Positions 1 to 64,000 of a stretch of 64,000 bases of DNA are shown here, piece by piece (position 1 is the stretch's first letter; each line of letters starts with the position of its first letter). The stretch covers positions 1 through 64,000 of the forward strand of contig NZ_RPOH01000030.1 in NCBI RefSeq assembly GCF_003818135.1. The letters run 5' to 3'. Source of the stretch: Buttiauxella warmboldiae. Lineage in GTDB: Bacteria > Pseudomonadota > Gammaproteobacteria > Enterobacterales > Enterobacteriaceae. Under the pieces are notes generated by a model. That model had not been told where the DNA came from, did not search any database, and was given only the letters and a program-made list of their open reading frames with translations. Position numbers and translations under genes: made by a program.

Positions 1-22
1 ACGTACGGTGGTGTGAGAGGGC

Positions 23-40
23 GGCGGGAGTAATCCCGCC
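23..40. other. Short GC-rich hairpin upstream of yqjG
   Basis: GGCGGG (23-28) and CCCGCC (35-40) form a 6-bp stem with a 6-nt loop. No T-run follows directly, so it is only a possible terminator of the gene left of the window. Confidence 0.35.
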
Positions 41-78
41 TCCTACTCGATTTTACCGCTTACGCAGAGGAATGAAAA

Positions 79-1074
79 ATGGGACAGCTTATTGATGGCG
101 TCTGGCACGATGTCTGGTATGACACCAAATCCACAGGCGGCAGCTTCAAACGCTCAGAGTCGGCGTTTCGCAACTGGCTGACGGCAGATGGCGAACCCGG
201 CCCAACCGGTAAAGGTGGATTTGCCGCGGAAAAAAATCGCTATCATCTTTATGTTTCCCTCGCTTGCCCCTGGGCGCATCGCACATTGATCGTGCGCGCG
301 TTAAAAGGCCTTGAGCCTTTCATTTCCGTATCGGTGGTAAACCCGCTGATGCTGCAGGATGGCTGGACCTTTGCTGATGATTTCCCGCAGGCAACCGGCG
401 ATGGCTTATACCAGCATGAATATCTCTATCAGCTCTATCTGCAGGCCGACCCTGATTACAGCGGGCGCGTTACCGTCCCCGTTTTATGGGACAAGAAAAC
501 CCAGACTATCGTCAGTAACGAATCCGCTGAAATCATCCGCATGCTCAATAGCGCCTTTGATGCACAAGGCGCTCGCGCCGGGGATTATTATCCAACGGCA
601 TTACGTAGCCAGATTGATGAACTCAATAGCTGGATTTACGACACCCTTAACAACGGCGTGTATCAAGCAGGTTTTGCCACCTCCCAGCAGGCTTACGATG
701 AAGCCGTCAGCAAAGTCTTCACGGCGCTGGCGCGCGTCGAGCAGATCCTTGGACAACACCGATATTTAACCGGTAACCAGCTGACCGAAGCCGATATTCG
801 CCTGTGGACGACGCTGGTTCGTTTTGACCCTGTCTATGTCACCCATTTTAAATGCGACCAGCACCGCATCAGCGATTATCTGAATCTGTCTGGCTTCCTG
901 CGCGATATCTATCAGCTACCGGGCATTGCCGAAACCGTCGATTTCGCCCATATCCGGCACCACTATTATCGCAGCCATCAAACGATTAACCCAACCGGGA
1001 TCGTTTCTGTTGGTCCGGCGCAGAATTTGAATGAGCCTCACGGACGGGAAGAACGGTTTCATAACAGGGGATAA
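79..1074 (+). CDS. yqjG: Glutathionyl-hydroquinone reductase YqjG
   Basis: A 331-aa cytoplasmic protein of the ECM4/Xi-class glutathione transferase family. It reduces glutathionyl-hydroquinones using glutathione. The N-terminal thioredoxin-like part carries the family motif ACPWAHR with the catalytic cysteine at residue 63, as in E. coli YqjG. The second half is the all-helical GST C-terminal domain. An AGAGGAA-type ribosome site precedes the ATG. In E. coli yqjG is followed by yhaH, as here. Identification rests on near full-length similarity to the remembered E. coli protein (328 aa). Confidence 0.95.
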   Translation: MGQLIDGVWHDVWYDTKSTGGSFKRSESAFRNWLTADGEPGPTGKGGFAAEKNRYHLYVSLACPWAHRTLIVRALKGLEPFISVSVVNPLMLQDGWTFADDFPQATGDGLYQHEYLYQLYLQADPDYSGRVTVPVLWDKKTQTIVSNESAEIIRMLNSAFDAQGARAGDYYPTALRSQIDELNSWIYDTLNNGVYQAGFATSQQAYDEAVSKVFTALARVEQILGQHRYLTGNQLTEADIRLWTTLVRFDPVYVTHFKCDQHRISDYLNLSGFLRDIYQLPGIAETVDFAHIRHHYYRSHQTINPTGIVSVGPAQNLNEPHGREERFHNRG

Positions 1075-1175
1075 AATTCAGCAGGACAATGATTTACGTA
1101 ACCTTTATTCACGGCTATTCTTGAAATAGATTGCTTACAGATCAAGCGATTGATGATTAATCAAGGTGGCGACGA

Positions 1176-1559
1176 ATGGATTGGTATTTCAAAGTATTAA
1201 GAAATTATGTGGGCTTTAGCGGGCGTGCGCGCCGTAAAGAGTTCTGGATGTTCATCCTGGTCAACCTGGTTCTGACCGGGGTGTTGACCGTCCTGGATAA
1301 GATGTTAGGGCTGCGTATTGCGAAAGAGGAAGGCCTGCTCACCACAATTTACGGCGTGTTTATCTTTTTGCCTTACTGGGCGGTACAGTTCCGTCGCCTG
1401 CACGATACCAACCGTTCAGCCTGGTGGCTGCTGCTGCTGTTGATTCCGCTGGTCGGCTGGCTGATCGTTCTGGCGTTTAGCTGCCAGAACGGTACGCCAG
1501 GTGAAAACGAATACGGTCCCGATCCAAAACGTCTGGATGCGCGGTTCGTTAGCGAGTAA
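1176..1559 (+). CDS. yhaH: Inner membrane protein YhaH (DUF805)
   Basis: A 127-aa DUF805 membrane protein of unknown function. It starts with the typical MDWYFKVL...GRARRKEFW signature and has three to four hydrophobic segments, roughly residues 23-45, 52-70 and 83-103, with a family-typical FRRLHD motif between the second and third. It follows yqjG as in E. coli. The next E. coli neighbour, yhaJ, is missing here and is found reversed at 51.2 kb, so the 3' side of yhaH is a synteny break. Confidence 0.92.
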   Translation: MDWYFKVLRNYVGFSGRARRKEFWMFILVNLVLTGVLTVLDKMLGLRIAKEEGLLTTIYGVFIFLPYWAVQFRRLHDTNRSAWWLLLLLIPLVGWLIVLAFSCQNGTPGENEYGPDPKRLDARFVSE

Positions 1560-1565
1560 CCATTT

Positions 1566-1593
1566 CCCCTCTTCCTTTACTGGCGAAGAGGGG
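1566..1593. terminator. Hairpin after yhaH
   Basis: CCCCTCTTC (1566-1574) and GAAGAGGGG (1585-1593) form a perfect 9-bp stem. There is no U-tract on either strand, so it could be a transcript end or simply an intergenic repeat. A related CCTCTTCC/GGAAGAGG hairpin lies after mpl at 54.76 kb. Confidence 0.5.
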
Positions 1594-1612
1594 ATTAAGC
1601 GGTTCTCTCTGA

Positions 1613-1640
1613 GGGGGAGGTTAGGGTGACAGCCTCCCTC
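1613..1640. repeat. Palindromic intergenic repeat at the mscM 3' end
   Basis: GGGGGAGG (1613-1620) pairs with CCTCCCTC (1633-1640), with one G-T wobble. Together with the TTAGGGTGA loop it resembles the dispersed GAGGGTTAGGGTGAGGG-type palindromes common between genes of enterobacteria. It abuts the mscM stop codon and may serve as that gene's 3' end. Confidence 0.45.
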
Positions 1641-4600
1641 TTACAAACTCCCCGCCGTTCTACCCACTTTCCCCGAAGATGCCAGCGTCTTACTGCTACG
1701 CTGCCCACCCAGGCTATCCAGGCGCATCTGGAAAGGCGGGAACGGCAGCTCGATTCCGTGCTCGCGGAAGCCTTGCAGGATCAGCTGGTGAATTTCATGG
1801 CGCAGCGGCATGCGGTGGTTCATCTCTGCGGCATAAATTCGCAGCTCAAAGATTTGAATACCCGCCTGTAGATCCACCAGAAACGCTTCCGGCGCGGGGT
1901 TATCAATCACCAGCGAGCAGCGCTCAGCCGCCTGCAGCAACACTTTTGTCACCTCTTCGCTGTTGGCGTCAGACGGTGCCGGAACGGTTAACACCACACG
2001 CGTCACGGAGTCCGACAGCGACCAGTTGATAAACTGCTCGGTGATAAACGCCTTGTTTGGCACGATGATCTCTTTGCGATCCCAGTCGCTGATGGTGGTG
2101 GCGCGAGTGTTAATTTTGGTGACGCTGCCTGTGAGATCGCGAATGGTCACGGTGTCGCCAATACGAATCGGCTTCTCAAACAGGATGATCAGGCCTGAAA
2201 TAAAGTTGGCGAAAATCTCCTGCAAACCAAAACCTAAACCGACGCCCAGCGCTGCGACCAGCCACTGCAGCTTCGACCACTCAATACCAATCATCGAGAA
2301 GCCCACCAGGGTCCCCACCAGCAACAGCAGGTATTTGGTGACGGTGGTAATGGCGTAACCGGTGCCCGGCGCTAAATCCAGGTGCTGGAGCAGCGCCAGT
2401 TCAAGCAGAGCAGGGAGGTTGCGCACCAGCTGCAGGGTGATAATCAGCACCAGAATGGCGATCAGCACTGAGCCCAGAGTGATCGGCTCGATGCTTTCCA
2501 CACCTTGCACCGTCGAGGTCACATCCCACAGCGTAATGTTTTCAAGGAAGCCAAATGCGGAGTGGATCTCTGACCACAGCACAATCACCGACAGCAGCGC
2601 AATCAGCATCAGAATCGAGCGCACCAGACGCAGTGACTGCACGCTGATAGTATCCAGATCGATTTCTGGCTCTTCGATAATTTCCGCTGAGCCTTCGGTG
2701 CTATGACCGTGGACCGCTTCTTCTTCCCCGCGCGCGCGCTGGGCGAGGATTTCCGCACGGCGGTGTTTGGCGCGATCGAACGCCAGGCGGCGGCGCTGAA
2801 TCAGCATCCAGCGGCGGAAGATATGGTAAACCACCAGCAGCAGGAACCAGATGGCGACGGAGGTTTCAAGCCTTGCCAGCAGCGCTTGCGCCGTGGCCAG
2901 ATAGCCGACGACAGCGGCCAGTATAGCCAGCAGCGGAGCCGCCAGCAGCAGGTTCCATAAAATCGTGTTGGCGATGTTTTCGCTGTTACCCTGTTTATCC
3001 AGATACAGCGGAATGCCTGCACGTTTCAGGCTTAACGTGACCAGTGCCATCGCCCCGCAAATCAAAATAAAGCACAGCCGCCCAAGGGAGCCGGAGAACT
3101 CGCGGTCGCTGAGATTATCAAACATTATCAATGCCATAATTAGCGGCACGATCAGGCCAATGCTCATCAGATAGTAACGCATGGCCCGGGCAACACGCTG
3201 CGGTGGCCAGCCAAAATGCACGATAAACAAACCGTTCGGACGGGCGAAAGTCGCGCAAATCATTACCGCCCACAGCAGAGGAACCGTAGCGGTGACGCCA
3301 TCGCCAATGGCAACGGCAAGCGGGTAGGGCCAGGCGGCCTGCAGCCCGAAACCGAGCGTTGCCCACAGCACTGGTAGAGGCAATGCCACCAGAATCGACC
3401 AGAACACGGTGCGCAGCGTTAAGCTGAAATGATCCTGCGTGACTTTCCCGACTTTGGCGCTGGATCGTTCCAGGAACGCGGTAAAGTGGCGGCGCGAGCT
3501 GATACTGAAGCCGACCAGAATCAAGGCGCCAAATAGCGGCAGCAGCGTCTCTTTGCTGGTCAGCATCATAATAGTGGCGCTGCCGAGCTGGCTGAAGGTG
3601 TCCATTGAGACCAGACGCCGCAAATCCTGCACGATTTCAACCGGCCAACTGAAGCCTATCGGGCTGACGTCGGATGTCCAGAACAGGTAACGGTGCGTGG
3701 CTTCGTTCACCTCTTTGAGGGCGTCTTCCAGCTGGCTGTTTGCCACTTTCAGCTTGGTAAGCTCGAGAATCAGGTTATCGCCCCCTTGCAGCAGGGAATT
3801 GAGCAGCTCGCGTTGGGTGCGCAGCTGCGCTTCCAGAATGCGATTTTGCTCGGCGGTGAGCGGTTGGCCATCAAGCTGACGAGTCTGGCGCAATTGTTGC
3901 TGTTTGCTTAGCAGATCCTCGTAATGCAGCCGCTGCACGCGCAGCTGACCGAGTTCGGTATCAAGCTGCTGCGGCTTGGGCATTTCCGGCAGGCGTGCGA
4001 CCTGTGCGCGTAATGCTTCGCCCAACACGTTAGAGACCCCAAGCCATTGTGACTGTTCACGCAGCGTGTTGAGCGCCTGGCGCACTTGTAATATCTGGCT
4101 GCTCGCCTGGCGTTGCTGTGAGGCGACTAAATCCATGCGCTGAGCCTGTTGGTTCAGCGCCTGAGAAAGCTGACGGTTGTTTTTGAGCTGGGCAACAATA
4201 TCCGGCGGTAAATTGGCGCTGTTTTCGGCCAGTAGTTCGGTGCTTTCCAGCGCCTGTTCTGCTTCGCGCTGGCGCTGGGTGTTCAGCTGGTTACGCAATG
4301 CCTGCAGGTAAGCATCCAGCTGCGTGCTTTGCTTTTGCGCCAGTTCAGCCCGCAGGCGTGAAAGTTCCTGGCGGTTGCTGGCGGAGAGCTGCGCCAGCTC
4401 CAGTTCATCAACTAAGGCTTTCAGGCGTGATGATTCGGCCTGCAAAGAGAGATTCTGCGCCTGACTTAACGGCGTGCCGGTGGCGGATAGCGTCCCTTTT
4501 CTGCGCTCAACTTCGTTTAGCTGGCGGCGGGCGTCGGTTTGTTGCTGCGGCAGTTGGCTGAGTGAATCGGTGATTTCTCGGGTGCGTTCTTGTTCCTGCT

Positions 4601-4979
4601 GCGCCAGGCGGCTTTTATCCAGCAGCTGGCTGCTGATCTGCAGGATTTCCTGGTTTAACGCCTCGGTCGACATGCCTTCCGGGACTTTTTGCGGCTCTTC
4701 ACGCAGGTTGTTTATCTGGCGGCGTAGCGTTTCCGAAAGCCTGGGGAAGTTATCAATAACCTGCTGATATTGTGCGGCACGTTCCTGGGACGCTTTACGT
4801 TCCTGGAGCGCATTAAGCGCGGCCTGGAGGGTTTCCACCGTTTCAGCCTGGCCGGGCTGATCTTTGGCGGACTTAGCCTGTTCCAGTTCCTGGGAGATTT
4901 GTTTGGCGTCGGGAGCCGTTGCGGCAAAGGCGCCAGAGCTCAGGCACCAGACCATCAGAAATGTGAGTATCGGGCGCAT
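1641..4979 (-). CDS. mscM: Miniconductance mechanosensitive channel MscM (YjeP)
   Basis: A 1112-aa MscS-family channel of the large MscK/MscM type that protects the cell in osmotic downshock. A signal peptide (to about residue 19, ending GAFA) leads into a long Gln/Leu/Arg-rich periplasmic coiled coil to about residue 450. A series of transmembrane helices follows, then the MscS core with the pore-lining motif GLGFGLQEIFANF and the beta-domain GDTVTIRDLTGSV. Length matches E. coli MscM (1107 aa). It lies 59 nt downstream of psd on the same strand, as in the E. coli psd-mscM operon. Confidence 0.95.
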   Translation of the reverse strand: MRPILTFLMVWCLSSGAFAATAPDAKQISQELEQAKSAKDQPGQAETVETLQAALNALQERKASQERAAQYQQVIDNFPRLSETLRRQINNLREEPQKVPEGMSTEALNQEILQISSQLLDKSRLAQQEQERTREITDSLSQLPQQQTDARRQLNEVERRKGTLSATGTPLSQAQNLSLQAESSRLKALVDELELAQLSASNRQELSRLRAELAQKQSTQLDAYLQALRNQLNTQRQREAEQALESTELLAENSANLPPDIVAQLKNNRQLSQALNQQAQRMDLVASQQRQASSQILQVRQALNTLREQSQWLGVSNVLGEALRAQVARLPEMPKPQQLDTELGQLRVQRLHYEDLLSKQQQLRQTRQLDGQPLTAEQNRILEAQLRTQRELLNSLLQGGDNLILELTKLKVANSQLEDALKEVNEATHRYLFWTSDVSPIGFSWPVEIVQDLRRLVSMDTFSQLGSATIMMLTSKETLLPLFGALILVGFSISSRRHFTAFLERSSAKVGKVTQDHFSLTLRTVFWSILVALPLPVLWATLGFGLQAAWPYPLAVAIGDGVTATVPLLWAVMICATFARPNGLFIVHFGWPPQRVARAMRYYLMSIGLIVPLIMALIMFDNLSDREFSGSLGRLCFILICGAMALVTLSLKRAGIPLYLDKQGNSENIANTILWNLLLAAPLLAILAAVVGYLATAQALLARLETSVAIWFLLLVVYHIFRRWMLIQRRRLAFDRAKHRRAEILAQRARGEEEAVHGHSTEGSAEIIEEPEIDLDTISVQSLRLVRSILMLIALLSVIVLWSEIHSAFGFLENITLWDVTSTVQGVESIEPITLGSVLIAILVLIITLQLVRNLPALLELALLQHLDLAPGTGYAITTVTKYLLLLVGTLVGFSMIGIEWSKLQWLVAALGVGLGFGLQEIFANFISGLIILFEKPIRIGDTVTIRDLTGSVTKINTRATTISDWDRKEIIVPNKAFITEQFINWSLSDSVTRVVLTVPAPSDANSEEVTKVLLQAAERCSLVIDNPAPEAFLVDLQAGIQIFELRIYAAEMNHRMPLRHEIHQLILQGFREHGIELPFPPFQMRLDSLGGQRSSKTLASSGKVGRTAGSL

Positions 4980-5038
4980 AAGTACCTATCGTTTATTAAA
5001 CTGGCCCACGCGGTAAGGCGCGGGCCAGGGATAAAGAG

Positions 5039-6004
5039 TTAGACGTCAGGTTTGTTTTCTACCAGCGGGCTGGCTTCCAGTTCAGCGGCAACTTCTGCCT
5101 GCGGAATGTCACTGGCCGGTACTACCCCATCACCCATGACTTCGGTCGAAATCGCCAGCGGCTCACCAATTTTCGTCACGGACAGGCTTTGCAGCTGTTC
5201 TGCCAGCTTCACTTTACCCGGCGCAAACAGGTTAATCACCGTTGAACCCAGTTTAAAGCGCCCCATCTCCTGGCCTTTTAACAGCGCGATAGAACCTTCG
5301 CTTTCACCGGCAGGCCAGGTCCAGCGTTTGATCACGCCTTCACGCGGCGGCGTGATGGTCCCCGCCCAGACGGTTTCGATGCTGCCAACAATGGTGGCAC
5401 CCACCAGAATTTGCGCCATTGGGCCAAACTCGGTATCGAACAGGCAGATAACGCGTTCGTTACGGGCAAACAGGTTCGGGACGTTTTGCGCGGTTAAATG
5501 ATTTACCGAGAACAAATCGCCCGGTACGTAAATCATTTCACGCAAAATACCGTTACACGGCATGTGAACACGGTGGTAATCACGCGGCGACAGGTAAGTA
5601 GTCACGAAGCTGCCGTTACGGAACAGATCGGCCATTAAGTAGTTACCGGCAAGCAGGGCTTCCAGGCTGTAATTATGGCCTTTTGCCTGCAGGATTTTGT
5701 CTTCTTCAATCGGGCCTAGCTGGCTCACCACGCCGTCTGCCGGCATCACCAGCACGGTCGGGTCGGTATTCACCGGGCGCACATCGTCACGCAGTGGGCG
5801 GACAAAGAATTCGTTGAAGGTGCGATAGCTGGCGGTATCCGGCTTTTGTGCTTCCTTCATGTCGACTTTGTAGTATTTGACGAACAGATCGATAACCAGT
5901 TTGGTTAACCAGCCAGCTCGTTTGCTTGCGCCCCAGCCTGCCAGGCGGGTCAGCCATATTTTAGGCAGGATGTACTGGAGTGAAAGTTTAATGTTGTCTA
6001 ACAA
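5039..6004 (-). CDS. psd: Phosphatidylserine decarboxylase proenzyme
   Basis: A 321-aa proenzyme that converts phosphatidylserine to phosphatidylethanolamine at the inner membrane. The self-cleavage motif LGST is at residues 252-255; cleavage between Gly253 and Ser254 would give the beta chain and the pyruvoyl-bearing alpha chain. Conserved HRVHMP and PADG motifs are present. The gene lies between rsgA and mscM on the same strand, as in E. coli. The tail after residue 290 is acidic and variable, which is usual for the family. Confidence 0.97.
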
Positions 6005-6082
6005 AATAGCCTCCTGGCTAAGTACCTGTTTTTGCGGGCATACACAAAAGGAGCGCGATTTTAGCGATGCCCAGCTTAATTG

Positions 6083-7138
6083 TCAGCGATCGGTATCGGA
6101 AAAGGTTTTACGCGATTTTACCTCGGACATACTTTCCAGTATGCGATGGTAGTTTTCAAAACGCGATTCGGCTATTTCCCCACGCTCCACGGCTTCACGC
6201 AGCGCGCAACCGGGATCGTTGGTGTGGCTGCAGTCACGGTATTTACAACGGCCTAAATAGTCATGGAATTCAGTAAAACCATTAGTGACTTGATCCGGCT
6301 CTAAGTGCCACAGACCAAATTCGCGCACCCCTGGAGAGTCGATAACATCGCCGCCGCCCGGGAAGTGATACAGACGTGAGGCGGTGGTGGTGTGCTGACC
6401 AAGCCCTGAGTTGTCCGAAACGTCATTGACCAGAATCTGGACTTCTTTAAAGCCGAGCAGGTTGTTCAGCAGGCTTGATTTACCCACCCCTGACTGCCCG
6501 GCAAAGATACTGACGCGACCAATCAGCGCGGCTTCAAGCTCTTTGAGCCCTTCAACTTTATGGCTGGAGACGAATAACACGCGATACCCAATTTTGCGAT
6601 AGATATCCATTTGTTCGTTGACGAACGCCAGACCTGCTTCGTCGAGCAGGTCGGTTTTGTTCAATACCAGCAACGGTTCTACATCAAGGGTTTCGCAGGC
6701 GACGAGGTAGCGGTCGATAATGTTTAGCGACAGCTCGGGCAAAATGGCGGAAACCACGATGATCTGGTCGATATTGGCGGCAATGGGTTTTACGCCGTCA
6801 TAGAAATCAGGGCGTGTCAGAACGGTGGTGCGCTCGTGTACTGCATCCACAATGCCTTTAATCGTGACGCCTGCCGCCGCTTCTTTAGCGGGGCGCCAGA
6901 CCACGTTGTCGCCTGTTACCAGCGAACGAATGGTACGGCGGATATTGCAGCGGTGAATTTCACCGCCGGGTGCTTCAACATCGGCATGCTGGCCGAAACG
7001 GCTAATTACGCGGCCTTCGCGCGGCTCACCAAACTGAGAGTCGTCAGGATCGGCTTTCTCCACAGTCTGTTTAAGCCGACGCTGGTGGTTTGCTGAAACC
7101 CGGCGCTGCTGTCCTTTGGAGAGTTTATTTTTGCTCAA
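6083..7138 (-). CDS. rsgA: Ribosome small-subunit biogenesis GTPase RsgA
   Basis: A 351-aa circularly permuted GTPase acting late in 30S maturation. After an OB-fold the G motifs run in permuted order: NKTD (G4), GQSGVGKSS (G1), then DSPG (G3). A C-terminal zinc-binding cluster [14 protein letters not shown] follows. I place the start at a TTG (7136-7138): it gives the family N-terminus [14 protein letters not shown] and has an AGGAG site 9 nt upstream (7148-7152). An ATG farther upstream at 7189 would add 17 non-conserved residues. It is divergent from orn. Confidence 0.95.
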
Positions 7139-7206
7139 TCTTACTGGCTCCTGGTCGCCCGTGGTGGGCAAAACCTCTATGATACACACTATTTTATACG
7201 AATTAA

Positions 7207-7224
7207 CCCACCGCTAAAGGTGGG
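7207..7224. other. Hairpin in the rsgA-orn divergent spacer
   Basis: CCCACC (7207-7212) and GGTGGG (7219-7224) form a 6-bp stem in the 113-nt spacer that must hold both promoters. Function unknown. Confidence 0.35.
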
Positions 7225-7251
7225 CTACGCACAAGAAGGGTGGAAAATAGC

Positions 7252-7797
7252 ATGAGTGGGAATGAAAACAATCTGATTTGGATTGATTTAGAAATGACCG
7301 GCCTGGACCCCGAGCGGGATCGCATAATTGAAATCGCCACTCTGGTTACCGATGCCAATTTGAATATCCTCGCCGAAGGGCCAACGATTGCCGTTCATCA
7401 GTCTGACGAACAGCTGGCGTTAATGGACGACTGGAATGTGCGTACCCATACCGGTAGCGGTCTGGTGGAGCGTGTGAAAGCGAGTCAACTCGATGACCGC
7501 GCGGCTGAACTGGCGACGCTTGAGTTCCTGAAACAGTGGGTGCCAGCCAATTGCTCGCCAATTTGCGGCAACAGCATCGGCCAGGATCGCCGCTTCCTGT
7601 TTAAGTACATGCCAGAGCTGGAAGAGTACTTCCACTATCGCTATCTGGATGTCAGCACGCTCAAAGAGCTGGCACGCCGCTGGAAACCGGAAATTCTGGC
7701 TGATTTCAAAAAGCAGGGCACCCACCAGGCGATGGACGATATTCGTGAGTCCGTGGCAGAGCTTGCCTTCTACCGCGAGCATTTTATTAAGCTTTGA
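7252..7797 (+). CDS. orn: Oligoribonuclease
   Basis: A 181-aa DEDDh-family 3'-5' exonuclease that degrades very short oligoribonucleotides (and linear pGpG) to mononucleotides; it is essential in E. coli. The exonuclease motifs are present: [10 protein letters not shown] near the N-terminus (Asp and Glu), an Asp in [11 protein letters not shown], and the C-terminal HQAMDD with the general-base His. A GTG 12 nt upstream is in frame, but the ATG at 7252 matches the E. coli N-terminus and has a GAAGGGTGG ribosome site at suitable distance. Confidence 0.97.
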
Positions 7798-7902
7798 CAG
7801 GCGTTCGGGAGGAGTTAAACTCCTCCTTTGCTGGGAAAGTAATCATTTTGCCGTTTAAATCGCCATTCGAACCGATTTTGTGAAAAAAACCTTTTGAGGG
7901 GC

Positions 7903-7930
7903 TTGCGACTAAAACGATTTCTCGTATAAT
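7903..7930 (+). promoter_or_regulatory. Promoter of the tRNA-Gly genes
   Basis: A -35 element TTGCGA (7903-7908) and a perfect -10 TATAAT (7925-7930) are 16 bp apart. A GC-rich discriminator GCGCCTCCCG follows directly, typical of stable-RNA promoters under stringent control. Confidence 0.8.
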
Positions 7931-7971
7931 GCGCCTCCCGTACCGATGCAGAATTTGCAGCGTTACACAGA

Positions 7972-8047
<76 letters not shown>

Positions 8048-8081
8048 AAATTTGATTTGGCTTTTAGCCAGCACCACCCAA

Positions 8082-8157
<76 letters not shown>

Positions 8158-8428
8158 GATTCTAATCTTCAGTACAAATTATCCACAACGCTAAGTCGCG
8201 TCGGCGGTGGTTTTTTCCGCCCCTCACAAACGCTTGTAAACAGACTTATCCACAGCTTCCGTTTTTTCCCTTAGATCGCTAATTATTGCTTAATTATTAC
8301 GTGATTATTTTAATCCATTGATTTATATCATGTTTTAAATATTGTGAAATGTTAACCCGATCGCTTGCACAATTTTTTTCACTGCCAGGACAACGCGTTC
8401 AGATTTTTATTCACATCCTGTGGACATG
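8158..8428 (+). promoter_or_regulatory. datA: datA-like DnaA-titration / DnaA-ATP hydrolysis locus
   Basis: A 271-nt gene-free stretch between the tRNA-Gly genes and queG, the position of datA in E. coli. It contains three same-strand matches to the DnaA-box consensus TTWTNCACA: TTATCCACA at 8179-8187 and 8246-8254, and TTATTCACA at 8407-8415. Between the second and third boxes an A+T-rich segment holds a full match to the reversed IHF consensus (TAATCCATTGATT, 8311-8323). In E. coli, datA with IHF promotes hydrolysis of DnaA-bound ATP and limits re-initiation. Function is inferred from position and site layout. Confidence 0.8.
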
Positions 8429-9568
8429 TCAGGCATCACGTTTCAACCCTTTTTCAATCACTCTGACCAGACGCTGTTTTTGCGCAGGTTGAACTTCCGT
8501 TGCCTGGGCGTTTCGCCTGGTTAATTGTTGCGCAATCGCCCATTCAATATGCTCATCAAGAAGTGGGTGCTCACCTTTTCTCTGTTGCAACGCGTTCAGA
8601 ATCGCTTCATCCCAGGGGGCATTTCCCAGCGCCACCGCAATATTTCGCAGCCAGCGCAGATGGCCAATGCGGCGAATCGCCGAGCCTTCGGTTGCGCGCA
8701 GAAAATATTCTTCGCTCCAGGCAAACAGTTCAACCAGCGGCGGCGCATGTAATGCGCGACGTGGGCTAAAGTCGTCTTCGGCAGTCAGCTGTGAGAAACG
8801 GTTCCATGGGCAAATCAGCTGGCAGTCGTCGCAGCCGTAAATGCGGTTGCCGATTAGCGGCCTGAATGCCTCAGGGATCGCGCCTTCAAGCTCAATGGTG
8901 AGGTAGGAAATACAACGCCTTGCGTCAACGGTGTAGGGTTCAACTATCGCGCCAGTTGGGCAAATCGTCATACAGGCCACGCAGCGTCCGCATTTTTCCT
9001 CGACAGGTTTATCAACCGGAAGCGGAATATCGACCAGTAATTCCCCGAGGAAAAAGAACGATCCCGCTTCCTGATTGAGGATAAGTGAGTGCTTACCTGT
9101 CCACCCCAGACCGGCTTTTTCCGCCAGCGGGCGCTCAAGTATCGGCGCCGAATCGACAAAAGGTCTAAAATTCAGCGTGGAACAGTGGGACTGGATCATT
9201 TCACCCAGCTTTTTGAGCCGGTTACGCAGCAGTTTATGGTAATCACGTCCAAGGGCGTAGCGGCTGATGTAGCCGATTTTGGGATCTTTGAGCGTGGTGG
9301 CAAAGGCCGCATTCGCCGGCAGATAGTTCATCCGCACGCTAATGACGCGCAGGGTTCCGGGCAGCAGTTCGTGTGGTCGGGCGCGCATCATGCCATGACG
9401 CGCCATCCAGTCCATCTCGCCGTGGTATTGTTTATCCAGCCACAGCTGGAGCGCGGGCTCGCTGGCACAGAGATCGGTATCGGTGATACCAACCTGCTGA
9501 AAGCCGAGCTCGCGGCCCCACTGTTTGATATTTTGCGCTAATTGATTGAGATCGAGGGGCTGTGACAT
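8429..9568 (-). CDS. queG: Epoxyqueuosine reductase QueG
   Basis: A 379-aa cobalamin-dependent iron-sulfur enzyme for the last step of queuosine synthesis, reducing epoxyqueuosine in tRNA to queuosine. Two 4Fe-4S clusters are indicated by CGRCVACMTICPTGA and GCDDCQLICPW. The start ATG at 9568 gives the E. coli-like N-terminus [12 protein letters not shown]; an upstream extension would add 24 unconserved residues and run deep into nnr. The start is divergent from nnr and shares one CATG with it. Confidence 0.96.
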   Translation of the reverse strand: MSQPLDLNQLAQNIKQWGRELGFQQVGITDTDLCASEPALQLWLDKQYHGEMDWMARHGMMRARPHELLPGTLRVISVRMNYLPANAAFATTLKDPKIGYISRYALGRDYHKLLRNRLKKLGEMIQSHCSTLNFRPFVDSAPILERPLAEKAGLGWTGKHSLILNQEAGSFFFLGELLVDIPLPVDKPVEEKCGRCVACMTICPTGAIVEPYTVDARRCISYLTIELEGAIPEAFRPLIGNRIYGCDDCQLICPWNRFSQLTAEDDFSPRRALHAPPLVELFAWSEEYFLRATEGSAIRRIGHLRWLRNIAVALGNAPWDEAILNALQQRKGEHPLLDEHIEWAIAQQLTRRNAQATEVQPAQKQRLVRVIEKGLKRDA

Positions 9569-11093
9569 GACGGACCTGAGCCTGAAAATAACCGCCAAAA
9601 GTATACCACACTCAGTCTGGTCAGCAGACTGGCTGCGCACCGCCGAAAAGCAGGCGGCGGATTATTTGGGTGTGACCTTGTATGAGCTGATGCAGCGGGC
9701 GGGCGCTGCGGCATTTCATCTCGCCCGTGAACTCTACCCGCAAAGCCAGCACTGGCTGGTTGCTTGCGGGCATGGCAACAACGGTGGCGATGGCTACGTA
9801 GTGGCACGCCTTGCGCAGGCGGCGGGCATTCGCGTGACCTTATTGGCGCTGGAAAGCGATAAACCGCTGCCGGAAGAGGCCGCCTGTGCGCGTGATGCGT
9901 GGCTGGATGCCGCAGGCGTTATCCATGCGCCGCACCATCTCTGGCCTGAGGATATCGATCTGGTGATTGATGGGATACTGGGAACCGGGCTTAACAGCGC
10001 ACCGCGAGATTCCACGGCTGAGATTATTGAGAAGTGTAATCAGTATGCGCTTCCGGTTATTGCCCTCGACACGCCTTCAGGTTTGCTCGCAGAAACAGGC
10101 GCGACGCCAGGCGCGGTGATTAAGGCTACGCATACCATGACGTTTATTGCCCTCAAGCCGGGCTTACTGACCGGGAAAGCGCGTGATGTGGTTGGCACAC
10201 TGCATTTTCACGCTCTGGGGCTGGAGGCCTGGTTAACAGGACAGACGGCGCCTGTCACCCGCGTGGATAGCGCGCAGCTATCCGGCTGGTTGCCTGCGCG
10301 ACGACCAACATCGCACAAAGGCGATAACGGGCGGCTGGTAGTTATTGGCGGTGACCACGGCACGGCGGGCGCGATTCGTATGGCCGGGGAGGCTGCTCTG
10401 CGCGCGGGGGCTGGGTTGGTCAGAGTGCTGACGCGCTCAGAAAATATTGCCCCCCTTGTTACCGCCCGCCCTGAGCTAATGGTTCAGGAACTGACGCCTC
10501 ATTCACTGGATGAATCCCTGGAGTGGGCTGATGTGATAGTAATTGGCCCAGGATTAGGGCAGCAAGAGTGGGGTAAAAAAGCCTTACAAAAAGTCGAAAA
10601 CAGCCGTAAACCTATGCTGTGGGATGCCGACGCGCTCAACCTTCTGGCAATCAATCCCGATAAACGTCAGAATCGCGTTATGACGCCGCACCCGGGGGAA
10701 GCGGCCCGGCTGTTAAATTGCGCCGTATCACAAATTGAGAGTGACCGCTTACTTGCCGCAAGCTGCCTGGTAAAACGCTATGGTGGCGTGGCGGTCTTAA
10801 AAGGTGCCGGGACGATTGTTGCCAGCCAAAGCGGCCAGTGTGCCATTGTGGATGTCGGTAATGCCGGCATGGGCAGTGGCGGTATGGGGGATGTGCTTTC
10901 GGGGATCGTTGGCGCATTGCTGGCACAGAAGCTAACCCCCTATGATGCAGCCTGTGCAGGCTGTGTTGCTCATGGCGCCGCTGCGGATGTGTTAGCCCAT
11001 CGCTTCGGCACGCGTGGCATGTTAGCAAGCGACTTATTATCGACGTTGTCCCCTTTTGTTAACCCGGATTTGAATAGCAAAGAAAATGATTAA
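9567..11093 (+). CDS. nnr: Bifunctional NAD(P)H-hydrate epimerase / ADP-dependent dehydratase
   Basis: A 508-aa two-domain repair enzyme. The N-terminal YjeF_N epimerase domain (about 1-215, motif [15 protein letters not shown]) interconverts S- and R-NAD(P)HX. The C-terminal ribokinase-like domain (about 225-500, motifs [41 protein letters not shown]) dehydrates S-NAD(P)HX using ADP. I chose ATG 9567, preceded by GAGGGG, over a TTG 21 nt upstream. It starts the nnr-tsaE-amiB-mutL-miaA-hfq-hflX-hflK-hflC series and overlaps tsaE by 8 nt. Confidence 0.95.
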
Positions 11094-11547
11094 TCGAGTT
11101 ATCGCATTACCTGATGAAGCCGCGACCTTAGCTCTGGGCGCAGGTCTGGCAAAAGCCTGTTCCGGTGCCACCGTTATTCATCTGTATGGTGATCTTGGCG
11201 CGGGGAAAACAACCTTTAGCCGTGGTTTTGTGCAAGCGCTGGGTCATAAAGGGAACGTAAAAAGCCCCACTTATACGTTGGTAGAACCCTATACGCTCGG
11301 TGATTTGATGGTGTATCACTTTGATCTCTATCGCCTTGCCGATCCAGAAGAGCTCGAGTTTATGGGAATCCGTGACTATTTCACCGATGACGCAATCAGT
11401 CTGGTGGAGTGGCCGCAAAAAGGTCAGGGTGTGCTTCCGGAACCGGATGTCGAAATTCACCTAAGTTACCAGGCCGAAGGGCGCGAAGCGTGCCTGAAGG
11501 CAGTTTCCTCATCTGGTGAGTCGTTACTGGCGCGGTTTGCCAAATAA
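11086..11547 (+). CDS. tsaE: tRNA threonylcarbamoyladenosine synthesis ATPase TsaE
   Basis: A 153-aa P-loop ATPase that works with TsaB and TsaD in forming t6A at position 37 of ANN-reading tRNAs. The Walker A motif [13 protein letters not shown] is near residues 35-47; [11 protein letters not shown] and a [13 protein letters not shown] stretch are family-typical. The start lies inside the end of nnr (8-nt overlap), so translation is probably coupled. Length equals E. coli TsaE. Confidence 0.96.
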
Positions 11548-11560
11548 CAAGGATGGCGGG

Positions 11561-12883
11561 ATGATCTTGCGCATAAAAAGTGGGTTGATGGCGATAGCTT
11601 TACTGTTGCTGATGGCGCAGGCCAGCGCCGCGAGTTTAGCGGATATTCAGGTATCGAACGGTGATTCACAGGCGCGGATCGCCTTTAGTTTTATGGGCGA
11701 TCCTGAATATGCTTTTTCTCAGGATGAGAAGAAAAGCGTTGTTCTGGATATCAAACAAACCGGTGTGATTCGAGGCCTGCCGCTGCTTTTTAGCGGCAAC
11801 AACCTGGTGAAAAGCATTCGCTCCGGGCAGCCAAAAGAGAGCGGTTCTCTACGTCTGGTGGTCGATCTTACCGAGCCTGGCAAAACGCGCGCGGTAAAAC
11901 AGCAAAATGGCTCTAATTACACGGTCATCTTTACGATTAACGCCGACGCACCGCCGCCGCCTCCGGTTGTGGCTAAACGCGTTGAAGCGCCGCCCGTTAC
12001 CCGTTCAACAGAGCCTGCAAAAAATCCCTTTAATTCGCAAAAGGTTACTGGCGCAATCAGCTCCAATACAGCGCTGTATCCCGCCCGAACTCAGCGCACC
12101 ACGACGCAATCCGATACCGTGGTTGTGGCGATTGATGCCGGACACGGCGGGCAGGACCCGGGGGCGATTGGCCCTGGCGGTACAAAAGAGAAAAACGTCA
12201 CCATTTCGATAGCCCGTAAACTTCGCTCGTTACTGAATGACGATCCAATGTTTAAAGGCGTGCTGACGCGCGATGGCGACTATTTTATTTCGGTGATGGG
12301 GCGCTCAGAGGTCGCACGCAAACAGAACGCGAATATTCTGGTGTCGGTTCACGCAGATGCTGCGCCTAATCGCGATGCTACGGGGGCCTCCGTTTGGGTG
12401 CTCTCCAATCGCCGCGCTAACAGTGAAATGGCGGGCTGGCTTGAGCAGCACGAAAAACAATCCGAGCTGCTGGGCGGCGCGGGCGATGTGCTGGCCAATA
12501 GCCAGGCGGACCCCTATTTAAGCCAGGCGGTGCTGGATCTGCAGTTCGGTCATTCCCAGCGCGTCGGGTATGATGTGGCAACAAAAGTGCTGGCGCAGAT
12601 GCAGCGCGTCGGTTCGTTGCACAAACGTCGCCCTGAACATGCAAGCCTTGGCGTTCTGCGTTCGCCGGATATTCCTTCGGTGCTGGTGGAAACCGGCTTT
12701 ATCAGTAACAACTCAGAAGAGCGCCTGCTGGATAGCGATGATTATCAGCAAAAAATTGCTCAGGCCATTTATCAAGGGTTGAGAGACTATTTCCAGGCGC
12801 ATCCGTTACAATCAGCGCCAGAGCCAGACCAGACCGCGCGTTCCCAGCGCGCGGGCCTTAATCAGATAGCCATTACGCAATAA
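11561..12883 (+). CDS. amiB: N-acetylmuramoyl-L-alanine amidase AmiB
   Basis: A 440-aa periplasmic amidase that splits septal peptidoglycan during cell separation, activated by EnvC in E. coli. A signal peptide ends near residue 23 (AQASA). An AMIN domain follows, then a Pro/Thr-rich linker (PPPPPVV region), then the zinc amidase_3 domain with [17 protein letters not shown] and VETGFISN supplying His/Glu ligands and the catalytic Glu. No LysM repeat is visible. The start at 11561 puts the signal peptide at the terminus and has an AAGGATGG site. Confidence 0.95.
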
Positions 12884-12892
12884 GGAGATTTC

Positions 12893-14776
12893 ATGCCGAT
12901 TCAGGTTCTGCCGCCGCAGCTTGCCAACCAGATTGCTGCTGGCGAAGTGGTAGAGCGCCCCGCATCGGTGGTGAAGGAGCTGGTTGAGAACAGTCTCGAT
13001 GCGGGCGCCACGCGTATTGATATCGATATTGAACGCGGTGGTGCCAAGCTTATTCGTATTCGCGATAACGGCTGCGGGATTAAAAAGGACGAGCTGGCGC
13101 TGGCGCTGGCTCGTCATGCCACCAGTAAAATTGCCACGCTTGATGATCTTGAGGCGATAATCAGCCTCGGTTTTCGTGGCGAAGCGCTAGCCAGTATTAG
13201 CTCGGTGGCGCGTCTGACGCTAACCTCGCGCACGGCTGAGCAAAGCGAAGCGTGGCAGGCGTATGCCGAAGGACGCGATCAGGATGTGACGGTCAAACCC
13301 GCAGCGCACCCTGTGGGCACCACGCTTGAGGTGTTGGATCTGTTCTACAACACTCCCGCACGCCGCAAGTTCATGCGCACCGAAAAAACGGAATTCAACC
13401 ACATTGATGAAATCGTCAGACGTATCGCGCTGGCGCGCTTCGATGTGTCGATAAACCTCACGCATAACGGCAAAGTGATTCGCCAGTATCGTGCGGTCGC
13501 TGAGGGCGCCCCTCGTGAACGTCGCCTTGGTTCAATTTGTGGCACGCCGTTCCTCGAGCAGGCGCTGGCGATTGAATGGCAGCATGGTGACCTGGCATTA
13601 CGCGGCTGGGTGGCAGAGCCCACGGCGACGACTTCTGCCCTGGCTGAGATTCAATATTGCTATGTGAATGGCCGTATGATGCGTGACCGTCTGATAAATC
13701 ACGCTATTCGCCAGGCCTGTGAAGATAAGCTCGGTGCCGATCAACAACCCGCATTTGTGCTGTATCTGGAAATCGATCCCCATCAGGTGGATGTGAACGT
13801 GCACCCCGCCAAACATGAGGTGCGCTTTCATCAGTCGCGGCTGGTGCATGATTTTATCTACCAGGGCGTGTTGAGCGTGCTGCAGCAGCAAAGTGAAAAT
13901 CGCTTGCCGCTGGAAGAAACGGCGGAAGACGCGCCAGCGCGCTGGCAGCCGGAAAACCGTGTTGCATCCGGGCGAAACCAGTTTGCCACACCAGCTGCTG
14001 GTCCTTCTCACGAACCTTCTTCTCGTAGCGCGACCCCGGTTTCTGGTGGGCATAGCGCAGGAAGCGCGGGTAAAAATAGTGCGCCTTTATGGCCGCACGC
14101 TGCACCGGGTTTTCAGAAAAAAGAAGGGGCGGTATATCGCGAATTGCTCAATACCCCAGCCCCGGCTGCGCCAAAAAATCGTGCTGCGGAACCTGAACAT
14201 TACGTGGCGTTAGACGCTCACGCACAAAGTTTTGGCCGGGTGCTGACGGTTATCGCGCCGGATATCGCGTTGCTGGAGCGTGAGGGCAACATCATGCTGC
14301 TTTCATTAAGCGTGGCTGAACGCTGGTTGAAAATGGCGCAGTTAGTGCCGGGCGCGGAAGGCGCGCGTGCCCAGCCGCTGCTGATCCCCATTCGTTTGAA
14401 AGTCACCAAAGAAGAGCAGGACGTGCTGGTAAAAAATCAGCCGCTTTTGCTGGAAATGGGCATCGAGTTTGCCGTTGAGTCGCGTCAGATAACCATTCGC
14501 ACGGTACCTTTACCTTTACGTAAACAAAATTTACAAATCTTGATTCACGAACTGCCAGGATACCTGGCGCAACAGACTGAGGTCAATGCAACGCAAATTG
14601 CCCAATGGTTTGCTCGTCAAATGGAGAGCAATCATCAACAATGGGGTCAGGCGCAGGCTATTGCCCTGCTGGCTGATGTGGAGCGCCTCTGTCCGCAGCT
14701 GGTGACATCACCACCTGGCGGTTTGTTACAACCTGTTGATTTAGATATGGCGATGAACGCCCTGAAACATGACTGA
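12893..14776 (+). CDS. mutL: DNA mismatch repair protein MutL
   Basis: A 627-aa GHKL ATPase that links MutS to MutH and UvrD in methyl-directed mismatch repair. The N-terminal ATPase motifs are clear: [15 protein letters not shown] and [11 protein letters not shown] variable Ser/Pro/Ala linker covers about residues 340-435, and the C-terminal dimerisation domain follows. The endonuclease motif DQHAx2E is absent, as expected in organisms that use MutH. It overlaps miaA by 8 nt. Confidence 0.97.
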
Positions 14777-15716
14777 AGTTAAGCAAAGCCTACCGCAGGC
14801 AATTTTTTTGATGGGGCCGACGGCCTCTGGTAAGACAGCGCTCGCCATTAATTTGCGTAAAACGTTGCCGGTAGAGTTGATAAGCGTCGATTCGGCCCTT
14901 ATCTATCAAGGGATGGATATTGGTAGCGCGAAGCCAACGGCCAAAGAACAAGCCCAGGCTCCGCATCGGTTACTTGATATTCTTGACCCGGCACAAGCCT
15001 ATTCTGCCGCGGATTTCCGGCGTGATGCCCTGGCTGAAATGGCTGAAATTACCGCCGCCGGGCGCATTCCCTTGCTGGTCGGGGGAACAATGCTCTACTT
15101 CAAGGCATTGTTAGAAGGGTTATCACCGTTGCCCTCCGCTGACCCGCAGGTTCGGGCGCGGATAGAAAAACAGGCAGCAGAGCAGGGGTGGGATGCGTTG
15201 CACCGTCAGTTAGCACAGGTTGATCCTGTCTCTGCGGCACGTATTCATCCAAATGATCCACAAAGGCTTTCCCGCGCACTGGAAGTTTTTTTCATTTCGG
15301 GTAAAACTTTAACGGCACTGACACAAACGTCAGGAGAAGCTCTGCCTTACCGGGTGCATCAGTTCGCCATCGCCCCGGCGAGCCGTGAACTGCTCCATCA
15401 ACGAATTGAGCAGCGTTTTCATCAGATGTTAGCTTCTGGATTTGAAGCTGAAGTACGGGCTCTTTTTGCCCGTGGTGATTTGCATACGGAGATGCCTTCC
15501 ATTCGTTGTGTGGGATACCGGCAGATGTGGTCTTATCTGGCGGGAGAAATTTCACATGATGAAATGGTTTATCGTGGTATTTGCGCAACGAGACAATTGG
15601 CGAAGCGCCAGATGACCTGGTTACGGGGTTGGGAAGGCGTTCACTGGTTAGACAGTGAGAATCCGTCTCAATCTTATAACGATGTACTACAGGTTGTTAG
15701 TGCGAAGCACCAATGA
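14769..15716 (+). CDS. miaA: tRNA dimethylallyltransferase MiaA
   Basis: A 315-aa enzyme adding the isopentenyl group to A37 of tRNAs that read UNN codons. The P-loop [11 protein letters not shown] is at about residues 15-25, followed by [29 protein letters not shown] and the C-terminal [13 protein letters not shown] motif. Its start overlaps the mutL stop (8 nt). In E. coli, promoters for hfq lie within miaA. Confidence 0.97.
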
Positions 15717-15818
15717 ATGTGTACAATTGAATCGTTATGGTGCGCAATATTTTACGCAGTTTTTCAGAGCCTCAGGGTTCTTGAGTTACAAACAACAAGC
15801 ATATAAGGAAAAGATAGA

Positions 15819-16127
15819 ATGGCTAAGGGGCAATCATTACAAGATCCGTTCTTGAACGCACTGCGTCGCGAACGTGTTCCAGTTTCTATTTATTTGGTAA
15901 ATGGTATTAAGCTGCAAGGTCAGATTGAGTCTTTCGATCAGTTTGTAATCCTGTTGAAAAACACGGTTAGCCAGATGGTCTATAAGCACGCGATTTCAAC
16001 TGTTGTTCCGTCACGTCCGGTATCTCATCACAGCAATAACACCGGTACGAGCGGTTCTGGCAGCTACCACCACGGTGGAAGCGCGCAAGGTTCTGCGCCA
16101 CAACAAGACAACGAAGACGCTGAATAA
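15819..16127 (+). CDS. hfq: RNA chaperone Hfq
   Basis: A 102-aa Sm-like hexameric chaperone that pairs small RNAs with mRNAs. Proximal-face residues Gln8, Phe42, Tyr55, Lys56 and His57 (YKHA) and rim Arg16, Arg17 and Arg19 are all present, so all three RNA-binding surfaces look intact. The C-terminal tail (from about 72) is Ser/Gly/His-rich and acidic at the end, as in E. coli. A TAAGGAAAAG ribosome site precedes the ATG. Confidence 0.98.
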
Positions 16128-16144
16128 GGCATAAGGTTGTTTTT

Positions 16145-16189
16145 CCAGGCCGGGGAACCAGGGATGCTGGGTTCCCCGCTGGTCTTTTT
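16145..16189 (+). terminator. Intrinsic terminator after hfq
   Basis: CGGGGAACC (16151-16159) and GGTTCCCCG (16170-16178) form a 9-bp stem, extended by CCAG/CTGG (16145-16148/16179-16182), and TCTTTTT follows. It would partly separate hfq transcripts from hflX. Confidence 0.85.
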
Positions 16190-16203
16190 GAGAGGTTATA
16201 CGC

Positions 16204-17484
16204 TTGTTTGACCGTTATGATGCCGGTGAGCATGCGGTGCTGGTACACATCTATTTTTCGCAAGACAAAGACATGGAGGATCTGGAGGAGTTTGTCTCCC
16301 TGGTCTCTTCAGCCGGCGTCGAAGCGTTACAGGTGGTTACCGGTAGCCGTAAAGCTCCGCACCCAAAGTATTTTGTTGGTGAAGGTAAGGCAATTGAAAT
16401 TGCCGATGCAGTAAAAGCTACTGGCGCATCGGTCGTTTTATTTGATCACGCGTTGTCTCCAGCCCAGGAGCGTAACCTCGAAGCGCTGTGTGAATGTCGT
16501 GTCGTCGACAGAACCGGCCTGATTTTAGATATTTTTGCCCAGCGTGCGCGTACCCATGAAGGTAAGTTGCAGGTTGAACTGGCGCAGTTACGTCACATGG
16601 CAACTCGCCTTGTGCGCGGCTGGACCCACCTTGAGCGTCAGGGAGGGGGGATAGGTTCACGAGGCCCTGGGGAAACTCAGCTCGAAACCGACCGCCGCTT
16701 GCTGCGCAACCGGATTATGCAGATCCTTGGTCGCTTAGAACGAGTCGAAAAACAGCGTGAGCAAGGGCGAAGATCGCGAGCCAAGGCTGATATCCCAACC
16801 GTTTCTCTGGTGGGCTACACCAACGCCGGTAAATCCACCCTGTTTAATCAGATAACAGCGGCTGGCGTTTATGCCGCCGATCAGCTGTTTGCCACCTTAG
16901 ACCCAACCCTGCGGCGGATTAACGTTGCAGATGTGGGTGAAACGATCCTGGCTGACACAGTAGGTTTTATTCGTCACTTGCCGCATGATTTAGTGGCGGC
17001 GTTTAAAGCAACCCTGCAGGAAACGCGTCAGGCGACACTGTTGCTACATGTCGTTGATGCAAGCGACCTCAGGATTCAGGAAAACATTGCCGCGGTTGAT
17101 ACCGTTCTCGAAGAGATTGAGGCTAATGAAATTCCAACGCTCCTGGTGATGAATAAGATAGATATGCTGGATGATTTCGTTCCGCGTATCGACAGAGATG
17201 ATGAAAATATGCCGATTCGGGTCTGGCTTTCTGCCCGGACCGGTGACGGTATTCCACTCCTTTTCCAGGCTTTGACAGAGCGTTTATCTGGTGAAATTGC
17301 ACAGCATACGTTGTGCTTACCCCCCCAGGCAGGGCGACTGCGGAGCCGGTTTTATCAGCTTCAGGCAATAGAAAAAGAGTGGATGGAGGAGGACGGCAGC
17401 GTTGGCTTACAAATTCGTATGCCTGTTGTTGACTGGCGTCGCCTCTGTAAACAAGAACCGGCACTTGCTGACTACATTGTCTAG
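16204..17484 (+). CDS. hflX: Ribosome-rescue GTPase HflX
   Basis: A 426-aa GTPase of the Obg-HflX superfamily that splits stalled or heat-damaged 70S ribosomes. The N-terminal HflX domain contains the glycine-rich [15 protein letters not shown] segment. The G domain carries GYTNAGKST (G1), DTVGFI (G3) and MNKIDML (G4). The start is TTG at 16204: the reading [12 protein letters not shown] matches E. coli HflX, and GAGAGG lies upstream. The start codon is just past the hfq terminator. Confidence 0.96.
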
Positions 17485-17557
17485 CAAGTCAAGGAATGTC
17501 CTGAAGACTTTTTCCCCTTCGGGGGATATCACCGCACAACAAATATGGAGCATAAAC

Positions 17558-18814
17558 ATGGCGTGGAATCAGCCCGGTAATAACGGACAGGACCGCGACC
17601 CGTGGGGAAGCAGCAAACCAGGCGGCGACTCTGGGGGTAACAAAGGAGGGCGGGATCAGGGGCCACCTGATCTGGATGATATCTTCCGCAAGTTAAGTAA
17701 GAAACTCGGTGGCCTGGGCGGCGGTAAAAGCGGTGGTAGCGGTTCCGGTGGCGGTTCCTCACAGCTTCCGCGTCCGCATATCGGTGGTCGTATGGTGGGC
17801 ATTGTTGCCGCCGTGGCGGTGGTTATTTGGGCCGCAACCGGGTTCTATACCATTAAAGAAGCTGAGCGTGGTGTGGTCACACGTTTTGGTCAATTCAGCC
17901 ATTTGGTTGAGCCGGGCCTGAACTGGAAACCGACATTTATCGATAGCGTCAGAGCGGTAAACGTTGAAGCGGTACGTGAATTGGCGGCGTCAGGTGTGAT
18001 GCTGACTTCCGACGAGAACGTGGTTCGCGTCGAAATGAACGTGCAGTATCGCGTCACCGATCCGCGCCGTTATCTGTTTAGCGTAACCAGCGCTGACGAC
18101 AGCCTGCGTCAGGCAACCGACAGCGCACTGCGTGGTGTGATTGGTAAATACACCATGGATAAGATCCTCACCGAGGGTCGTACCATTATTCGTAACGATA
18201 CCCAGCGCGAACTCGAAGAGACCATTCGCCCGTACAACATGGGTATCACCTTGCTTGACGTCAACTTCCAGGCTGCTCGTCCGCCGGAAGAGGTGAAAGC
18301 GGCGTTTGATGATGCGATTTCCGCGCGTGAAAACGAACAGCAATATATCCGCGAAGCGGAAGCCTATACCAACGAAGTACAGCCACGTGCTAACGGTCAG
18401 GCGCAGCGTATTCTCGAAGAAGCCCGCGCTTATAAAACACAGACCGTGTTAGAAGCACAGGGTGAGGTTGCTCGCTTTGCCAGACTGCTGCCGGAATACA
18501 AAGCTGCACCGGAAATTACCCGTGAGCGCCTGTATATCGAAACCATGGAAAAAGTGCTTAGCCACACCCGTAAAGTTCTGGTGAACGACAAAGGGGGCAA
18601 CCTGATGGTTCTGCCTCTGGACCAGATGCTTAAAGGCGGCTCACAGCCTGCGGCGAAGAGTGATACCAGTGGTGCGAACAACCTGTTGCGTCTGCCACCG
18701 GCATCAAGCTCGGGCAGCGCCAGCACACAGTCCTCGTCAAGCCGGGGCGATATCATGGATCAGCGCCGCGTGAACGCGCAGCGCACTGATAACCAGCGCG
18801 TAGGGAGTGAATAA
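17558..18814 (+). CDS. hflK: FtsH regulator subunit HflK
   Basis: A 418-aa SPFH/prohibitin-family membrane protein that, with HflC, encloses and modulates the FtsH protease. The N-terminus is Gly/Asp-rich and cytoplasmic (about 1-75), with one transmembrane helix near 80-100 (VAAVAVVIWAATGFY). The SPFH domain then faces the periplasm and ends in a Ser-rich tail. The chosen ATG (17558) has GGAG 7 nt upstream and gives MAWNQPGNNG as in E. coli; an open frame extends farther upstream but lacks conservation. hflC starts 2 nt after its stop. Confidence 0.96.
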   Translation: MAWNQPGNNGQDRDPWGSSKPGGDSGGNKGGRDQGPPDLDDIFRKLSKKLGGLGGGKSGGSGSGGGSSQLPRPHIGGRMVGIVAAVAVVIWAATGFYTIKEAERGVVTRFGQFSHLVEPGLNWKPTFIDSVRAVNVEAVRELAASGVMLTSDENVVRVEMNVQYRVTDPRRYLFSVTSADDSLRQATDSALRGVIGKYTMDKILTEGRTIIRNDTQRELEETIRPYNMGITLLDVNFQAARPPEEVKAAFDDAISARENEQQYIREAEAYTNEVQPRANGQAQRILEEARAYKTQTVLEAQGEVARFARLLPEYKAAPEITRERLYIETMEKVLSHTRKVLVNDKGGNLMVLPLDQMLKGGSQPAAKSDTSGANNLLRLPPASSSGSASTQSSSSRGDIMDQRRVNAQRTDNQRVGSE

Positions 18815-18816
18815 CG

Positions 18817-19821
18817 ATGCGTAAGTCAGTCATTGCTTTAATTATCATCGTGCTGGTTGTGCTCTTTACCTCGGTCTTCGTGGTACAGGAAGGCGAGCGC
18901 GGGATTACCTTACGCTTCGGTAAAGTGTTGCGTGATGATGAAAACAAGCCGGTGGTCTACGAACCAGGTCTGCATTTCAAAGTACCGTTTATCGAGTCGG
19001 TTAAAACCCTTGATGCGCGTATTCAGACCATGGATAACCAGGCCGATCGCTTTGTGACCAAAGAGAAGAAAGACCTGATCGTTGATTCCTACATCAAATG
19101 GCGTATCAGTGATTTCAGCCGCTACTACCTGGCAACCGGCGGTGGTGACGTTTCTCAGGCAGAAGTGCTGTTAAAACGTAAATTCAGCGACCGTCTGCGT
19201 TCTGAAATTGGTCGTCTTGATGTGAAAGACATCGTGACCGATTCTCGTGGCCGTCTGACTCTGGATGTGCGTGATGCGCTGAACTCAGGTACCGCGGGTA
19301 CTGACGATGAAGTGGCGACACCTGCTGCGGATGATGCCATTGCCTCTGCTGCGGCGCGTGTCACTGCGGAAACCAAAGGCAAAGTGCCGGTGGTTAACCC
19401 GAATAGTATGGCGGCGTTGGGTATCGAAGTGGTGGATGTGCGTATCAAGCAGATCAACCTGCCTGCTGAGGTTTCTGAAGCCATCTATAACCGTATGCGT
19501 GCCGAGCGTGAAGCTGTTGCTCGTCGTCACCGTTCACAGGGGCAGGAAGAGGCTGAGAAGCTGCGTGCTACCGCCGACTACGAAGTCACTCGTACTCTGG
19601 CAGAAGCCGAGCGTCAGGGCCGTATTAGCCGTGGTGAAGGTGATGCGGAAGCGGCCAAACTGTTTGCTGACGCATTCAGCCAGGACCCTGACTTCTATGC
19701 GTTCATCCGTAGCCTGCGTGCTTATGAAGCCAGCTTCAGCAACGGTCAGGACGTGATGGTGCTAAGCCCGGATAGCGATTTCTTCCGCTATATGAAAACG
19801 CCTGCTAACAGCACACGTTAA
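18817..19821 (+). CDS. hflC: FtsH regulator subunit HflC
   Basis: A 334-aa partner of HflK with an N-terminal membrane anchor (about residues 3-22) and a periplasmic SPFH domain. The pair forms a large cage around FtsH. The start, 2 nt after hflK, implies coupled translation and equimolar output. The Ala/Glu/Arg-rich helix typical of SPFH proteins is visible at about residues 225-285. Confidence 0.96.
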   Translation: MRKSVIALIIIVLVVLFTSVFVVQEGERGITLRFGKVLRDDENKPVVYEPGLHFKVPFIESVKTLDARIQTMDNQADRFVTKEKKDLIVDSYIKWRISDFSRYYLATGGGDVSQAEVLLKRKFSDRLRSEIGRLDVKDIVTDSRGRLTLDVRDALNSGTAGTDDEVATPAADDAIASAAARVTAETKGKVPVVNPNSMAALGIEVVDVRIKQINLPAEVSEAIYNRMRAEREAVARRHRSQGQEEAEKLRATADYEVTRTLAEAERQGRISRGEGDAEAAKLFADAFSQDPDFYAFIRSLRAYEASFSNGQDVMVLSPDSDFFRYMKTPANSTR

Positions 19822-19842
19822 TCTTCGCGGAAAACTTATTAA

Positions 19843-19867
19843 GGGCCGGTCTGACCGGCTCTTTTTT
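19843..19867 (+). terminator. Intrinsic terminator after hflC
   Basis: GCCGGT (19845-19850) and ACCGGC (19854-19859) form a tight stem with a CTG loop, followed by six T residues (19862-19867). It ends the nnr-hflC series. Confidence 0.9.
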
Positions 19868-19886
19868 ATTGGTGCTAGAGGGAAAT

Positions 19887-20084
19887 ATGAATTCGACTAT
19901 CTGGCTGGCATTAGCGCTGGTATTGGTGCTCGAAGGGCTCGGACCGATGCTTTATCCGCGTATGTGGCGCCGCATGATTGTCGCTTTAACGCAGCTTCCG
20001 GACAATACGCTGCGCCGTTTTGGCGGCGGACTAGTGGTTGCAGGGGTAGTTATCTACTATATGTTGAGTCGAAGCGGCGGTTAA
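19887..20084 (+). CDS. yjeT: Inner membrane protein YjeT (DUF2065)
   Basis: A 65-aa protein with two hydrophobic helices (about residues 3-20 and 45-62) flanking a basic loop, and family motif LEGLGPMLYP. Function unknown. The start at 19887 matches E. coli YjeT and has GAGGG upstream. It is sandwiched between hflC and purA as in E. coli. Confidence 0.92.
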   Translation: MNSTIWLALALVLVLEGLGPMLYPRMWRRMIVALTQLPDNTLRRFGGGLVVAGVVIYYMLSRSGG

Positions 20085-20164
20085 GCCGCTTTGCAGTAGG
20101 CGATTACCATTTTGTCGACTAAAAGGGCTGATCATCGGAGAAACCGATGGTAGAATCCTTTTTT

Positions 20165-20180
20165 AAGCAAACGGTGATTT
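20165..20180 (+). promoter_or_regulatory. Weak PurR operator candidate in the purA leader
   Basis: AAGCAAACGGTGATTT shares the left half (GCAAACG) of the PurR consensus ACGCAAACGTTTGCGT, with 10 of 16 positions matching. It sits 6 nt before the purA start. E. coli purA is PurR-regulated, but the site here is only a half match. Confidence 0.3.
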
Positions 20181-20183
20181 TGA

Positions 20184-21485
<1,302 letters not shown>

Positions 21486-21496
21486 TGATGTGCTGG

Positions 21497-21514
21497 GGTG
21501 CGGCTTAGCGCACC
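21497..21514 (+). terminator. Probable purA terminator
   Basis: GGTGCG (21497-21502) and CGCACC (21509-21514) form a short stem; TTTT follows 7 nt later. A weak but plausible terminator. Confidence 0.5.
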
Positions 21515-21646
21515 TCAGCTGTTTTATCCTGCCGTTTTATCACTCTTCCCCGTTAAATAAATTAGCTGGCAACCATATGGCTGGTTTATCATCAATATAT
21601 TGTCGCATTGGCAAGAAGCGTTTCCCCTCCCACCCTAGAGGTTGAT

Positions 21647-22072
21647 GTGCAGTTAACGAGTTTTACTGATTACGGTTTACGTGCTTTGATTTATATGGCG
21701 TCGTTGCCAGCGGGCAAGATGACCAGCATTTCTGAAGTCACGGAAGTGTATGGCGTGTCACGTAATCATATGGTGAAAATCATCAATCAACTCAGTCGCG
21801 CAGGCTTCGTGACGGCAGTGCGCGGCAAAAATGGCGGCATTCGTCTCGGCAAGCCGGCGGTATCTATCCGTGTCGGCGATGTGGTGCGCGAGCTGGAACC
21901 GCTTTCTTTGGTGAACTGTAGCAGTGAGTTTTGTCATATTACCCCCGCATGTCGCCTGAAACAGGCGCTGGCCCAGGCGGTGCAAAGCTTTCTCACCGAG
22001 CTGGATAAGCACACGCTGGCCGATTTGGTGGACCAAAACCAACCGCTCTACAAATTATTGCTGGTGGAATAA
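21647..22072 (+). CDS. nsrR: Nitric-oxide-sensing repressor NsrR
   Basis: A 141-aa Rrf2-family repressor of NO-detoxification genes. A winged helix at the N-terminus (about 1-60) is followed by cluster ligands Cys91, Cys96 and Cys102 in [12 protein letters not shown], exactly as in E. coli NsrR, so NO sensing by an Fe-S cluster should be intact. The start is GTG at 21647, giving [10 protein letters not shown], with AGAGG just upstream; an open frame begins 39 nt earlier but is not conserved. rnr follows after 39 nt. Confidence 0.95.
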
Positions 22073-22111
22073 ATCACCTTTCCCCCAGCCAGTGACAACG
22101 GAGGAACCGCA

Positions 22112-24580
22112 ATGTCAAAAGATCCTTTTCAGGAACGAGAAGCCGAAAAATACGAAAACCCGATCCCAAGCCGGGAGTTTATACTCGCTCATCTGACCAA
22201 ACGTGAAAAACCCGCCAATCGTGACGAACTGGCAGAAGAACTGAATATTACCGGTGAAGAACAGCTTGAAGCGCTGCGTCGCCGTCTGCGAGCCATGGAA
22301 CGCGATGGGCAGCTGGTCTTTACCCGCCGCCAGTGTTATGCCCTGCCAGAACGTCTTGATCTGCTAAAAGGTAAAGTTATCGGCCACCGCGATGGTTTCG
22401 GCTTCCTGCGCGTAGAGGGGCGTAAAGACGATCTCTACCTTTCATCTGAACAGATGAAAATGTGTATGCACGGCGATATCGTGCTGGCGCAACCGCTGGG
22501 CGCGGACCGCAAAGGCCGCCGCGAAGCGCGTATTGTGCGCGTGCTGGAGCCAAGAACCGGGCAAATCGTGGGCCGCTATTTTACCGATGCGGGCATTAGC
22601 TTCGTGGTGCCTGATGACAGCCGTTTAAGCTTCGATATTCTTATCCCGCCGGAAGGCGTGATGGGCGCACGCATGGGCTTTGTAGTCGTGGTTGAACTCA
22701 CCCAGCGTCCTACTCGCCGTACCAAAGCGGTGGGCAAAATCGTCGAGGTACTCGGCGAAAATATGGGCACCGGTATGGCCGTTGATATGGCGCTGCGCAC
22801 CCATGAAATTCCTTACGTCTGGCCGCCAGAAGTCGAAGCTCAGGTGGCTTCACTGAAAGAACAGGTGCCGGAAGAGGCCAAAGTGGGCCGCGTGGATCTG
22901 CGCTCGCTGCCGCTCGTCACCATTGATGGTGAAGATGCGCGTGACTTCGATGACGCCGTATTCTGTGAGAAAAAACGCGGCGGCGGCTGGCGTTTGTGGG
23001 TTGCGATTGCCGACGTAAGCTATTACGTGCGTCCACCAACCGCGCTGGATAACGAAGCGCGCAACCGCGGCACCTCCGTGTACTTCCCGTCGCAGGTTAT
23101 CCCGATGCTGCCGGAAGTGCTCTCCAACGGTTTGTGCTCGCTCAACCCGCAGGTTGACCGTCTGTGTATGGTCTGCGAAATGACCATCTCCTCGACGGGC
23201 CGCCTGACCGGCTCGAAATTCTATGAAGCGGTGATGAGCTCCCATGCGCGTCTGACCTACACCAAAGTGTGGCATATGTTGCAGGGCGACCAGGACCTGC
23301 GCGAGCAGTATGCGCCGCTGGTTAAGCACATCGAAGAGCTGCATAACCTGTATAAAGTGCTGGATGTTTCCCGTGCCCAGCGCGGCGGTATCTCGTTTGA
23401 AAGCGAAGAAGCGAAGTTCATCTTTAACGCCGAGCGCCGCATTGAGCGCGTCGAACAGACCGTGCGTAATGATGCACATAAACTCATCGAAGAGTGCATG
23501 ATCCTTGCGAACATCGCGGCAGCACGCTTTGTTGAAAAGCATAACGAACCGTCGCTGTTCCGCGATCACGACCGCCCAACCAACGAGGCCATTACCTCAT
23601 TCCGTTCCGTGCTGGCCGAGCTGGGTCTGGAGCTGCCGGGTGGACTGAAGCCAGAACCGCGTGACTACGCGGATCTGCTGAACTCAATTGCCGATCGTCC
23701 GGATCATGAAATGCTGCAAACCATGCTGCTGCGCTCCATGAAACAGGCGGTTTACGATCCGGAAAACCGGGGTCACTTTGGCCTTGCGCTGCAATCCTAT
23801 GCGCACTTTACCTCGCCGATTCGTCGTTACCCGGATTTGCTGTTACACCGTGCAATTAAATATTTGCTGGCAAAAGAGCAGGGTCACAAAGGCAACAGCA
23901 CCGAATCGGGCGGCTGGCACTACGACATGGAAGAGATGCTGCAGCTGGGCCAGCATTGTTCTATGGCTGAACGCCGCGCTGATGAAGCAACACGCGATGT
24001 TGCCGACTGGCTGAAATGCGACTTTATGCAGGATCAGGTCGGTAATACCTTTACTGGCATCATCGCCAGCGTTACCGGTTTCGGCTTCTTTGTTCGCCTC
24101 ACCGATCTGTTTATCGACGGCCTGGTGCACGTTTCTACTCTTGATAACGATTACTACCGTTTCGACCAGGTCGGCCAGCGTCTGATTGGCGAATCTGGCG
24201 GGCAAACCTATCGTTTGGGTGACCGTGTCGAAGTGCGCGTTGAAGCCGTCCACATGGACGAGCGTAAAATTGATTTTGCTTTGATCTCCAGTACTCGTGC
24301 GCCTCGCGGTGCCGGTAAAACTGAAAAAGACCGGGCGAAAAAAGGAACAAACGGCAGCGGGCCAAAACGTCGCCAGGGCGGTAAACGCACCAACTTTGAG
24401 CCAGACAGCACTTTCCGTAAAGAGAAAGGGCCAGCCAGGCCGAAGAAAGCGAAAGCCGAGAAAAGCGCCGACACCAAAGCCGAGCCGAAAGCGAAGAAAC
24501 CAAAAACGCAGTCGGACAAAACTCGTAAAATAGCCGCCGCTACAAAAGCCAAGCGCGCTGCGAAAAAGCAGCCGAGTTAA
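22112..24580 (+). CDS. rnr: Exoribonuclease R
   Basis: An 822-aa 3'-5' exoribonuclease that degrades structured RNA and acts in trans-translation. Domains in order: N-terminal helix-turn-helix (about 20-80), cold-shock domains, the RNB catalytic domain with [12 protein letters not shown] at about 270-283 (acidic metal ligands), an S1 domain near 645-725 and a Lys/Arg-rich tail (about 730-822) that is slightly longer than in E. coli (813 aa total). It is in the nsrR-rnr-rlmB series. Confidence 0.97.
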
Positions 24581-24600
24581 CTCTGCAACTGCTTTTCGTC

Positions 24601-24629
24601 GGTCGGATTAGCATAAGCGACATCCGACC
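24601..24629. repeat. REP-like palindrome between rnr and rlmB
   Basis: GGTCGGAT (24601-24608) pairs with ATCCGACC (24622-24629) around an AGCATAAGCG-containing loop. The layout resembles the extragenic palindromes of enterobacteria (CGGAT...ATCCG arms). It would form a stable hairpin in the rnr-rlmB transcript. Confidence 0.6.
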
Positions 24630-24680
24630 TTTACGAGCAAATTAACACTGGTGCATCAGCACCTGAAATGAGTAACAGTA

Positions 24681-25412
24681 ATGAGTGAAATGATTTACGG
24701 CATTCATGCCGTCCAGGCGCTGCTTGATAACGCGCCTCAGCGTTTTCGGGAAGTCTTTATTCTTAAAGGCCGCGAAGACAAACGTCTGATGCCTTTAATT
24801 CATGCGCTGGAAGCTCAGGGGGTGCCGGTTCAAATGGCAAACCGCCAATGGCTGGATGAAAAATCTGAAGGCGCGGTGCATCAGGGCATTATTGCTCGCG
24901 TAAAGCCCGGCCGCCAGTATCAGGAAAACGATCTTCCAGAGCTGCTTGAAAGTCATGAGACGCCGTTCCTGCTGATCCTGGATGGCGTCACCGACCCCCA
25001 CAACCTCGGTGCCTGCCTGCGTAGCGCCGATGCCGCTGGCGTACATGCGGTTATCGTGCCTAAAGACCGCTCCGCCCAGCTGAACGCTACTGCCAAAAAA
25101 GTGGCCTGTGGTGCCGCAGAGCACGTTCCGCTGATCAGTGTAACCAACCTGGCACGTACTATGCGTTTATTGCAGGAAGCGAACGTCTGGATCGTCGGTA
25201 CGGCGGGCGAAGCTGACCACACTTTATTCCAGAGTAAAATGACCGGCCCAATGGCGCTGGTGATGGGCGCGGAAGGTGAAGGCATGCGTCGCCTGACGCG
25301 TGAACATTGCGATGAGCTGATTAGCATCCCAATGGCGGGAACCGTTTCTTCCCTGAACGTCTCCGTTGCGACCGGTATTTGCCTGTTCGAAGCTGTGCGT
25401 CAACGCAGCTAA
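24681..25412 (+). CDS. rlmB: 23S rRNA Gm2251 2'-O-methyltransferase RlmB
   Basis: A 243-aa SPOUT-class methyltransferase that modifies G2251 in the peptidyl-transferase P-loop. The N-terminal substrate-binding domain (about 1-70) starts [15 protein letters not shown]. The knotted SPOUT core has [27 protein letters not shown] and [14 protein letters not shown]. The downstream E. coli genes yjfI-yjfC are absent and aidB follows directly. Confidence 0.97.
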
Positions 25413-25430
25413 TCTCTGTTGGGGTGCGTT

Positions 25431-25448
25431 CGCACCCCGCTTTGTGAT
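25431..25448 (+). terminator. Hairpin after rlmB
   Basis: GGGGTGCG (25431-25438) and CGCACCCC (25441-25448) form an 8-bp stem with a 2-nt gap; only a short T-rich stretch follows. Probable terminator. Confidence 0.6.
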
Positions 25449-25515
25449 CCCCCTCGATGCATAACTGCCGTCACCGTCCATACTAATGGCATTGCCATAA
25501 ATGGGAGGGAACACG

Positions 25516-27150
25516 ATGCGCTGGCAAACTCACACCGTTTTTAACCAACCAATACCCCTCAATAACAGTAACCTTTTCCTGTCCGATATCTCATTAACTG
25601 AGGCTGTAGCCCGTGAAGGCGCAGGCTGGGATGCCGAACTTCTGGCGAGTATTGGCCAGCAGCTTGGCTCGGCTGAATCGCTGGAGCTTGGGCGGCTGGC
25701 AAACGCGAATCCCCCTGAATTACTGCGCTATGACTCCAGCGGTGAACGGCTCGATGATGTGCGTTGTTACCCGGCATGGCATCTGCTGATGCAGGGACTG
25801 TGCGCCAACCGGGTACACAATTTGCCGTGGCAGGAAGATGCGCGCCAGGGCTCGTTTGTGGCTCGCGCCGCGCGATTTGTTCAGCATGCGCAGGTGGAAG
25901 CCGGCACGCTATGCCCGATAACCATGACATTTGGCGCGTTCCCGCTGCTGCAAAAGCATCTGCCGAAGGAGTTTCAGCCGTGGCTTAAACCGCTACTGAG
26001 CGACCGTTATGATGCCCATCTTTCACCCGGTGCGCAAAAACGCGGCCTGCTGATTGGCATGGGCATGACCGAGAAGCAAGGCGGCTCGGATGTGCTGAGC
26101 AACACCACACGCGCTGAACCTGTTGATCAACGCGGTGCCGGTGAGATGTATCGCTTAGTGGGCCACAAATGGTTCTTCTCGGTGCCACAAAGCGACGCCC
26201 ATTTAGTGCTGGCACAGGCAAAAGGCGGGCTTTCCTGCTTCTTTCTGCCGAGGTTTTTACCCGATGGGCAACGTAACCAGGTTCGTTTTGAGCGCCTGAA
26301 AGATAAGCTCGGCAACCGTTCTAACGCCAGCTGCGAAGTGGAGTTTTGCGATGCTATCGCCTGGCTGATAGGTGAAGAGGGCGAGGGCGTGCGTTCGATT
26401 ATGAAAATGGGCGGTTTTACCCGCTTTGACTGCGCCCTTGGCAGCCATGGCCTGATGCGCCGTGCGCTGTCCGTTGCGCTGTATCACGCTCATCAGCGCC
26501 AGGCCTTCGGTAAAACGCTTATCGATCTGCCGATTATGCGCCAGGTGCTTGGGCGTATGGCTTTACAGCTTGAAGGGCAAACGGCGTTTCTGTTCCGTCT
26601 GGCTCGCGCCTGGGAATCACCCGGCAATGCGCATGAATTAGCTTACAGCCGCCTGTTTACACCGGCTGCCAAATTTAACGTCTGTAAAGCGGGCATCCCG
26701 TTTGTTGCCGAGGCGATGGAAGTGCTTGGCGGCATCGGCTACTGCGAAGAGAGTGAGCTGCCGCGTATCTATCGTGAGATGCCGGTCAACAGTATCTGGG
26801 AAGGGGCTGGCAATATTATGAGCCTTGATGTGCTGCGCGTGCTGGCAAAACAGCCTGGCGTGATGGAAATGCTGCATGCGGAGTTTGATGAGGTGAAAGG
26901 GCAAAACCGCCATTTCGACCGCAGCTGGCGGCAATTACAACAACGGCTGCATAAGCCGCAAGAGGAGTGGGGCAGGGAGCTGACTCGCATGCTGGCGTTA
27001 CTGGCGACAGGGGCACAGGTTTTACCGTATCTCTCTCCCCCCTCAGGCGAAGCCTGGTGCCGCATGATGCTGGATTCACGAGGAGAAAGCACTTTACCCA
27101 ATCAGGTATTAATGGATGTGCTGCTGCGGGCTACAGGGCGCACAGGGTAG
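25516..27150 (+). CDS. aidB: AidB, acyl-CoA-dehydrogenase-like adaptive response protein
   Basis: A 544-aa flavoprotein of the acyl-CoA dehydrogenase fold, induced in the Ada response to alkylation in E. coli, where it binds DNA. Conserved segments include PITMTFGAFPLL, GMGMTEKQGGSDV (flavin region), RLKDKLGNRSNASCEVEF and NSIWEGAGNIM. The start at 25516 gives MRWQTHTVFNQP as in E. coli and has a GGGAGGG site. I see no convincing Ada box upstream, but I cannot exclude one. Confidence 0.94.
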   Translation: MRWQTHTVFNQPIPLNNSNLFLSDISLTEAVAREGAGWDAELLASIGQQLGSAESLELGRLANANPPELLRYDSSGERLDDVRCYPAWHLLMQGLCANRVHNLPWQEDARQGSFVARAARFVQHAQVEAGTLCPITMTFGAFPLLQKHLPKEFQPWLKPLLSDRYDAHLSPGAQKRGLLIGMGMTEKQGGSDVLSNTTRAEPVDQRGAGEMYRLVGHKWFFSVPQSDAHLVLAQAKGGLSCFFLPRFLPDGQRNQVRFERLKDKLGNRSNASCEVEFCDAIAWLIGEEGEGVRSIMKMGGFTRFDCALGSHGLMRRALSVALYHAHQRQAFGKTLIDLPIMRQVLGRMALQLEGQTAFLFRLARAWESPGNAHELAYSRLFTPAAKFNVCKAGIPFVAEAMEVLGGIGYCEESELPRIYREMPVNSIWEGAGNIMSLDVLRVLAKQPGVMEMLHAEFDEVKGQNRHFDRSWRQLQQRLHKPQEEWGRELTRMLALLATGAQVLPYLSPPSGEAWCRMMLDSRGESTLPNQVLMDVLLRATGRTG

Positions 27151-27200
27151 CTATGAACCAGCCAGCGCCACGCAAGGGTATTCAATGGCCGCTGGCTTAA

Positions 27201-27476
27201 TTATGCATAGATAATCGCCTGTACGCGCCAGCCTTCAGCCTGCTGGTTTTCCTGCATTTTGACGATGCGGTAATAGGATGCGCCCTGTTCGTCAGCTTTC
27301 AGGGCAATGACTTTTTCCACATCCTGCACGCTGCCGGCAATGCCGTTGACAGAAATCATGCCGATTTCATTCAACCCTGTGACACAATCTGCGGCAACAT
27401 CTTCCGCCGATTGCGCCGAGGTTGTGATTAGCCCCACCGACAGCAGCAATGAGGTTAAGGCAAGCGATCGTTTCAT
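27201..27476 (-). CDS. yjfN: YjfN, DUF1471 (YhcN-like) periplasmic protein
   Basis: A 91-aa small secreted protein. A signal peptide ends about residue 24 (AQSA) and the mature part is a single DUF1471 domain ending in the family pattern YYRIVKM...GWRVQAIIYA. E. coli YjfN was reported to act on the DegP protease. It is convergent with aidB and transcribed like bsmA. Confidence 0.88.
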   Translation of the reverse strand: MKRSLALTSLLLSVGLITTSAQSAEDVAADCVTGLNEIGMISVNGIAGSVQDVEKVIALKADEQGASYYRIVKMQENQQAEGWRVQAIIYA

Positions 27477-27497
27477 AGTTAGCTCCTTTAGTACTTA

Positions 27498-27513
27498 CCC
27501 TGCATCAGCAGGG
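27498..27513. other. Perfect hairpin between bsmA and yjfN
   Basis: CCCTGC (27498-27503) and GCAGGG (27508-27513) enclose ATCA. It lies in the yjfN leader on the minus strand; no T-run follows. Confidence 0.4.
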
Positions 27514-27630
27514 CCTTCCTTCGCGTAGGCGAGCTTCAGGCCTGTTCGTTGGCTGAAGTTCATTGTGCATAACAAACGATCAGTTGACGCAAAGCTATGT
27601 AAATATGCATAAATTAAGCACGGTGCCGGA

Positions 27631-27939
27631 TTACCTGCGGTACAAAATGGCCTGGGCATACCACTGGCCTGGCACCACCGTTTCATCGTTTAACACGATG
27701 ACGTAATAATCGGCTTTTGCAGCAACCGCCTTCTCTTTTAAGGCTCTCTCGGTATCCATGGGAGAGCCGCGTTCCAGAGCGGTGACTGTCCCCGTTTTGG
27801 TTAAACCCTGCGTCTGGTAACGCTGAATTTCCTGAGGGGAGTCGGTTACTGGCGGTGCAGGTTGCGGTGTACCTTGTAACACGCTGCAGGCACTAAGCGT
27901 TGTGGCAAGTAACAAAGCGAATAGCAGTCGCATAATCAT
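27631..27939 (-). CDS. bsmA: BsmA (YjfO), biofilm/stress lipoprotein
   Basis: A lipoprotein of about 102 aa with a DUF1471 domain. The signal sequence ends in lipobox LSAC (Cys18 with this start), followed by a Pro-rich linker PQPAPPVTD and the domain ending GQWYAQAILYRR. E. coli BsmA (109 aa) affects biofilm formation and peroxide resistance. The start is uncertain: ATGs at 27939 and 27933 and one at 27960 are all in frame; I prefer 27939, with GAGACGAG upstream. Confidence 0.87.
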   Translation of the reverse strand: MIMRLLFALLLATTLSACSVLQGTPQPAPPVTDSPQEIQRYQTQGLTKTGTVTALERGSPMDTERALKEKAVAAKADYYVIVLNDETVVPGQWYAQAILYRR

Positions 27940-28154
27940 TTCTCGTCTCTTAATAGCCATAGTGTAGTCACGGTTGTTATTTGCGAAGAGGGAATGTTCC
28001 CATTCTGTTAGCTACCCCGCGCTTTTCAGCGACTTTCGAATGAAAATCGCCAGGCAGATCTCATCGTGAAGCTTCATTAGCGTTGATCAAGGGCTTGCCA
28101 TCCCGCAAGCGCTGGCATACAAATGATTTATCACACTGATAGCGGGCGAATCTG

Positions 28155-28880
28155 ATGATTGAAATGTATACCGAACAGCTGGCGGGCATTGAAGTTCTGC
28201 ATGCGGTGCCTGCTGGCAAACAACAGGAAAAGCTGCCTGTTGTCTTTTTCTATCATGGATTTACATCCTCAAAGCTGGTTTACAGCTACTTTGCGGTCGC
28301 TCTTGCCCAGGCCGGAATGCGTGTCATCATGCCCGATGCGGATCGTCATGGCGCTCGCTTCAATGGTGATGATAACGCGCGCCTGTATCAATTCTGGTCG
28401 ATTCTCAAAAGCAATATCGATGAGTTTTCGCCACTCCACCAGGCCTTGTCTGAGCGCTACCCGGTTGATGAACAGCGCGTTGCCGTTGGCGGTGCTTCAA
28501 TGGGCGGCATGACGGCTCTGGGAATAATGGCGCGTTATTCGCAGGTAAGCTGCGCGGCGTGTCTGATGGGGTCGGGATATTTTATCTCGCTCGGCCAGAC
28601 GCTGTTTCCACCACGGGCGGAAGAAATGGCCTCCCTGAATGCGCTTGCGGACTATGACATCAGCTCCCGGTTGGAAAATCTGGCTAACCGTCCGCTGTTG
28701 CTATGGCACGGCGAGGATGATGATGTGGTTGCGGCGCAAGAAACCTGGCGTCTGGAAAAAGCCCTGGTTGAAAAGGGACTGGATAAGCAGCTGATCTGTT
28801 TACGGGAAGCGGGGGTAAAACACCGCATTACTCCTGCGGCGCTGGCTGCAACCTGCAGTTTCTTTAGCCAGCACTTATAG
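28155..28880 (+). CDS. yjfP: Esterase YjfP
   Basis: A 241-aa alpha/beta hydrolase, a carboxylesterase on short acyl esters in E. coli. The oxyanion segment YHGFTSS is near residues 33-39, the nucleophile elbow is GGASMGG, the acid lies in LLWHGEDDDVV and the His in GVKHRITPAAL. It is about eight residues shorter than E. coli YjfP (249 aa), with the loss between LFPPR and the acid residue. The downstream E. coli ula genes are absent; argR follows convergently. Confidence 0.9.
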   Translation: MIEMYTEQLAGIEVLHAVPAGKQQEKLPVVFFYHGFTSSKLVYSYFAVALAQAGMRVIMPDADRHGARFNGDDNARLYQFWSILKSNIDEFSPLHQALSERYPVDEQRVAVGGASMGGMTALGIMARYSQVSCAACLMGSGYFISLGQTLFPPRAEEMASLNALADYDISSRLENLANRPLLLWHGEDDDVVAAQETWRLEKALVEKGLDKQLICLREAGVKHRITPAALAATCSFFSQHL

Positions 28881-28893
28881 GTTAATCATCGGT

Positions 28894-28921
28894 GATTCCC
28901 ACTACGGGAGCAGCGGGAATT
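28894..28921. terminator. Hairpin between convergent yjfP and argR
   Basis: ATTCCC (28895-28900) pairs with GGGAAT (28915-28920). It is placed to end both converging transcripts but has no T-run. Confidence 0.4.
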
Positions 28922-28933
28922 CGCGCTCAATAG

Positions 28934-30845
<1,912 letters not shown>

Positions 30846-31225
30846 ACAGTACGCTTAACAGATAAAAGACCGGAATGCCCATTGCGGTCAGATTGCTGAC
30901 AAAGTCCTGGTCGAAAGGCCGGGACTTTGCGCGAACAGAGCGAGGTCAATACAGAGACCGAACGCTCTCCTCAGAAACAACGCCTCTTCCAGTCGATGTT
31001 GACCACATTGCCGAGTACGTCAAAAAAAACAGCTCACAAAACGCGCCATGAAACTGGTGATTAAAAGAACAAGTGTGATATAGTTCACAAATCCTGTGGT
31101 GCGGGATTCTTCTTACATTTTCTGTAGCTACTCATTCCCCTGACGGTTCCGGGTTGTCATTGTTGCGCCTTGCGTCGCGCATAACCGTTGAGCGTAATGA
31201 GTTATGTGATTAAGGAATAGTTTTC
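30846..31225. other. Spacer between mdh and yjcB
   Basis: A 380-nt region without a supported gene. A strong stem CAAAGTCC (30900-30907)/GGGACTTTG (30921-30929) probably ends mdh transcripts. A perfect CRP core lies at 31074-31089, and CATAAC (31190-31195)/GTTATG (31201-31206) could fold in the yjcB leader. Confidence 0.6.
31074..31089 (+). promoter_or_regulatory. CRP-binding site upstream of yjcB
   Basis: TGTGATATAGTTCACA matches both CRP half-sites (TGTGA-N6-TCACA) perfectly. Its centre is about 144 nt before the yjcB start. A TACATT (31114-31119) could be a -10 element at roughly class II spacing. Confidence 0.7.
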
Positions 31226-31507
31226 ATGGCGGCAATTACTACCAGCGTGTTACTGCTGCGCTGGCCTTTAGTCAGTGCGGTGTTGATGTTTTTAGCCAGC
31301 ACGCTGAATATCCAGTTTCGCAAATCCGACTACACGTTTTTTGCCATCGTCAGCAGTATGGTGGGGATTGCGTCTGCGTTGTGGTTTGCGACCGGATTAT
31401 TGGGATTAGAACTGGCAGATTTCCCGGTTATCTGGGCATCGTTTAAAGACATTATGATTGAGATTTTAAGCCATACGCCCCCGGACTGGCCGGTGGTCGT
31501 TCCATGA
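31226..31507 (+). CDS. yjcB: YjcB, small membrane protein
   Basis: A 93-aa protein of unknown function with three hydrophobic segments (about 8-24, 34-50 and 52-68). The pattern LLRWPLVSAVLMFLASTLNI then FRKSDY is recognisably E. coli YjcB (93 aa), and the C-terminus ends TPPDWPVV. In E. coli yjcB is next to ssb; here a 9.3-kb operon lies between them. Confidence 0.85.
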   Translation: MAAITTSVLLLRWPLVSAVLMFLASTLNIQFRKSDYTFFAIVSSMVGIASALWFATGLLGLELADFPVIWASFKDIMIEILSHTPPDWPVVVP

Positions 31508-31526
31508 TGAGTAACAGTTAAGTATC

Positions 31527-31558
31527 AAAGGGCCTGCGTGTAAAACGAGGCCTTTTTT
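31527..31558 (+). terminator. Intrinsic terminator after yjcB
   Basis: AAAGGGCCT and AGGCCTTTTTT (31527-31558) form a stem with one bulged G, running into six T residues. Confidence 0.8.
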
Positions 31559-31575
31559 GTTTTTATCCGCCAGCG

Positions 31576-32595
31576 TTATTGGCCGCGAATATTCACCGTG
31601 CTTTTTCTGAATATCAGTTGCGCTTTTGCCCTGCTACCCGGCGGGACATCATGGCGGGCAATTTTTTCCAGCATCAACTGGCAGGCTTCCTGGGCAAGGC
31701 TGTGCTCATTTTGCCGCATTGACCAGATATTGTTGGCAAGGAAGCTCAGCATAATATTGTCATCGAAAGTGCCGAGATTGATTTCATGGGGAATATAGCC
31801 GTACCGCTCACGCAGCACGCCTAAAGCCCCCTGCAAAATCGGCAGCGAAGAGGCAATAAAATGCTGGGGCCAGCGCTGATGGGTATCGATGTAATCCGCC
31901 ATCATTTTTTCACCGTCGCTCAGCTGGTTATGCCCGGCGCTGCTGATGTGTTCAGGCATGATCCTGATGCCGTGCTGTTTCATGGCCGCGCGATAGCCCG
32001 CCAGGCGATCGATAATGGACGGTGAATCCGGGTCGCCGACAAAAAACTGAATCGGCGCGTGAATATGTTTTAGCATCGCATCCGTCAGCCGAAACCCGCT
32101 ATCCACGTTATCCGTCACTACGCAACACGCCCCCTCGACGCCAAAATCCCGGTCCAGAAAAACCAGCGGCTTCAGGCAGTTTTTCAGGTAGTGCGCCTGG
32201 CTTGCGGCATTGCTTGAAACGACGAAAATACCGTCAACGTTGCGATTTTCCAGCGATTTCACCAACAGCTTTTCATACGCCGTATCGTTATTGGTGCAGC
32301 TGATCATTAGCTGGTAGCCCAGCTCGCGGCAGCGCGCTTCCAGTAACTCGGCCAGGGCTGAAAAGAAGGGGTTAGACAGGCGCGGGATCACCAGGCCAAA
32401 GGTGTCCGTTTTATTAAGCTTTAAACTTCGCGCAGCAAGATTGATGGTATAGCTATGTTTTTTAACGTAACTATTGATTCTTTGCTGGGTTTTTTCGCTG
32501 ATGCGATATTTTTGCGCATTGCCATTTAGCACAGCTCGCACCGTGGTGATAGAGACGCCAAGATCCATGGCGATTTGCTCAATTGTCTTTGCCAA
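31576..32595 (-). CDS. LacI-family regulator of the TctCBA/kinase/isomerase operon
   Basis: A 339-aa LacI/GalR-family repressor. The N-terminal helix-turn-helix reads MAKTIEQIAMDLGVSITTVR and the NGNAQKYRISEKTQQRI hinge approach resembles the FruR/Cra subgroup. A periplasmic-binding-protein-like effector domain covers about 60-335. The start is TTG at 32595 with GGAAGAG upstream; no ATG gives a complete helix-turn-helix. It is the last gene of the operon, 12 nt after tctA, so it is likely made together with the genes it controls. Effector unknown, presumably the operon's substrate or an intermediate. Confidence 0.85.
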   Translation of the reverse strand: MAKTIEQIAMDLGVSITTVRAVLNGNAQKYRISEKTQQRINSYVKKHSYTINLAARSLKLNKTDTFGLVIPRLSNPFFSALAELLEARCRELGYQLMISCTNNDTAYEKLLVKSLENRNVDGIFVVSSNAASQAHYLKNCLKPLVFLDRDFGVEGACCVVTDNVDSGFRLTDAMLKHIHAPIQFFVGDPDSPSIIDRLAGYRAAMKQHGIRIMPEHISSAGHNQLSDGEKMMADYIDTHQRWPQHFIASSLPILQGALGVLRERYGYIPHEINLGTFDDNIMLSFLANNIWSMRQNEHSLAQEACQLMLEKIARHDVPPGSRAKAQLIFRKSTVNIRGQ

Positions 32596-32607
32596 TCTGA
32601 CTCTTCC

Positions 32608-34116
32608 TTAGCTGGGTTGTTTACGCCATAAGGCTTTTAAACGCGGGCCAAAAATCGGTAACAGCAGCGTCAGTATTGCGATAGCTAAAAACGCTGCGCA
32701 GACCGGACGCGTGAGGAAGATCATCGGGTCTCCTTCGGAGATAACCAGCGTGCGGCGGAAATTCGACTCTGCCATCGGCCCCAGAATAATACCAATAACA
32801 ATCGGCGACATCGAAAAATCCAGCTTAATCAGGACGTACGCCGCAAGCCCTGCGCCCATCATAACAAACACATCGGTCATATCGTGGTTGACGGAATAGG
32901 CCCCAACCGAGCACAGCACAAAGATAATCGGCACCAGCACGCGGCGCGGCACGCTCATCACTTTGGCAAATAAGCGCATCCCCATAAAGCCCATAATGCC
33001 CATAAAGATATTGGCGGCGAACAAGCCGATGAAAATCGAATTCACTTCAACTGGATGTTCGGTAAATAACTGCGGCCCGAGCGCCAGTCCCTGCACCATG
33101 AACGCGCCCATGATAATTGCCGTCGCGCCATCGCCTGGAATACCGAGGGTCATCAGTGGCACCATGGCGCCACCGGCCACGGAGTTTGCCCCCGCTTCCG
33201 GCGCTGAAACGCCTTCCGGTGAGCCGTGCCCAAATTCTTCCGGGTGTTTTGACCAGCGCTTGGCTTCGTTGTAAGCAATAAACGAGGCGATATCGCCACC
33301 AGTCCCAGGAATTGCGCCGATACCGGTACCGATCACCGACGAGCGAATATAGGTTGGCATCACGCGTTTAATATCAGACCAGGTGGGCAAAATGCGGTCA
33401 ATTTTACTTTTGGTCTGGCGCACCATTCCCGCCAGCCGTTCGCGGTGATCTTCTTCGAGGCTTAATAAACCCTGAGAGAAGGCAAACAAACCCACCAGCA
33501 CCGGAATAAATGAAATCCCGCCCATCAGGTAAATAGAATCAAAGGTAAAACGCATACCGCTGGTCATGGGATCCAGACCAATGGTGGCAATAAATAAGCC
33601 CAGCGCGCCGCCGATTAAGCCTTTAATCACCGAATGCGACGAAACGCTGGTAATAATACTGATGCCGAAAATAGCGAGAGCAAAATACTCTGCGGAAGAA
33701 AAGCCGGTGGCTACTTTAGCCAGCAGCGGTGCAATTAATACCAGGGCAATAGTGCTGAACACGCCGCCAAACATTGATGCCAATGTAGATAGCCCCAGCG
33801 CGCGTCCAGCCTCGCCACGTTTTGCCATCGGATAACCATCAAGCACCGTTGCCGCCGAAGCGGGCGTGCCCGGCGTGCTGATTAATATCGCCGTAATGGA
33901 ACCGCCATATACTGCCCCGCAATAAACGCCCAGCAGCATCAGAATGCCGGTCATGCCCTGGAAGGAGTAGGTTAGCGGCAGCAGCAGGGCGATACCCATA
34001 TTCACCGTTAAGCCGGGAAGCGCGCCAATGATGATGCCCGCCAGAACGCCAAGCAAAATCATGCCGGTGGTTTGCAGGCTAAAAACTATCATCAGGGCAT
34101 CAAGGATTTCGTTCAT
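32608..34116 (-). CDS. Tripartite tricarboxylate transporter permease, TctA family
   Basis: A 502-aa integral membrane protein with about a dozen hydrophobic segments, the large permease subunit of a TTT-type secondary transporter. The family signature is present near the N-terminus (GIIIGALPGLTVNMGIALLLPLTY and STPGTPASAATVLDGYP), with the duplicate motif GAIPGTGGDIASFIAYNEAKRWS around residue 265. TTT systems move carboxylates with a high-affinity periplasmic protein. It follows tctB by 9 nt. The substrate cannot be read from the sequence. Confidence 0.9.
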   Translation of the reverse strand: MNEILDALMIVFSLQTTGMILLGVLAGIIIGALPGLTVNMGIALLLPLTYSFQGMTGILMLLGVYCGAVYGGSITAILISTPGTPASAATVLDGYPMAKRGEAGRALGLSTLASMFGGVFSTIALVLIAPLLAKVATGFSSAEYFALAIFGISIITSVSSHSVIKGLIGGALGLFIATIGLDPMTSGMRFTFDSIYLMGGISFIPVLVGLFAFSQGLLSLEEDHRERLAGMVRQTKSKIDRILPTWSDIKRVMPTYIRSSVIGTGIGAIPGTGGDIASFIAYNEAKRWSKHPEEFGHGSPEGVSAPEAGANSVAGGAMVPLMTLGIPGDGATAIIMGAFMVQGLALGPQLFTEHPVEVNSIFIGLFAANIFMGIMGFMGMRLFAKVMSVPRRVLVPIIFVLCSVGAYSVNHDMTDVFVMMGAGLAAYVLIKLDFSMSPIVIGIILGPMAESNFRRTLVISEGDPMIFLTRPVCAAFLAIAILTLLLPIFGPRLKALWRKQPS

Positions 34117-34125
34117 CTTAGCCTC

Positions 34126-34593
34126 TTAAAATGACTCGGAAAATATCGATTCCGGCAGCGGTGAATTAAAGACAACTTCAAATGAAATATAAATACACAG
34201 CACAATCAGCGCGGTAGTGATGGCTAAAAATAGCGGACGCCGTTCACCCATTACCCACATAATCGCGGGAATCAAAATTAGCGATGAAACAATAAACCCG
34301 GCATAACAAAGCGCCACCGCGTATATCACCATCAAGGCTGCGACACCGTAGGCTTTACGCACCGGATAAGAGCTAAGATCGGCTTTCTCGCGGTTTGCAG
34401 CGCTACGCTGAAAATAGATGCTTAACCACTGGATAATACCTAAGCCGATAAATAACCAGGCCAGGGCGTAAGGCCAGAAACGCTCACCCAATATTCCGTT
34501 TTCATCAAACATCGGCATATTGCGCGAGAAGAAGATAATCGCGATCCCCAATATCAGAGAGAACATCCCAACAAAAAAATTCTGCGTTCGCAT
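34126..34593 (-). CDS. Tripartite tricarboxylate transporter small subunit, TctB family
   Basis: A 155-aa protein with four predicted transmembrane helices (about 8-24, 40-58, 84-104 and 118-142), the poorly conserved small membrane subunit of TTT transporters. Identification rests on size, helix pattern and its place between tctC- and tctA-type genes. GGAG lies upstream of the ATG. It is preceded by an intercistronic hairpin. Confidence 0.85.
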   Translation of the reverse strand: MRTQNFFVGMFSLILGIAIIFFSRNMPMFDENGILGERFWPYALAWLFIGLGIIQWLSIYFQRSAANREKADLSSYPVRKAYGVAALMVIYAVALCYAGFIVSSLILIPAIMWVMGERRPLFLAITTALIVLCIYISFEVVFNSPLPESIFSESF

Positions 34594-34605
34594 TGTCGAA
34601 TCTCC

Positions 34606-34631
34606 CTCCTGCCGGTAGCCACCGACAGGAG
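34606..34631 (-). other. Intercistronic hairpin between tctC and tctB
   Basis: CTCCTG-C-CGGT (34606-34616) pairs with ACCG-A-CAGGAG (34621-34631): ten base pairs, one mismatch, a 4-nt loop. It directly follows the binding-protein gene, a place where stem-loops often protect the upstream message and raise binding protein over permease. Confidence 0.7.
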
Positions 34632-34651
34632 ATGGGCCATATTTTTATCGA

Positions 34652-35623
34652 TTATTTTTTCTTGGTTTCGGCGATCAGTTTGCCGTACAGCTCGTGGTCG
34701 TCTTTCATCATTTCATAGGCGTCGTCACCGGTAATCACAACCGGCATAATGCCTTGTTTCTTCAGTGCTTCTTGATATGCCGGGGTTTTCACGACGGCGG
34801 TGAAGGTATCAACCAGCTGCTTCTTGATGCTGTCGTCCACTTTTGCGGTTGTCGCCAGCACCGCCCAGGCGCGCATTTTGACGTTCACATCCAGATTCAG
34901 CGCTTCCTTAAATGTCGGGACATCCGGGAACAGCGGGAAGCGTTGCTCATCCATCACGCCGAGCACTTTTAAAATACCGGCATCGGCCTGAGATTTAACT
35001 GAACCCGGCGTGGTTAACACCGCATCAATGTGCTCACCGACTAATGCGGCAATGGAAGGGCCCGTCCCTTCGTTATAAGGAATACGGTTGAATTTGGTGC
35101 CGGTAATTTTTTCGATGTTGATGGTCGCCAGATCATAAATTGCGCCCATGCCGGAGTTACCCACTTTAATTTTCCCCGGGTTCGCTTTTGCGGCATCAAT
35201 AAATTCTTGCAGCGTGTTGTATGGCGATTTGGCATTTACCACTACCGCAACGGGGTCAGCGATGGTAGTGACGATGGGGGTGAAATCTTTATAGGTCACC
35301 GGTGATTTCCCCTGGTGCGGGAACATCGCCAGCTCAACGGTGGTCATCACCAGTTTATAACCGTCAGGACGCGCTTTTGCGACCTCCAGCAGGCCCGTTA
35401 TTCCGTTACCCGCAGGTTTGTTGACCGGCACCAGCATGGTGCCAGACGGCATTCTGTCTCGGGCGAATTCAATCACGGTGCGCGCGGAGGTATCGGTGCC
35501 GCCTCCCGGGTTTTTCGGGATAACCACATCAATATTCTTTTTCGGGTACGTCAGGGTTGGTTCGGCATGAACCGCAGCAAACGGCAGCAGCATTAACAAG
35601 GCACATAACAGGTTGTTCTTCAT
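34652..35623 (-). CDS. Tripartite tricarboxylate transporter substrate-binding protein, TctC family
   Basis: A 323-aa periplasmic protein. The signal peptide ends at about residue 20 (AVHA) and the mature part starts EPTLTYPKKNID. The Bug/TctC fold is shown by VIPKNPGGGTDTSAR, a GNGITGLLEVAKARPDGY stretch and KVGNSGMGAIYDLA. Bug proteins usually bind carboxylated ligands through backbone contacts and two waters. Encoded between the sialidase-like gene and tctB. Confidence 0.92.
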   Translation of the reverse strand: MKNNLLCALLMLLPFAAVHAEPTLTYPKKNIDVVIPKNPGGGTDTSARTVIEFARDRMPSGTMLVPVNKPAGNGITGLLEVAKARPDGYKLVMTTVELAMFPHQGKSPVTYKDFTPIVTTIADPVAVVVNAKSPYNTLQEFIDAAKANPGKIKVGNSGMGAIYDLATINIEKITGTKFNRIPYNEGTGPSIAALVGEHIDAVLTTPGSVKSQADAGILKVLGVMDEQRFPLFPDVPTFKEALNLDVNVKMRAWAVLATTAKVDDSIKKQLVDTFTAVVKTPAYQEALKKQGIMPVVITGDDAYEMMKDDHELYGKLIAETKKK

Positions 35624-35639
35624 AGGGTACTCCGCTGTT

Positions 35640-36689
35640 TTAATTGTTGTGTGTAATGGTCTGGTAAACGATGTTTGTTCGGTTAAAGGTCCAGGTCAGA
35701 TGTAAAACCGCCCCCTCGGCAATAATGGCTGGATAGGAAAATTCACCTTTGCTGTGTTCCAAAGCCCAGGGCTGTGACCAGGTTGCGCCGTTATCCTGCG
35801 ATTCCAGTAAAGCAATCGGATAGCGGCGCCCCCAGTTTCCGGCGATGGGATTGCATGCCAGCACCAGCGTTCCACAGCTCAGTTTCACCGCATCAATTCC
35901 GCTGTTGTTATTGGGCAGGGAAGTGGCGTATGCAGCGCACCAGCTGCGGCCATAATCAACAGAATCAGTACGATAGACTTTTCCACGCGTGCTGCGTAGC
36001 AATGCATGGATCTTCCCGGGGTGTGATTCCCATAGCGTGGGCTGAATCACACCATCCCAGGCGAACACTTGCTTTAAATCGCATTCCCACAGCGCATTGT
36101 CTTGCAGCCCCTGCCAGGTGTTTTCGTCCGCTGTCTGCTCTGGCAACTGGTGCACAAAAGGAATGTCGACCTTGTGCCAGGACTGCCCGCAGTCCGCAGA
36201 AACATCGACAAATGCATCCCAGTGCTGATCATTTTCCGTTGAACCAGGCGCTAACCACTCGCCGTTACTCATCACCAGAATTTTATTTTTCACCGGCCCG
36301 CGTGGCTGTGTATCACCGTTGATAAGTGAACGAGGCTCGCTCCAGCTCTGGCCGCCATCCTGTGATACGGCTACGCGTGTAGTCCAGGTGTGCACATCTG
36401 GACCAACCTTATAAAACAGCCATACCGTGCCCTGCTGGTAATGCAGCACCGGATTCCAGTGCGCAACGCCCGGCTCCGCCATAATGCGCTGCGCCGGGTG
36501 CCATTCATTATGCTGCGAGCGCGCAAGCCAGATAGCGGTATCGCCGCTGCCTTCTTTCGTTCCGGCGAAAAAAGCCACCAGCACCGAATTGTGCTCCGGC
36601 AAGACCACCAGCGTAGAGGCATGGCATTGGGCAAAATCCGTTGGCGTTTCGGGTAGTAAAAACCGGCGGCTTTGCTGGATAAACGGCAT
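35640..36689 (-). CDS. Cytoplasmic sialidase-like protein with four Asp boxes (BNR family)
   Basis: A 349-aa six-bladed propeller candidate. Four Asp-box motifs of type S-x-D-x-G-x-[ST]-W are visible: SQDGGQSW, SADCGQSW, SVDYGRSW and SQDNGATW. There is no signal peptide, so it should act in the cytoplasm after uptake by TctCBA. Family knowledge: such BNR_2 proteins include sialidases and other glycosidases or glycan lyases, so the chemistry is open. Neighbours (lyase upstream, transporter downstream, gaps of 11 and 16 nt) suggest it removes a residue from an imported carboxylated glycoside. Confidence 0.8.
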   Translation of the reverse strand: MPFIQQSRRFLLPETPTDFAQCHASTLVVLPEHNSVLVAFFAGTKEGSGDTAIWLARSQHNEWHPAQRIMAEPGVAHWNPVLHYQQGTVWLFYKVGPDVHTWTTRVAVSQDGGQSWSEPRSLINGDTQPRGPVKNKILVMSNGEWLAPGSTENDQHWDAFVDVSADCGQSWHKVDIPFVHQLPEQTADENTWQGLQDNALWECDLKQVFAWDGVIQPTLWESHPGKIHALLRSTRGKVYRTDSVDYGRSWCAAYATSLPNNNSGIDAVKLSCGTLVLACNPIAGNWGRRYPIALLESQDNGATWSQPWALEHSKGEFSYPAIIAEGAVLHLTWTFNRTNIVYQTITHNN

Positions 36690-36700
36690 TGGTTTTCTCC

Positions 36701-37627
36701 TTATATCGCCAGGGTTTTCTGAAGATCGCGCCCCAGCTGTACCATGCTATCAATCGCCTGCGGGAAGAAGGTTTCCCCATAGCCCTGGCTGCTGCGCACC
36801 CGACAGGTGAGGGTCGAGAAATTACCTATTTGCTGCTGGAACGATTTCGCGCAAACCGGGTAATCAAGGTTTTCTGCCAGCGCCGCGGTAGAAAGGTAGT
36901 CTGCCAGGCGTTGGGCTTTTTCCGGCTGCGTCTGGAAGTTTTCGTACAGCCAGACGTACAGCTCAGGATGGAAGTTCGCCATCACGCCGCTGTAGGCCTG
37001 GCAACCGGCCCGCAATGAGGCAAGCAGCGTCTGGCTGTTGGCATTCGCCAGATGCAGGCGGCTGCCCTGGGTTAACGCCAGGCGGCGCTTGATAATTGGC
37101 AGGCTGCAACAGGTGTCTTTGATAAAGGTGTAGCGGCCGCTTTGCGCGCACCACGCCACGGTTTCCTCACTCAGTAAACGCTTATACGGGAACGGACATT
37201 CATAAATACCGAGATCGACATGCTTTGGTACCTCGGCAGTTAAGCGCTGTAAATTTTCCAGCGCCAGGGCGTCGCTTTCTCCCGCCAGAGCCAGACGGTT
37301 ACTGATAAGGATCACCGCATCCACGCCGCTATCCGACATGCTAACCAATTGTTCGCGCTGGTGATTAAAAGCATTAGCGGTATGGCCAGAAGCGACTACC
37401 GGCACGCGTCCTCGCACGCACTTCACGACAAATTTCACCAGTTCGAGAGATTCTTCGTCGCTTAAAAAGAACATTTCACTCGACTGGCAATCGGCAAATA
37501 AGCCGTGTACGCCAGCCGAGAGATACCACTCAATTAAGCGCTCGAGCGATGCCCAGTCGATCTCTTTTTGCTCGGTAAACGGCGTTAACATCACCGGCCA
37601 GATACCGCGGTATTTTTGTTCGTTCAT
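36701..37627 (-). CDS. DapA-family class I aldolase/lyase
   Basis: A 308-aa TIM-barrel enzyme of the dihydrodipicolinate synthase / N-acetylneuraminate lyase family. In the numbering that begins one codon earlier (TTG 37630), the Schiff-base lysine is K171 in TFIKDTCC and the catalytic tyrosine Y143 in GIYECPFPY. The family's GTTGE-like loop is changed to DCQSSEMF, which argues against pyruvate + aspartate-semialdehyde chemistry and for a sugar-acid substrate. ATG 37627 is preferred, with AGGAGG 5 nt upstream. The usual reaction would be reversible cleavage of a 2-keto-3-deoxy acid, or a dehydration. Confidence 0.85.
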   Translation of the reverse strand: MNEQKYRGIWPVMLTPFTEQKEIDWASLERLIEWYLSAGVHGLFADCQSSEMFFLSDEESLELVKFVVKCVRGRVPVVASGHTANAFNHQREQLVSMSDSGVDAVILISNRLALAGESDALALENLQRLTAEVPKHVDLGIYECPFPYKRLLSEETVAWCAQSGRYTFIKDTCCSLPIIKRRLALTQGSRLHLANANSQTLLASLRAGCQAYSGVMANFHPELYVWLYENFQTQPEKAQRLADYLSTAALAENLDYPVCAKSFQQQIGNFSTLTCRVRSSQGYGETFFPQAIDSMVQLGRDLQKTLAI

Positions 37628-37639
37628 CAACGCCTCCTC

Positions 37640-39286
37640 TTACAACAACCGAATTGCGTCACCGGCAACCTGTACCCGAATACCCTGGGTCAGCGACTGA
37701 GCAACGAAGGCCTGCAAAACCGTTTGCAGTTCATTTTCTGCCACATAAGCCACCGTCAGGTGGTTACTCTGATGGCCTGCCATTAAGTCATCTCTCCCCA
37801 CGCCATCCAGCACGGCGTTCAGCAGCGGCCATTCGTAGCAGGTGGCACGGCGGCGGCGTTCAAACTCGTCGGCGGGTAATTCCACCGCGTGGCCGGTGCC
37901 GATGTGCATGATGACGTCAGTCCCTTCGTAGTGCGCGCGCGCCCAGATAAAGCGCCCGGCTTTACCTTGCCCGCTGATAGTCGAGCCGCCATAAGGGAAG
38001 TACATCGCAGGCTGGCGATAGCCCGTTGCCCCGGCGATTCCCCCTTTCAGGTGTTCAAACGGAACGGCGCCAGAAATTTCCAGATCCCAGTAGAAGGTTC
38101 CCTGATAAATACTTCCCCAGCGAATATCGTGCAGCGTGGTTTCGGCAGGCAGAGAGAACGACGTCAGCAAGCGCCACAGCATGGTTTGCGGGATGGCGGT
38201 GCCCATATCCACTTCGTTGATGCACGGAATCGGCTGGCCTTCACAGATGATATTTCCCTGCTCGTCGGGGATAGGGAAACGCTCGGTTGAGCCAATTGCG
38301 CCTTCGGCAAAATCAGATGCCGCGCAGCTGTCTTTCAGGCCCTGTTGATATTGCACGCCTACCGCAGAAAGCCCAAAACGCTGTACGAAACGCACCATGG
38401 CAATCATCATCGCGCACTGTTCTTTGACCTGTTCGCGGGTCAATTCTTCACGGTCATTTTCACCAAACTGGAATTTCATGCCGCGTTCCTGATACCAGGC
38501 CAGGCATTCTTCACGCAGCTCGTCGGGCACTTTTGCCATTTCTACCAGTAGCGCAGACTGCGACAGCGATTCAATCGGCATGCCGATATTGACCATCGCC
38601 TGCTGCGGGAAGACGCCGTTAATCATCCCCATGCAGAAGGTGTCGAACAGGCCGAGGATCTCCTTATTTTTCAGGATAAATTCACCGGCATTGCGCCCCA
38701 TCGCTCCGGCCGGAGTTGCCATTACCGGGTGGGTCGGCGCAACGTCGTGCAAATAGCCGGTGGAGTGCTGCAACGAGCCGTAACGCAGCCAGGTTTGCAG
38801 ACCGTTAACGAACAGGTCGTCATCAAAATTTTCCGACCATAAACGCGAGTACGGTTTCCCGAGGCTGGTTAGCGATCCTGCCAGGCACAGCATGCCCACC
38901 AGTCCCGGCCAGGTGCCATCAAAGTTTGCCAGTAGCAAAACCGGGCCTTTGTGATGCATCAGCGATGGCGCAATATGGTGGGAATATTGCCAGGCCGTCA
39001 GCAGCACGATGAGCGGCGCGTTTTCATCGATTTGCGCGAACAGCGAGCTGCCCTGGCGCTGGCTGCTGATAAACCCGTGCCCACGCTCTTCATCAACGGG
39101 ATGAGCGCGTTTCATGGTGTAACCCAGTGAACTCAAGGCATCCTGTAATTTCGCTTCGTATTTTTGCTGCACCGGCCAGCAGGCAAGGTTGGCTGATTCG
39201 CGTAAATCAGCATTGGTGACCATCAGGATTTCATTGTTGCCCGCAGTGATGTTTTGCGCCACAGAAGGTAGAGTTTGCGTAATCAC
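37640..39286 (-). CDS. L-fucose isomerase family protein
   Basis: A 548-aa protein of the FucI/AraA aldose-ketose isomerase superfamily. Candidate metal ligands are E328 (SDFAEGA), D360 (NEVDMG) and H466 (GTGHAVEL), in the order expected for fucose isomerases. It is shorter than E. coli FucI (591 aa) and diverged, so the sugar cannot be assigned. The start is GTG at 39286 with AAGGA upstream. It lies 21 nt after the kinase gene, and isomerase-kinase pairing is standard for pentose and deoxysugar pathways. Confidence 0.82.
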   Translation of the reverse strand: MITQTLPSVAQNITAGNNEILMVTNADLRESANLACWPVQQKYEAKLQDALSSLGYTMKRAHPVDEERGHGFISSQRQGSSLFAQIDENAPLIVLLTAWQYSHHIAPSLMHHKGPVLLLANFDGTWPGLVGMLCLAGSLTSLGKPYSRLWSENFDDDLFVNGLQTWLRYGSLQHSTGYLHDVAPTHPVMATPAGAMGRNAGEFILKNKEILGLFDTFCMGMINGVFPQQAMVNIGMPIESLSQSALLVEMAKVPDELREECLAWYQERGMKFQFGENDREELTREQVKEQCAMMIAMVRFVQRFGLSAVGVQYQQGLKDSCAASDFAEGAIGSTERFPIPDEQGNIICEGQPIPCINEVDMGTAIPQTMLWRLLTSFSLPAETTLHDIRWGSIYQGTFYWDLEISGAVPFEHLKGGIAGATGYRQPAMYFPYGGSTISGQGKAGRFIWARAHYEGTDVIMHIGTGHAVELPADEFERRRRATCYEWPLLNAVLDGVGRDDLMAGHQSNHLTVAYVAENELQTVLQAFVAQSLTQGIRVQVAGDAIRLL

Positions 39287-39307
39287 GTTCTTATTCCTTG
39301 TCTGTCA

Positions 39308-40903
39308 TTAAAGGGCCACGAGGGTTTGCTGCATGGCAGCCTGATAGCGCTGCTGGTGCTGGTACATTTGCAGATACACCTGATATTTCGCGTCGTGGAA
39401 TGCGCGGTGTGCGGCGTCGGGTTCAATGGTTTTATCGCGCCTTACCATCGCGCCAGCCGCCGCTGAAAAACTGCTGAACGCCTTGCAGGCAACCGCGCCA
39501 TTGAGCGCCGCCCCAAGCGTGACGGCGTCTTCTTCTGCAACCAGATGAATGGCGCGCCCGGTGACGTTGGCGTATTCACGCAGCCAGAGCGGGTTTTTGC
39601 TCGCGCCGCCGCACAGCGTTATCGACTCAATGCGCTGGCCGTTTTGTTCCATGGTGTCGATGATGTGGCGCGTGCCGTAGGCGATGGCTTGCAGCGTCGC
39701 GAGGTATAAACGTGCAAGCGCAGGCTGGCCTTTCTCAAGCGTGAGCCCGGCGACCATGCCACGGGCGTTGGCGTCAGAGCGCGGCGAGCGGTTGCCGTGG
39801 TGGTCAGCCAGAACATGGAGCTGGCGGGTCGGATATTTTTCGCAGGCTTCGAGTTCGCTTACCCACTGGTTAAGGATTTGGTAGACGCTACAGCCCAGCG
39901 CGTCGGCTTCGTTTCTTAGCGCAGGCCAGGCGTCACTTTGCATGACAGTCCAGTCCACCAGCGCCCCGGCGGCACTTTGCCCGCCTTCGTTCAGCCACCA
40001 GCCTGGGTACATTGCCGCGAAGTATGGCCCCCAAACCCCCGGCACTGATTTTGCCTCTTTGCTGACAATCATATGGCAATTCGAGGTACCGCTAATTATC
40101 GCCAGATTGGCTTCGGGAGCCGCCGCGACTAACGCAAGCCCGCCCGCGTGGGCGTCAATCAAACCGCTGGCGACCACGACATCAGGCGTTAAGCCCAGCT
40201 GTGCGGCCACATCGGTGCGTAAGGTGCCGACAGGCTGCCCAACCTGAATAATATTCGCTGGGATTTTATTCACTAAATCCGTTAATTCGACCGACTCAAG
40301 CAGACTCTGGCTGAACCGTTCTTCGTGCGCCAGGTAGTTCCACTTGCAGGTCAGCGTACAAACTCCCGCCGCATCAACGCCCGTGGCGCGCCACACCAGG
40401 TAATCGGCTAAGTCAAAGAAACGCCAGGCGGCGCTATAGCGCTCGGGGAAATGGTTTTTCAGCCACAGGATTTTCGGCAATTCCATCTCAATGCTGACCT
40501 GCCCGCCGACGTATTGCAGCGCGGAATCATGCGTGGCGTTGATACGTTGAGTTTCAACGCCCGCGCGGTGATCCATCCACATCACGATATCGTGGTCGGG
40601 GTCGCCTTCTTCACCCACCGCTACCGGTTGCCCACGATCGCCCACTGCCACCAATGAACAGGTTGCGTCGAATCCAATGGCGGCCACTTGCTGTGGTCGC
40701 ACCCCGGCAAGGCTGATCGCCTCGCGCACCGTGGTGCACACCTGCTGCCAGATATCGCTGGAGGATTGCTCTACTCGATTAGGCTGGTAGTGAAACTGCT
40801 GGATAGGACGAACAGAAAATGCCAGGCGGGTGCCTTCCATGGTGAAAATACCTGCTCTGACACTCGCGGAACCCACATCAACGCCAACAAATAATTTACT
40901 CAT
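39308..40903 (-). CDS. FGGY-family pentulose/sugar kinase
   Basis: A 531-aa carbohydrate kinase of the ribulokinase-like branch (FGGYp). The N-terminal ATPase motif VGVDVGSASVRAGIF and the C-terminal CGGASKNPLWLREYANVTG are clear, with WMDHRA and SGLIDAHAGG typical of this branch. I chose ATG 40903, with GAGAG 8 nt upstream (40912-40916), over an in-frame ATG 15 nt earlier that lacks a site. It is the first gene of the operon. Phosphorylation of the ketose made by the neighbouring isomerase is the likely role. Confidence 0.87.
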   Translation of the reverse strand: MSKLFVGVDVGSASVRAGIFTMEGTRLAFSVRPIQQFHYQPNRVEQSSSDIWQQVCTTVREAISLAGVRPQQVAAIGFDATCSLVAVGDRGQPVAVGEEGDPDHDIVMWMDHRAGVETQRINATHDSALQYVGGQVSIEMELPKILWLKNHFPERYSAAWRFFDLADYLVWRATGVDAAGVCTLTCKWNYLAHEERFSQSLLESVELTDLVNKIPANIIQVGQPVGTLRTDVAAQLGLTPDVVVASGLIDAHAGGLALVAAAPEANLAIISGTSNCHMIVSKEAKSVPGVWGPYFAAMYPGWWLNEGGQSAAGALVDWTVMQSDAWPALRNEADALGCSVYQILNQWVSELEACEKYPTRQLHVLADHHGNRSPRSDANARGMVAGLTLEKGQPALARLYLATLQAIAYGTRHIIDTMEQNGQRIESITLCGGASKNPLWLREYANVTGRAIHLVAEEDAVTLGAALNGAVACKAFSSFSAAAGAMVRRDKTIEPDAAHRAFHDAKYQVYLQMYQHQQRYQAAMQQTLVAL

Positions 40904-41231
40904 TTTTTGTGCTCTCATCGGCTACTGCGTCGAGAAAGCATATTGGTTAAGTGAACCGCTAAACACAACTTCTGGTGGTTTAATTTGTGATCGATACGAC
41001 AAGCCGGATGGGGCTTCAAATGAAAATTTAAAGTTAACTTGTTGTTTTCAAATTGTTTAATAAAGAGTGATTTTTAATCTATTTTTGAACGCATCATAAC
41101 CGCTTAAAAAAACATCGGGCTAGCTTGAATCGGCTGTTTTGCTGGCCCTTCGGCCTGGGTACCGCAACGAAATAGCGTGGAATACTACGCTGTGCCTTCT
41201 TGCTCTGTCAGTAAACTCTTTATCTTATTGT
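40904..41231 (-). promoter_or_regulatory. Presumed promoter/operator region of the catabolic operon
   Basis: A 328-nt A+T-rich gene-free stretch between the kinase gene and the ssb terminator. It must hold the operon promoter. Candidate regulator sites are the palindrome AAGTTAACTT (41031-41040), the imperfect palindrome GGTTAAGTGAACC (40946-40958) and a weak CRP-like TGTGATCGATACGACA (40986-41001, one half good). I cannot fix -35 and -10 elements with confidence. Confidence 0.45.
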
Positions 41232-41261
41232 TTAAAAAAGAAAAACCCCGCATTTGCGAGG
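41232..41261 (-). terminator. Intrinsic terminator of ssb
   Basis: Read on the minus strand, CCTCGC-AAAT-GCGGGG (41246-41261) is followed by a T-rich tract (A-rich at 41232-41245 on the plus strand). Confidence 0.85.
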
Positions 41262-41292
41262 TTTGTAAGATTTCCACGTTGCTGATTTAATA

Positions 41293-41829
41293 TCAGAACG
41301 GAATATCGTCGTCGAAGTCCATCGGTGGTTCATTGTTAGATGGTGCAGGTGCGCTCTGCTGCGGGCGAGACTGCGCGCCGCCGCTGAACTGATTGCCACC
41401 CTGCTGCGGTTGCTGAGGCTGGCCCCAACTACCTTGCTGCTGGCCTGCGTTACCGCCACCGGCAGGTGCGCCGCCCGCTGCACGGCCGCCAAGCATCTGC
41501 ATGGTGCCGCCCACGTTAACCACCACTTCAGTGGTGTATTTCTCAACGCCAGCCTGGTCAGTCCATTTACGCGTCTGCAATGCGCCTTCGATATAAACCT
41601 GGGAGCCTTTACGCAGGTATTCGCCCGCGACTTCCGCCAGTTTGCCGAACAGCACTACACGGTGCCATTCGGTTTTTTCTTTCGTTTCGCCGGTTTGCTT
41701 ATCGCGCCAGGACTCTGACGTGGCCAGAGTAATGTTGGCAACTGCGCCGCCATTTGGCATGTAGCGTACTTCCGGGTCCTGACCCAGATTCCCGACGAGA
41801 ATCACCTTGTTTACGCCTCTGCTGGCCAT
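41293..41829 (-). CDS. ssb: Single-stranded DNA-binding protein
   Basis: A 178-aa SSB. The N-terminal OB fold covers about residues 1-110 ([22 protein letters not shown]). A Gly/Gln/Pro-rich linker follows, and the protein-interaction tip is the canonical DFDDDIPF. Length equals E. coli SSB. It is divergent from uvrA across a 229-nt spacer with a LexA-type box, as in E. coli. Confidence 0.98.
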
Positions 41830-41956
41830 GATCGTGTCTCCTGAAACGTTTATTAAATAGTGTAAACCCTCGATTCTACCACGCCACCCTTAATCTTTAT
41901 AGCTGCGGGATGGATTCCAGCGTGGCAATGAGCGATACATTAATTGCATTAAAACA

Positions 41957-41972
41957 CTGGATATCCATTCAG
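41957..41972. promoter_or_regulatory. LexA (SOS) box in the ssb-uvrA spacer
   Basis: CTGGATATCCATTCAG aligns with the LexA consensus CTGT-N8-ACAG. It departs at two consensus positions (CTGG for CTGT, TCAG for ACAG). From memory, the E. coli uvrA box departs only at the second. Confidence 0.65.
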
Positions 41973-42058
41973 GTTTTATTGTGTCATAATTAGCCGTTTG
42001 TGACCGTCGGCAGCCTCCAGTGCGGCCTGGCAAAAAGCGTTTAAACCGGGAAAGGTGA

Positions 42059-44883
42059 ATGGATAAGATCGAAGTTCGGGGCGCCCGCACCCACAATCTC
42101 AAAAATATTAACCTCGATATTCCACGCGACAAGCTGATTGTCGTGACTGGGCTTTCGGGTTCTGGCAAATCCTCACTGGCTTTCGACACCTTATACGCCG
42201 AGGGGCAGCGTCGTTACGTTGAGTCCCTCTCCGCCTATGCGCGTCAGTTCCTGTCATTGATGGAAAAACCGGATGTCGACCATATTGAAGGCTTGTCGCC
42301 GGCGATTTCTATCGAACAGAAATCCACCTCGCACAACCCGCGTTCAACCGTTGGCACTATTACAGAAATTCATGATTACCTGCGTCTGCTGTATGCCCGC
42401 GTGGGCGAGCCGCGCTGCCCGGATCACAACGTGCCGCTGGCGGCGCAAACCGTCAGCCAGATGGTCGATAACGTTTTAGCGCAGCCGGAAGGCAAGCGCC
42501 TGATGCTGCTGGCGCCGATTATTAAAGACAGAAAAGGCGAGCACGCGAAAACGCTGGAAAACCTTGCAAGCCAGGGGTATATCCGCGCCAGGATCGACGG
42601 TGAAGTCTGCGATCTTTCCGATCCGCCAAAGCTAGAATTACAGAAAAAACACACTATTGAAGTGGTGGTTGACCGTTTTAAAGTGCGCGAAGATATCGCC
42701 CAGCGCCTGGCGGAATCCTTTGAAACCGCGCTGGATTTATCCGGTGGCTCTGCGGTTGTCGCCGATATGGATGACGAAAAAGCAGAAGAGCTGCTGTTCT
42801 CGGCAAACTTCGCCTGCCCAATTTGCGGTTACAGCATGCGCGAGCTGGAGCCGCGCCTGTTCTCGTTCAACAACCCGGCCGCGCCTGCCCAACCTGTGAC
42901 GGCCTTGGCGTGCAGCAATATTTTGATCCTGAACGAGTGGTGCAAAACGGTGAGCTTTCCCTTGCCGGCGGCGCGATCCGCGGCTGGGATCGCCGTAATT
43001 TCTATTACTTCACGATGATGCGCTCCCTTGCCGAGCACTATAAGTTTGATATCGAAACGCCGTGGAACGAGCTGAGCGCCAGCGTGAAAAACGTGGTGCT
43101 GAACGGTTCGGGTAAAGAAAGTATTGAATTCAAATATATCAATGACCGTGGTGATACTTCGGTGCGCCGCCATCCGTTCGAAGGCGTGCTGCATAATATG
43201 GAGCGTCGCTATAAAGAAACCGAATCTTCTGCGGTGCGCGAAGAGCTGGCGAAATTTATCAGCAACCGTTCGTGCTCAAGCTGTGAAGGGACGCGCCTGC
43301 GCCGCGAAGCGCGCCACGTGTTCGTTGAAAACACGCCGTTGCCGACCATCTCTGATATGAGCATCGGCCATGCGCTGGAGTTCTTCCAGAACATGAAACT
43401 CAGCGGCCAGCGGGCGCAAATCGCTGAGAAAGTGCTGAAGGAGATCGGCGATCGCCTGAAATTTCTCGTCAATGTGGGTCTGAATTACCTCTCGCTTTCC
43501 CGTTCCGCCGAGACGCTCTCCGGCGGCGAAGCGCAGCGTATCCGTCTGGCAAGCCAGATCGGGGCGGGTCTGGTGGGCGTGATGTATGTGCTTGATGAGC
43601 CGTCAATTGGCCTGCACCAGCGCGATAACGAACGTTTACTGGAAACGCTGATCCACCTGCGCGATCTCGGCAATACCGTGATTGTGGTGGAGCACGACGA
43701 AGATGCGATTCGTGCCGCAGATCATATTATTGATATCGGTCCGGGGGCGGGCGTGCACGGCGGCCAGGTTGTTGCTGAAGGCTCGATGCAGGACATTATG
43801 GATGTGCCAGAGTCTCTGACCGGGCAGTTCCTGAGCGGCAAACGTGAAATTGCCGTGCCGCAGCAGCGTGTACCGGCCGATGCAGCAAAAGTGCTGCAGC
43901 TGGTTGGCGCCAAAGGTAACAACCTGAAAGACGTCACATTGACGCTGCCGGTCGGCCTGTTTACCTGCGTGACCGGGGTTTCCGGCTCCGGAAAATCAAC
44001 GCTGATTAACGACACTTTATTCCCTATCGCCCAGCGTCAGCTTAACGGCGCAACGATTGCCGAACCTGCGCCATATCGCGACGTTCACGGGCTGGAGCAT
44101 TTCGACAAGGTCATTGATATTGACCAGAGCCCGATTGGCCGTACGCCACGCTCAAACCCGGCAACCTATACCGGCGTGTTTACGCCGGTGCGCGAGCTGT
44201 TTGCCGGCGTGCCGGAATCCCGTGCGCGTGGTTATACGCCTGGGCGTTTCAGCTTTAACGTGCGTGGTGGGCGTTGTGAAGCCTGCCAGGGCGACGGCGT
44301 CATCAAAGTAGAGATGCACTTCCTGCCGGATATTTACGTACCGTGCGACCAGTGCCGCGGCAAGCGTTATAACCGCGAAACGCTGGAAATTAAGTACAAA
44401 GGCAAGAGCATCCACGAAGTGCTGGATATGACCATTGAAGACGCTCGTGAGTTCTTCGATGCCGTTCCTGCACTGGCGCGTAAGCTGCAAACGCTGATCG
44501 ACGTCGGCCTCTCCTACATTCGCCTCGGTCAGTCGGCGACGACGCTTTCTGGCGGTGAAGCACAGCGTGTGAAGCTGGCGCGTGAGCTGTCCAAACGCGG
44601 GACCGGCCAGACGCTGTATATCCTCGATGAGCCGACAACCGGCCTGCATTTTGCGGATATCCAGCAGCTACTGGAAGTGCTGCATCAGCTGCGCGACCAG
44701 GGCAATACCATCGTGGTAATCGAGCACAATCTGGACGTGATTAAAACCGCGGACTGGATTGTTGACCTCGGCCCGGAAGGCGGCAGCGGCGGCGGTGAAA
44801 TCCTGGTTTCAGGCACGCCAGAAACGGTCGCGGAATGTGAAGCGTCGCATACCGCGCGTTTCCTCAAACCTTTACTGAAGTAG
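42059..44883 (+). pseudogene. uvrA: UvrA excinuclease subunit with a one-base frameshift
   Basis: This is uvrA in full length (about 940 codons), but it reads in two frames. The first part (from ATG 42059) carries Walker [17 protein letters not shown] and the first zinc-finger half CPICGY. After the codons for SFNNPA (about 42880) the frame is lost and a stop comes at 43018. The rest continues in another frame from [13 protein letters not shown] to the stop at 44883, with both ABC signatures and the second Walker [24 protein letters not shown] lacks one G relative to the expected CCGGCCGGCGCC. The gene is otherwise conserved, so recent mutation or a base-call error are both possible. Confidence 0.9.
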
Positions 44884-45237
44884 TCAGTCAGAGAGCTGCT
44901 GCCTTGTTTGCTGGGGCAGCAGCGATAGCGCCTGCTGATAAGAAGCATCAACCAGATAGTAAATCTGTGAGTCAGGGATCGCGCCATCCAGATAGACCGT
45001 GCTCCAGTGCGCTTTATTAAGATGCGCGCTTGGGAAAACATCCTGATGCTGCGCGCGGAGTAAATCCGCCAGCTCGGGGCTCGCCTTCAGCGAAACCGCT
45101 GGCCGCTGTTCCACGTCATGCACCATGGCGTACAGCACATCCGCGACTTTGATTTGTGTGGCCTTCCAGTCGCTGTGCACCGTTTGCTGCGCTCCCGGTT
45201 TGTTCATGCAGTACTGCAATAGCTCCGAATTGGTCAT
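44884..45237 (-). CDS. yjbR: YjbR (MmcQ/YjbR, CyaY-like fold)
   Basis: A 117-aa small cytoplasmic protein of the MmcQ/YjbR family (DUF419), double-wing DNA-binding-like fold, function unknown. Typical motifs are HSDWKATQIKV, VSLKASPELADLLR and LNKAHWSTVYLDG. The start at 45237 gives MTNSELLQYCM, as in E. coli, with a GGGGG site; an open frame upstream adds 65 unconserved residues. It is convergent with uvrA, stop codons adjacent. The E. coli neighbour yjbQ is absent. Confidence 0.92.
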   Translation of the reverse strand: MTNSELLQYCMNKPGAQQTVHSDWKATQIKVADVLYAMVHDVEQRPAVSLKASPELADLLRAQHQDVFPSAHLNKAHWSTVYLDGAIPDSQIYYLVDASYQQALSLLPQQTRQQLSD

Positions 45238-45489
45238 TTCTATTCCCCCTGCGAGATTCCAGTGAAAACCATTGGCATACCAGTACGCTGGCACCACTAA
45301 GTGTGCGAGCAACTGACCAAAAGGTAAACTTCCGGGGGGCGTTTTGATGAAAAAAACGGCGATACGCGCGCGCACCGCCGTCTTTGGGCTGGAAGGGCTA
45401 CCGATACTCAGAATGAACCATCGCTTCTTCACCCAATGACCGATTGCCGGAGTGAGTCAGGCGCTCAGCTCAGGGGCTGATTAAGCGGT

Positions 45490-46467
45490 TTAAGCCCGGT
45501 CTACCGGGAATGCCAGCACCTCGGACAAACTTTCGGCTTTCAGTGCCAGCATGATCAGGCGATCCACCCCTAACGCCACGCCGGAACAGTCCGGCAATCC
45601 TGCCTTTAGCGCTTCGAGCAAATTCACGTCGATGGGCTGCTGCGGCAAGCCGCGAGCCGCACGTTTACGGTTATCCTGCTCGAAACGCTGTTGCTGTTCA
45701 CGCGCATCGGTTAATTCGTGGAAACCGTTCGCCAGCTCAATGCCGCGGAAGTAAACCTCGAAGCGTTCTGCTACGCGATGGTCTTCAGTGCTGATTTGCG
45801 CCAGCGCCGCCTGGCTTGCGGGGAAGTGGTAAACAAACGTCGGCTTTTCTTTACCAATGTGCGGCTCGACACCGACGCTGAACAGCAGCTGCAGCAGGAT
45901 ATCGCGATCCTCTTCTCCATCGGCAACGTTGCTTAAATCGAGCTTTTTTGCCGCTTCGCGCAGCTGGGCTTTGTCCGCAGAAAGCGGGTCAATTTCCAGG
46001 TGGCGCTGGAAAGCCTGCTGATAGGAGAGCGTTTCAGCGGCGTCGGTTTCCAGCACCTGCTGCAGCAAGTCATCCACTTCATTCATCAGACGATACATAT
46101 CGTAATGCGGGCGATACCACTCCAGCATGGTGAATTCTGGATTGTGATGGCGACCCATTTCTTCATTACGGAAACTGCGGCACAGCTGGAATACCGGGCC
46201 AATGCCCGCCGCCAGCAGGCGTTTCATATGATATTCCGGGCTGGTCATCAGGTAGAGATCGACGCCCTGAGCGTGGCCTGGGCCAACAAAACGGGTTGCA
46301 AACGGGAACAGATTAATGTCCGTTACCGTCGCCTGGCTCATGCACGGTGTTTCCACCTCCAGCACGCCGCGGTCGGCAAAAAAACGCCGAATAACCGTCA
46401 TGATAGCGGCGCGTTTCAACAGGTTGGGGATGGATGCGCTCGGCTGCCAGGTTGCCGTTTCGCTCAT
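45490..46467 (-). CDS. epmA: Elongation factor P beta-lysyltransferase EpmA
   Basis: A 325-aa lysyl-tRNA synthetase paralogue lacking the anticodon-binding domain. It attaches (R)-beta-lysine to EF-P Lys34, which relieves stalling at polyproline. Class II motifs: [20 protein letters not shown] (motif 2) and the C-terminal [14 protein letters not shown] (motif 3). ATG 46467 gives [16 protein letters not shown] and has GGAG upstream. It is divergent from frdA, as in E. coli. Confidence 0.96.
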
Positions 46468-46796
46468 GGTAAAGTCTCCATATTGATACAAGGCGAAGAA
46501 GTCTACCCGCAACGCCCAGGCGAGACAAATTTTGCGCCGAAAATTTTCTCCGCTGTCCAGAGCGTTTGGCGCTAATAAGCTGAATTGCGTGATGTAAATC
46601 TTAATCAGCATTAATTAATTGCTGCACTGAACAGCAAAAAAATCGAACACGTCAAATTTCCTTAAAAAGCCTGCGGCTATAATCTGCTACCTACAAAGGA
46701 GCAGGGATAACCCTTTCGCTATAGCTGTCACCGAATCGGTGAACTACCTTTGATTAAATTAGCTATACGAAATAACAAAAAATCTGGAGGAATGTC
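46468..46796 (+). promoter_or_regulatory. frdABCD promoter region
   Basis: A 329-nt divergent spacer. TATAAT (46678-46683) is the likely -10. TCGAACACGTCAA (46643-46655), an FNR-like dyad related to the E. coli frdA site, is centred about 41 nt before the predicted start near 46690, the class II activator position. A hairpin CACCGA/TCGGTG (46729-46741) lies in the leader. Anaerobic FNR control is therefore likely. Confidence 0.6.
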
Positions 46797-48590
46797 GTGC
46801 AAACTTTTCAAGCCGATCTCGCCATAATAGGCGCTGGCGGAGCGGGCCTGCGCGCGGCCATCGCCGCGGCCCAGGCCAATCCACAAGCCAAAATAGCGCT
46901 GATTTCTAAAGTCTATCCGATGCGTAGCCACACCGTAGCCGCCGAAGGGGGATCTGCCGCCGTTACGCAGGATCACGACAGCTATGAGTACCATTTCAAT
47001 GACACCGTTGCGGGTGGCGACTGGCTGTGTGAGCAGGATGTCGTCGACTACTTCGTGCATCATTGCCCAACGGAAATGACGCAGCTTGAACAATGGGGCT
47101 GCCCGTGGAGCCGTCGCCCGGATGGTTCAGTCAACGTTCGCCGCTTTGGCGGGATGAAGATTGAACGCACCTGGTTTGCCGCGGATAAAACCGGCTTCCA
47201 TATGCTTCACACTCTGTTCCAGACTTCCCTTCAGTTCCCGCAAATTCAGCGCTTTGACGAGCATTTCGTGCTCGATATTCTGGTTGATGACGGCGCTGCC
47301 CGTGGCCTGGTCGCCATGAATATGATGGAAGGTACGTTGGTGCAGATCCGCGCTAACGCGGTGGTGATGGCAACCGGCGGCGCAGGCCGTGTGTATCGCT
47401 ATAACACCAACGGCGGCATCGTGACCGGCGATGGTATGGGCATGGCCCTGAGCCATGGCGTTCCGCTACGCGATATGGAGTTCGTGCAATATCACCCAAC
47501 CGGCCTGCCGGGTTCCGGCATTCTGATGACGGAAGGCTGCCGCGGTGAAGGCGGTATTCTGGTCAACAAAGATGGCTATCGCTACCTGCAAGATTACGGC
47601 ATGGGGCCTGAAACTCCGCTGGGCGAGCCGCGCAACAAATATATGGAGCTGGGTCCGCGTGACAAAGTTTCCCAGGCCTTCTGGCACGAATGGCGCGCGG
47701 GCCGCACCGTTCCAACGCCGCGTGGCGATGTGGTCTATCTCGATCTGCGTCACCTGGGCGAGAAAAAACTGCTCGAACGTCTGCCGTTCATCTGTGAACT
47801 GTCCAAAGCCTACGTTGGCGTTGACCCGGTGAAAGAGCCGATTCCGGTGCGTCCTACCGCGCACTACACCATGGGCGGTATCGAAACCGATGGCAACTGC
47901 GAAAGCCGCCTCAAAGGGCTGTTTGCCGTAGGGGAATGCTCTTCCGTAGGTCTGCATGGCGCGAACCGTTTAGGCTCCAACTCGCTGGCAGAGCTGGTGG
48001 TGTTTGGCCGTCTGGCCGGTGAAAGTGCCATGAGGCGCGCTAACGAAGCGCAGCCAGCCAACGATGCTGCGCTGAATGCCCAAGCCGCCGACGTGAAAAA
48101 CCGCCTGAAGAAACTGGTGAATCAGGAAGGCTCTGAGAACTGGTCGAAGATTCGCGACGAAATGGGGCTGTCGATGGAGGAAGGCTGCGGGATTTATCGC
48201 ACGCCGGAACTGATGCAGAAAACCATTGATAAGCTGGCCGAACTGCAGGAGCGCTTTAAGCGCGTGCGCATTACGGACACCTCCAGCGTGTTTAACACCG
48301 ATTTGCTCTACACCATCGAGTTGGGTCACGGCCTGAACGTTGCCGAATGTATGGCGCACTCAGCGATGGCACGTAAAGAATCACGCGGCGCGCACCAGCG
48401 TCTGGACGAAGGTTGCACCGAGCGTGATGACGTGAACTTCCTGAAACATACCCTCGCTTTTCGTGACGAAAATGGAACCACGCGTCTGGAATACAGCGAT
48501 GTGAAAATCACGACTTTGCCACCGGCTAAACGCGTCTACGGTGCGGAATCAGAAGCGGCCGACAAGAAGAAGGAGACGTCGAATGGCTGA
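46797..48590 (+). CDS. frdA: Fumarate reductase flavoprotein subunit
   Basis: A 597-aa catalytic subunit of the quinol:fumarate reductase used in anaerobic respiration. The dinucleotide motif [10 protein letters not shown] is at about residues 12-21, the covalent FAD ligand His45 lies in [11 protein letters not shown], and the fumarate site includes HPTGLPGSG and the catalytic-Arg region [16 protein letters not shown]. The start is GTG (46797) with CTGGAGGA upstream, as in E. coli. Five residues shorter than E. coli FrdA, in the lysine-rich tail. It overlaps frdB by 8 nt. Confidence 0.98.
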
Positions 48591-49320
48591 AGTGATGAAG
48601 ACCCTGAAGATTGAAATTGTGCGCTATAACCCTGAAACGGATAACGAGCCGCACAGCGCAATCTACGAAGTGCCTTACGATGAACAAACCTCGCTGCTGG
48701 ATGCGCTGGGTTACATCAAAGACAACCTGGCGCCGGACCTGAGCTATCGCTGGTCGTGCCGTATGGCTATCTGCGGCTCCTGCGGCATGATGGTCAACCG
48801 CGTGCCGAAACTGGCCTGTAAAACCTTCCTGCGGGAATATACGCAGGGCATGAAAGTTGAAGCGCTGGCCAACTTCCCCATCGAGCGCGATTTGGTGGTC
48901 GATATGACGCACTTTATCGAAAGCCTGGAAGCGATTAAGCCGTACATTATTGGCAACCCACGCACGCCAGAGCAGGGGCCAAATAACCAGACTCCGGCGC
49001 AGATGGCGAAATACCATCAGTTCTCGGGCTGTATTAACTGTGGCCTGTGTTATTCCGCCTGCCCGCAGTTTGGTTTAAACCCTGAGTTTATTGGCCCGGC
49101 AGCCATTACGCTTGCTCATCGCTACAACCTGGATAACCGCGACCACGGCAAGAAAGAGCGTATGGCGCAGTTAAACGGTCAGAATGGCGTCTGGAGCTGC
49201 ACCTTTGTGGGCTTCTGCTCCGAAGTGTGCCCGAAACACGTCGATCCGGCCGCGGCCATCCAGCAGGGTAAAGTCGAAAGTTCGAAAGACTTTTTGATAG
49301 CCACCCTGAAACCACGCTAA
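48583..49320 (+). CDS. frdB: Fumarate reductase iron-sulfur subunit
   Basis: A 245-aa subunit carrying three clusters: 2Fe-2S ([12 protein letters not shown] plus a later Cys), 4Fe-4S ([12 protein letters not shown]) and 3Fe-4S ([11 protein letters not shown] region). It passes electrons from menaquinol at FrdCD to FrdA. ATG 48583 gives [16 protein letters not shown], close to E. coli; it lies inside the end of frdA. Confidence 0.98.
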
Positions 49321-49330
49321 GGAGTGCAAA

Positions 49331-49726
49331 ATGACTACCAAACGTAAGCCATATGTGCGGACGATGACGCCAACCTGGTGGAAAAAGCTGGGTTTCTACC
49401 GTTTTTATATGATTCGCGAAGGGACTTCGCTGCCAACGGTCTGGTTCAGCATTCTGTTGCTCTGCGGCCTGTTTTCGCTAAAAAGCGGGCCGGAAAGCTG
49501 GGCGGGATTTGTCTCGTTCCTGCAAAATCCGATGGTGATTATCCTCAATTTAATCACTCTGGCCGCCGCTTTGCTGCATAGCAAAACCTGGTTTGAGCTG
49601 GCGCCGAAGGCCGCCAATATCATCATTAAAGATGAAAAAATGGGGCCAGAGCCGGTCATTAAAGGGCTGTGGGCGGTGACGGTTGTCGCCACGGTCGTCA
49701 TTCTGTTTATTGCACTGTTCTGGTAA
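49331..49726 (+). CDS. frdC: Fumarate reductase membrane anchor subunit C
   Basis: A 131-aa membrane subunit with three transmembrane helices (about 28-48, 62-84 and 108-128), which with FrdD binds menaquinol and anchors FrdAB. Residue pattern [20 protein letters not shown] is family-specific. It is 10 nt after frdB. Confidence 0.97.
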
Positions 49727-49736
49727 GGGGGCGGTC

Positions 49737-50096
49737 ATGATTAATCCAAATCCAAAACGCTCTGACGAGCCGGTATTCTGGGGGCTGTTTGGCGCAGGCG
49801 GCATGTGGGGCGCCATCATCGCGCCGGTTATTGTGCTGCTGGTGGGCCTTATGCTGCCGCTGGGCCTGTTCCCGGGGGATGCGTTAGGCTATGAGCGCGT
49901 GCTGGCGTTTTCACAAAGTCTGATTGGCCGCCTGTTCATCTTCCTGATGATAGTACTGCCGTTATGGTGCGGGCTGCACCGTATCCACCATGCGATGCAC
50001 GATCTGAAAATCCATGTGCCTTCCGGCAAGTGGGTGTTCTACGGTCTGGCTGCGATTCTGACGGTGGTAACCTTTATCGGCGTGATTACGCTCTGA
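49737..50096 (+). CDS. frdD: Fumarate reductase membrane anchor subunit D
   Basis: A 119-aa membrane subunit with three transmembrane helices and the conserved [13 protein letters not shown] segment. Start ATG 49737 follows GGGGGCGG. In E. coli the ampC promoter lies in the end of frdD; here no ampC follows, and a terminator then yhaL come next, marking a synteny break. Confidence 0.97.
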
Positions 50097-50175
50097 TAAT
50101 GCTGCCTGGGGCGGTGCATCAGGCGGTTTAGTTAAGCAACTGCTGCCCTGGCGCTGAACGGACATTTATCTGGAA

Positions 50176-50213
50176 CAGAAAGCACTGCACGAGAATATCG
50201 TCGGTGCTTTCTG
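50176..50213. terminator. Hairpin between frdD and yhaL
   Basis: CAGAAAGCAC (50176-50185) and GTGCTTTCTG (50204-50213) form a perfect 10-bp stem between convergent frdD and yhaL. It could end both transcripts. Confidence 0.75.
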
Positions 50214-50226
50214 CTTATTGGGGGGA

Positions 50227-50436
50227 TTAGAGCGCGTCTTCTTCTGTGGCCAGCCGGATATCCGCTGCGCTGACAATCGCTTCCAGCTCGCTCAACATCT
50301 CGTCATAGCTCAGTTCAGGGTTCTCAACGCTTGCTATAACAGTAGCCGCAACAGCCGGTTGTAACACTTTTTTCTTGTTCCGCTTCACTGTTGATTTGGT
50401 ACGCACTAATGACCCCCGTTTACCCATTACCGACAC
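50227..50436 (-). CDS. yhaL: YhaL-like small protein
   Basis: A 69-aa (60- to 69-aa) protein, basic at the N-terminus and acidic at the C-terminus. The stretch YDEMLSELEAIV followed by an acidic tail recalls E. coli YhaL, which also lies next to yhaK. Function unknown. The start is uncertain: GTG 50436 begins 3 nt past the yhaK stop, which would allow coupling; ATG 50427 is an alternative. Confidence 0.6.
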   Translation of the reverse strand: MSVMGKRGSLVRTKSTVKRNKKKVLQPAVAATVIASVENPELSYDEMLSELEAIVSAADIRLATEEDAL

Positions 50437-50439
50437 TAT

Positions 50440-51141
50440 TCAGAGCGGTAAATCTATCAGTAACGCACGTAGTGGGGTATCAGCAAGCAGCGTAATGTTA
50501 GCTTCATCACGGATAAATGCGCCATCGCCACAGGTGAGCGCTTCTTTTTCCTTAGCCGAGGTAAGGGCATGAACCGTGCCGTGAATAGATTGTAAATACG
50601 CGCGGGGTCCGTGTAACGGGAGGCTCAACTGCTGTCCTTCCTCCAGTTTAATCTGATGGATCCACACCTGCTGGCGCAGCTGCAGGCTCTCTTTACTGCC
50701 GTCGGGCGAGGCCAGTAGCTGCTGCGGCAGGGCGGCCAGCGTGATTTTTTGCAGCGGCGGGTTTTCACGTTCCGGGCAGGCGTCCAGCCACAGCTGTATG
50801 CGCGTCAGCGCGTTCTCTTTGCTGAGGTTATGTTCGCTGTAACTAAGCCCCGGTTGGGTGGACAGCAGCAGCGCTTCACCCGCTTGCGCCTGTATGTGAT
50901 GGCCTTCACTGTCGCGGTACTCCGCTTCGCCTTCCAGAATCACATTGAGAATATCGACCTTTGGGTAGGTACGTGGCTGGAATGACGCGCCCGGCGCTAA
51001 CACTTCCTGATTGAGTACGCGCAGCGCAGCATAGCCCAGCAATTCAGGGTCGAAATAGTGACCGAAGGAGAACGTATAGCGCGCCTGCAGCCATCCGTAA
51101 TCTGCCTTTCCGCATTGTCTGGCCGTTCTTGGCGTAATCAT
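50440..51141 (-). CDS. yhaK: Pirin-like bicupin YhaK
   Basis: A 233-aa cytosolic pirin-family bicupin. The N-terminal cupin contains FGHYFDPELLGYAALRVLNQE and PHIDVL-like metal-site region KVDILNVILEGEAEYRDSEG; the second cupin is degenerate. E. coli YhaK is a redox-sensitive marker protein, and yhaK is controlled by the adjacent regulator YhaJ. It is divergent from yhaJ across 106 nt. Confidence 0.93.
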   Translation of the reverse strand: MITPRTARQCGKADYGWLQARYTFSFGHYFDPELLGYAALRVLNQEVLAPGASFQPRTYPKVDILNVILEGEAEYRDSEGHHIQAQAGEALLLSTQPGLSYSEHNLSKENALTRIQLWLDACPERENPPLQKITLAALPQQLLASPDGSKESLQLRQQVWIHQIKLEEGQQLSLPLHGPRAYLQSIHGTVHALTSAKEKEALTCGDGAFIRDEANITLLADTPLRALLIDLPL

Positions 51142-51247
51142 AATCTATGGGCCTCTTTTTACTCTGAATCCATGGTAAAGCTCTGGACGCTGCATTGTTA
51201 GCCAGTTAATCTGCTGGGTATGTTCAAATTTCCTGAATGAGAACCAG

Positions 51248-52138
51248 ATGGCTAAAGAGAGAGCGTTGACGCTGGAAGCATTGCGGGTCATGGATGCAAT
51301 CGATCGACGAGGCAGCTTTGCGGCGGCGGCCGATGAGCTGGGTCGCGTCCCCTCGGCCTTGAGTTACACCATGCAGAAGCTTGAAGAAGAGCTGGATGTG
51401 GTGTTGTTTGATCGTTCAGGGCATCGTACAAAATTTACCAACGTGGGGCGTATGCTGCTTGAGCGCGGGCGAGTGTTGCTCGAAGCCGCTGAAAAACTGA
51501 CTACGGATGCGGAAGCGCTGGCGCGAGGCTGGGAAACCCATCTGACTATCGTGGCTGAGGCGCTGGTTCCCAGCGTGAAGCTGTACCCATTAGTCGAAAA
51601 ACTTGCTGAGAAAGCGGACACGCAGCTGTCGATTATCACCGAAGTGCTGGCAGGCTCCTGGGAGCGCCTGGAACAGGGGCGGGCGGATATTGTGATTGCG
51701 CCAGATATGCACTTCCGTTCCTCGTCAGAGATTAACTCGCGCAAGCTGTATAAAGTGCTAAGCGTGTATGTTGCCGCGCCAGACCATCCGATTCACCATG
51801 AACCGGAGCCGCTTTCTGAAGTCACACGCGTTAAATATCGCGGTATTGCCGTAGCGGATACCGCCCGGGAACGCCCGGTGCTGACGGTACAATTACTGGA
51901 TAAACAGCCGCGCCTTACCGTGAGCAGCATGGAAGATAAGCGCCAGGCGCTGTTGGCGGGGCTAGGTGTGGCAACAATGCCTTATCCCATGGTCGAACAG
52001 GATATTGCCGAAGGGCGGCTGCGCGTTGTGAGCCCTGAATACACCAATGAGATCGATATTATTATGGCATGGCGGCGCGATAGCATGGGCGAGGCGAAAG
52101 CCTGGTGCCTGCGTGAAATTCCAAAATTATTGAAGTAA
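51248..52138 (+). CDS. yhaJ: LysR-family regulator YhaJ
   Basis: A 296-aa LysR-type regulator: N-terminal winged helix (about 1-65, RRGSFAAAADELGRVPSALS) and an effector-binding domain (about 95-290). E. coli YhaJ activates yqjF and is used for sensing aromatic nitro-compound products. It is divergent from yhaK, so the 106-nt spacer should hold the operators. The yhaLKJ trio is reversed relative to yqjG-yhaH. Confidence 0.9.
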   Translation: MAKERALTLEALRVMDAIDRRGSFAAAADELGRVPSALSYTMQKLEEELDVVLFDRSGHRTKFTNVGRMLLERGRVLLEAAEKLTTDAEALARGWETHLTIVAEALVPSVKLYPLVEKLAEKADTQLSIITEVLAGSWERLEQGRADIVIAPDMHFRSSSEINSRKLYKVLSVYVAAPDHPIHHEPEPLSEVTRVKYRGIAVADTARERPVLTVQLLDKQPRLTVSSMEDKRQALLAGLGVATMPYPMVEQDIAEGRLRVVSPEYTNEIDIIMAWRRDSMGEAKAWCLREIPKLLK

Positions 52139-52163
52139 AGCTCAGGATGGCCGTCAGAATCCA

Positions 52164-52190
52164 CTCACCCCAGCAAAGAGCCGGGGTGAG
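52164..52190. terminator. Hairpin between convergent yhaJ and fbp
   Basis: CTCACCCC (52164-52171) and GGGGTGAG (52183-52190) form a perfect 8-bp stem. It marks the right-hand edge of the inferred 50-kb inversion. Confidence 0.6.
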
Positions 52191-52207
52191 CGCTGGGATT
52201 AAACCAC

Positions 52208-53206
52208 TTATGCGTCCGGGAACTCACGGATAAAGCGTTCAACGTCATCAACCATGTGCTGGTTGCCGACGAAGAACGGACGGCGCTGGTGCAGGGTTTC
52301 TGGGATGATATCCAGAATACGTTCTTTACCGTCGCTGGCCTTGCCGCCCGCTTGCTCGGCGAGGAATGCCATCGGGTTGCCTTCATACAGCAAACGCAGT
52401 TTCCCCTGCGGGTGGCTGGCGGTGCTTGGGTAAAGGTAAATCCCGCCTTTCAACAGGTTGCGATGGAAATCGGCCACCAGAGAGCCAATATAGCGCGAAG
52501 TGTAAGGGCGCTGGGTGTTGGCATCTTCTTCCTGGCAGAATTTAATGTATTTTTTCACGCCGGTCGGGAAGCGAATATAGTTCCCTTCGTTGATGGAGTA
52601 AGTGCTGCCGGCTTCCGGGAAGCGCATACGCTCCTGGCACAGGCAGAACACGCCGAGAGAAGGGTCGTAGGTGAAGGCGTGAACGCCACAGCCGGTGGTA
52701 TAAACCAGCATGGTTGAGGAGCCGTAAACCACATAACCGGCGGCTACCTGACGGTTGCCAGGCTGCAGGAAATCCGCTTCGGTAACAGGGGTGCCCACGG
52801 GCGTTATACGGCGATAGATAGAGAAAATCGTCCCCACGGAGACGTTGACGTCGATATTGGATGAGCCATCAAGCGGGTCCATCAATACCACGTATTTGGC
52901 ATGCTCTGCGCCTTCGAACACAACAATCTCATCTTCTTCTTCGGAAGCCACACCGGCCACAATCCCTCGGGCTTTCAGCGCGGCTTTCAATTTTTCATTC
53001 GCGAACAGGTCGAGCTTTTGCTGCACTTCGCCCTGCACGTTTTCCGCTCCGCTGGCACCTAAAATATCCACCAGACCCGCTTTATTGATATCACGGTGGA
53101 TGATCTTTGCGCCGAGCTTTATCGCCGACAGTAAGGCAGTCAGTTCCCCGGTTGCGTGCGAGAACTCGTGCTGCTTTTCGACAATAAATTCACCTAACGT
53201 TTTCAT
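52208..53206 (-). CDS. fbp: Fructose-1,6-bisphosphatase class 1
   Basis: A 332-aa gluconeogenic enzyme. The metal/phosphate motif [12 protein letters not shown] is at about residues 110-121, with EEDE acidic ligands earlier and [13 protein letters not shown] later. Length equals E. coli Fbp. It is divergent from mpl, as in E. coli. Confidence 0.98.
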
Positions 53207-53381
53207 AACACTTTCCCTGCATTAGTCAGTTAAATAAAACGATTGCAACAATCCTAACAAAAAATCAAATACTAGCGTACAGGTGAATCGCGACAGCAAA
53301 ATACGGAATTAACTTAAATGCGATTTGCCAGCACCCCACATACGGTTAGAATGTGCGCCAGATAATGAAAGGATGGTTTTT

Positions 53382-54749
53382 ATGCGCATTCATATTTTGG
53401 GTATTTGCGGCACGTTTATGGGCGGCCTCGCGATGCTGGCTCGCTCACTCGGCCATGAGGTGACTGGCTCTGACGCCAATGTGTACCCACCAATGAGCAC
53501 TCTGTTAGAAGAGCAGGGTATTGAATTGATTCAGGGTTACGATCCGGATCAGCTCGATCCACTGCCGGACCTGGTGATCATCGGTAACGCGATGACGCGT
53601 GGGAACCCCTGCGTCGAAGCGGTGCTGGAAAAAAGCATTCCTTACATGTCCGGCCCGCAGTGGCTGCATGATTTTGTGCTGCGCGACCGTTGGGTGCTGG
53701 CGGTGGCCGGAACGCATGGCAAAACCACCACTGCTGGGATGGTGACGTGGATTCTGGAAGCCTGCGGCTATAAGCCAGGCTTCGCGATCGGCGGCGTACC
53801 GGGTAATTTCGAGGTTTCTGCGCGTCTGGGCGACAGCCCATTTTTCGTGATCGAAGCGGATGAATATGACTGCGCCTTTTTCGATAAGCGTTCCAAATTT
53901 GTGCATTACTGCCCGCGCACGCTGATCCTCAATAACCTTGAGTTCGACCATGCGGATATTTTTGACGATCTGAAAGCTATCCAGAAGCAGTTCCACCATC
54001 TGGTGCGTATCGTGCCGGGGCAGGGGAAAATCATCTGGCCTGAAAGCGACACCAATATTAAGCAGACGCTGGCGATGGGCTGCTGGAGCGAGCAAGAGCT
54101 GGTGGGCGAACAAGGCCACTGGCAGGCGAAAAAACTGAACCCGGATGCCTCCAACTGGGAAGTGTATCTGGATGGCGAATGCGTCGGCGAAGTGCACTGG
54201 CAACTGGTTGGCGAGCACAATATGCATAACGGGCTGATGGCGATTGCCGCTGCGCGTCATGTGGGTGTGACGCCAGCTGACGCGGCCAAAGCCCTGGACA
54301 GTTTTGTCAATGCCCGCCGCCGCCTTGAGCTGCGCGGCGAAGAAAACGGCGTGACGGTATACGATGATTTCGCTCACCATCCCACGGCGATTCTGGCAAC
54401 GCTTGCCGCCCTGCGTGGCAAGGTGGGCGGCACGGCGCGTATTCTTGCCGTGCTTGAACCGCGTTCTAACACCATGAAAATGGGTCTGAGCAAAGACGAT
54501 CTTGCGCCATCTTTAGGCCGCGCAGACGAAGTGTTCCTGCTGCAACCGCCGCATATTCCGTGGCAGGTGGTAGAAGTTGCAGAAGCCTGTATTCAGCCTG
54601 CGCACTGGAGCGCGGATGTCGACACGCTGGTGGATATGGTGGTGAAAACCGCCCAGCCTGGCGACCATATTCTGGTGATGAGCAACGGTGGTTTCGGGGG
54701 GATTCATCAGAAATTGCTGGATGGGTTAGCGAAGAAAGCGGAGCAGTAA
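53382..54749 (+). CDS. mpl: UDP-N-acetylmuramate:L-Ala-gamma-D-Glu-meso-DAP ligase
   Basis: A 455-aa Mur-ligase family enzyme that recycles the cell-wall tripeptide by joining it to UDP-MurNAc. N-terminal Rossmann start MRIHILGICGTFMGG; ATP loop GTHGKTTTAG at about 111-120; central NNLEFDHADIF and C-terminal DDFAHHPTAI. ATG 53382 with GAAAGGATGG upstream matches E. coli Mpl (457 aa); an open frame upstream is unconserved. Confidence 0.97.
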   Translation: MRIHILGICGTFMGGLAMLARSLGHEVTGSDANVYPPMSTLLEEQGIELIQGYDPDQLDPLPDLVIIGNAMTRGNPCVEAVLEKSIPYMSGPQWLHDFVLRDRWVLAVAGTHGKTTTAGMVTWILEACGYKPGFAIGGVPGNFEVSARLGDSPFFVIEADEYDCAFFDKRSKFVHYCPRTLILNNLEFDHADIFDDLKAIQKQFHHLVRIVPGQGKIIWPESDTNIKQTLAMGCWSEQELVGEQGHWQAKKLNPDASNWEVYLDGECVGEVHWQLVGEHNMHNGLMAIAAARHVGVTPADAAKALDSFVNARRRLELRGEENGVTVYDDFAHHPTAILATLAALRGKVGGTARILAVLEPRSNTMKMGLSKDDLAPSLGRADEVFLLQPPHIPWQVVEVAEACIQPAHWSADVDTLVDMVVKTAQPGDHILVMSNGGFGGIHQKLLDGLAKKAEQ

Positions 54750-54760
54750 TGCGAAAACAA

Positions 54761-54818
54761 CCCTCTTCCTGAGGAAGAGGGGATAGCCCGGTTTTCTCCT
54801 TCTCCCTACGGGAGAAGG
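54761..54818. repeat. Tandem hairpins of the CTCTCCC/GGGAGAG intergenic family
   Basis: Two palindromes stand in a row: CCCTCTTCC/GGAAGAGGG (54761-54781) and CCTTCTCCC/GGGAGAAGG (54798-54818, loop TAC), followed by CCGGGATGACGG. This is the dispersed enterobacterial repeat type also hinted at beside mscM. They lie between convergent mpl and yjgA and may end both transcripts. Confidence 0.7.
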
Positions 54819-54836
54819 CCGGGATGACGGGGATTG

Positions 54837-55388
54837 TTAACCCTGGCTTTCGGCCAGCTCGCGCAGATAGGAGAAAATCTGGCGGTAAGATTTTGGCGGC
54901 TTATTCGTTGCCTTCTCTTTTTGTGCGTTGCGTATCAGCACGCGCAGTTGCTGGCGGTCAGCTTCCGGGTAAAGTTTTAACACTTCGGTCATCGCATCAT
55001 CACCTTCTTCAACCAGGCGGTCACGCAAAGCTTCCAGTTTATGGAACAGCGCAACCTGCTGGTTGTGACGGTTTTTCAGCTTGTCCAGCGCCACACGGAT
55101 CGGGTCCATATCGCGCGAACGCATCATTTTGCCAATCAACTGAACCTGGCGGCGACGGCCTTCTTTTTTGATTTTCTGTGCAAGATCAATCGCGGCACGT
55201 AAATCTTCATCCAGAGGGATTTTGTCGAGCGCGTTCTTACCCAGGTCCATCAGCTCCATACCCAGGCGTTTTAATTCCTCGGCATCACGCTTAATTTCGC
55301 TTTTACTGACCCAGATAATCTCATCATCTTCGTCTTCATTTTCGTTATCTGGTACGTCGTCGAGCCAGTCATCGGGCTGCTTAGTCAT
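54837..55388 (-). CDS. yjgA: Ribosome biogenesis factor DarP (YjgA)
   Basis: A 183-aa, charged helical protein that associates with 50S precursors and helps late assembly around the peptidyl-transferase centre. The N-terminus is strongly acidic ([14 protein letters not shown]), followed by [18 protein letters not shown] and a basic helical body ending [11 protein letters not shown]. Length equals the E. coli protein. It is divergent from pmbA. Confidence 0.95.
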
Positions 55389-55487
55389 ATTAGGCTCCTT
55401 AAAAAAAGTGGCTAATTCTACCAGTAAAGCCTGTGCACTGCGAAATTGTTCTGTTCTGGGTTAGACTTAATTCACTCACCTTACATT

Positions 55488-56840
55488 ATGGCAGTCGCGA
55501 TGAAAGTAAACACGCAAGTAGCACAACAACGTCAGATTCTGGAACAAGCGGTATCTCAGGCGCTGGAACTGGCTTCCGCTCGCTCCGACGGCGCAGAAGT
55601 TGCCGTCAGTAAAACCACGGGTATTAGCGTCAGCACACGATACGGTGAGGTGGAAAACGTCGAATTTAACAGCGATGGTGCGCTTGGCATCACCGTTTAT
55701 CATCAAAACCGTAAAGGTAGCGCCTCCACCACCGATCTGAGCCCGGACGCCGTAGCGCGCACCGTGCAGGCGGCGCTGGATATCGCCCGTTACACCTCTC
55801 CGGATCCGTATGCGGGCCTGGCAGATAAAGAGCTGCTGGCTTTTGAAGCACCCGATTTGGATCTCTTCCACCCGACAGAAATGGATGCCGACCGCGCCAT
55901 TGAGCTGGCGGCTCGCGCTGAAAACGCCTCGTTGAACGTTGATAAACGCATCAACAATACCGAAGGCGGCAGCTTCAATAGCCACTATGGGATCAAAGTG
56001 TTCGGTAACAGTAACGGGATGCTGCAAAGCTACTGTTCTACGCGCCATTCCCTCTCCAGCTGCGTGATTGCGGAAGTTGATGGTGAGATGGAACGCGATT
56101 ATGCCTACACCATCGGCCGTGCCATGGACGATCTGGATAGCCCGGAATCGGTGGGTGCCGAGTGTGCTCGTCGCACGGTTGCACGCCTGTCGCCGCGTAA
56201 ACTGTCGACGATGAAAGCGCCGGTTATTTTTGCGGCTGAAGTGGCAACGGGCCTGTTCGGGCACCTGGTCGGCGCGATTGCTGGCGGTTCGGTTTACCGT
56301 AAATCGACCTTCCTGCTGGATTCTCTTGGCAAGCAAATATTGCCGCAATGGCTGACTATTGAAGAGCACCCGCATCTGCTCAAAGGACTGGCTTCCACCC
56401 CCTTTGACAGCGAAGGCGTGCGCACGCAGCGCCGTGACATTATCAAAGATGGCATCCTGCAACAGTGGTTGCTCACCAACTACTCCGCTCGTAAACTGGG
56501 TCTGCAAAGTACGGGGCATGCGGGCGGCATTCATAACTGGCGTATTGAAGGACGCGGGCTGGATTTCGCCGGCATGCTGAAAGAAATGGGCACCGGTCTG
56601 GTGGTGACGGAGCTGATGGGCCAGGGTGTAAGCGGCATTACCGGGGACTATTCTCGCGGTGCGTCCGGTTTCTGGGTCGAGAACGGCGAAATTCAATATC
56701 CGGTGAGCGAAATCACGATTGCCGGAAATCTTAAAGATATGTGGCGTGAAATGGTCACGGTGGGTAGCGATATTGAAAAACGCAGCAATATTCAGTGTGG
56801 TTCAGTACTGCTACCGGAGATGAAGATCGCCGGTCAGTAA
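55488..56840 (+). CDS. pmbA: Metalloprotease subunit TldE (PmbA)
   Basis: A 450-aa subunit that works with TldD in a heterodimeric metalloprotease, matures microcin-type peptides and degrades CcdA in E. coli. The TldE subunit lacks the HExxxH metal site, which TldD supplies. Features: [30 protein letters not shown] and C-terminal [19 protein letters not shown] 55488 gives [15 protein letters not shown]. tldD is not in this window. Confidence 0.96.
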
Positions 56841-56899
56841 ATTAAGGGTAACGGGTGCGACCTGCCGCACCCTTTTAATACAATAAAAAAGGTGAGTAC

Positions 56900-57286
56900 A
56901 TGCGAAAGCAACTGATAGCAATATTGGCAGTATCGTCCGTGCTATTTACTGGCACAGTCATGGCTAAAGATGTGGGCGAAGATATGGATACCATCGCCGA
57001 AAACTACAAAGTTGTGCTAAAAACCGCTGACGCGGCTGAGTTAAAAACCTCGCTTAACAACATGCGCGCCGCGGCAGTCGATGCGCAAAAAAACACCCCG
57101 CCAAAACTTGAAAATAAAGCTTCAGATAGCCCAGAGATGAAAGATTATCGCCACGGTTTTGATCTGCTGATTGGCCAGATTGACGGCGCGTTAAAACTCG
57201 CCAACGAAGGTAAAGTGAAGGAAGCCCAGGCGGCGGCCGAAGAGTTTAAGACGACGCGTAACGCCTACCATAAAAAATACCGCTAG
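56900..57286 (+). CDS. cybC: Soluble cytochrome b562
   Basis: A 128-aa periplasmic four-helix-bundle haem protein. The signal peptide ends at residue 22 (TVMA). The axial haem ligands are Met7 (KDVGEDM) and His102 (NAYHKKYR) of the mature chain, both present. An AAAAAGGTGAG site precedes the ATG, 59 nt after pmbA. Many laboratory E. coli have a disrupted cybC; here it is intact. Confidence 0.96.
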
Positions 57287-57295
57287 AGTGACTCA

Positions 57296-57321
57296 ATCAG
57301 GCTCTGTTTTCAGAGCCTGAT
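57296..57321 (+). terminator. Hairpin after cybC
   Basis: ATCAGGCTCTG (57296-57306) and CAGAGCCTGAT (57311-57321) form a perfect 11-bp stem with a TTTT loop. Likely transcript end. Confidence 0.75.
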
Positions 57322-57381
57322 GCAAACTGATGATAAACCCTATATGTTTCGCAAAACGAGCATAGGCTATCAATAAAAAAC

Positions 57382-57520
57382 GGTAATGTTTCCAATTAGT
57401 AGAACATGAATTTTTCGATCAAGGCACCGATAACTTTTTCGTGGATCTCGCTGAGCGCGAGAAGCAAATCGTTTTACGCGCCAGCCGCTTAATACGGGTG
57501 TGCAGGGTCAGGTTGCCTTG
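57382..57520 (-). mobile_element. IS1-family remnant: inverted repeat and InsB C-terminus
   Basis: The left edge (57382 onward) reads GGTAATGTTTCCAATTAGT, close to the IS1 right end GGTAATGACTCCAACTTA. On the minus strand the frame ending at TAA 57396-57398 encodes NLTLHTRIKRLARKTICFSR and a tail ending EKFMFY, the C-terminus of an IS1-type InsB transposase. About 140 bp remain; the rest of insB, insA and the other inverted repeat are gone. Confidence 0.8.
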
Positions 57521-57719
57521 GTGGCTCGCCGGGACGGGTGCGGATAATCTCCCGCATTATATTTAATGGACGTTCGCCAGCAACTGACCTCCAGAGAACG
57601 CCGATGCCGAGAGCTGGCCGGGCGACCATTTACCCCGCGCGCTCTGCCGTCCACCGAACGTCCCGCACTCAGAGGGATTGAGCTAGCTTTGCAGGCTGTC
57701 AGCTAGTATCTGTGCTTCA
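57521..57719. other. Unassigned scar sequence beside the IS1 remnant
   Basis: About 200 nt, GC-rich, unlike the flanking A+T-rich spacers. A 46-codon open frame (57566-57706, plus strand) is present, but it has no ribosome site and nothing recognisable. No feature is supported. Confidence 0.4.
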
Positions 57720-58021
57720 CTACAGCTCATAGGGAGACAGATCATTCTCATAGTCTTGTCCTCCATGCCATATACCAGCCACAGTTACCATCTCTTCATC
57801 TACGATGAAGGCGATAACGGTTCTTTTACGGTAGTTCGTTACTCTGAGTCCCGGCAGGATATCATCCCGTCGGTTTCCTCTATGTGGGAACTGCTCCAGT
57901 GATTCACAGTAGCTGACAACATTTTCTGTATATTTGAGCGCTGTATCCGGTGTGGCTGCTTTCGCTATATATCTGTAAGTTGTTCTTCTGCCTCTGGGGC
58001 GAACACCACTCTGTAATCCAT
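57720..58021 (-). pseudogene. Frameshifted ParE/RelE-type toxin
   Basis: From ATG 58021 (minus strand) the frame reads MDYRVVFAPEAEEQLTDI and then a stop. A second frame continues YRYIAKAATPDTALKY and ends in GIWHGGQDYENDLSPYEL before TAG at 57720. The pieces are the start and the bulk of a ParE-superfamily toxin. The span is 302 nt, not a multiple of 3. The fusion point reads ACAGATATATAGCG; a second copy of the 10-mer ACAGATATAT would restore one 312-nt frame with LTDIYRYIA. The antitoxin gene upstream is intact. Confidence 0.8.
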
Positions 58022-58072
58022 TATTCCTCTCCGGTAGCCTTCCTGTGCTCGGCTTTTAGCCTACTCCTGATA

Positions 58073-58300
58073 TCAGTTACCACTGAGGCTTTCGGTTTCG
58101 CCACGTTGCAGGGCTTCCCATGCGGGAACTACCTGCTCATTCAGCCATTTTTCCACTGCATTATCCCGTGCCATCAGCGCCCGAAGTCCTTCCCGGATAA
58201 CTTCACTTTCCGAGGCGTATTCGCCGCTGGCAACACGAGCTTTCACCTGCGCCGCCATTTCATTTGGCAGCGTGATGCTCATCTGCTGTGTTGTTCTCAT
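58073..58300 (-). CDS. ParD-type antitoxin (ribbon-helix-helix)
   Basis: A 75-aa protein. The N-terminal beta strand MSITLPNEM and helices (VASGEYASESEVIREGLRAL) form a ribbon-helix-helix domain; the acidic C-terminal tail would bind the ParE toxin. AAGGGG lies upstream of ATG 58300. It precedes the broken toxin by about 50 nt on the same strand, the usual antitoxin-toxin order. It may now serve only as a self-repressor or anti-addiction factor. Confidence 0.88.
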   Translation of the reverse strand: MRTTQQMSITLPNEMAAQVKARVASGEYASESEVIREGLRALMARDNAVEKWLNEQVVPAWEALQRGETESLSGN

Positions 58301-58593
58301 TGGTAACCCCTTTCTTCCGCCAAGTAGGATTTAATCATACTCATCATCACTGTCATGTTCACTTTTCACACACTCCGCTGGATGGGTTTCCGTCAATACC
58401 GCCTTACTCTCCGGCATCTGAATACATTCTGTGGTTTTCCTGCCAGCCGTCTGTGTCATACAACGCTATCCGTATTGTTACTCTAAGGCTAACGATTGCT
58501 CCCCGAGCTTAATTGATGGTCGAACCAGTCAGGCGCACAATTTAACCAATCTAAAGCAAATCAAAAATGATTGGCTGAATCAGGAGGTTAAAT
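58301..58593 (+). promoter_or_regulatory. Spacer between parD and mdcA
   Basis: A 293-nt divergent spacer. It should hold the mdc promoter and the antitoxin's promoter. An inverted repeat CCAATC (58546-58551)/GATTGG (58569-58574) sits just before the mdcA ribosome site AGGAGG (58582-58587). No divergent mdcR gene is present, so the regulator, if any, lies elsewhere. Confidence 0.45.
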
Positions 58594-60249
58594 ATGAAGT
58601 CCTGGCAAACCCCGACACGAGTCTGGAACACACGCCGCACCGAGAAACAGCGTCGTATGGCTTCCACCAACGTGCAGGGCAAGGTTCTTCCCACCGAAAG
58701 CCTTGTCGATATGCTGGAAAAACTGATCGCCCCTGGCGATCGCGTGGTGCTTGAAGGCAATAACCAAAAACAGGCGGATTTTCTCTCCCGCATGTTGGCC
58801 GAAGTCAGCCCTGCCAAAGTTCACGACCTGCATATGATCATGCCGAGCGTCGGGCGCAGTGAACACCTTGATATTTTTGAAAAAGGTATCGCACGCAAGC
58901 TCGATTTCTCCTTCTCTGGCACCCAGAGCCTGCGCATTTCTCAGCTGCTTGAAGATGGTCAGTTAGAGATTGGTGCGATCCATACCTACATCGAACTCTA
59001 TTCCCGCCTGTATGTGGATCTCGCGCCGAACGTGGCGCTGATTGCCGGTTTCAAAGCCGACCGCAAAGGCAACCTGTATACCGGTGCCAGCACCGAAGAT
59101 ACCCCGGCGCTGGTGGAAGCCGCTGCTTTCCACGACGGTATTGTTATCGCCCAGGTTAACGAACTGGTTGACGATGAGTGCGACCTGCCGCGCGTGGATA
59201 TTCCGGGTTCGTGGATTGACTACGTGGTGGTTGCGGACAAACCGTTCTTTATCGAACCGCTGTTTACCCGCGACCCGCGTCTGATTAAGCAAGAACACAT
59301 TCTGATGGCGATGATGGCGATTAAAGGCATCTACGCTGAGCACAACGTGCAATCGCTTAACCACGGCATCGGTTTTAACACGGCCGCCATCGAGCTGCTG
59401 CTGCCCACTTACGGTGAACGGCTCGGCCTGAAGGGCAAAATCTGTAAACACTGGACGCTGAACCCGCACCCGACGTTGATCCCCGCTATCGAAAGCGGCT
59501 GGGTTGAAACCGTGCACTGCTTCGGCGGCGAGCTGGGGATGGAAGAGTACGTTCGCGCCCGTCCGGATGTGTTCTTTACCGGCGCTGATGGCTCAATGCG
59601 TTCCAACCGTGCGTTCTGCCAGCTGGCAGGCCAGTACGCGGTAGATATGTTTATCGGTTCCACCTTGCAGGTTGATGGTTACGCTAACTCCTCAACCGTG
59701 ACACGCGGTCGTCTGTCCGGCTTCGGCGGCGCGCCAAATATGGGCCATGACCCGCACGGTCGTCGCCACGCCACCGCCGCCTGGCTTGCGATGCAGGCTC
59801 AGCCAGACCTGATGCAACGTGGTCGTAAGCTTGTGGTGCAGATGGTTGAAACCTTCCAGGCAGGCGTTAAGCCAACCTTCGTTGAAAAACTCGATGCCGT
59901 TGAGGTAGCAAAAGCCTCGGCGATGCCGCTGGCTCCGGTAATGATCTACGGCGACGACGTGACTCACGTGCTGACGGAAGAAGGCATCGCTTATCTGTAT
60001 CGTGCTGAAAGCCTTGAGGAACGCCGGGCGATGGTGGCATCCGTTGCGGGTATTACCGATATCGGCCTGGGCGTTGACGCTAAGCGCGTCGCACAGCTGC
60101 GCCAGAGCGGAAAAGTGGTCTTCCCGGAAGACATGGGCATTCGCCGCACCGACGCGACCCGTTCCCTGCTGGCAGCCAGCAGCGTGGCGGATTTAGTCGA
60201 GTGGTCCGGCGGCCTGTATAACCCACCTGCGAAATTCCGGAGCTGGTAA
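58594..60249 (+). CDS. mdcA: Malonate decarboxylase alpha subunit (acetyl-ACP:malonate ACP transferase)
   Basis: A 551-aa subunit of the soluble biotin-independent malonate decarboxylase. It swaps the acetyl group on the acyl-carrier subunit MdcC for malonyl. It starts [15 protein letters not shown] and shows CoA-transferase-like segments such as [17 protein letters not shown]. Length equals Klebsiella MdcA. A perfect AGGAGG lies 6 nt before the ATG. It opens the mdc operon; mdcB starts in its stop codon (TAATG). Confidence 0.95.
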
Positions 60250-61133
60250 TGAAACTACAGCCACAAATCGGGGCAGAAGGCAGCGCGCAATGGCTTGCAC
60301 GGGTTGCCACCCAAAGCCTGATTGCCGAAGTACGATTAAGCCCGAAACCCGGTCTTGTGGACAGCCGGGGAAACGGCGCCCATCAGGATCTGACTCTGGA
60401 TCTGATGGAGCGCTCGGCGCACAGCCTTTCCCCGACGTTTCATGCGTTGGCATTACAAAGCTGGCAGCGTCCGGCCGATATCGCGCTGCGCCAGCTGGTT
60501 GGCCGTTTAGGCCGTGCAGGCGAAGCTCAGATGATGGCGGCTACAGGCGGAGTTAATACTCACCGGGGCGCTATCTGGGCGCTCGGTTTGCTGGTTGCCG
60601 CGGCGGCAATGCACGGCTGTGAAGGCAGCAGCGCTGAGATTGCAGCGAGTGCTGCAAAACTTGCCTGCCTGCCGGACAGTGCCGCACCAAAAGTTTTCAG
60701 TAAGGGGTTACTCGCCACTCGCCGTTATAGCGTGCCCGGCGCGCGTGAAGAAGCGCAGCTTGGCTTTCCGCACATCATGCGTCTGGCCCTGCCGCAGCTG
60801 CGCCGCAGCCGTGCACAAGGCGCCGCTGAACAACAGGCACGCCTTGATGCGCTGATGGCCATTATGACATCGCTTAGCGATACCTGCGTGCTGTCGCGTG
60901 CCGGGCTTGAAGGCCTGGAAGCGATGCAACACGGCGCGCGTAGCGTGCTGGTCGCAGGCGGCACCGCCACCGTTGAAGGGCGTGCTGCTTTGGCCTGGCT
61001 TGATGCGCAAATGCTGGCGTTTAACGCATCGCCTGGCGGTGCCGCAGATTTACTGGCAGCCACGCTGCTGCTTGACCGCATCGCCTGCGATAACGCGACG
61101 ATTACCCCATTACCGCAACATTCACACTTTTAA
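60249..61133 (+). CDS. mdcB: Triphosphoribosyl-dephospho-CoA synthase MdcB
   Basis: A 294-aa CitG/MdcB-family enzyme that builds the precursor of the MdcC prosthetic group from ATP and dephospho-CoA. Family motifs: [35 protein letters not shown] and [12 protein letters not shown]. It overlaps mdcA by one base, so translation is coupled. Confidence 0.94.
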
Positions 61134-61142
61134 GAGGGTGTT

Positions 61143-61442
61143 ATGGAACACATTACGTTGTCATTTCCGGCAACTCACACCGTTAGCGGCAAAGCGCTGG
61201 CGGGTGTAGTTGGCTCCGGCGATATGGAAGTTTTGTTTACCGCGACTCAGGGCGACGTCCTGACTATCGCCATCACCACATCCGTGGATAACAGCGAACA
61301 GCGCTGGAAAGCCCTGTTTGAGCGCCTTGGTGCGCTGAGCAGCCTGCCTGCCGGGCAGATGCAAATCCACGATTTCGGTGCGACGCCAGGCGTGGCCCGT
61401 ATCCGCATCGAACAGGTTTTTGAAGAGGTGGCTCATGCGTAA
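61143..61442 (+). CDS. mdcC: Malonate decarboxylase acyl-carrier subunit MdcC
   Basis: A 99-aa carrier protein. Ser25 in VVGSGDMEVLF is the site that carries the 2'-(5''-phosphoribosyl)-3'-dephospho-CoA group in Klebsiella, and it is conserved here. It overlaps mdcD by 8 nt. Confidence 0.95.
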   Translation: MEHITLSFPATHTVSGKALAGVVGSGDMEVLFTATQGDVLTIAITTSVDNSEQRWKALFERLGALSSLPAGQMQIHDFGATPGVARIRIEQVFEEVAHA

Positions 61443-62268
61443 CGACAGCAGCTTTATCGAACTCAAAGCGCGTGAGCGTGCTCGTCTGCTGCTGGATGAC
61501 GGCAGCTTCCGCGAATTGCTCGATCCTTTTGCAGGCATCGTTTCCCCGTGGCTGGAAGCACAGGGCATTGTGGTGCAGTCCGATGACGGTATGGTGGTTG
61601 CCAAAGGCACCATTAACGGCGGCCCGGCGGTGGTGATTGCTATCGAAGGCGCTTTCCAGGGCGGCAGCATGGGCGAAGTTTCCGGCGCGAAAATGGCCGC
61701 AGCGCTTGAGCTGGCAGCCGAAGATAACCGCAACGGCATTCCGACTCAGGCCGTTTTATGCCTCGAAACCGGCGGCGTGCGCTTACAGGAAGCCAACCTC
61801 GGCCTGGCAGCGATTGCCGATATTCACGCAGCCATCGTTGATTTGCGCCGCTATACGCCGGTTATCGGCGTGGTAGCGGGCACCGTGGGTTGTTTTGGCG
61901 GCATGTCTATCGCCGCGGCACTGTGCAGCCATTTAATTGTGACTCGCGAAGCGCGTCTTGGCCTGAACGGGCCGCAGGTTATCGAACAGGAAGCGGGTAT
62001 CGACGAATACGATTCACGTAACCGTCCGTTTATCTGGAGCATGACCGGCGGCGAAGTTCGCTATGAAAGCGGCCTGGTGGAAACGCTGGTGGGCGATGGT
62101 GTTAACGCGGTTAAAGATGCAGTTAACGCGGCAATCGCGCAAGGCGTTCCGGCGCAACATCGCACCGATAACTATGCCTGGTATCTCGAACGCCTAAGCA
62201 ATTTCGACACTAAAAAACAGGCTGATGCCGAACAGATTAAACAGCTTTTTGGGGAGAAACGCGCATGA
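61435..62268 (+). CDS. mdcD: Malonate decarboxylase beta subunit MdcD
   Basis: A 277-aa carboxyltransferase-like subunit that with MdcE decarboxylates malonyl-S-ACP. Crotonase-fold features: FQGGSMGEVSGAKMAAALEL and VAGTVGCFGGMSIAAALCSH. ATG 61435 gives MRNDSSFIELKARERARLL and GAAGAGG lies upstream; the overlap with mdcC implies coupled synthesis. It overlaps mdcE by 4 nt. Confidence 0.95.
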   Translation: MRNDSSFIELKARERARLLLDDGSFRELLDPFAGIVSPWLEAQGIVVQSDDGMVVAKGTINGGPAVVIAIEGAFQGGSMGEVSGAKMAAALELAAEDNRNGIPTQAVLCLETGGVRLQEANLGLAAIADIHAAIVDLRRYTPVIGVVAGTVGCFGGMSIAAALCSHLIVTREARLGLNGPQVIEQEAGIDEYDSRNRPFIWSMTGGEVRYESGLVETLVGDGVNAVKDAVNAAIAQGVPAQHRTDNYAWYLERLSNFDTKKQADAEQIKQLFGEKRA

Positions 62269-63065
62269 GCCAGAAACTGAATCGCGCCGCCATTTGGTTG
62301 GACAAACTGACCGCCAGCGCACCGCGTATGGCTGGCCTGTGTGCTTCCGTTCAGGTTGCTGACGGCAACGTTGATGGCAAAGCCGCGCGTTTTATTGCCG
62401 TCGTACCGGATGAAAATAACCACTATCCACGCGCTAAAGGCGGTGAAGTCGGTCTGCTCGAAGGCTGGACGCTGGCGAAAGTGGTTAGCGAAACCATCGC
62501 CGAAGATGCTGATGCGGCAGAAAAACGCGCCATCGTGGCCGTTATCGACGTGCCGAGCCAGGCTTATGGCCGCCGCGAAGAAGCGTTTGGTATCCACCAG
62601 GCGCTGGCCGGTGCGGCAGCAGCTTATGCCAATGCGCGTCTGGCAGGCCACCCGGTGGTGGGCCTGATTGTTGGCAAAGCGATGTCCGGTGCGTTTCTGG
62701 CGCACGGCTACCAGGCAAACCGCCTGATTGCTTTCAACGATTCCGGCGTGATGATTCACGCGATGGGTAAAGAGTCCGCAGCACGTATCACGCTGCGTAC
62801 CGTGGAAGCGCTGGAAAAACTGGCCGCCACCATCCCGCCGATGGCCTATGACATCAGCAACTATGAAACCCTCGGCCTGTTATCTGCGCTGTTAGATATT
62901 GCCAGCCCGGAAGCGCCACAAAGTGCCGATATGGACAAGGTGAATGCAGCCCTGGCTACCGCGGTGCGCGAAGCTCGCAGCGATAACACGCTGAAAAACC
63001 GCCTGCATGCGGAAAACCGTCGTAGCTCAGCCCTGGTGCGTGAACGTATGCGCGCAGCCTGGTAA
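62265..63065 (+). CDS. mdcE: Malonate decarboxylase gamma subunit MdcE
   Basis: A 266-aa partner of MdcD in the decarboxylase active site. Features: DVPSQAYGRREEAFGIHQAL and GKAMSGAFLAHGYQANRL. The start ATGA overlaps the mdcD stop. After it comes a 133-nt gap before mdcF, the largest gap in the operon. Confidence 0.94.
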   Translation: MSQKLNRAAIWLDKLTASAPRMAGLCASVQVADGNVDGKAARFIAVVPDENNHYPRAKGGEVGLLEGWTLAKVVSETIAEDADAAEKRAIVAVIDVPSQAYGRREEAFGIHQALAGAAAAYANARLAGHPVVGLIVGKAMSGAFLAHGYQANRLIAFNDSGVMIHAMGKESAARITLRTVEALEKLAATIPPMAYDISNYETLGLLSALLDIASPEAPQSADMDKVNAALATAVREARSDNTLKNRLHAENRRSSALVRERMRAAW

Positions 63066-63090
63066 AGACGGTTTAAAAAGACAGACCTGC

Positions 63091-63142
63091 CAGACGATCA
63101 CCCTGGGCGCCTTTAGAGCGCCCGGTAAAAATACATCGTCTG
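63091..63142 (+). other. Nested hairpin in the mdcE-mdcF gap
   Basis: An outer stem CAGACGAT (63091-63098)/ATCGTCTG (63135-63142) encloses an inner stem GGGCGC (63105-63110)/GCGCCC (63118-63123). There is no T-run directly after the inner stem, so it is more likely a stabilising or attenuating element than a full terminator. Confidence 0.6.
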
Positions 63143-63198
63143 AAAATACTCACCATCGCACCGGTGCTGGAATTCTTTTTTTAACTACAGGTGAAGTT

Positions 63199-64000
63199 AT
63201 GACTTACGTAATTGTTCATGCGCTTGCGCCCATTTTTGTCATCATGCTGCTCGGCTTTTTTGCCGGTAAAGCGAAGATGGTCGATAACAAAAATGTTTCC
63301 CTGCTCAATATCTTTGTAATGGATTTCGCCCTGCCAGCCGCGCTGTTTAGCGCCACGGTTCAGACGCCGTGGGCAGGTATCGTCAAACAGTCACCGATGA
63401 GCGTGGTGCTGGTTCTGGCAATGTGGATTACCTACGCTGCGATTTATTTCCTGGCGACCAAAGTATTCAAAAAATCTCCGCAGGATGCGGCGGTACTGAC
63501 ATTGACCGTTGCGTTACCCAACTATGCGGCGCTTGGCCTGCCAATTCTGGGCAGCGTTCTGGGGGAAGGTTCGGCCACTTCACTCTCCGTTGCGGTTTCC
63601 ATCGCCTGTGGTTCGGTGTTGATGACGCCGTTCTGCCTGATGATTCTGGAGCGTGAAAAAGCGCGTGCGGCTGGCGAATCTGTCGGTTCTACCCTCGCCA
63701 TGCTGCCGGTTCTGATGTGGCGTTCGCTGAAAAAACCTATCGTCTGGGGCCCGCTGCTGGGGGTGATTTTGTCAGCGGTCGGCATTCGTATGCCTGACCT
63801 GCTGCTGGCGTCAATCAAACCGCTGGGCATGTCTGCGACCGCTGCGGCGCTGTTCCTGACCGGTGTGATCCTCTCTGCTCGTAAGCTAAAAATTAACACC
63901 GTAGTGTGCGTGGCGACCATCACCAAGCTGCTGATCCAGCCGTTTATTGCCTGGGGTATCGTACTGGCGCTGGGTCTGAGCGGGCCGGTTGCGATCACGG
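63199..64000 (+). CDS. mdcF: Malonate transporter MdcF (partial, runs off the window)
   Basis: The first 267 codons of an auxin-efflux-carrier (AEC) family permease. The start MTYVIVHALAPIFVIMLLGF is hydrophobic, with repeated transmembrane helices and the conserved ALPNYAALGLPILGSVLG segment. Its place after mdcE agrees with the Klebsiella order, where mdcG and mdcH follow. AGGTGA precedes ATG 63199. The stop lies beyond 64000. Confidence 0.9.
   Translation, partial: MTYVIVHALAPIFVIMLLGFFAGKAKMVDNKNVSLLNIFVMDFALPAALFSATVQTPWAGIVKQSPMSVVLVLAMWITYAAIYFLATKVFKKSPQDAAVLTLTVALPNYAALGLPILGSVLGEGSATSLSVAVSIACGSVLMTPFCLMILEREKARAAGESVGSTLAMLPVLMWRSLKKPIVWGPLLGVILSAVGIRMPDLLLASIKPLGMSATAAALFLTGVILSARKLKINTVVCVATITKLLIQPFIAWGIVLALGLSGPVAIT

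Follow-up and report, generated by a model that had tools for sequence, protein, structure and literature searches.

An eight-gene operon of Buttiauxella warmboldiae that looks like a route for an acidic sugar, most likely Kdo

The window (the whole 64,000-nucleotide stretch of Buttiauxella warmboldiae DNA analysed here) carries an operon of eight minus-strand genes. All eight open reading frames claimed by an earlier, sequence-only reading are present, with intergenic gaps of 12, 9, 58, 16, 11, 9 and 21 nt, and they are listed with a predicted operator in Table 1. The operon is inserted, as that reading had it, between yjcB and ssb, both of which flank it in the window, YjcB being identified by its match to the E. 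coli sequence. YjcB and Ssb also flank the operon in two of the three genus mates fetched, while in the third Ssb lies on another contig. The further claim, that the two genes are neighbours in E. coli, was not confirmed: the single E. coli record examined has other sugar genes next to yjcB. The kinase start at 40903, where the earlier reading had placed the end of the operon, is preferred over an upstream ATG at 40918, which is also open, because two genus mates, L104 and L106, use the equivalent start. A promoter scan was uninformative, with 8 promoter-like sites against 8.2 expected.

Table 1. Genes of the operon and its predicted operator, in window coordinates
Feature	Position	Strand	Length	Basis
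FGGY pentulose kinase, predicted D-ribulokinase	39308..40903	-	531 aa	TIGR01315; BL21 kinase identity
Aldose-ketose isomerase, FucI/AraA fold, predicted D-arabinose isomerase	37640..39286	-	548 aa	AlphaFold2/Foldseek
DapA-family class I lyase, predicted Kdo (2-keto-3-deoxy-octonate) aldolase	36701..37630	-	309 aa	Pfam DHDPS
Sialidase-fold BNR_2 protein, predicted to act on ulosonate or its glycoside	35640..36689	-	349 aa	
TctC-type periplasmic solute-binding protein	34652..35623	-	323 aa	Pfam TctC
TctB small membrane subunit	34126..34593	-	155 aa	Pfam TctB
TctA large membrane subunit	32608..34116	-	502 aa	Pfam TctA
LacI-family regulator	31576..32595	-	339 aa	Pfam LacI and periplasmic-binding domains
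Predicted LacI operator TGCTTTCTCGACGCAGTA	40923..40940	-		19 nt upstream of kinase start; conserved palindrome

The gene set recurs well beyond this genus. A genome scan gave at least 582 relatives, and among the best 80 loci kept from these, seven have the full order kinase-isomerase-lyase-sialidase-fold protein-TctC-TctB-TctA-LacI; they belong to Atlantibacter, Leminorella, three Proteus species, Brenneria and Symbiopectobacterium. The three genus mates share this order, as does a Proteus entry of PLSDB, and the recurrence of the order exceeds chance. The co-occurrence search suggested earlier thus recovers the set across several genera, and unrelated phylogenies, which would have spoken against a common inheritance, are not seen. 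The pairwise distances of the other genes correlate with those of the isomerase (28 non-independent pairs), with coefficients of 0.85 for TctA, 0.83 for TctC, 0.83 for the BNR protein, 0.75 for TctB, 0.64 for LacI, 0.56 for the FGGY kinase and just 0.37 for the DapA-family lyase. These correlations make joint inheritance of the operon genes likely, with the lyase as the weakest case. The module is patchy through Proteobacteria, with probable relatives in Bacteroidota and Actinobacteria, and it occurs on plasmids too. The neighbour proteins compared with Pfam were chosen by hand (40, then 10 more). Other isomerase clusters contain mandelate-racemase, SDR, HpcH or RraA genes, which counts against the reading preferred below.

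The LacI protein shares 49% identity with the LacI regulator found at the DarK locus of E. coli BL21 and is predicted to bind the palindrome upstream of the kinase. This operator is identical in two genus mates and differs by one base in the third, and related sites stand at like positions in other loci. Its pattern, which was built with the window's own site in view, matches once in the window against 0.04 expected. In the B. warmboldiae genome, at up to three mismatches, the motif gives one exact and one three-mismatch site and the reversed control gives six, which confines the information to the exact match. The search of five other genomes, allowing two mismatches at most, gives six operator places and none for the reversed control. 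One is a second predicted operator in Acerihabitans, a perfect palindrome with two mismatches to the motif, 46 nt before a dar-type ABC transporter; the genes behind it encode this transporter, 69, 82 and 73% identical to that of E. coli BL21, together with FucI (80%) and a FucU relative, which counts for D-arabinose as the sugar. The operator was not found upstream of the E. coli BL21 DarK gene (9 mismatches) or at loci L027, L028, L029, L030 and L032 (6 to 9 mismatches), which counts against the preferred reading.

The kinase and the isomerase point to the sugar. The kinase matches Pfam FGGY_N and FGGY_C and belongs to the FGGY pentulose kinase subfamily TIGR01315 (553 bits, cut-off 408.7). 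It shares 61% identity over 521 aa with the FGGY kinase of the E. coli BL21 fucose locus, against 43% with the kinase of the ribitol operon in E. coli WG5, and of these two E. coli kinases it is nearer the former. At that position of the fucose locus the available part of PMC12307932 places DarK, which is needed for D-arabinose use, and from its genomic place and this description the BL21 gene is taken to be DarK. The window kinase is accordingly predicted, from its kinship, to be a D-ribulokinase of the DarK type; the name of the nearest solved kinase, 3gg4, glycerol or xylulose kinase, counts against D-ribulose. The kinase gene of locus L020 comes after genes for a FucU-family protein and a phosphoketolase, which counts for D-arabinose.

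The isomerase scores 24 bits with Pfam Fucose_iso_C, below the cut-off of 29.3, and is thus a separate branch of the superfamily rather than a FucI orthologue. Its AlphaFold2 model (pLDDT 93) nevertheless has the FucI fold: the top Foldseek matches are L-fucose isomerases, the D-arabinose isomerase of Bacillus pallidus and L-arabinose isomerases at TM about 0.5, with E values of 1e-20 to FucI and 4e-19 to the B. pallidus enzyme, although FucI structures are matched only loosely, with an rmsd of about 22 when all aligned columns are included. The best PDB profile match is the D-arabinose isomerase 3a9r, a weak one at E 0.015. E358, D387 and H509, candidates for the metal-binding Glu, Asp and His, show no variation across 28 sequences. 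On the strength of the model the protein is predicted to be a D-arabinose isomerase. D-arabinan-degrading families adjoin related isomerase-kinase pairs, namely GH172 in L086, GH116 in L082 and L071, and GH183/DUF4185 in L084 and L043, and four of the five actinobacterial loci scanned (L043, L071, L082 and L084, but not L089) have such a family near the isomerase. Most characterised members of GH116 are beta-glucosidases, according to the available part of PMC10509167. The D-arabinose half of the pathway is well supported, and the aldose is very probably D-arabinose.

The lyase is a class I enzyme of the DHDPS/NAL superfamily, with a Pfam DHDPS score of 73 bits (cut-off 22.1); the Schiff-base Lys171, Tyr143 and Glu52 are the same in all 21 sequences of an alignment. 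It stands well under the NCBIfam cut-offs for NanA (33.8 bits against 382), DapA and KdgD. The pyruvate-binding motif of the superfamily, G-[ST]-T-G-E, is absent; the protein's own branch has CxSSEM, and the Glu alone is kept throughout the alignment. More distant aligned relatives have TTGE or similar where the window lyase has QSSEM, so that it may be something other than an aldolase. From its family and context it is predicted to be an aldolase for Kdo (3-deoxy-D-manno-oct-2-ulosonate).

The next protein combines a sialidase fold with an altered active site. It matches Pfam BNR_2 at 240 bits and has four Asp boxes of the SxDxGxxW form (residues 109, 164, 243 and 297), and its model (pLDDT 88) finds the sialidases NEU1 and Neu2 as top Foldseek matches; fold and Asp boxes are those of a GH33 sialidase. 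R232 and R289 align with the second and third sialidase Arg and Y319 with the Tyr nucleophile, all invariant in 12 of 12 sequences. The position of the first Arg, placed by eye, is H23 in 12 of 12, and that of the Glu partner of the Tyr, placed by residue numbering, is Q216 in 12 of 12; by alignment, then, the protein appears to be without two sialidase catalytic residues. Its N-terminus is not strongly hydrophobic, unlike that of TctC, and it is probably cytosolic. Of the 13 lyase loci, 10 have the gene, and of the three without it L021 ends just after the lyase. The two altered residues and these absences count against the preferred reading.

That the sugar arrives as an acid is suggested mainly by the transporter. 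The adjacent tctA, tctB and tctC genes (525, 58.5 and 159 bits, all over the Pfam cut-offs) form a tripartite tricarboxylate transporter (TTT), and among the PDB relatives of TctC are BugD, Bug27 and a terephthalate-binding protein. Of 13 close loci that contain the lyase, 9 have TTT or TRAP genes no more than 6 kb from the isomerase, compared with 0 of 14 that lack it (Fisher p 1.5e-4, uncorrected for kinship). Three lyase loci (L018, L034 and L036) have MFS transporters in place of TTT, so the argument is not universal. The transporter of L020 is a TRAP system, with sialic-acid SiaP proteins among the best PDB matches, and L021 has ahead of its kinase a gene of the YhcH family, which is linked to sialate anomerase. 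Among solved structures, the one closest to the TRAP binding protein of L020 is 4pf6, which reportedly contains bound Kdo. Relatives of a 4pf6-like protein of L061 (E up to 1e-60) occur in 76 of 295 genomes of one family; a DHDPS-family gene is present in 7 of 30 short stretches around such relatives and in 4 of 12 longer stretches, those four preselected for earlier matches, and the isomerase was found in none of these 30 and 12. L061 itself carries both the isomerase and the 4pf6-like protein. The TRAP clue for Kdo is weak. From the whole of the gene set, we infer that the acid is a 2-keto-3-deoxy acid yielding D-arabinose, most simply Kdo.

The operon can then be read, with moderate confidence, as a full pathway for breaking down a 2-keto-3-deoxy sugar acid with a D-arabinose half, the acid most likely being Kdo. 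TctC would capture the acid in the periplasm and TctAB import it; the sialidase-fold protein may free it from a glycoside or bring it to the right anomer; and the DapA-family lyase would cleave it, through a lysine Schiff base, to pyruvate and D-arabinose. The FucI-fold isomerase would convert D-arabinose to D-ribulose and the DarK-like kinase D-ribulose to D-ribulose-5-phosphate, which would enter the pentose phosphate pathway, with control by the LacI protein on the palindrome just upstream of the kinase. The self-contained route for a carboxylated sugar proposed from the sequence, with its isomerase and FGGY kinase, is retained here, and its description as of unknown substrate gives way to a very probable D-arabinose and a Kdo-like acid.

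The imported compound could instead be another acid containing D-arabinose, such as an acidic D-arabinosyl glycoside cut by the sialidase-fold protein, with the isomerase and kinase burning the D-arabinose and the DapA-like lyase taking the other half. The frequency of the sialidase-fold gene among lyase loci and the D-arabinose half, the best-supported part of the pathway, both suit this reading. Yet three lyase loci, one on a contig that ends there, are without that gene, so that lyase, isomerase and kinase seem to suffice, and we know of no natural acidic D-arabinosyl compound common enough to account for the operon's spread; we regard such a glycoside as unlikely. The lyase might also work in an oxidative branch that runs in parallel and takes D-arabinose or D-arabinonate. 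The transporter would then import D-arabinonate, and 2-keto-3-deoxy-arabinonate would be split to pyruvate and glycolaldehyde, or dehydrated. In favour of this, the isomerase of the sister clusters L003, L019 and L098 is accompanied by a dehydratase of the mandelate-racemase family, an SDR and a DHDPS protein other than the window's, and so is that of L035, which has no such kinase nearby. The DHDPS protein of the L003 cluster, however, is just 26% identical to the window lyase, and by Pfam the operon has no dehydrogenase or mandelate-racemase-type dehydratase, which leaves the oxidative branch quite improbable.

A nonulosonate substrate (sialic acid or Kdn), cleaved to pyruvate and a hexose, is suggested by the sialidase fold, by the superfamily shared with NanA and by the SiaP-like TRAP protein of a sister cluster. 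We consider it very improbable given the low NanA score, the FucI/AraA fold of the isomerase, a kinase nearest a pentulose kinase, and eight genes that include no N-acetylmannosamine kinase or epimerase family. An L-fucose-like acid could also replace Kdo: L-fucose differs from D-arabinose by one additional methyl group, and FucI-type enzymes accept both sugars, as is established for FucI; a distant isomerase near a sulfatase in a Verrucomicrobiales genome (L044) may indeed serve L-fucose. But the kinase is nearest the DarK-locus kinase among those compared, and several related isomerases neighbour D-arabinan-degrading families, and to this reading we give the least credence. Some simpler labels were rejected outright: a sialic acid operon (NanA cut-off missed, isomerase and kinase of the wrong type), a plain D-arabinose operon (lyase and TTT left unexplained) and a generic operon for uronates or aldonates (the eight genes include no oxidoreductase).

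The preferred route, by way of Kdo, has a biochemical precedent. Kdo aldolase, or 3-deoxy-D-manno-octulosonate aldolase (EC 4.1.2.23), was reportedly described and purified by Ghalambor and Heath in 1966. Its products are D-arabinose and pyruvate, as the available part of PMC4412817 states in citing Ghalambor and Heath (1966). Literature searches found no gene assigned to this enzyme; the reaction is the one predicted for the window lyase, to which the window would add a gene, an importer and the rest of the pathway. The closest known locus is the L-fucose/D-arabinose locus of E. coli B with DarK (Elsinghorst and Mortlock 1994, via the available part of PMC12307932). It is alike in its kinase (61%) and LacI regulator (49%), and the same aldose and ketose are predicted. 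It has an ABC sugar transporter and FucI, of which the window isomerase is just a distant fold relative, whereas the window operon has TTT, and the stretch examined has no lyase of the window's family and no carboxylate transporter. The D-arabinan clusters of Actinobacteria and Bacteroidota (GH183/GH172/GH116), as far as they are described in the available part of PMC10509167, also use an isomerase and a kinase for D-arabinose, but there it comes from a polysaccharide, with an ABC transporter, and here it is proposed to come from an acid by a lyase, with TTT. Sialic acid catabolism (NanA, SiaP/TRAP, sialidases, YhcH) is similar in having an ulosonate importer, a class I pyruvate lyase and a sialidase-fold protein; the window products, however, would go via D-arabinose and not ManNAc, the lyase is far from NanA, and the sialidase-fold protein appears by alignment to be without two catalytic residues. 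No characterised operon matching the whole set emerged from literature searches, in agreement with the earlier statement that no described pathway with this gene set is known.

Nearly all Gram-negative lipopolysaccharides contain Kdo, as does the rhamnogalacturonan II of plants, and no described gene set for its catabolism was found in literature searches. The balance tips slightly towards this operon being the first gene set for growth on Kdo, comprising the missing Kdo aldolase gene, the first TTT importer for Kdo and a Kdo-adapted sialidase-fold protein. If so, bacteria would feed on Kdo from the lipopolysaccharide inner core or from plant rhamnogalacturonan II, the enzyme of 1966 would gain its gene, and a TTT transporter and a distant branch of the FucI superfamily would gain a substrate. 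The operon would then also be a marker for Kdo-recycling bacteria in gut, soil and plants. In some gut and plant bacteria, it looks like a system for importing an acidic sugar, most likely the Kdo of bacterial cell walls and plants.

The eight minus-strand genes described in the sequence-only reading are all present, with intergenic gaps of 9 to 58 nt, and Pfam returns the same gene families; the isomerase is the least secure of them, its sole match, to Fucose_iso_C, falling below threshold. The reported flanking of the operon by YjcB and Ssb also stands, both in the window and in two genus mates, which carry two extra genes beside Ssb; in a third genus mate YjcB adjoins the operon and Ssb is on a separate contig. 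The G+C content of the operon is close to that of its surroundings in the window. In the genus mates, genes for a peptidase-like protein (M20-type by eye) and an amino-acid-type binding protein (by eye) lie directly upstream of the kinase gene, before ssb where the contig includes it, and the window has 389 nt in this place. The yjcB neighbourhood may be an insertion spot. In the window mdh directly adjoins yjcB, and a tblastn search with Mdh found no match in the stretches surrounding the equivalent position in each of the three genus mates; this is either a rearrangement or a misassembly. The uvrA gene, a housekeeping gene, is read in two overlapping frames, most likely because of a sequencing or assembly error.

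Features of the window and of related loci in other genomes
Feature	Location	Coordinates	Strand
Operon: kinase, isomerase, DapA-family lyase, four-Asp-box protein, TctC, TctB, TctA, LacI	window	31576-40903	minus
Candidate LacI site	window	40923-40940	
mdh with adjoining yjcB	window	29862-31505	
uvrA	window	42059-44883	
uvrA, one frame	window	42059-43018	
uvrA, other frame	window	42823-44883	
Peptidase-like and binding-protein genes	genus mate, L104	5413-7383	
Peptidase-like and binding-protein genes	genus mate, L105	15114-17123	
Peptidase-like and binding-protein genes	genus mate, L106	14845-16854	
Carbohydrate porin and MFS genes adjoining yjcB	E. coli SCU-301, L183	3350-6185	
Lyase (about 45% identical), PfkB kinase and YhcH-family gene	Salmonella plasmid, L093	6772-9428	
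Lyase (about 45% identical), PfkB kinase and YhcH-family gene; also MFS gene	Pantoea plasmid, L094	6757-10777	
GH78 alpha-L-rhamnosidase adjoining kinase and isomerase	Cohaesibacter, L032	5634-8315	

The module is patchily distributed, since the four-Asp-box gene occurs in 4 of 12 genomes of the genus and the isomerase in 2/295 genomes of an order sample and 2/398 of a phylum sample, the same two genomes, both of this genus. An alignment of ten isomerases, used to scan named genomes, brought up at least 582 relatives, and the best 80 were kept, 27 of them close (66-85% identity) and 53 distant (41-47%). The proposed co-occurrence of the eight families was borne out in the neighbourhoods of these best 80 of at least 582, seven of which have the complete order (Atlantibacter, Leminorella, three Proteus, Brenneria and Symbiopectobacterium). 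Pleomorphomonas (L026) has the set minus the kinase within the stretch examined, a Martelella plasmid has the lyase, the sialidase-like gene and TctCBA, and an MFS transporter replaces the tripartite TctABC transporter (TTT) in Dickeya, Mangrovibacter, one Klebsiella plasmid and Acerihabitans, the last without the sialidase-like gene. When pairwise distances were compared with isomerase distances over 28 non-independent pairs, correlations for the seven other genes ran from 0.37 (lyase) to 0.85 (TctA); that the lyase fits worst is a point against the reading favoured below.

The reading we favour is that the operon would import Kdo and degrade it via D-arabinose. The kinase, assigned to TIGR01315, shows 61% identity to one kinase, located in the fucose locus of E. 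coli BL21 alongside ABC transporter and LacI genes, and 43% to another, from the ribitol operon of E. coli WG5; its closest solved structure is 3gg4, which is named both glycerol kinase and xylulose kinase. A passage of PMC12307932 places DarK, the D-ribulokinase needed for D-arabinose use, in the fucose locus. With TM values of about 0.5, the top structural matches of the isomerase model (pLDDT 93) are L-fucose isomerases, the D-arabinose isomerase of Bacillus pallidus and L-arabinose isomerases. Isomerase-kinase pairs lie next to a transaldolase and a DUF2961 protein in Salinisphaera (L086) and, as distant relatives, next to GH116 in Micromonospora and Catellatospora and DUF4185 in Streptomyces and Actinotalea; in a section of PMC10115798, DUF2961 is GH172, including exo-D-arabinofuranosidases, and DUF4185 is GH183, including endo-D-arabinanases. 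Against this, the distant isomerase of locus L044, near a sulfatase, may act on L-fucose.

With D-arabinose as the aldose, the lyase would be expected to free it from a 2-keto-3-deoxy acid. Its Lys171, Tyr143 and Glu52 are invariant across 21 aligned family members, and it reads CQSSEM in place of the usual GTTGE-type motif. In Sphingobacterium a lyase 36-39% identical, near an isomerase, keeps the CxSSEM, YECPxPYKR and KDTC stretches, and an SSF transporter is present at both of the loci scanned, out of three. Kdo is the acid known to yield these products: its cleavage to D-arabinose and pyruvate appears in a passage of PMC4412817, which cites Ghalambor and Heath (1966). The predicted lyase, isomerase and kinase would together account for all eight Kdo carbons, matching the operon content.

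Among the best 80 of at least 582 relatives, 13 of the 27 close isomerase loci have the lyase gene; nine of these 13 have TTT or TRAP genes no more than 6 kb from the isomerase, vs none of the 14 lyase-less loci (p 1.5e-4, indicative only because Proteus enters three times). ABC transporters for sugars as well as MFS proteins occur among the lyase-less clusters. The MFS protein that stands in for TTT at some loci counts against the favoured reading. Formivibrio (L020) has the order phosphoketolase, FucU-family gene, kinase, isomerase, lyase, TRAP binding protein and TRAP permease, and in Accumulibacter (L021) a YhcH-family gene precedes the kinase; the TRAP/4pf6 lead is a weak one. If the PfkB protein of the two plasmid loci is a D-arabinose kinase, it would offer an alternative route into the same pathway. 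Kinase and isomerase of Cohaesibacter (L032) have a GH78 alpha-L-rhamnosidase as their neighbour; in RG-II, Kdo is capped by rhamnose.

A further point against the favoured reading is that the isomerase itself may serve more than one substrate, as suggested by sister clusters of other content. Three of these (L098, L003, L019) have the order kinase, isomerase, MFS, mandelate racemase, SDR and DHDPS; they come from an E. coli genome, where IS elements surround the cluster and the stretch ends after DHDPS, from a Klebsiella plasmid and from Gilliamella. K. spallanzanii (L035) has this cluster with no kinase nearby. The kinase has matches over at least 80% in 82 of 5426 E. coli genomes, and the cluster context comes from one of them. 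In five other loci (L006, L007, L008, L025, L088) the isomerase is accompanied by SDR and RraA-family genes, and in four also by an HpcH aldolase, which places other pyruvate-aldolase families next to the isomerase.

The model of the four-Asp-box protein (pLDDT 88) matches NEU1, Neu2 and bacterial sialidases. By alignment, R232 and R289 correspond to the second and third arginines of sialidases and Y319 to the nucleophilic tyrosine, all invariant in 12 of 12 sequences; H23 occupies the place of the first arginine and Q216 that of the glutamate partner, again in 12/12, these two positions having been assigned partly by eye. Two of the 12 have Asn instead of D50. The N-terminus is without strong hydrophobicity. 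The protein may act as an anomerase or as a glycosidase with a modified mechanism, each with roughly an even chance.

An 18-nt palindrome upstream of the kinase gene reads TGCTAACTCGAGTTAGCA in Brenneria, Symbiopectobacterium and Mangrovibacter, and sites with at most two mismatches occur in 13 of the 26 upstream regions examined, three of the 13 being included by construction. The window has TGCTTTCTCGACGCAGTA in the same kind of position, with six mismatches from this consensus; it is identical in two genus mates, differs by one base in the third, and reads TGCTTTCTCGAAGCAGCA in Atlantibacter. The LacI DNA-binding domain has VRAVL in the window and Atlantibacter vs VRLVL in the 12 others listed, and the VRAVL proteins pair with TT at site positions 5-6, the others with AA or AC; we infer that LacI binds the palindrome. 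No such palindrome was found upstream of the BL21 DarK gene or of several lyase-less isomerase-kinase clusters. Acerihabitans has a second site, AGCTAACTCGAGTTAGCT, 46 nt upstream of genes for an ABC transporter that shares 69-82% identity with its counterpart in the E. coli DarK locus; FucI (80%) and then a FucU relative follow the transporter.

A literature search for Kdo aldolase (including its systematic name) and Kdo catabolism or lyase found no gene, which is not proof because most subscription journals lie outside its coverage; the Kdo aldolase search did find an engineered L-KDO aldolase named in the literature. The operon would belong with sugar-acid catabolic operons, a class already known, in which it may fill a long-standing gap.
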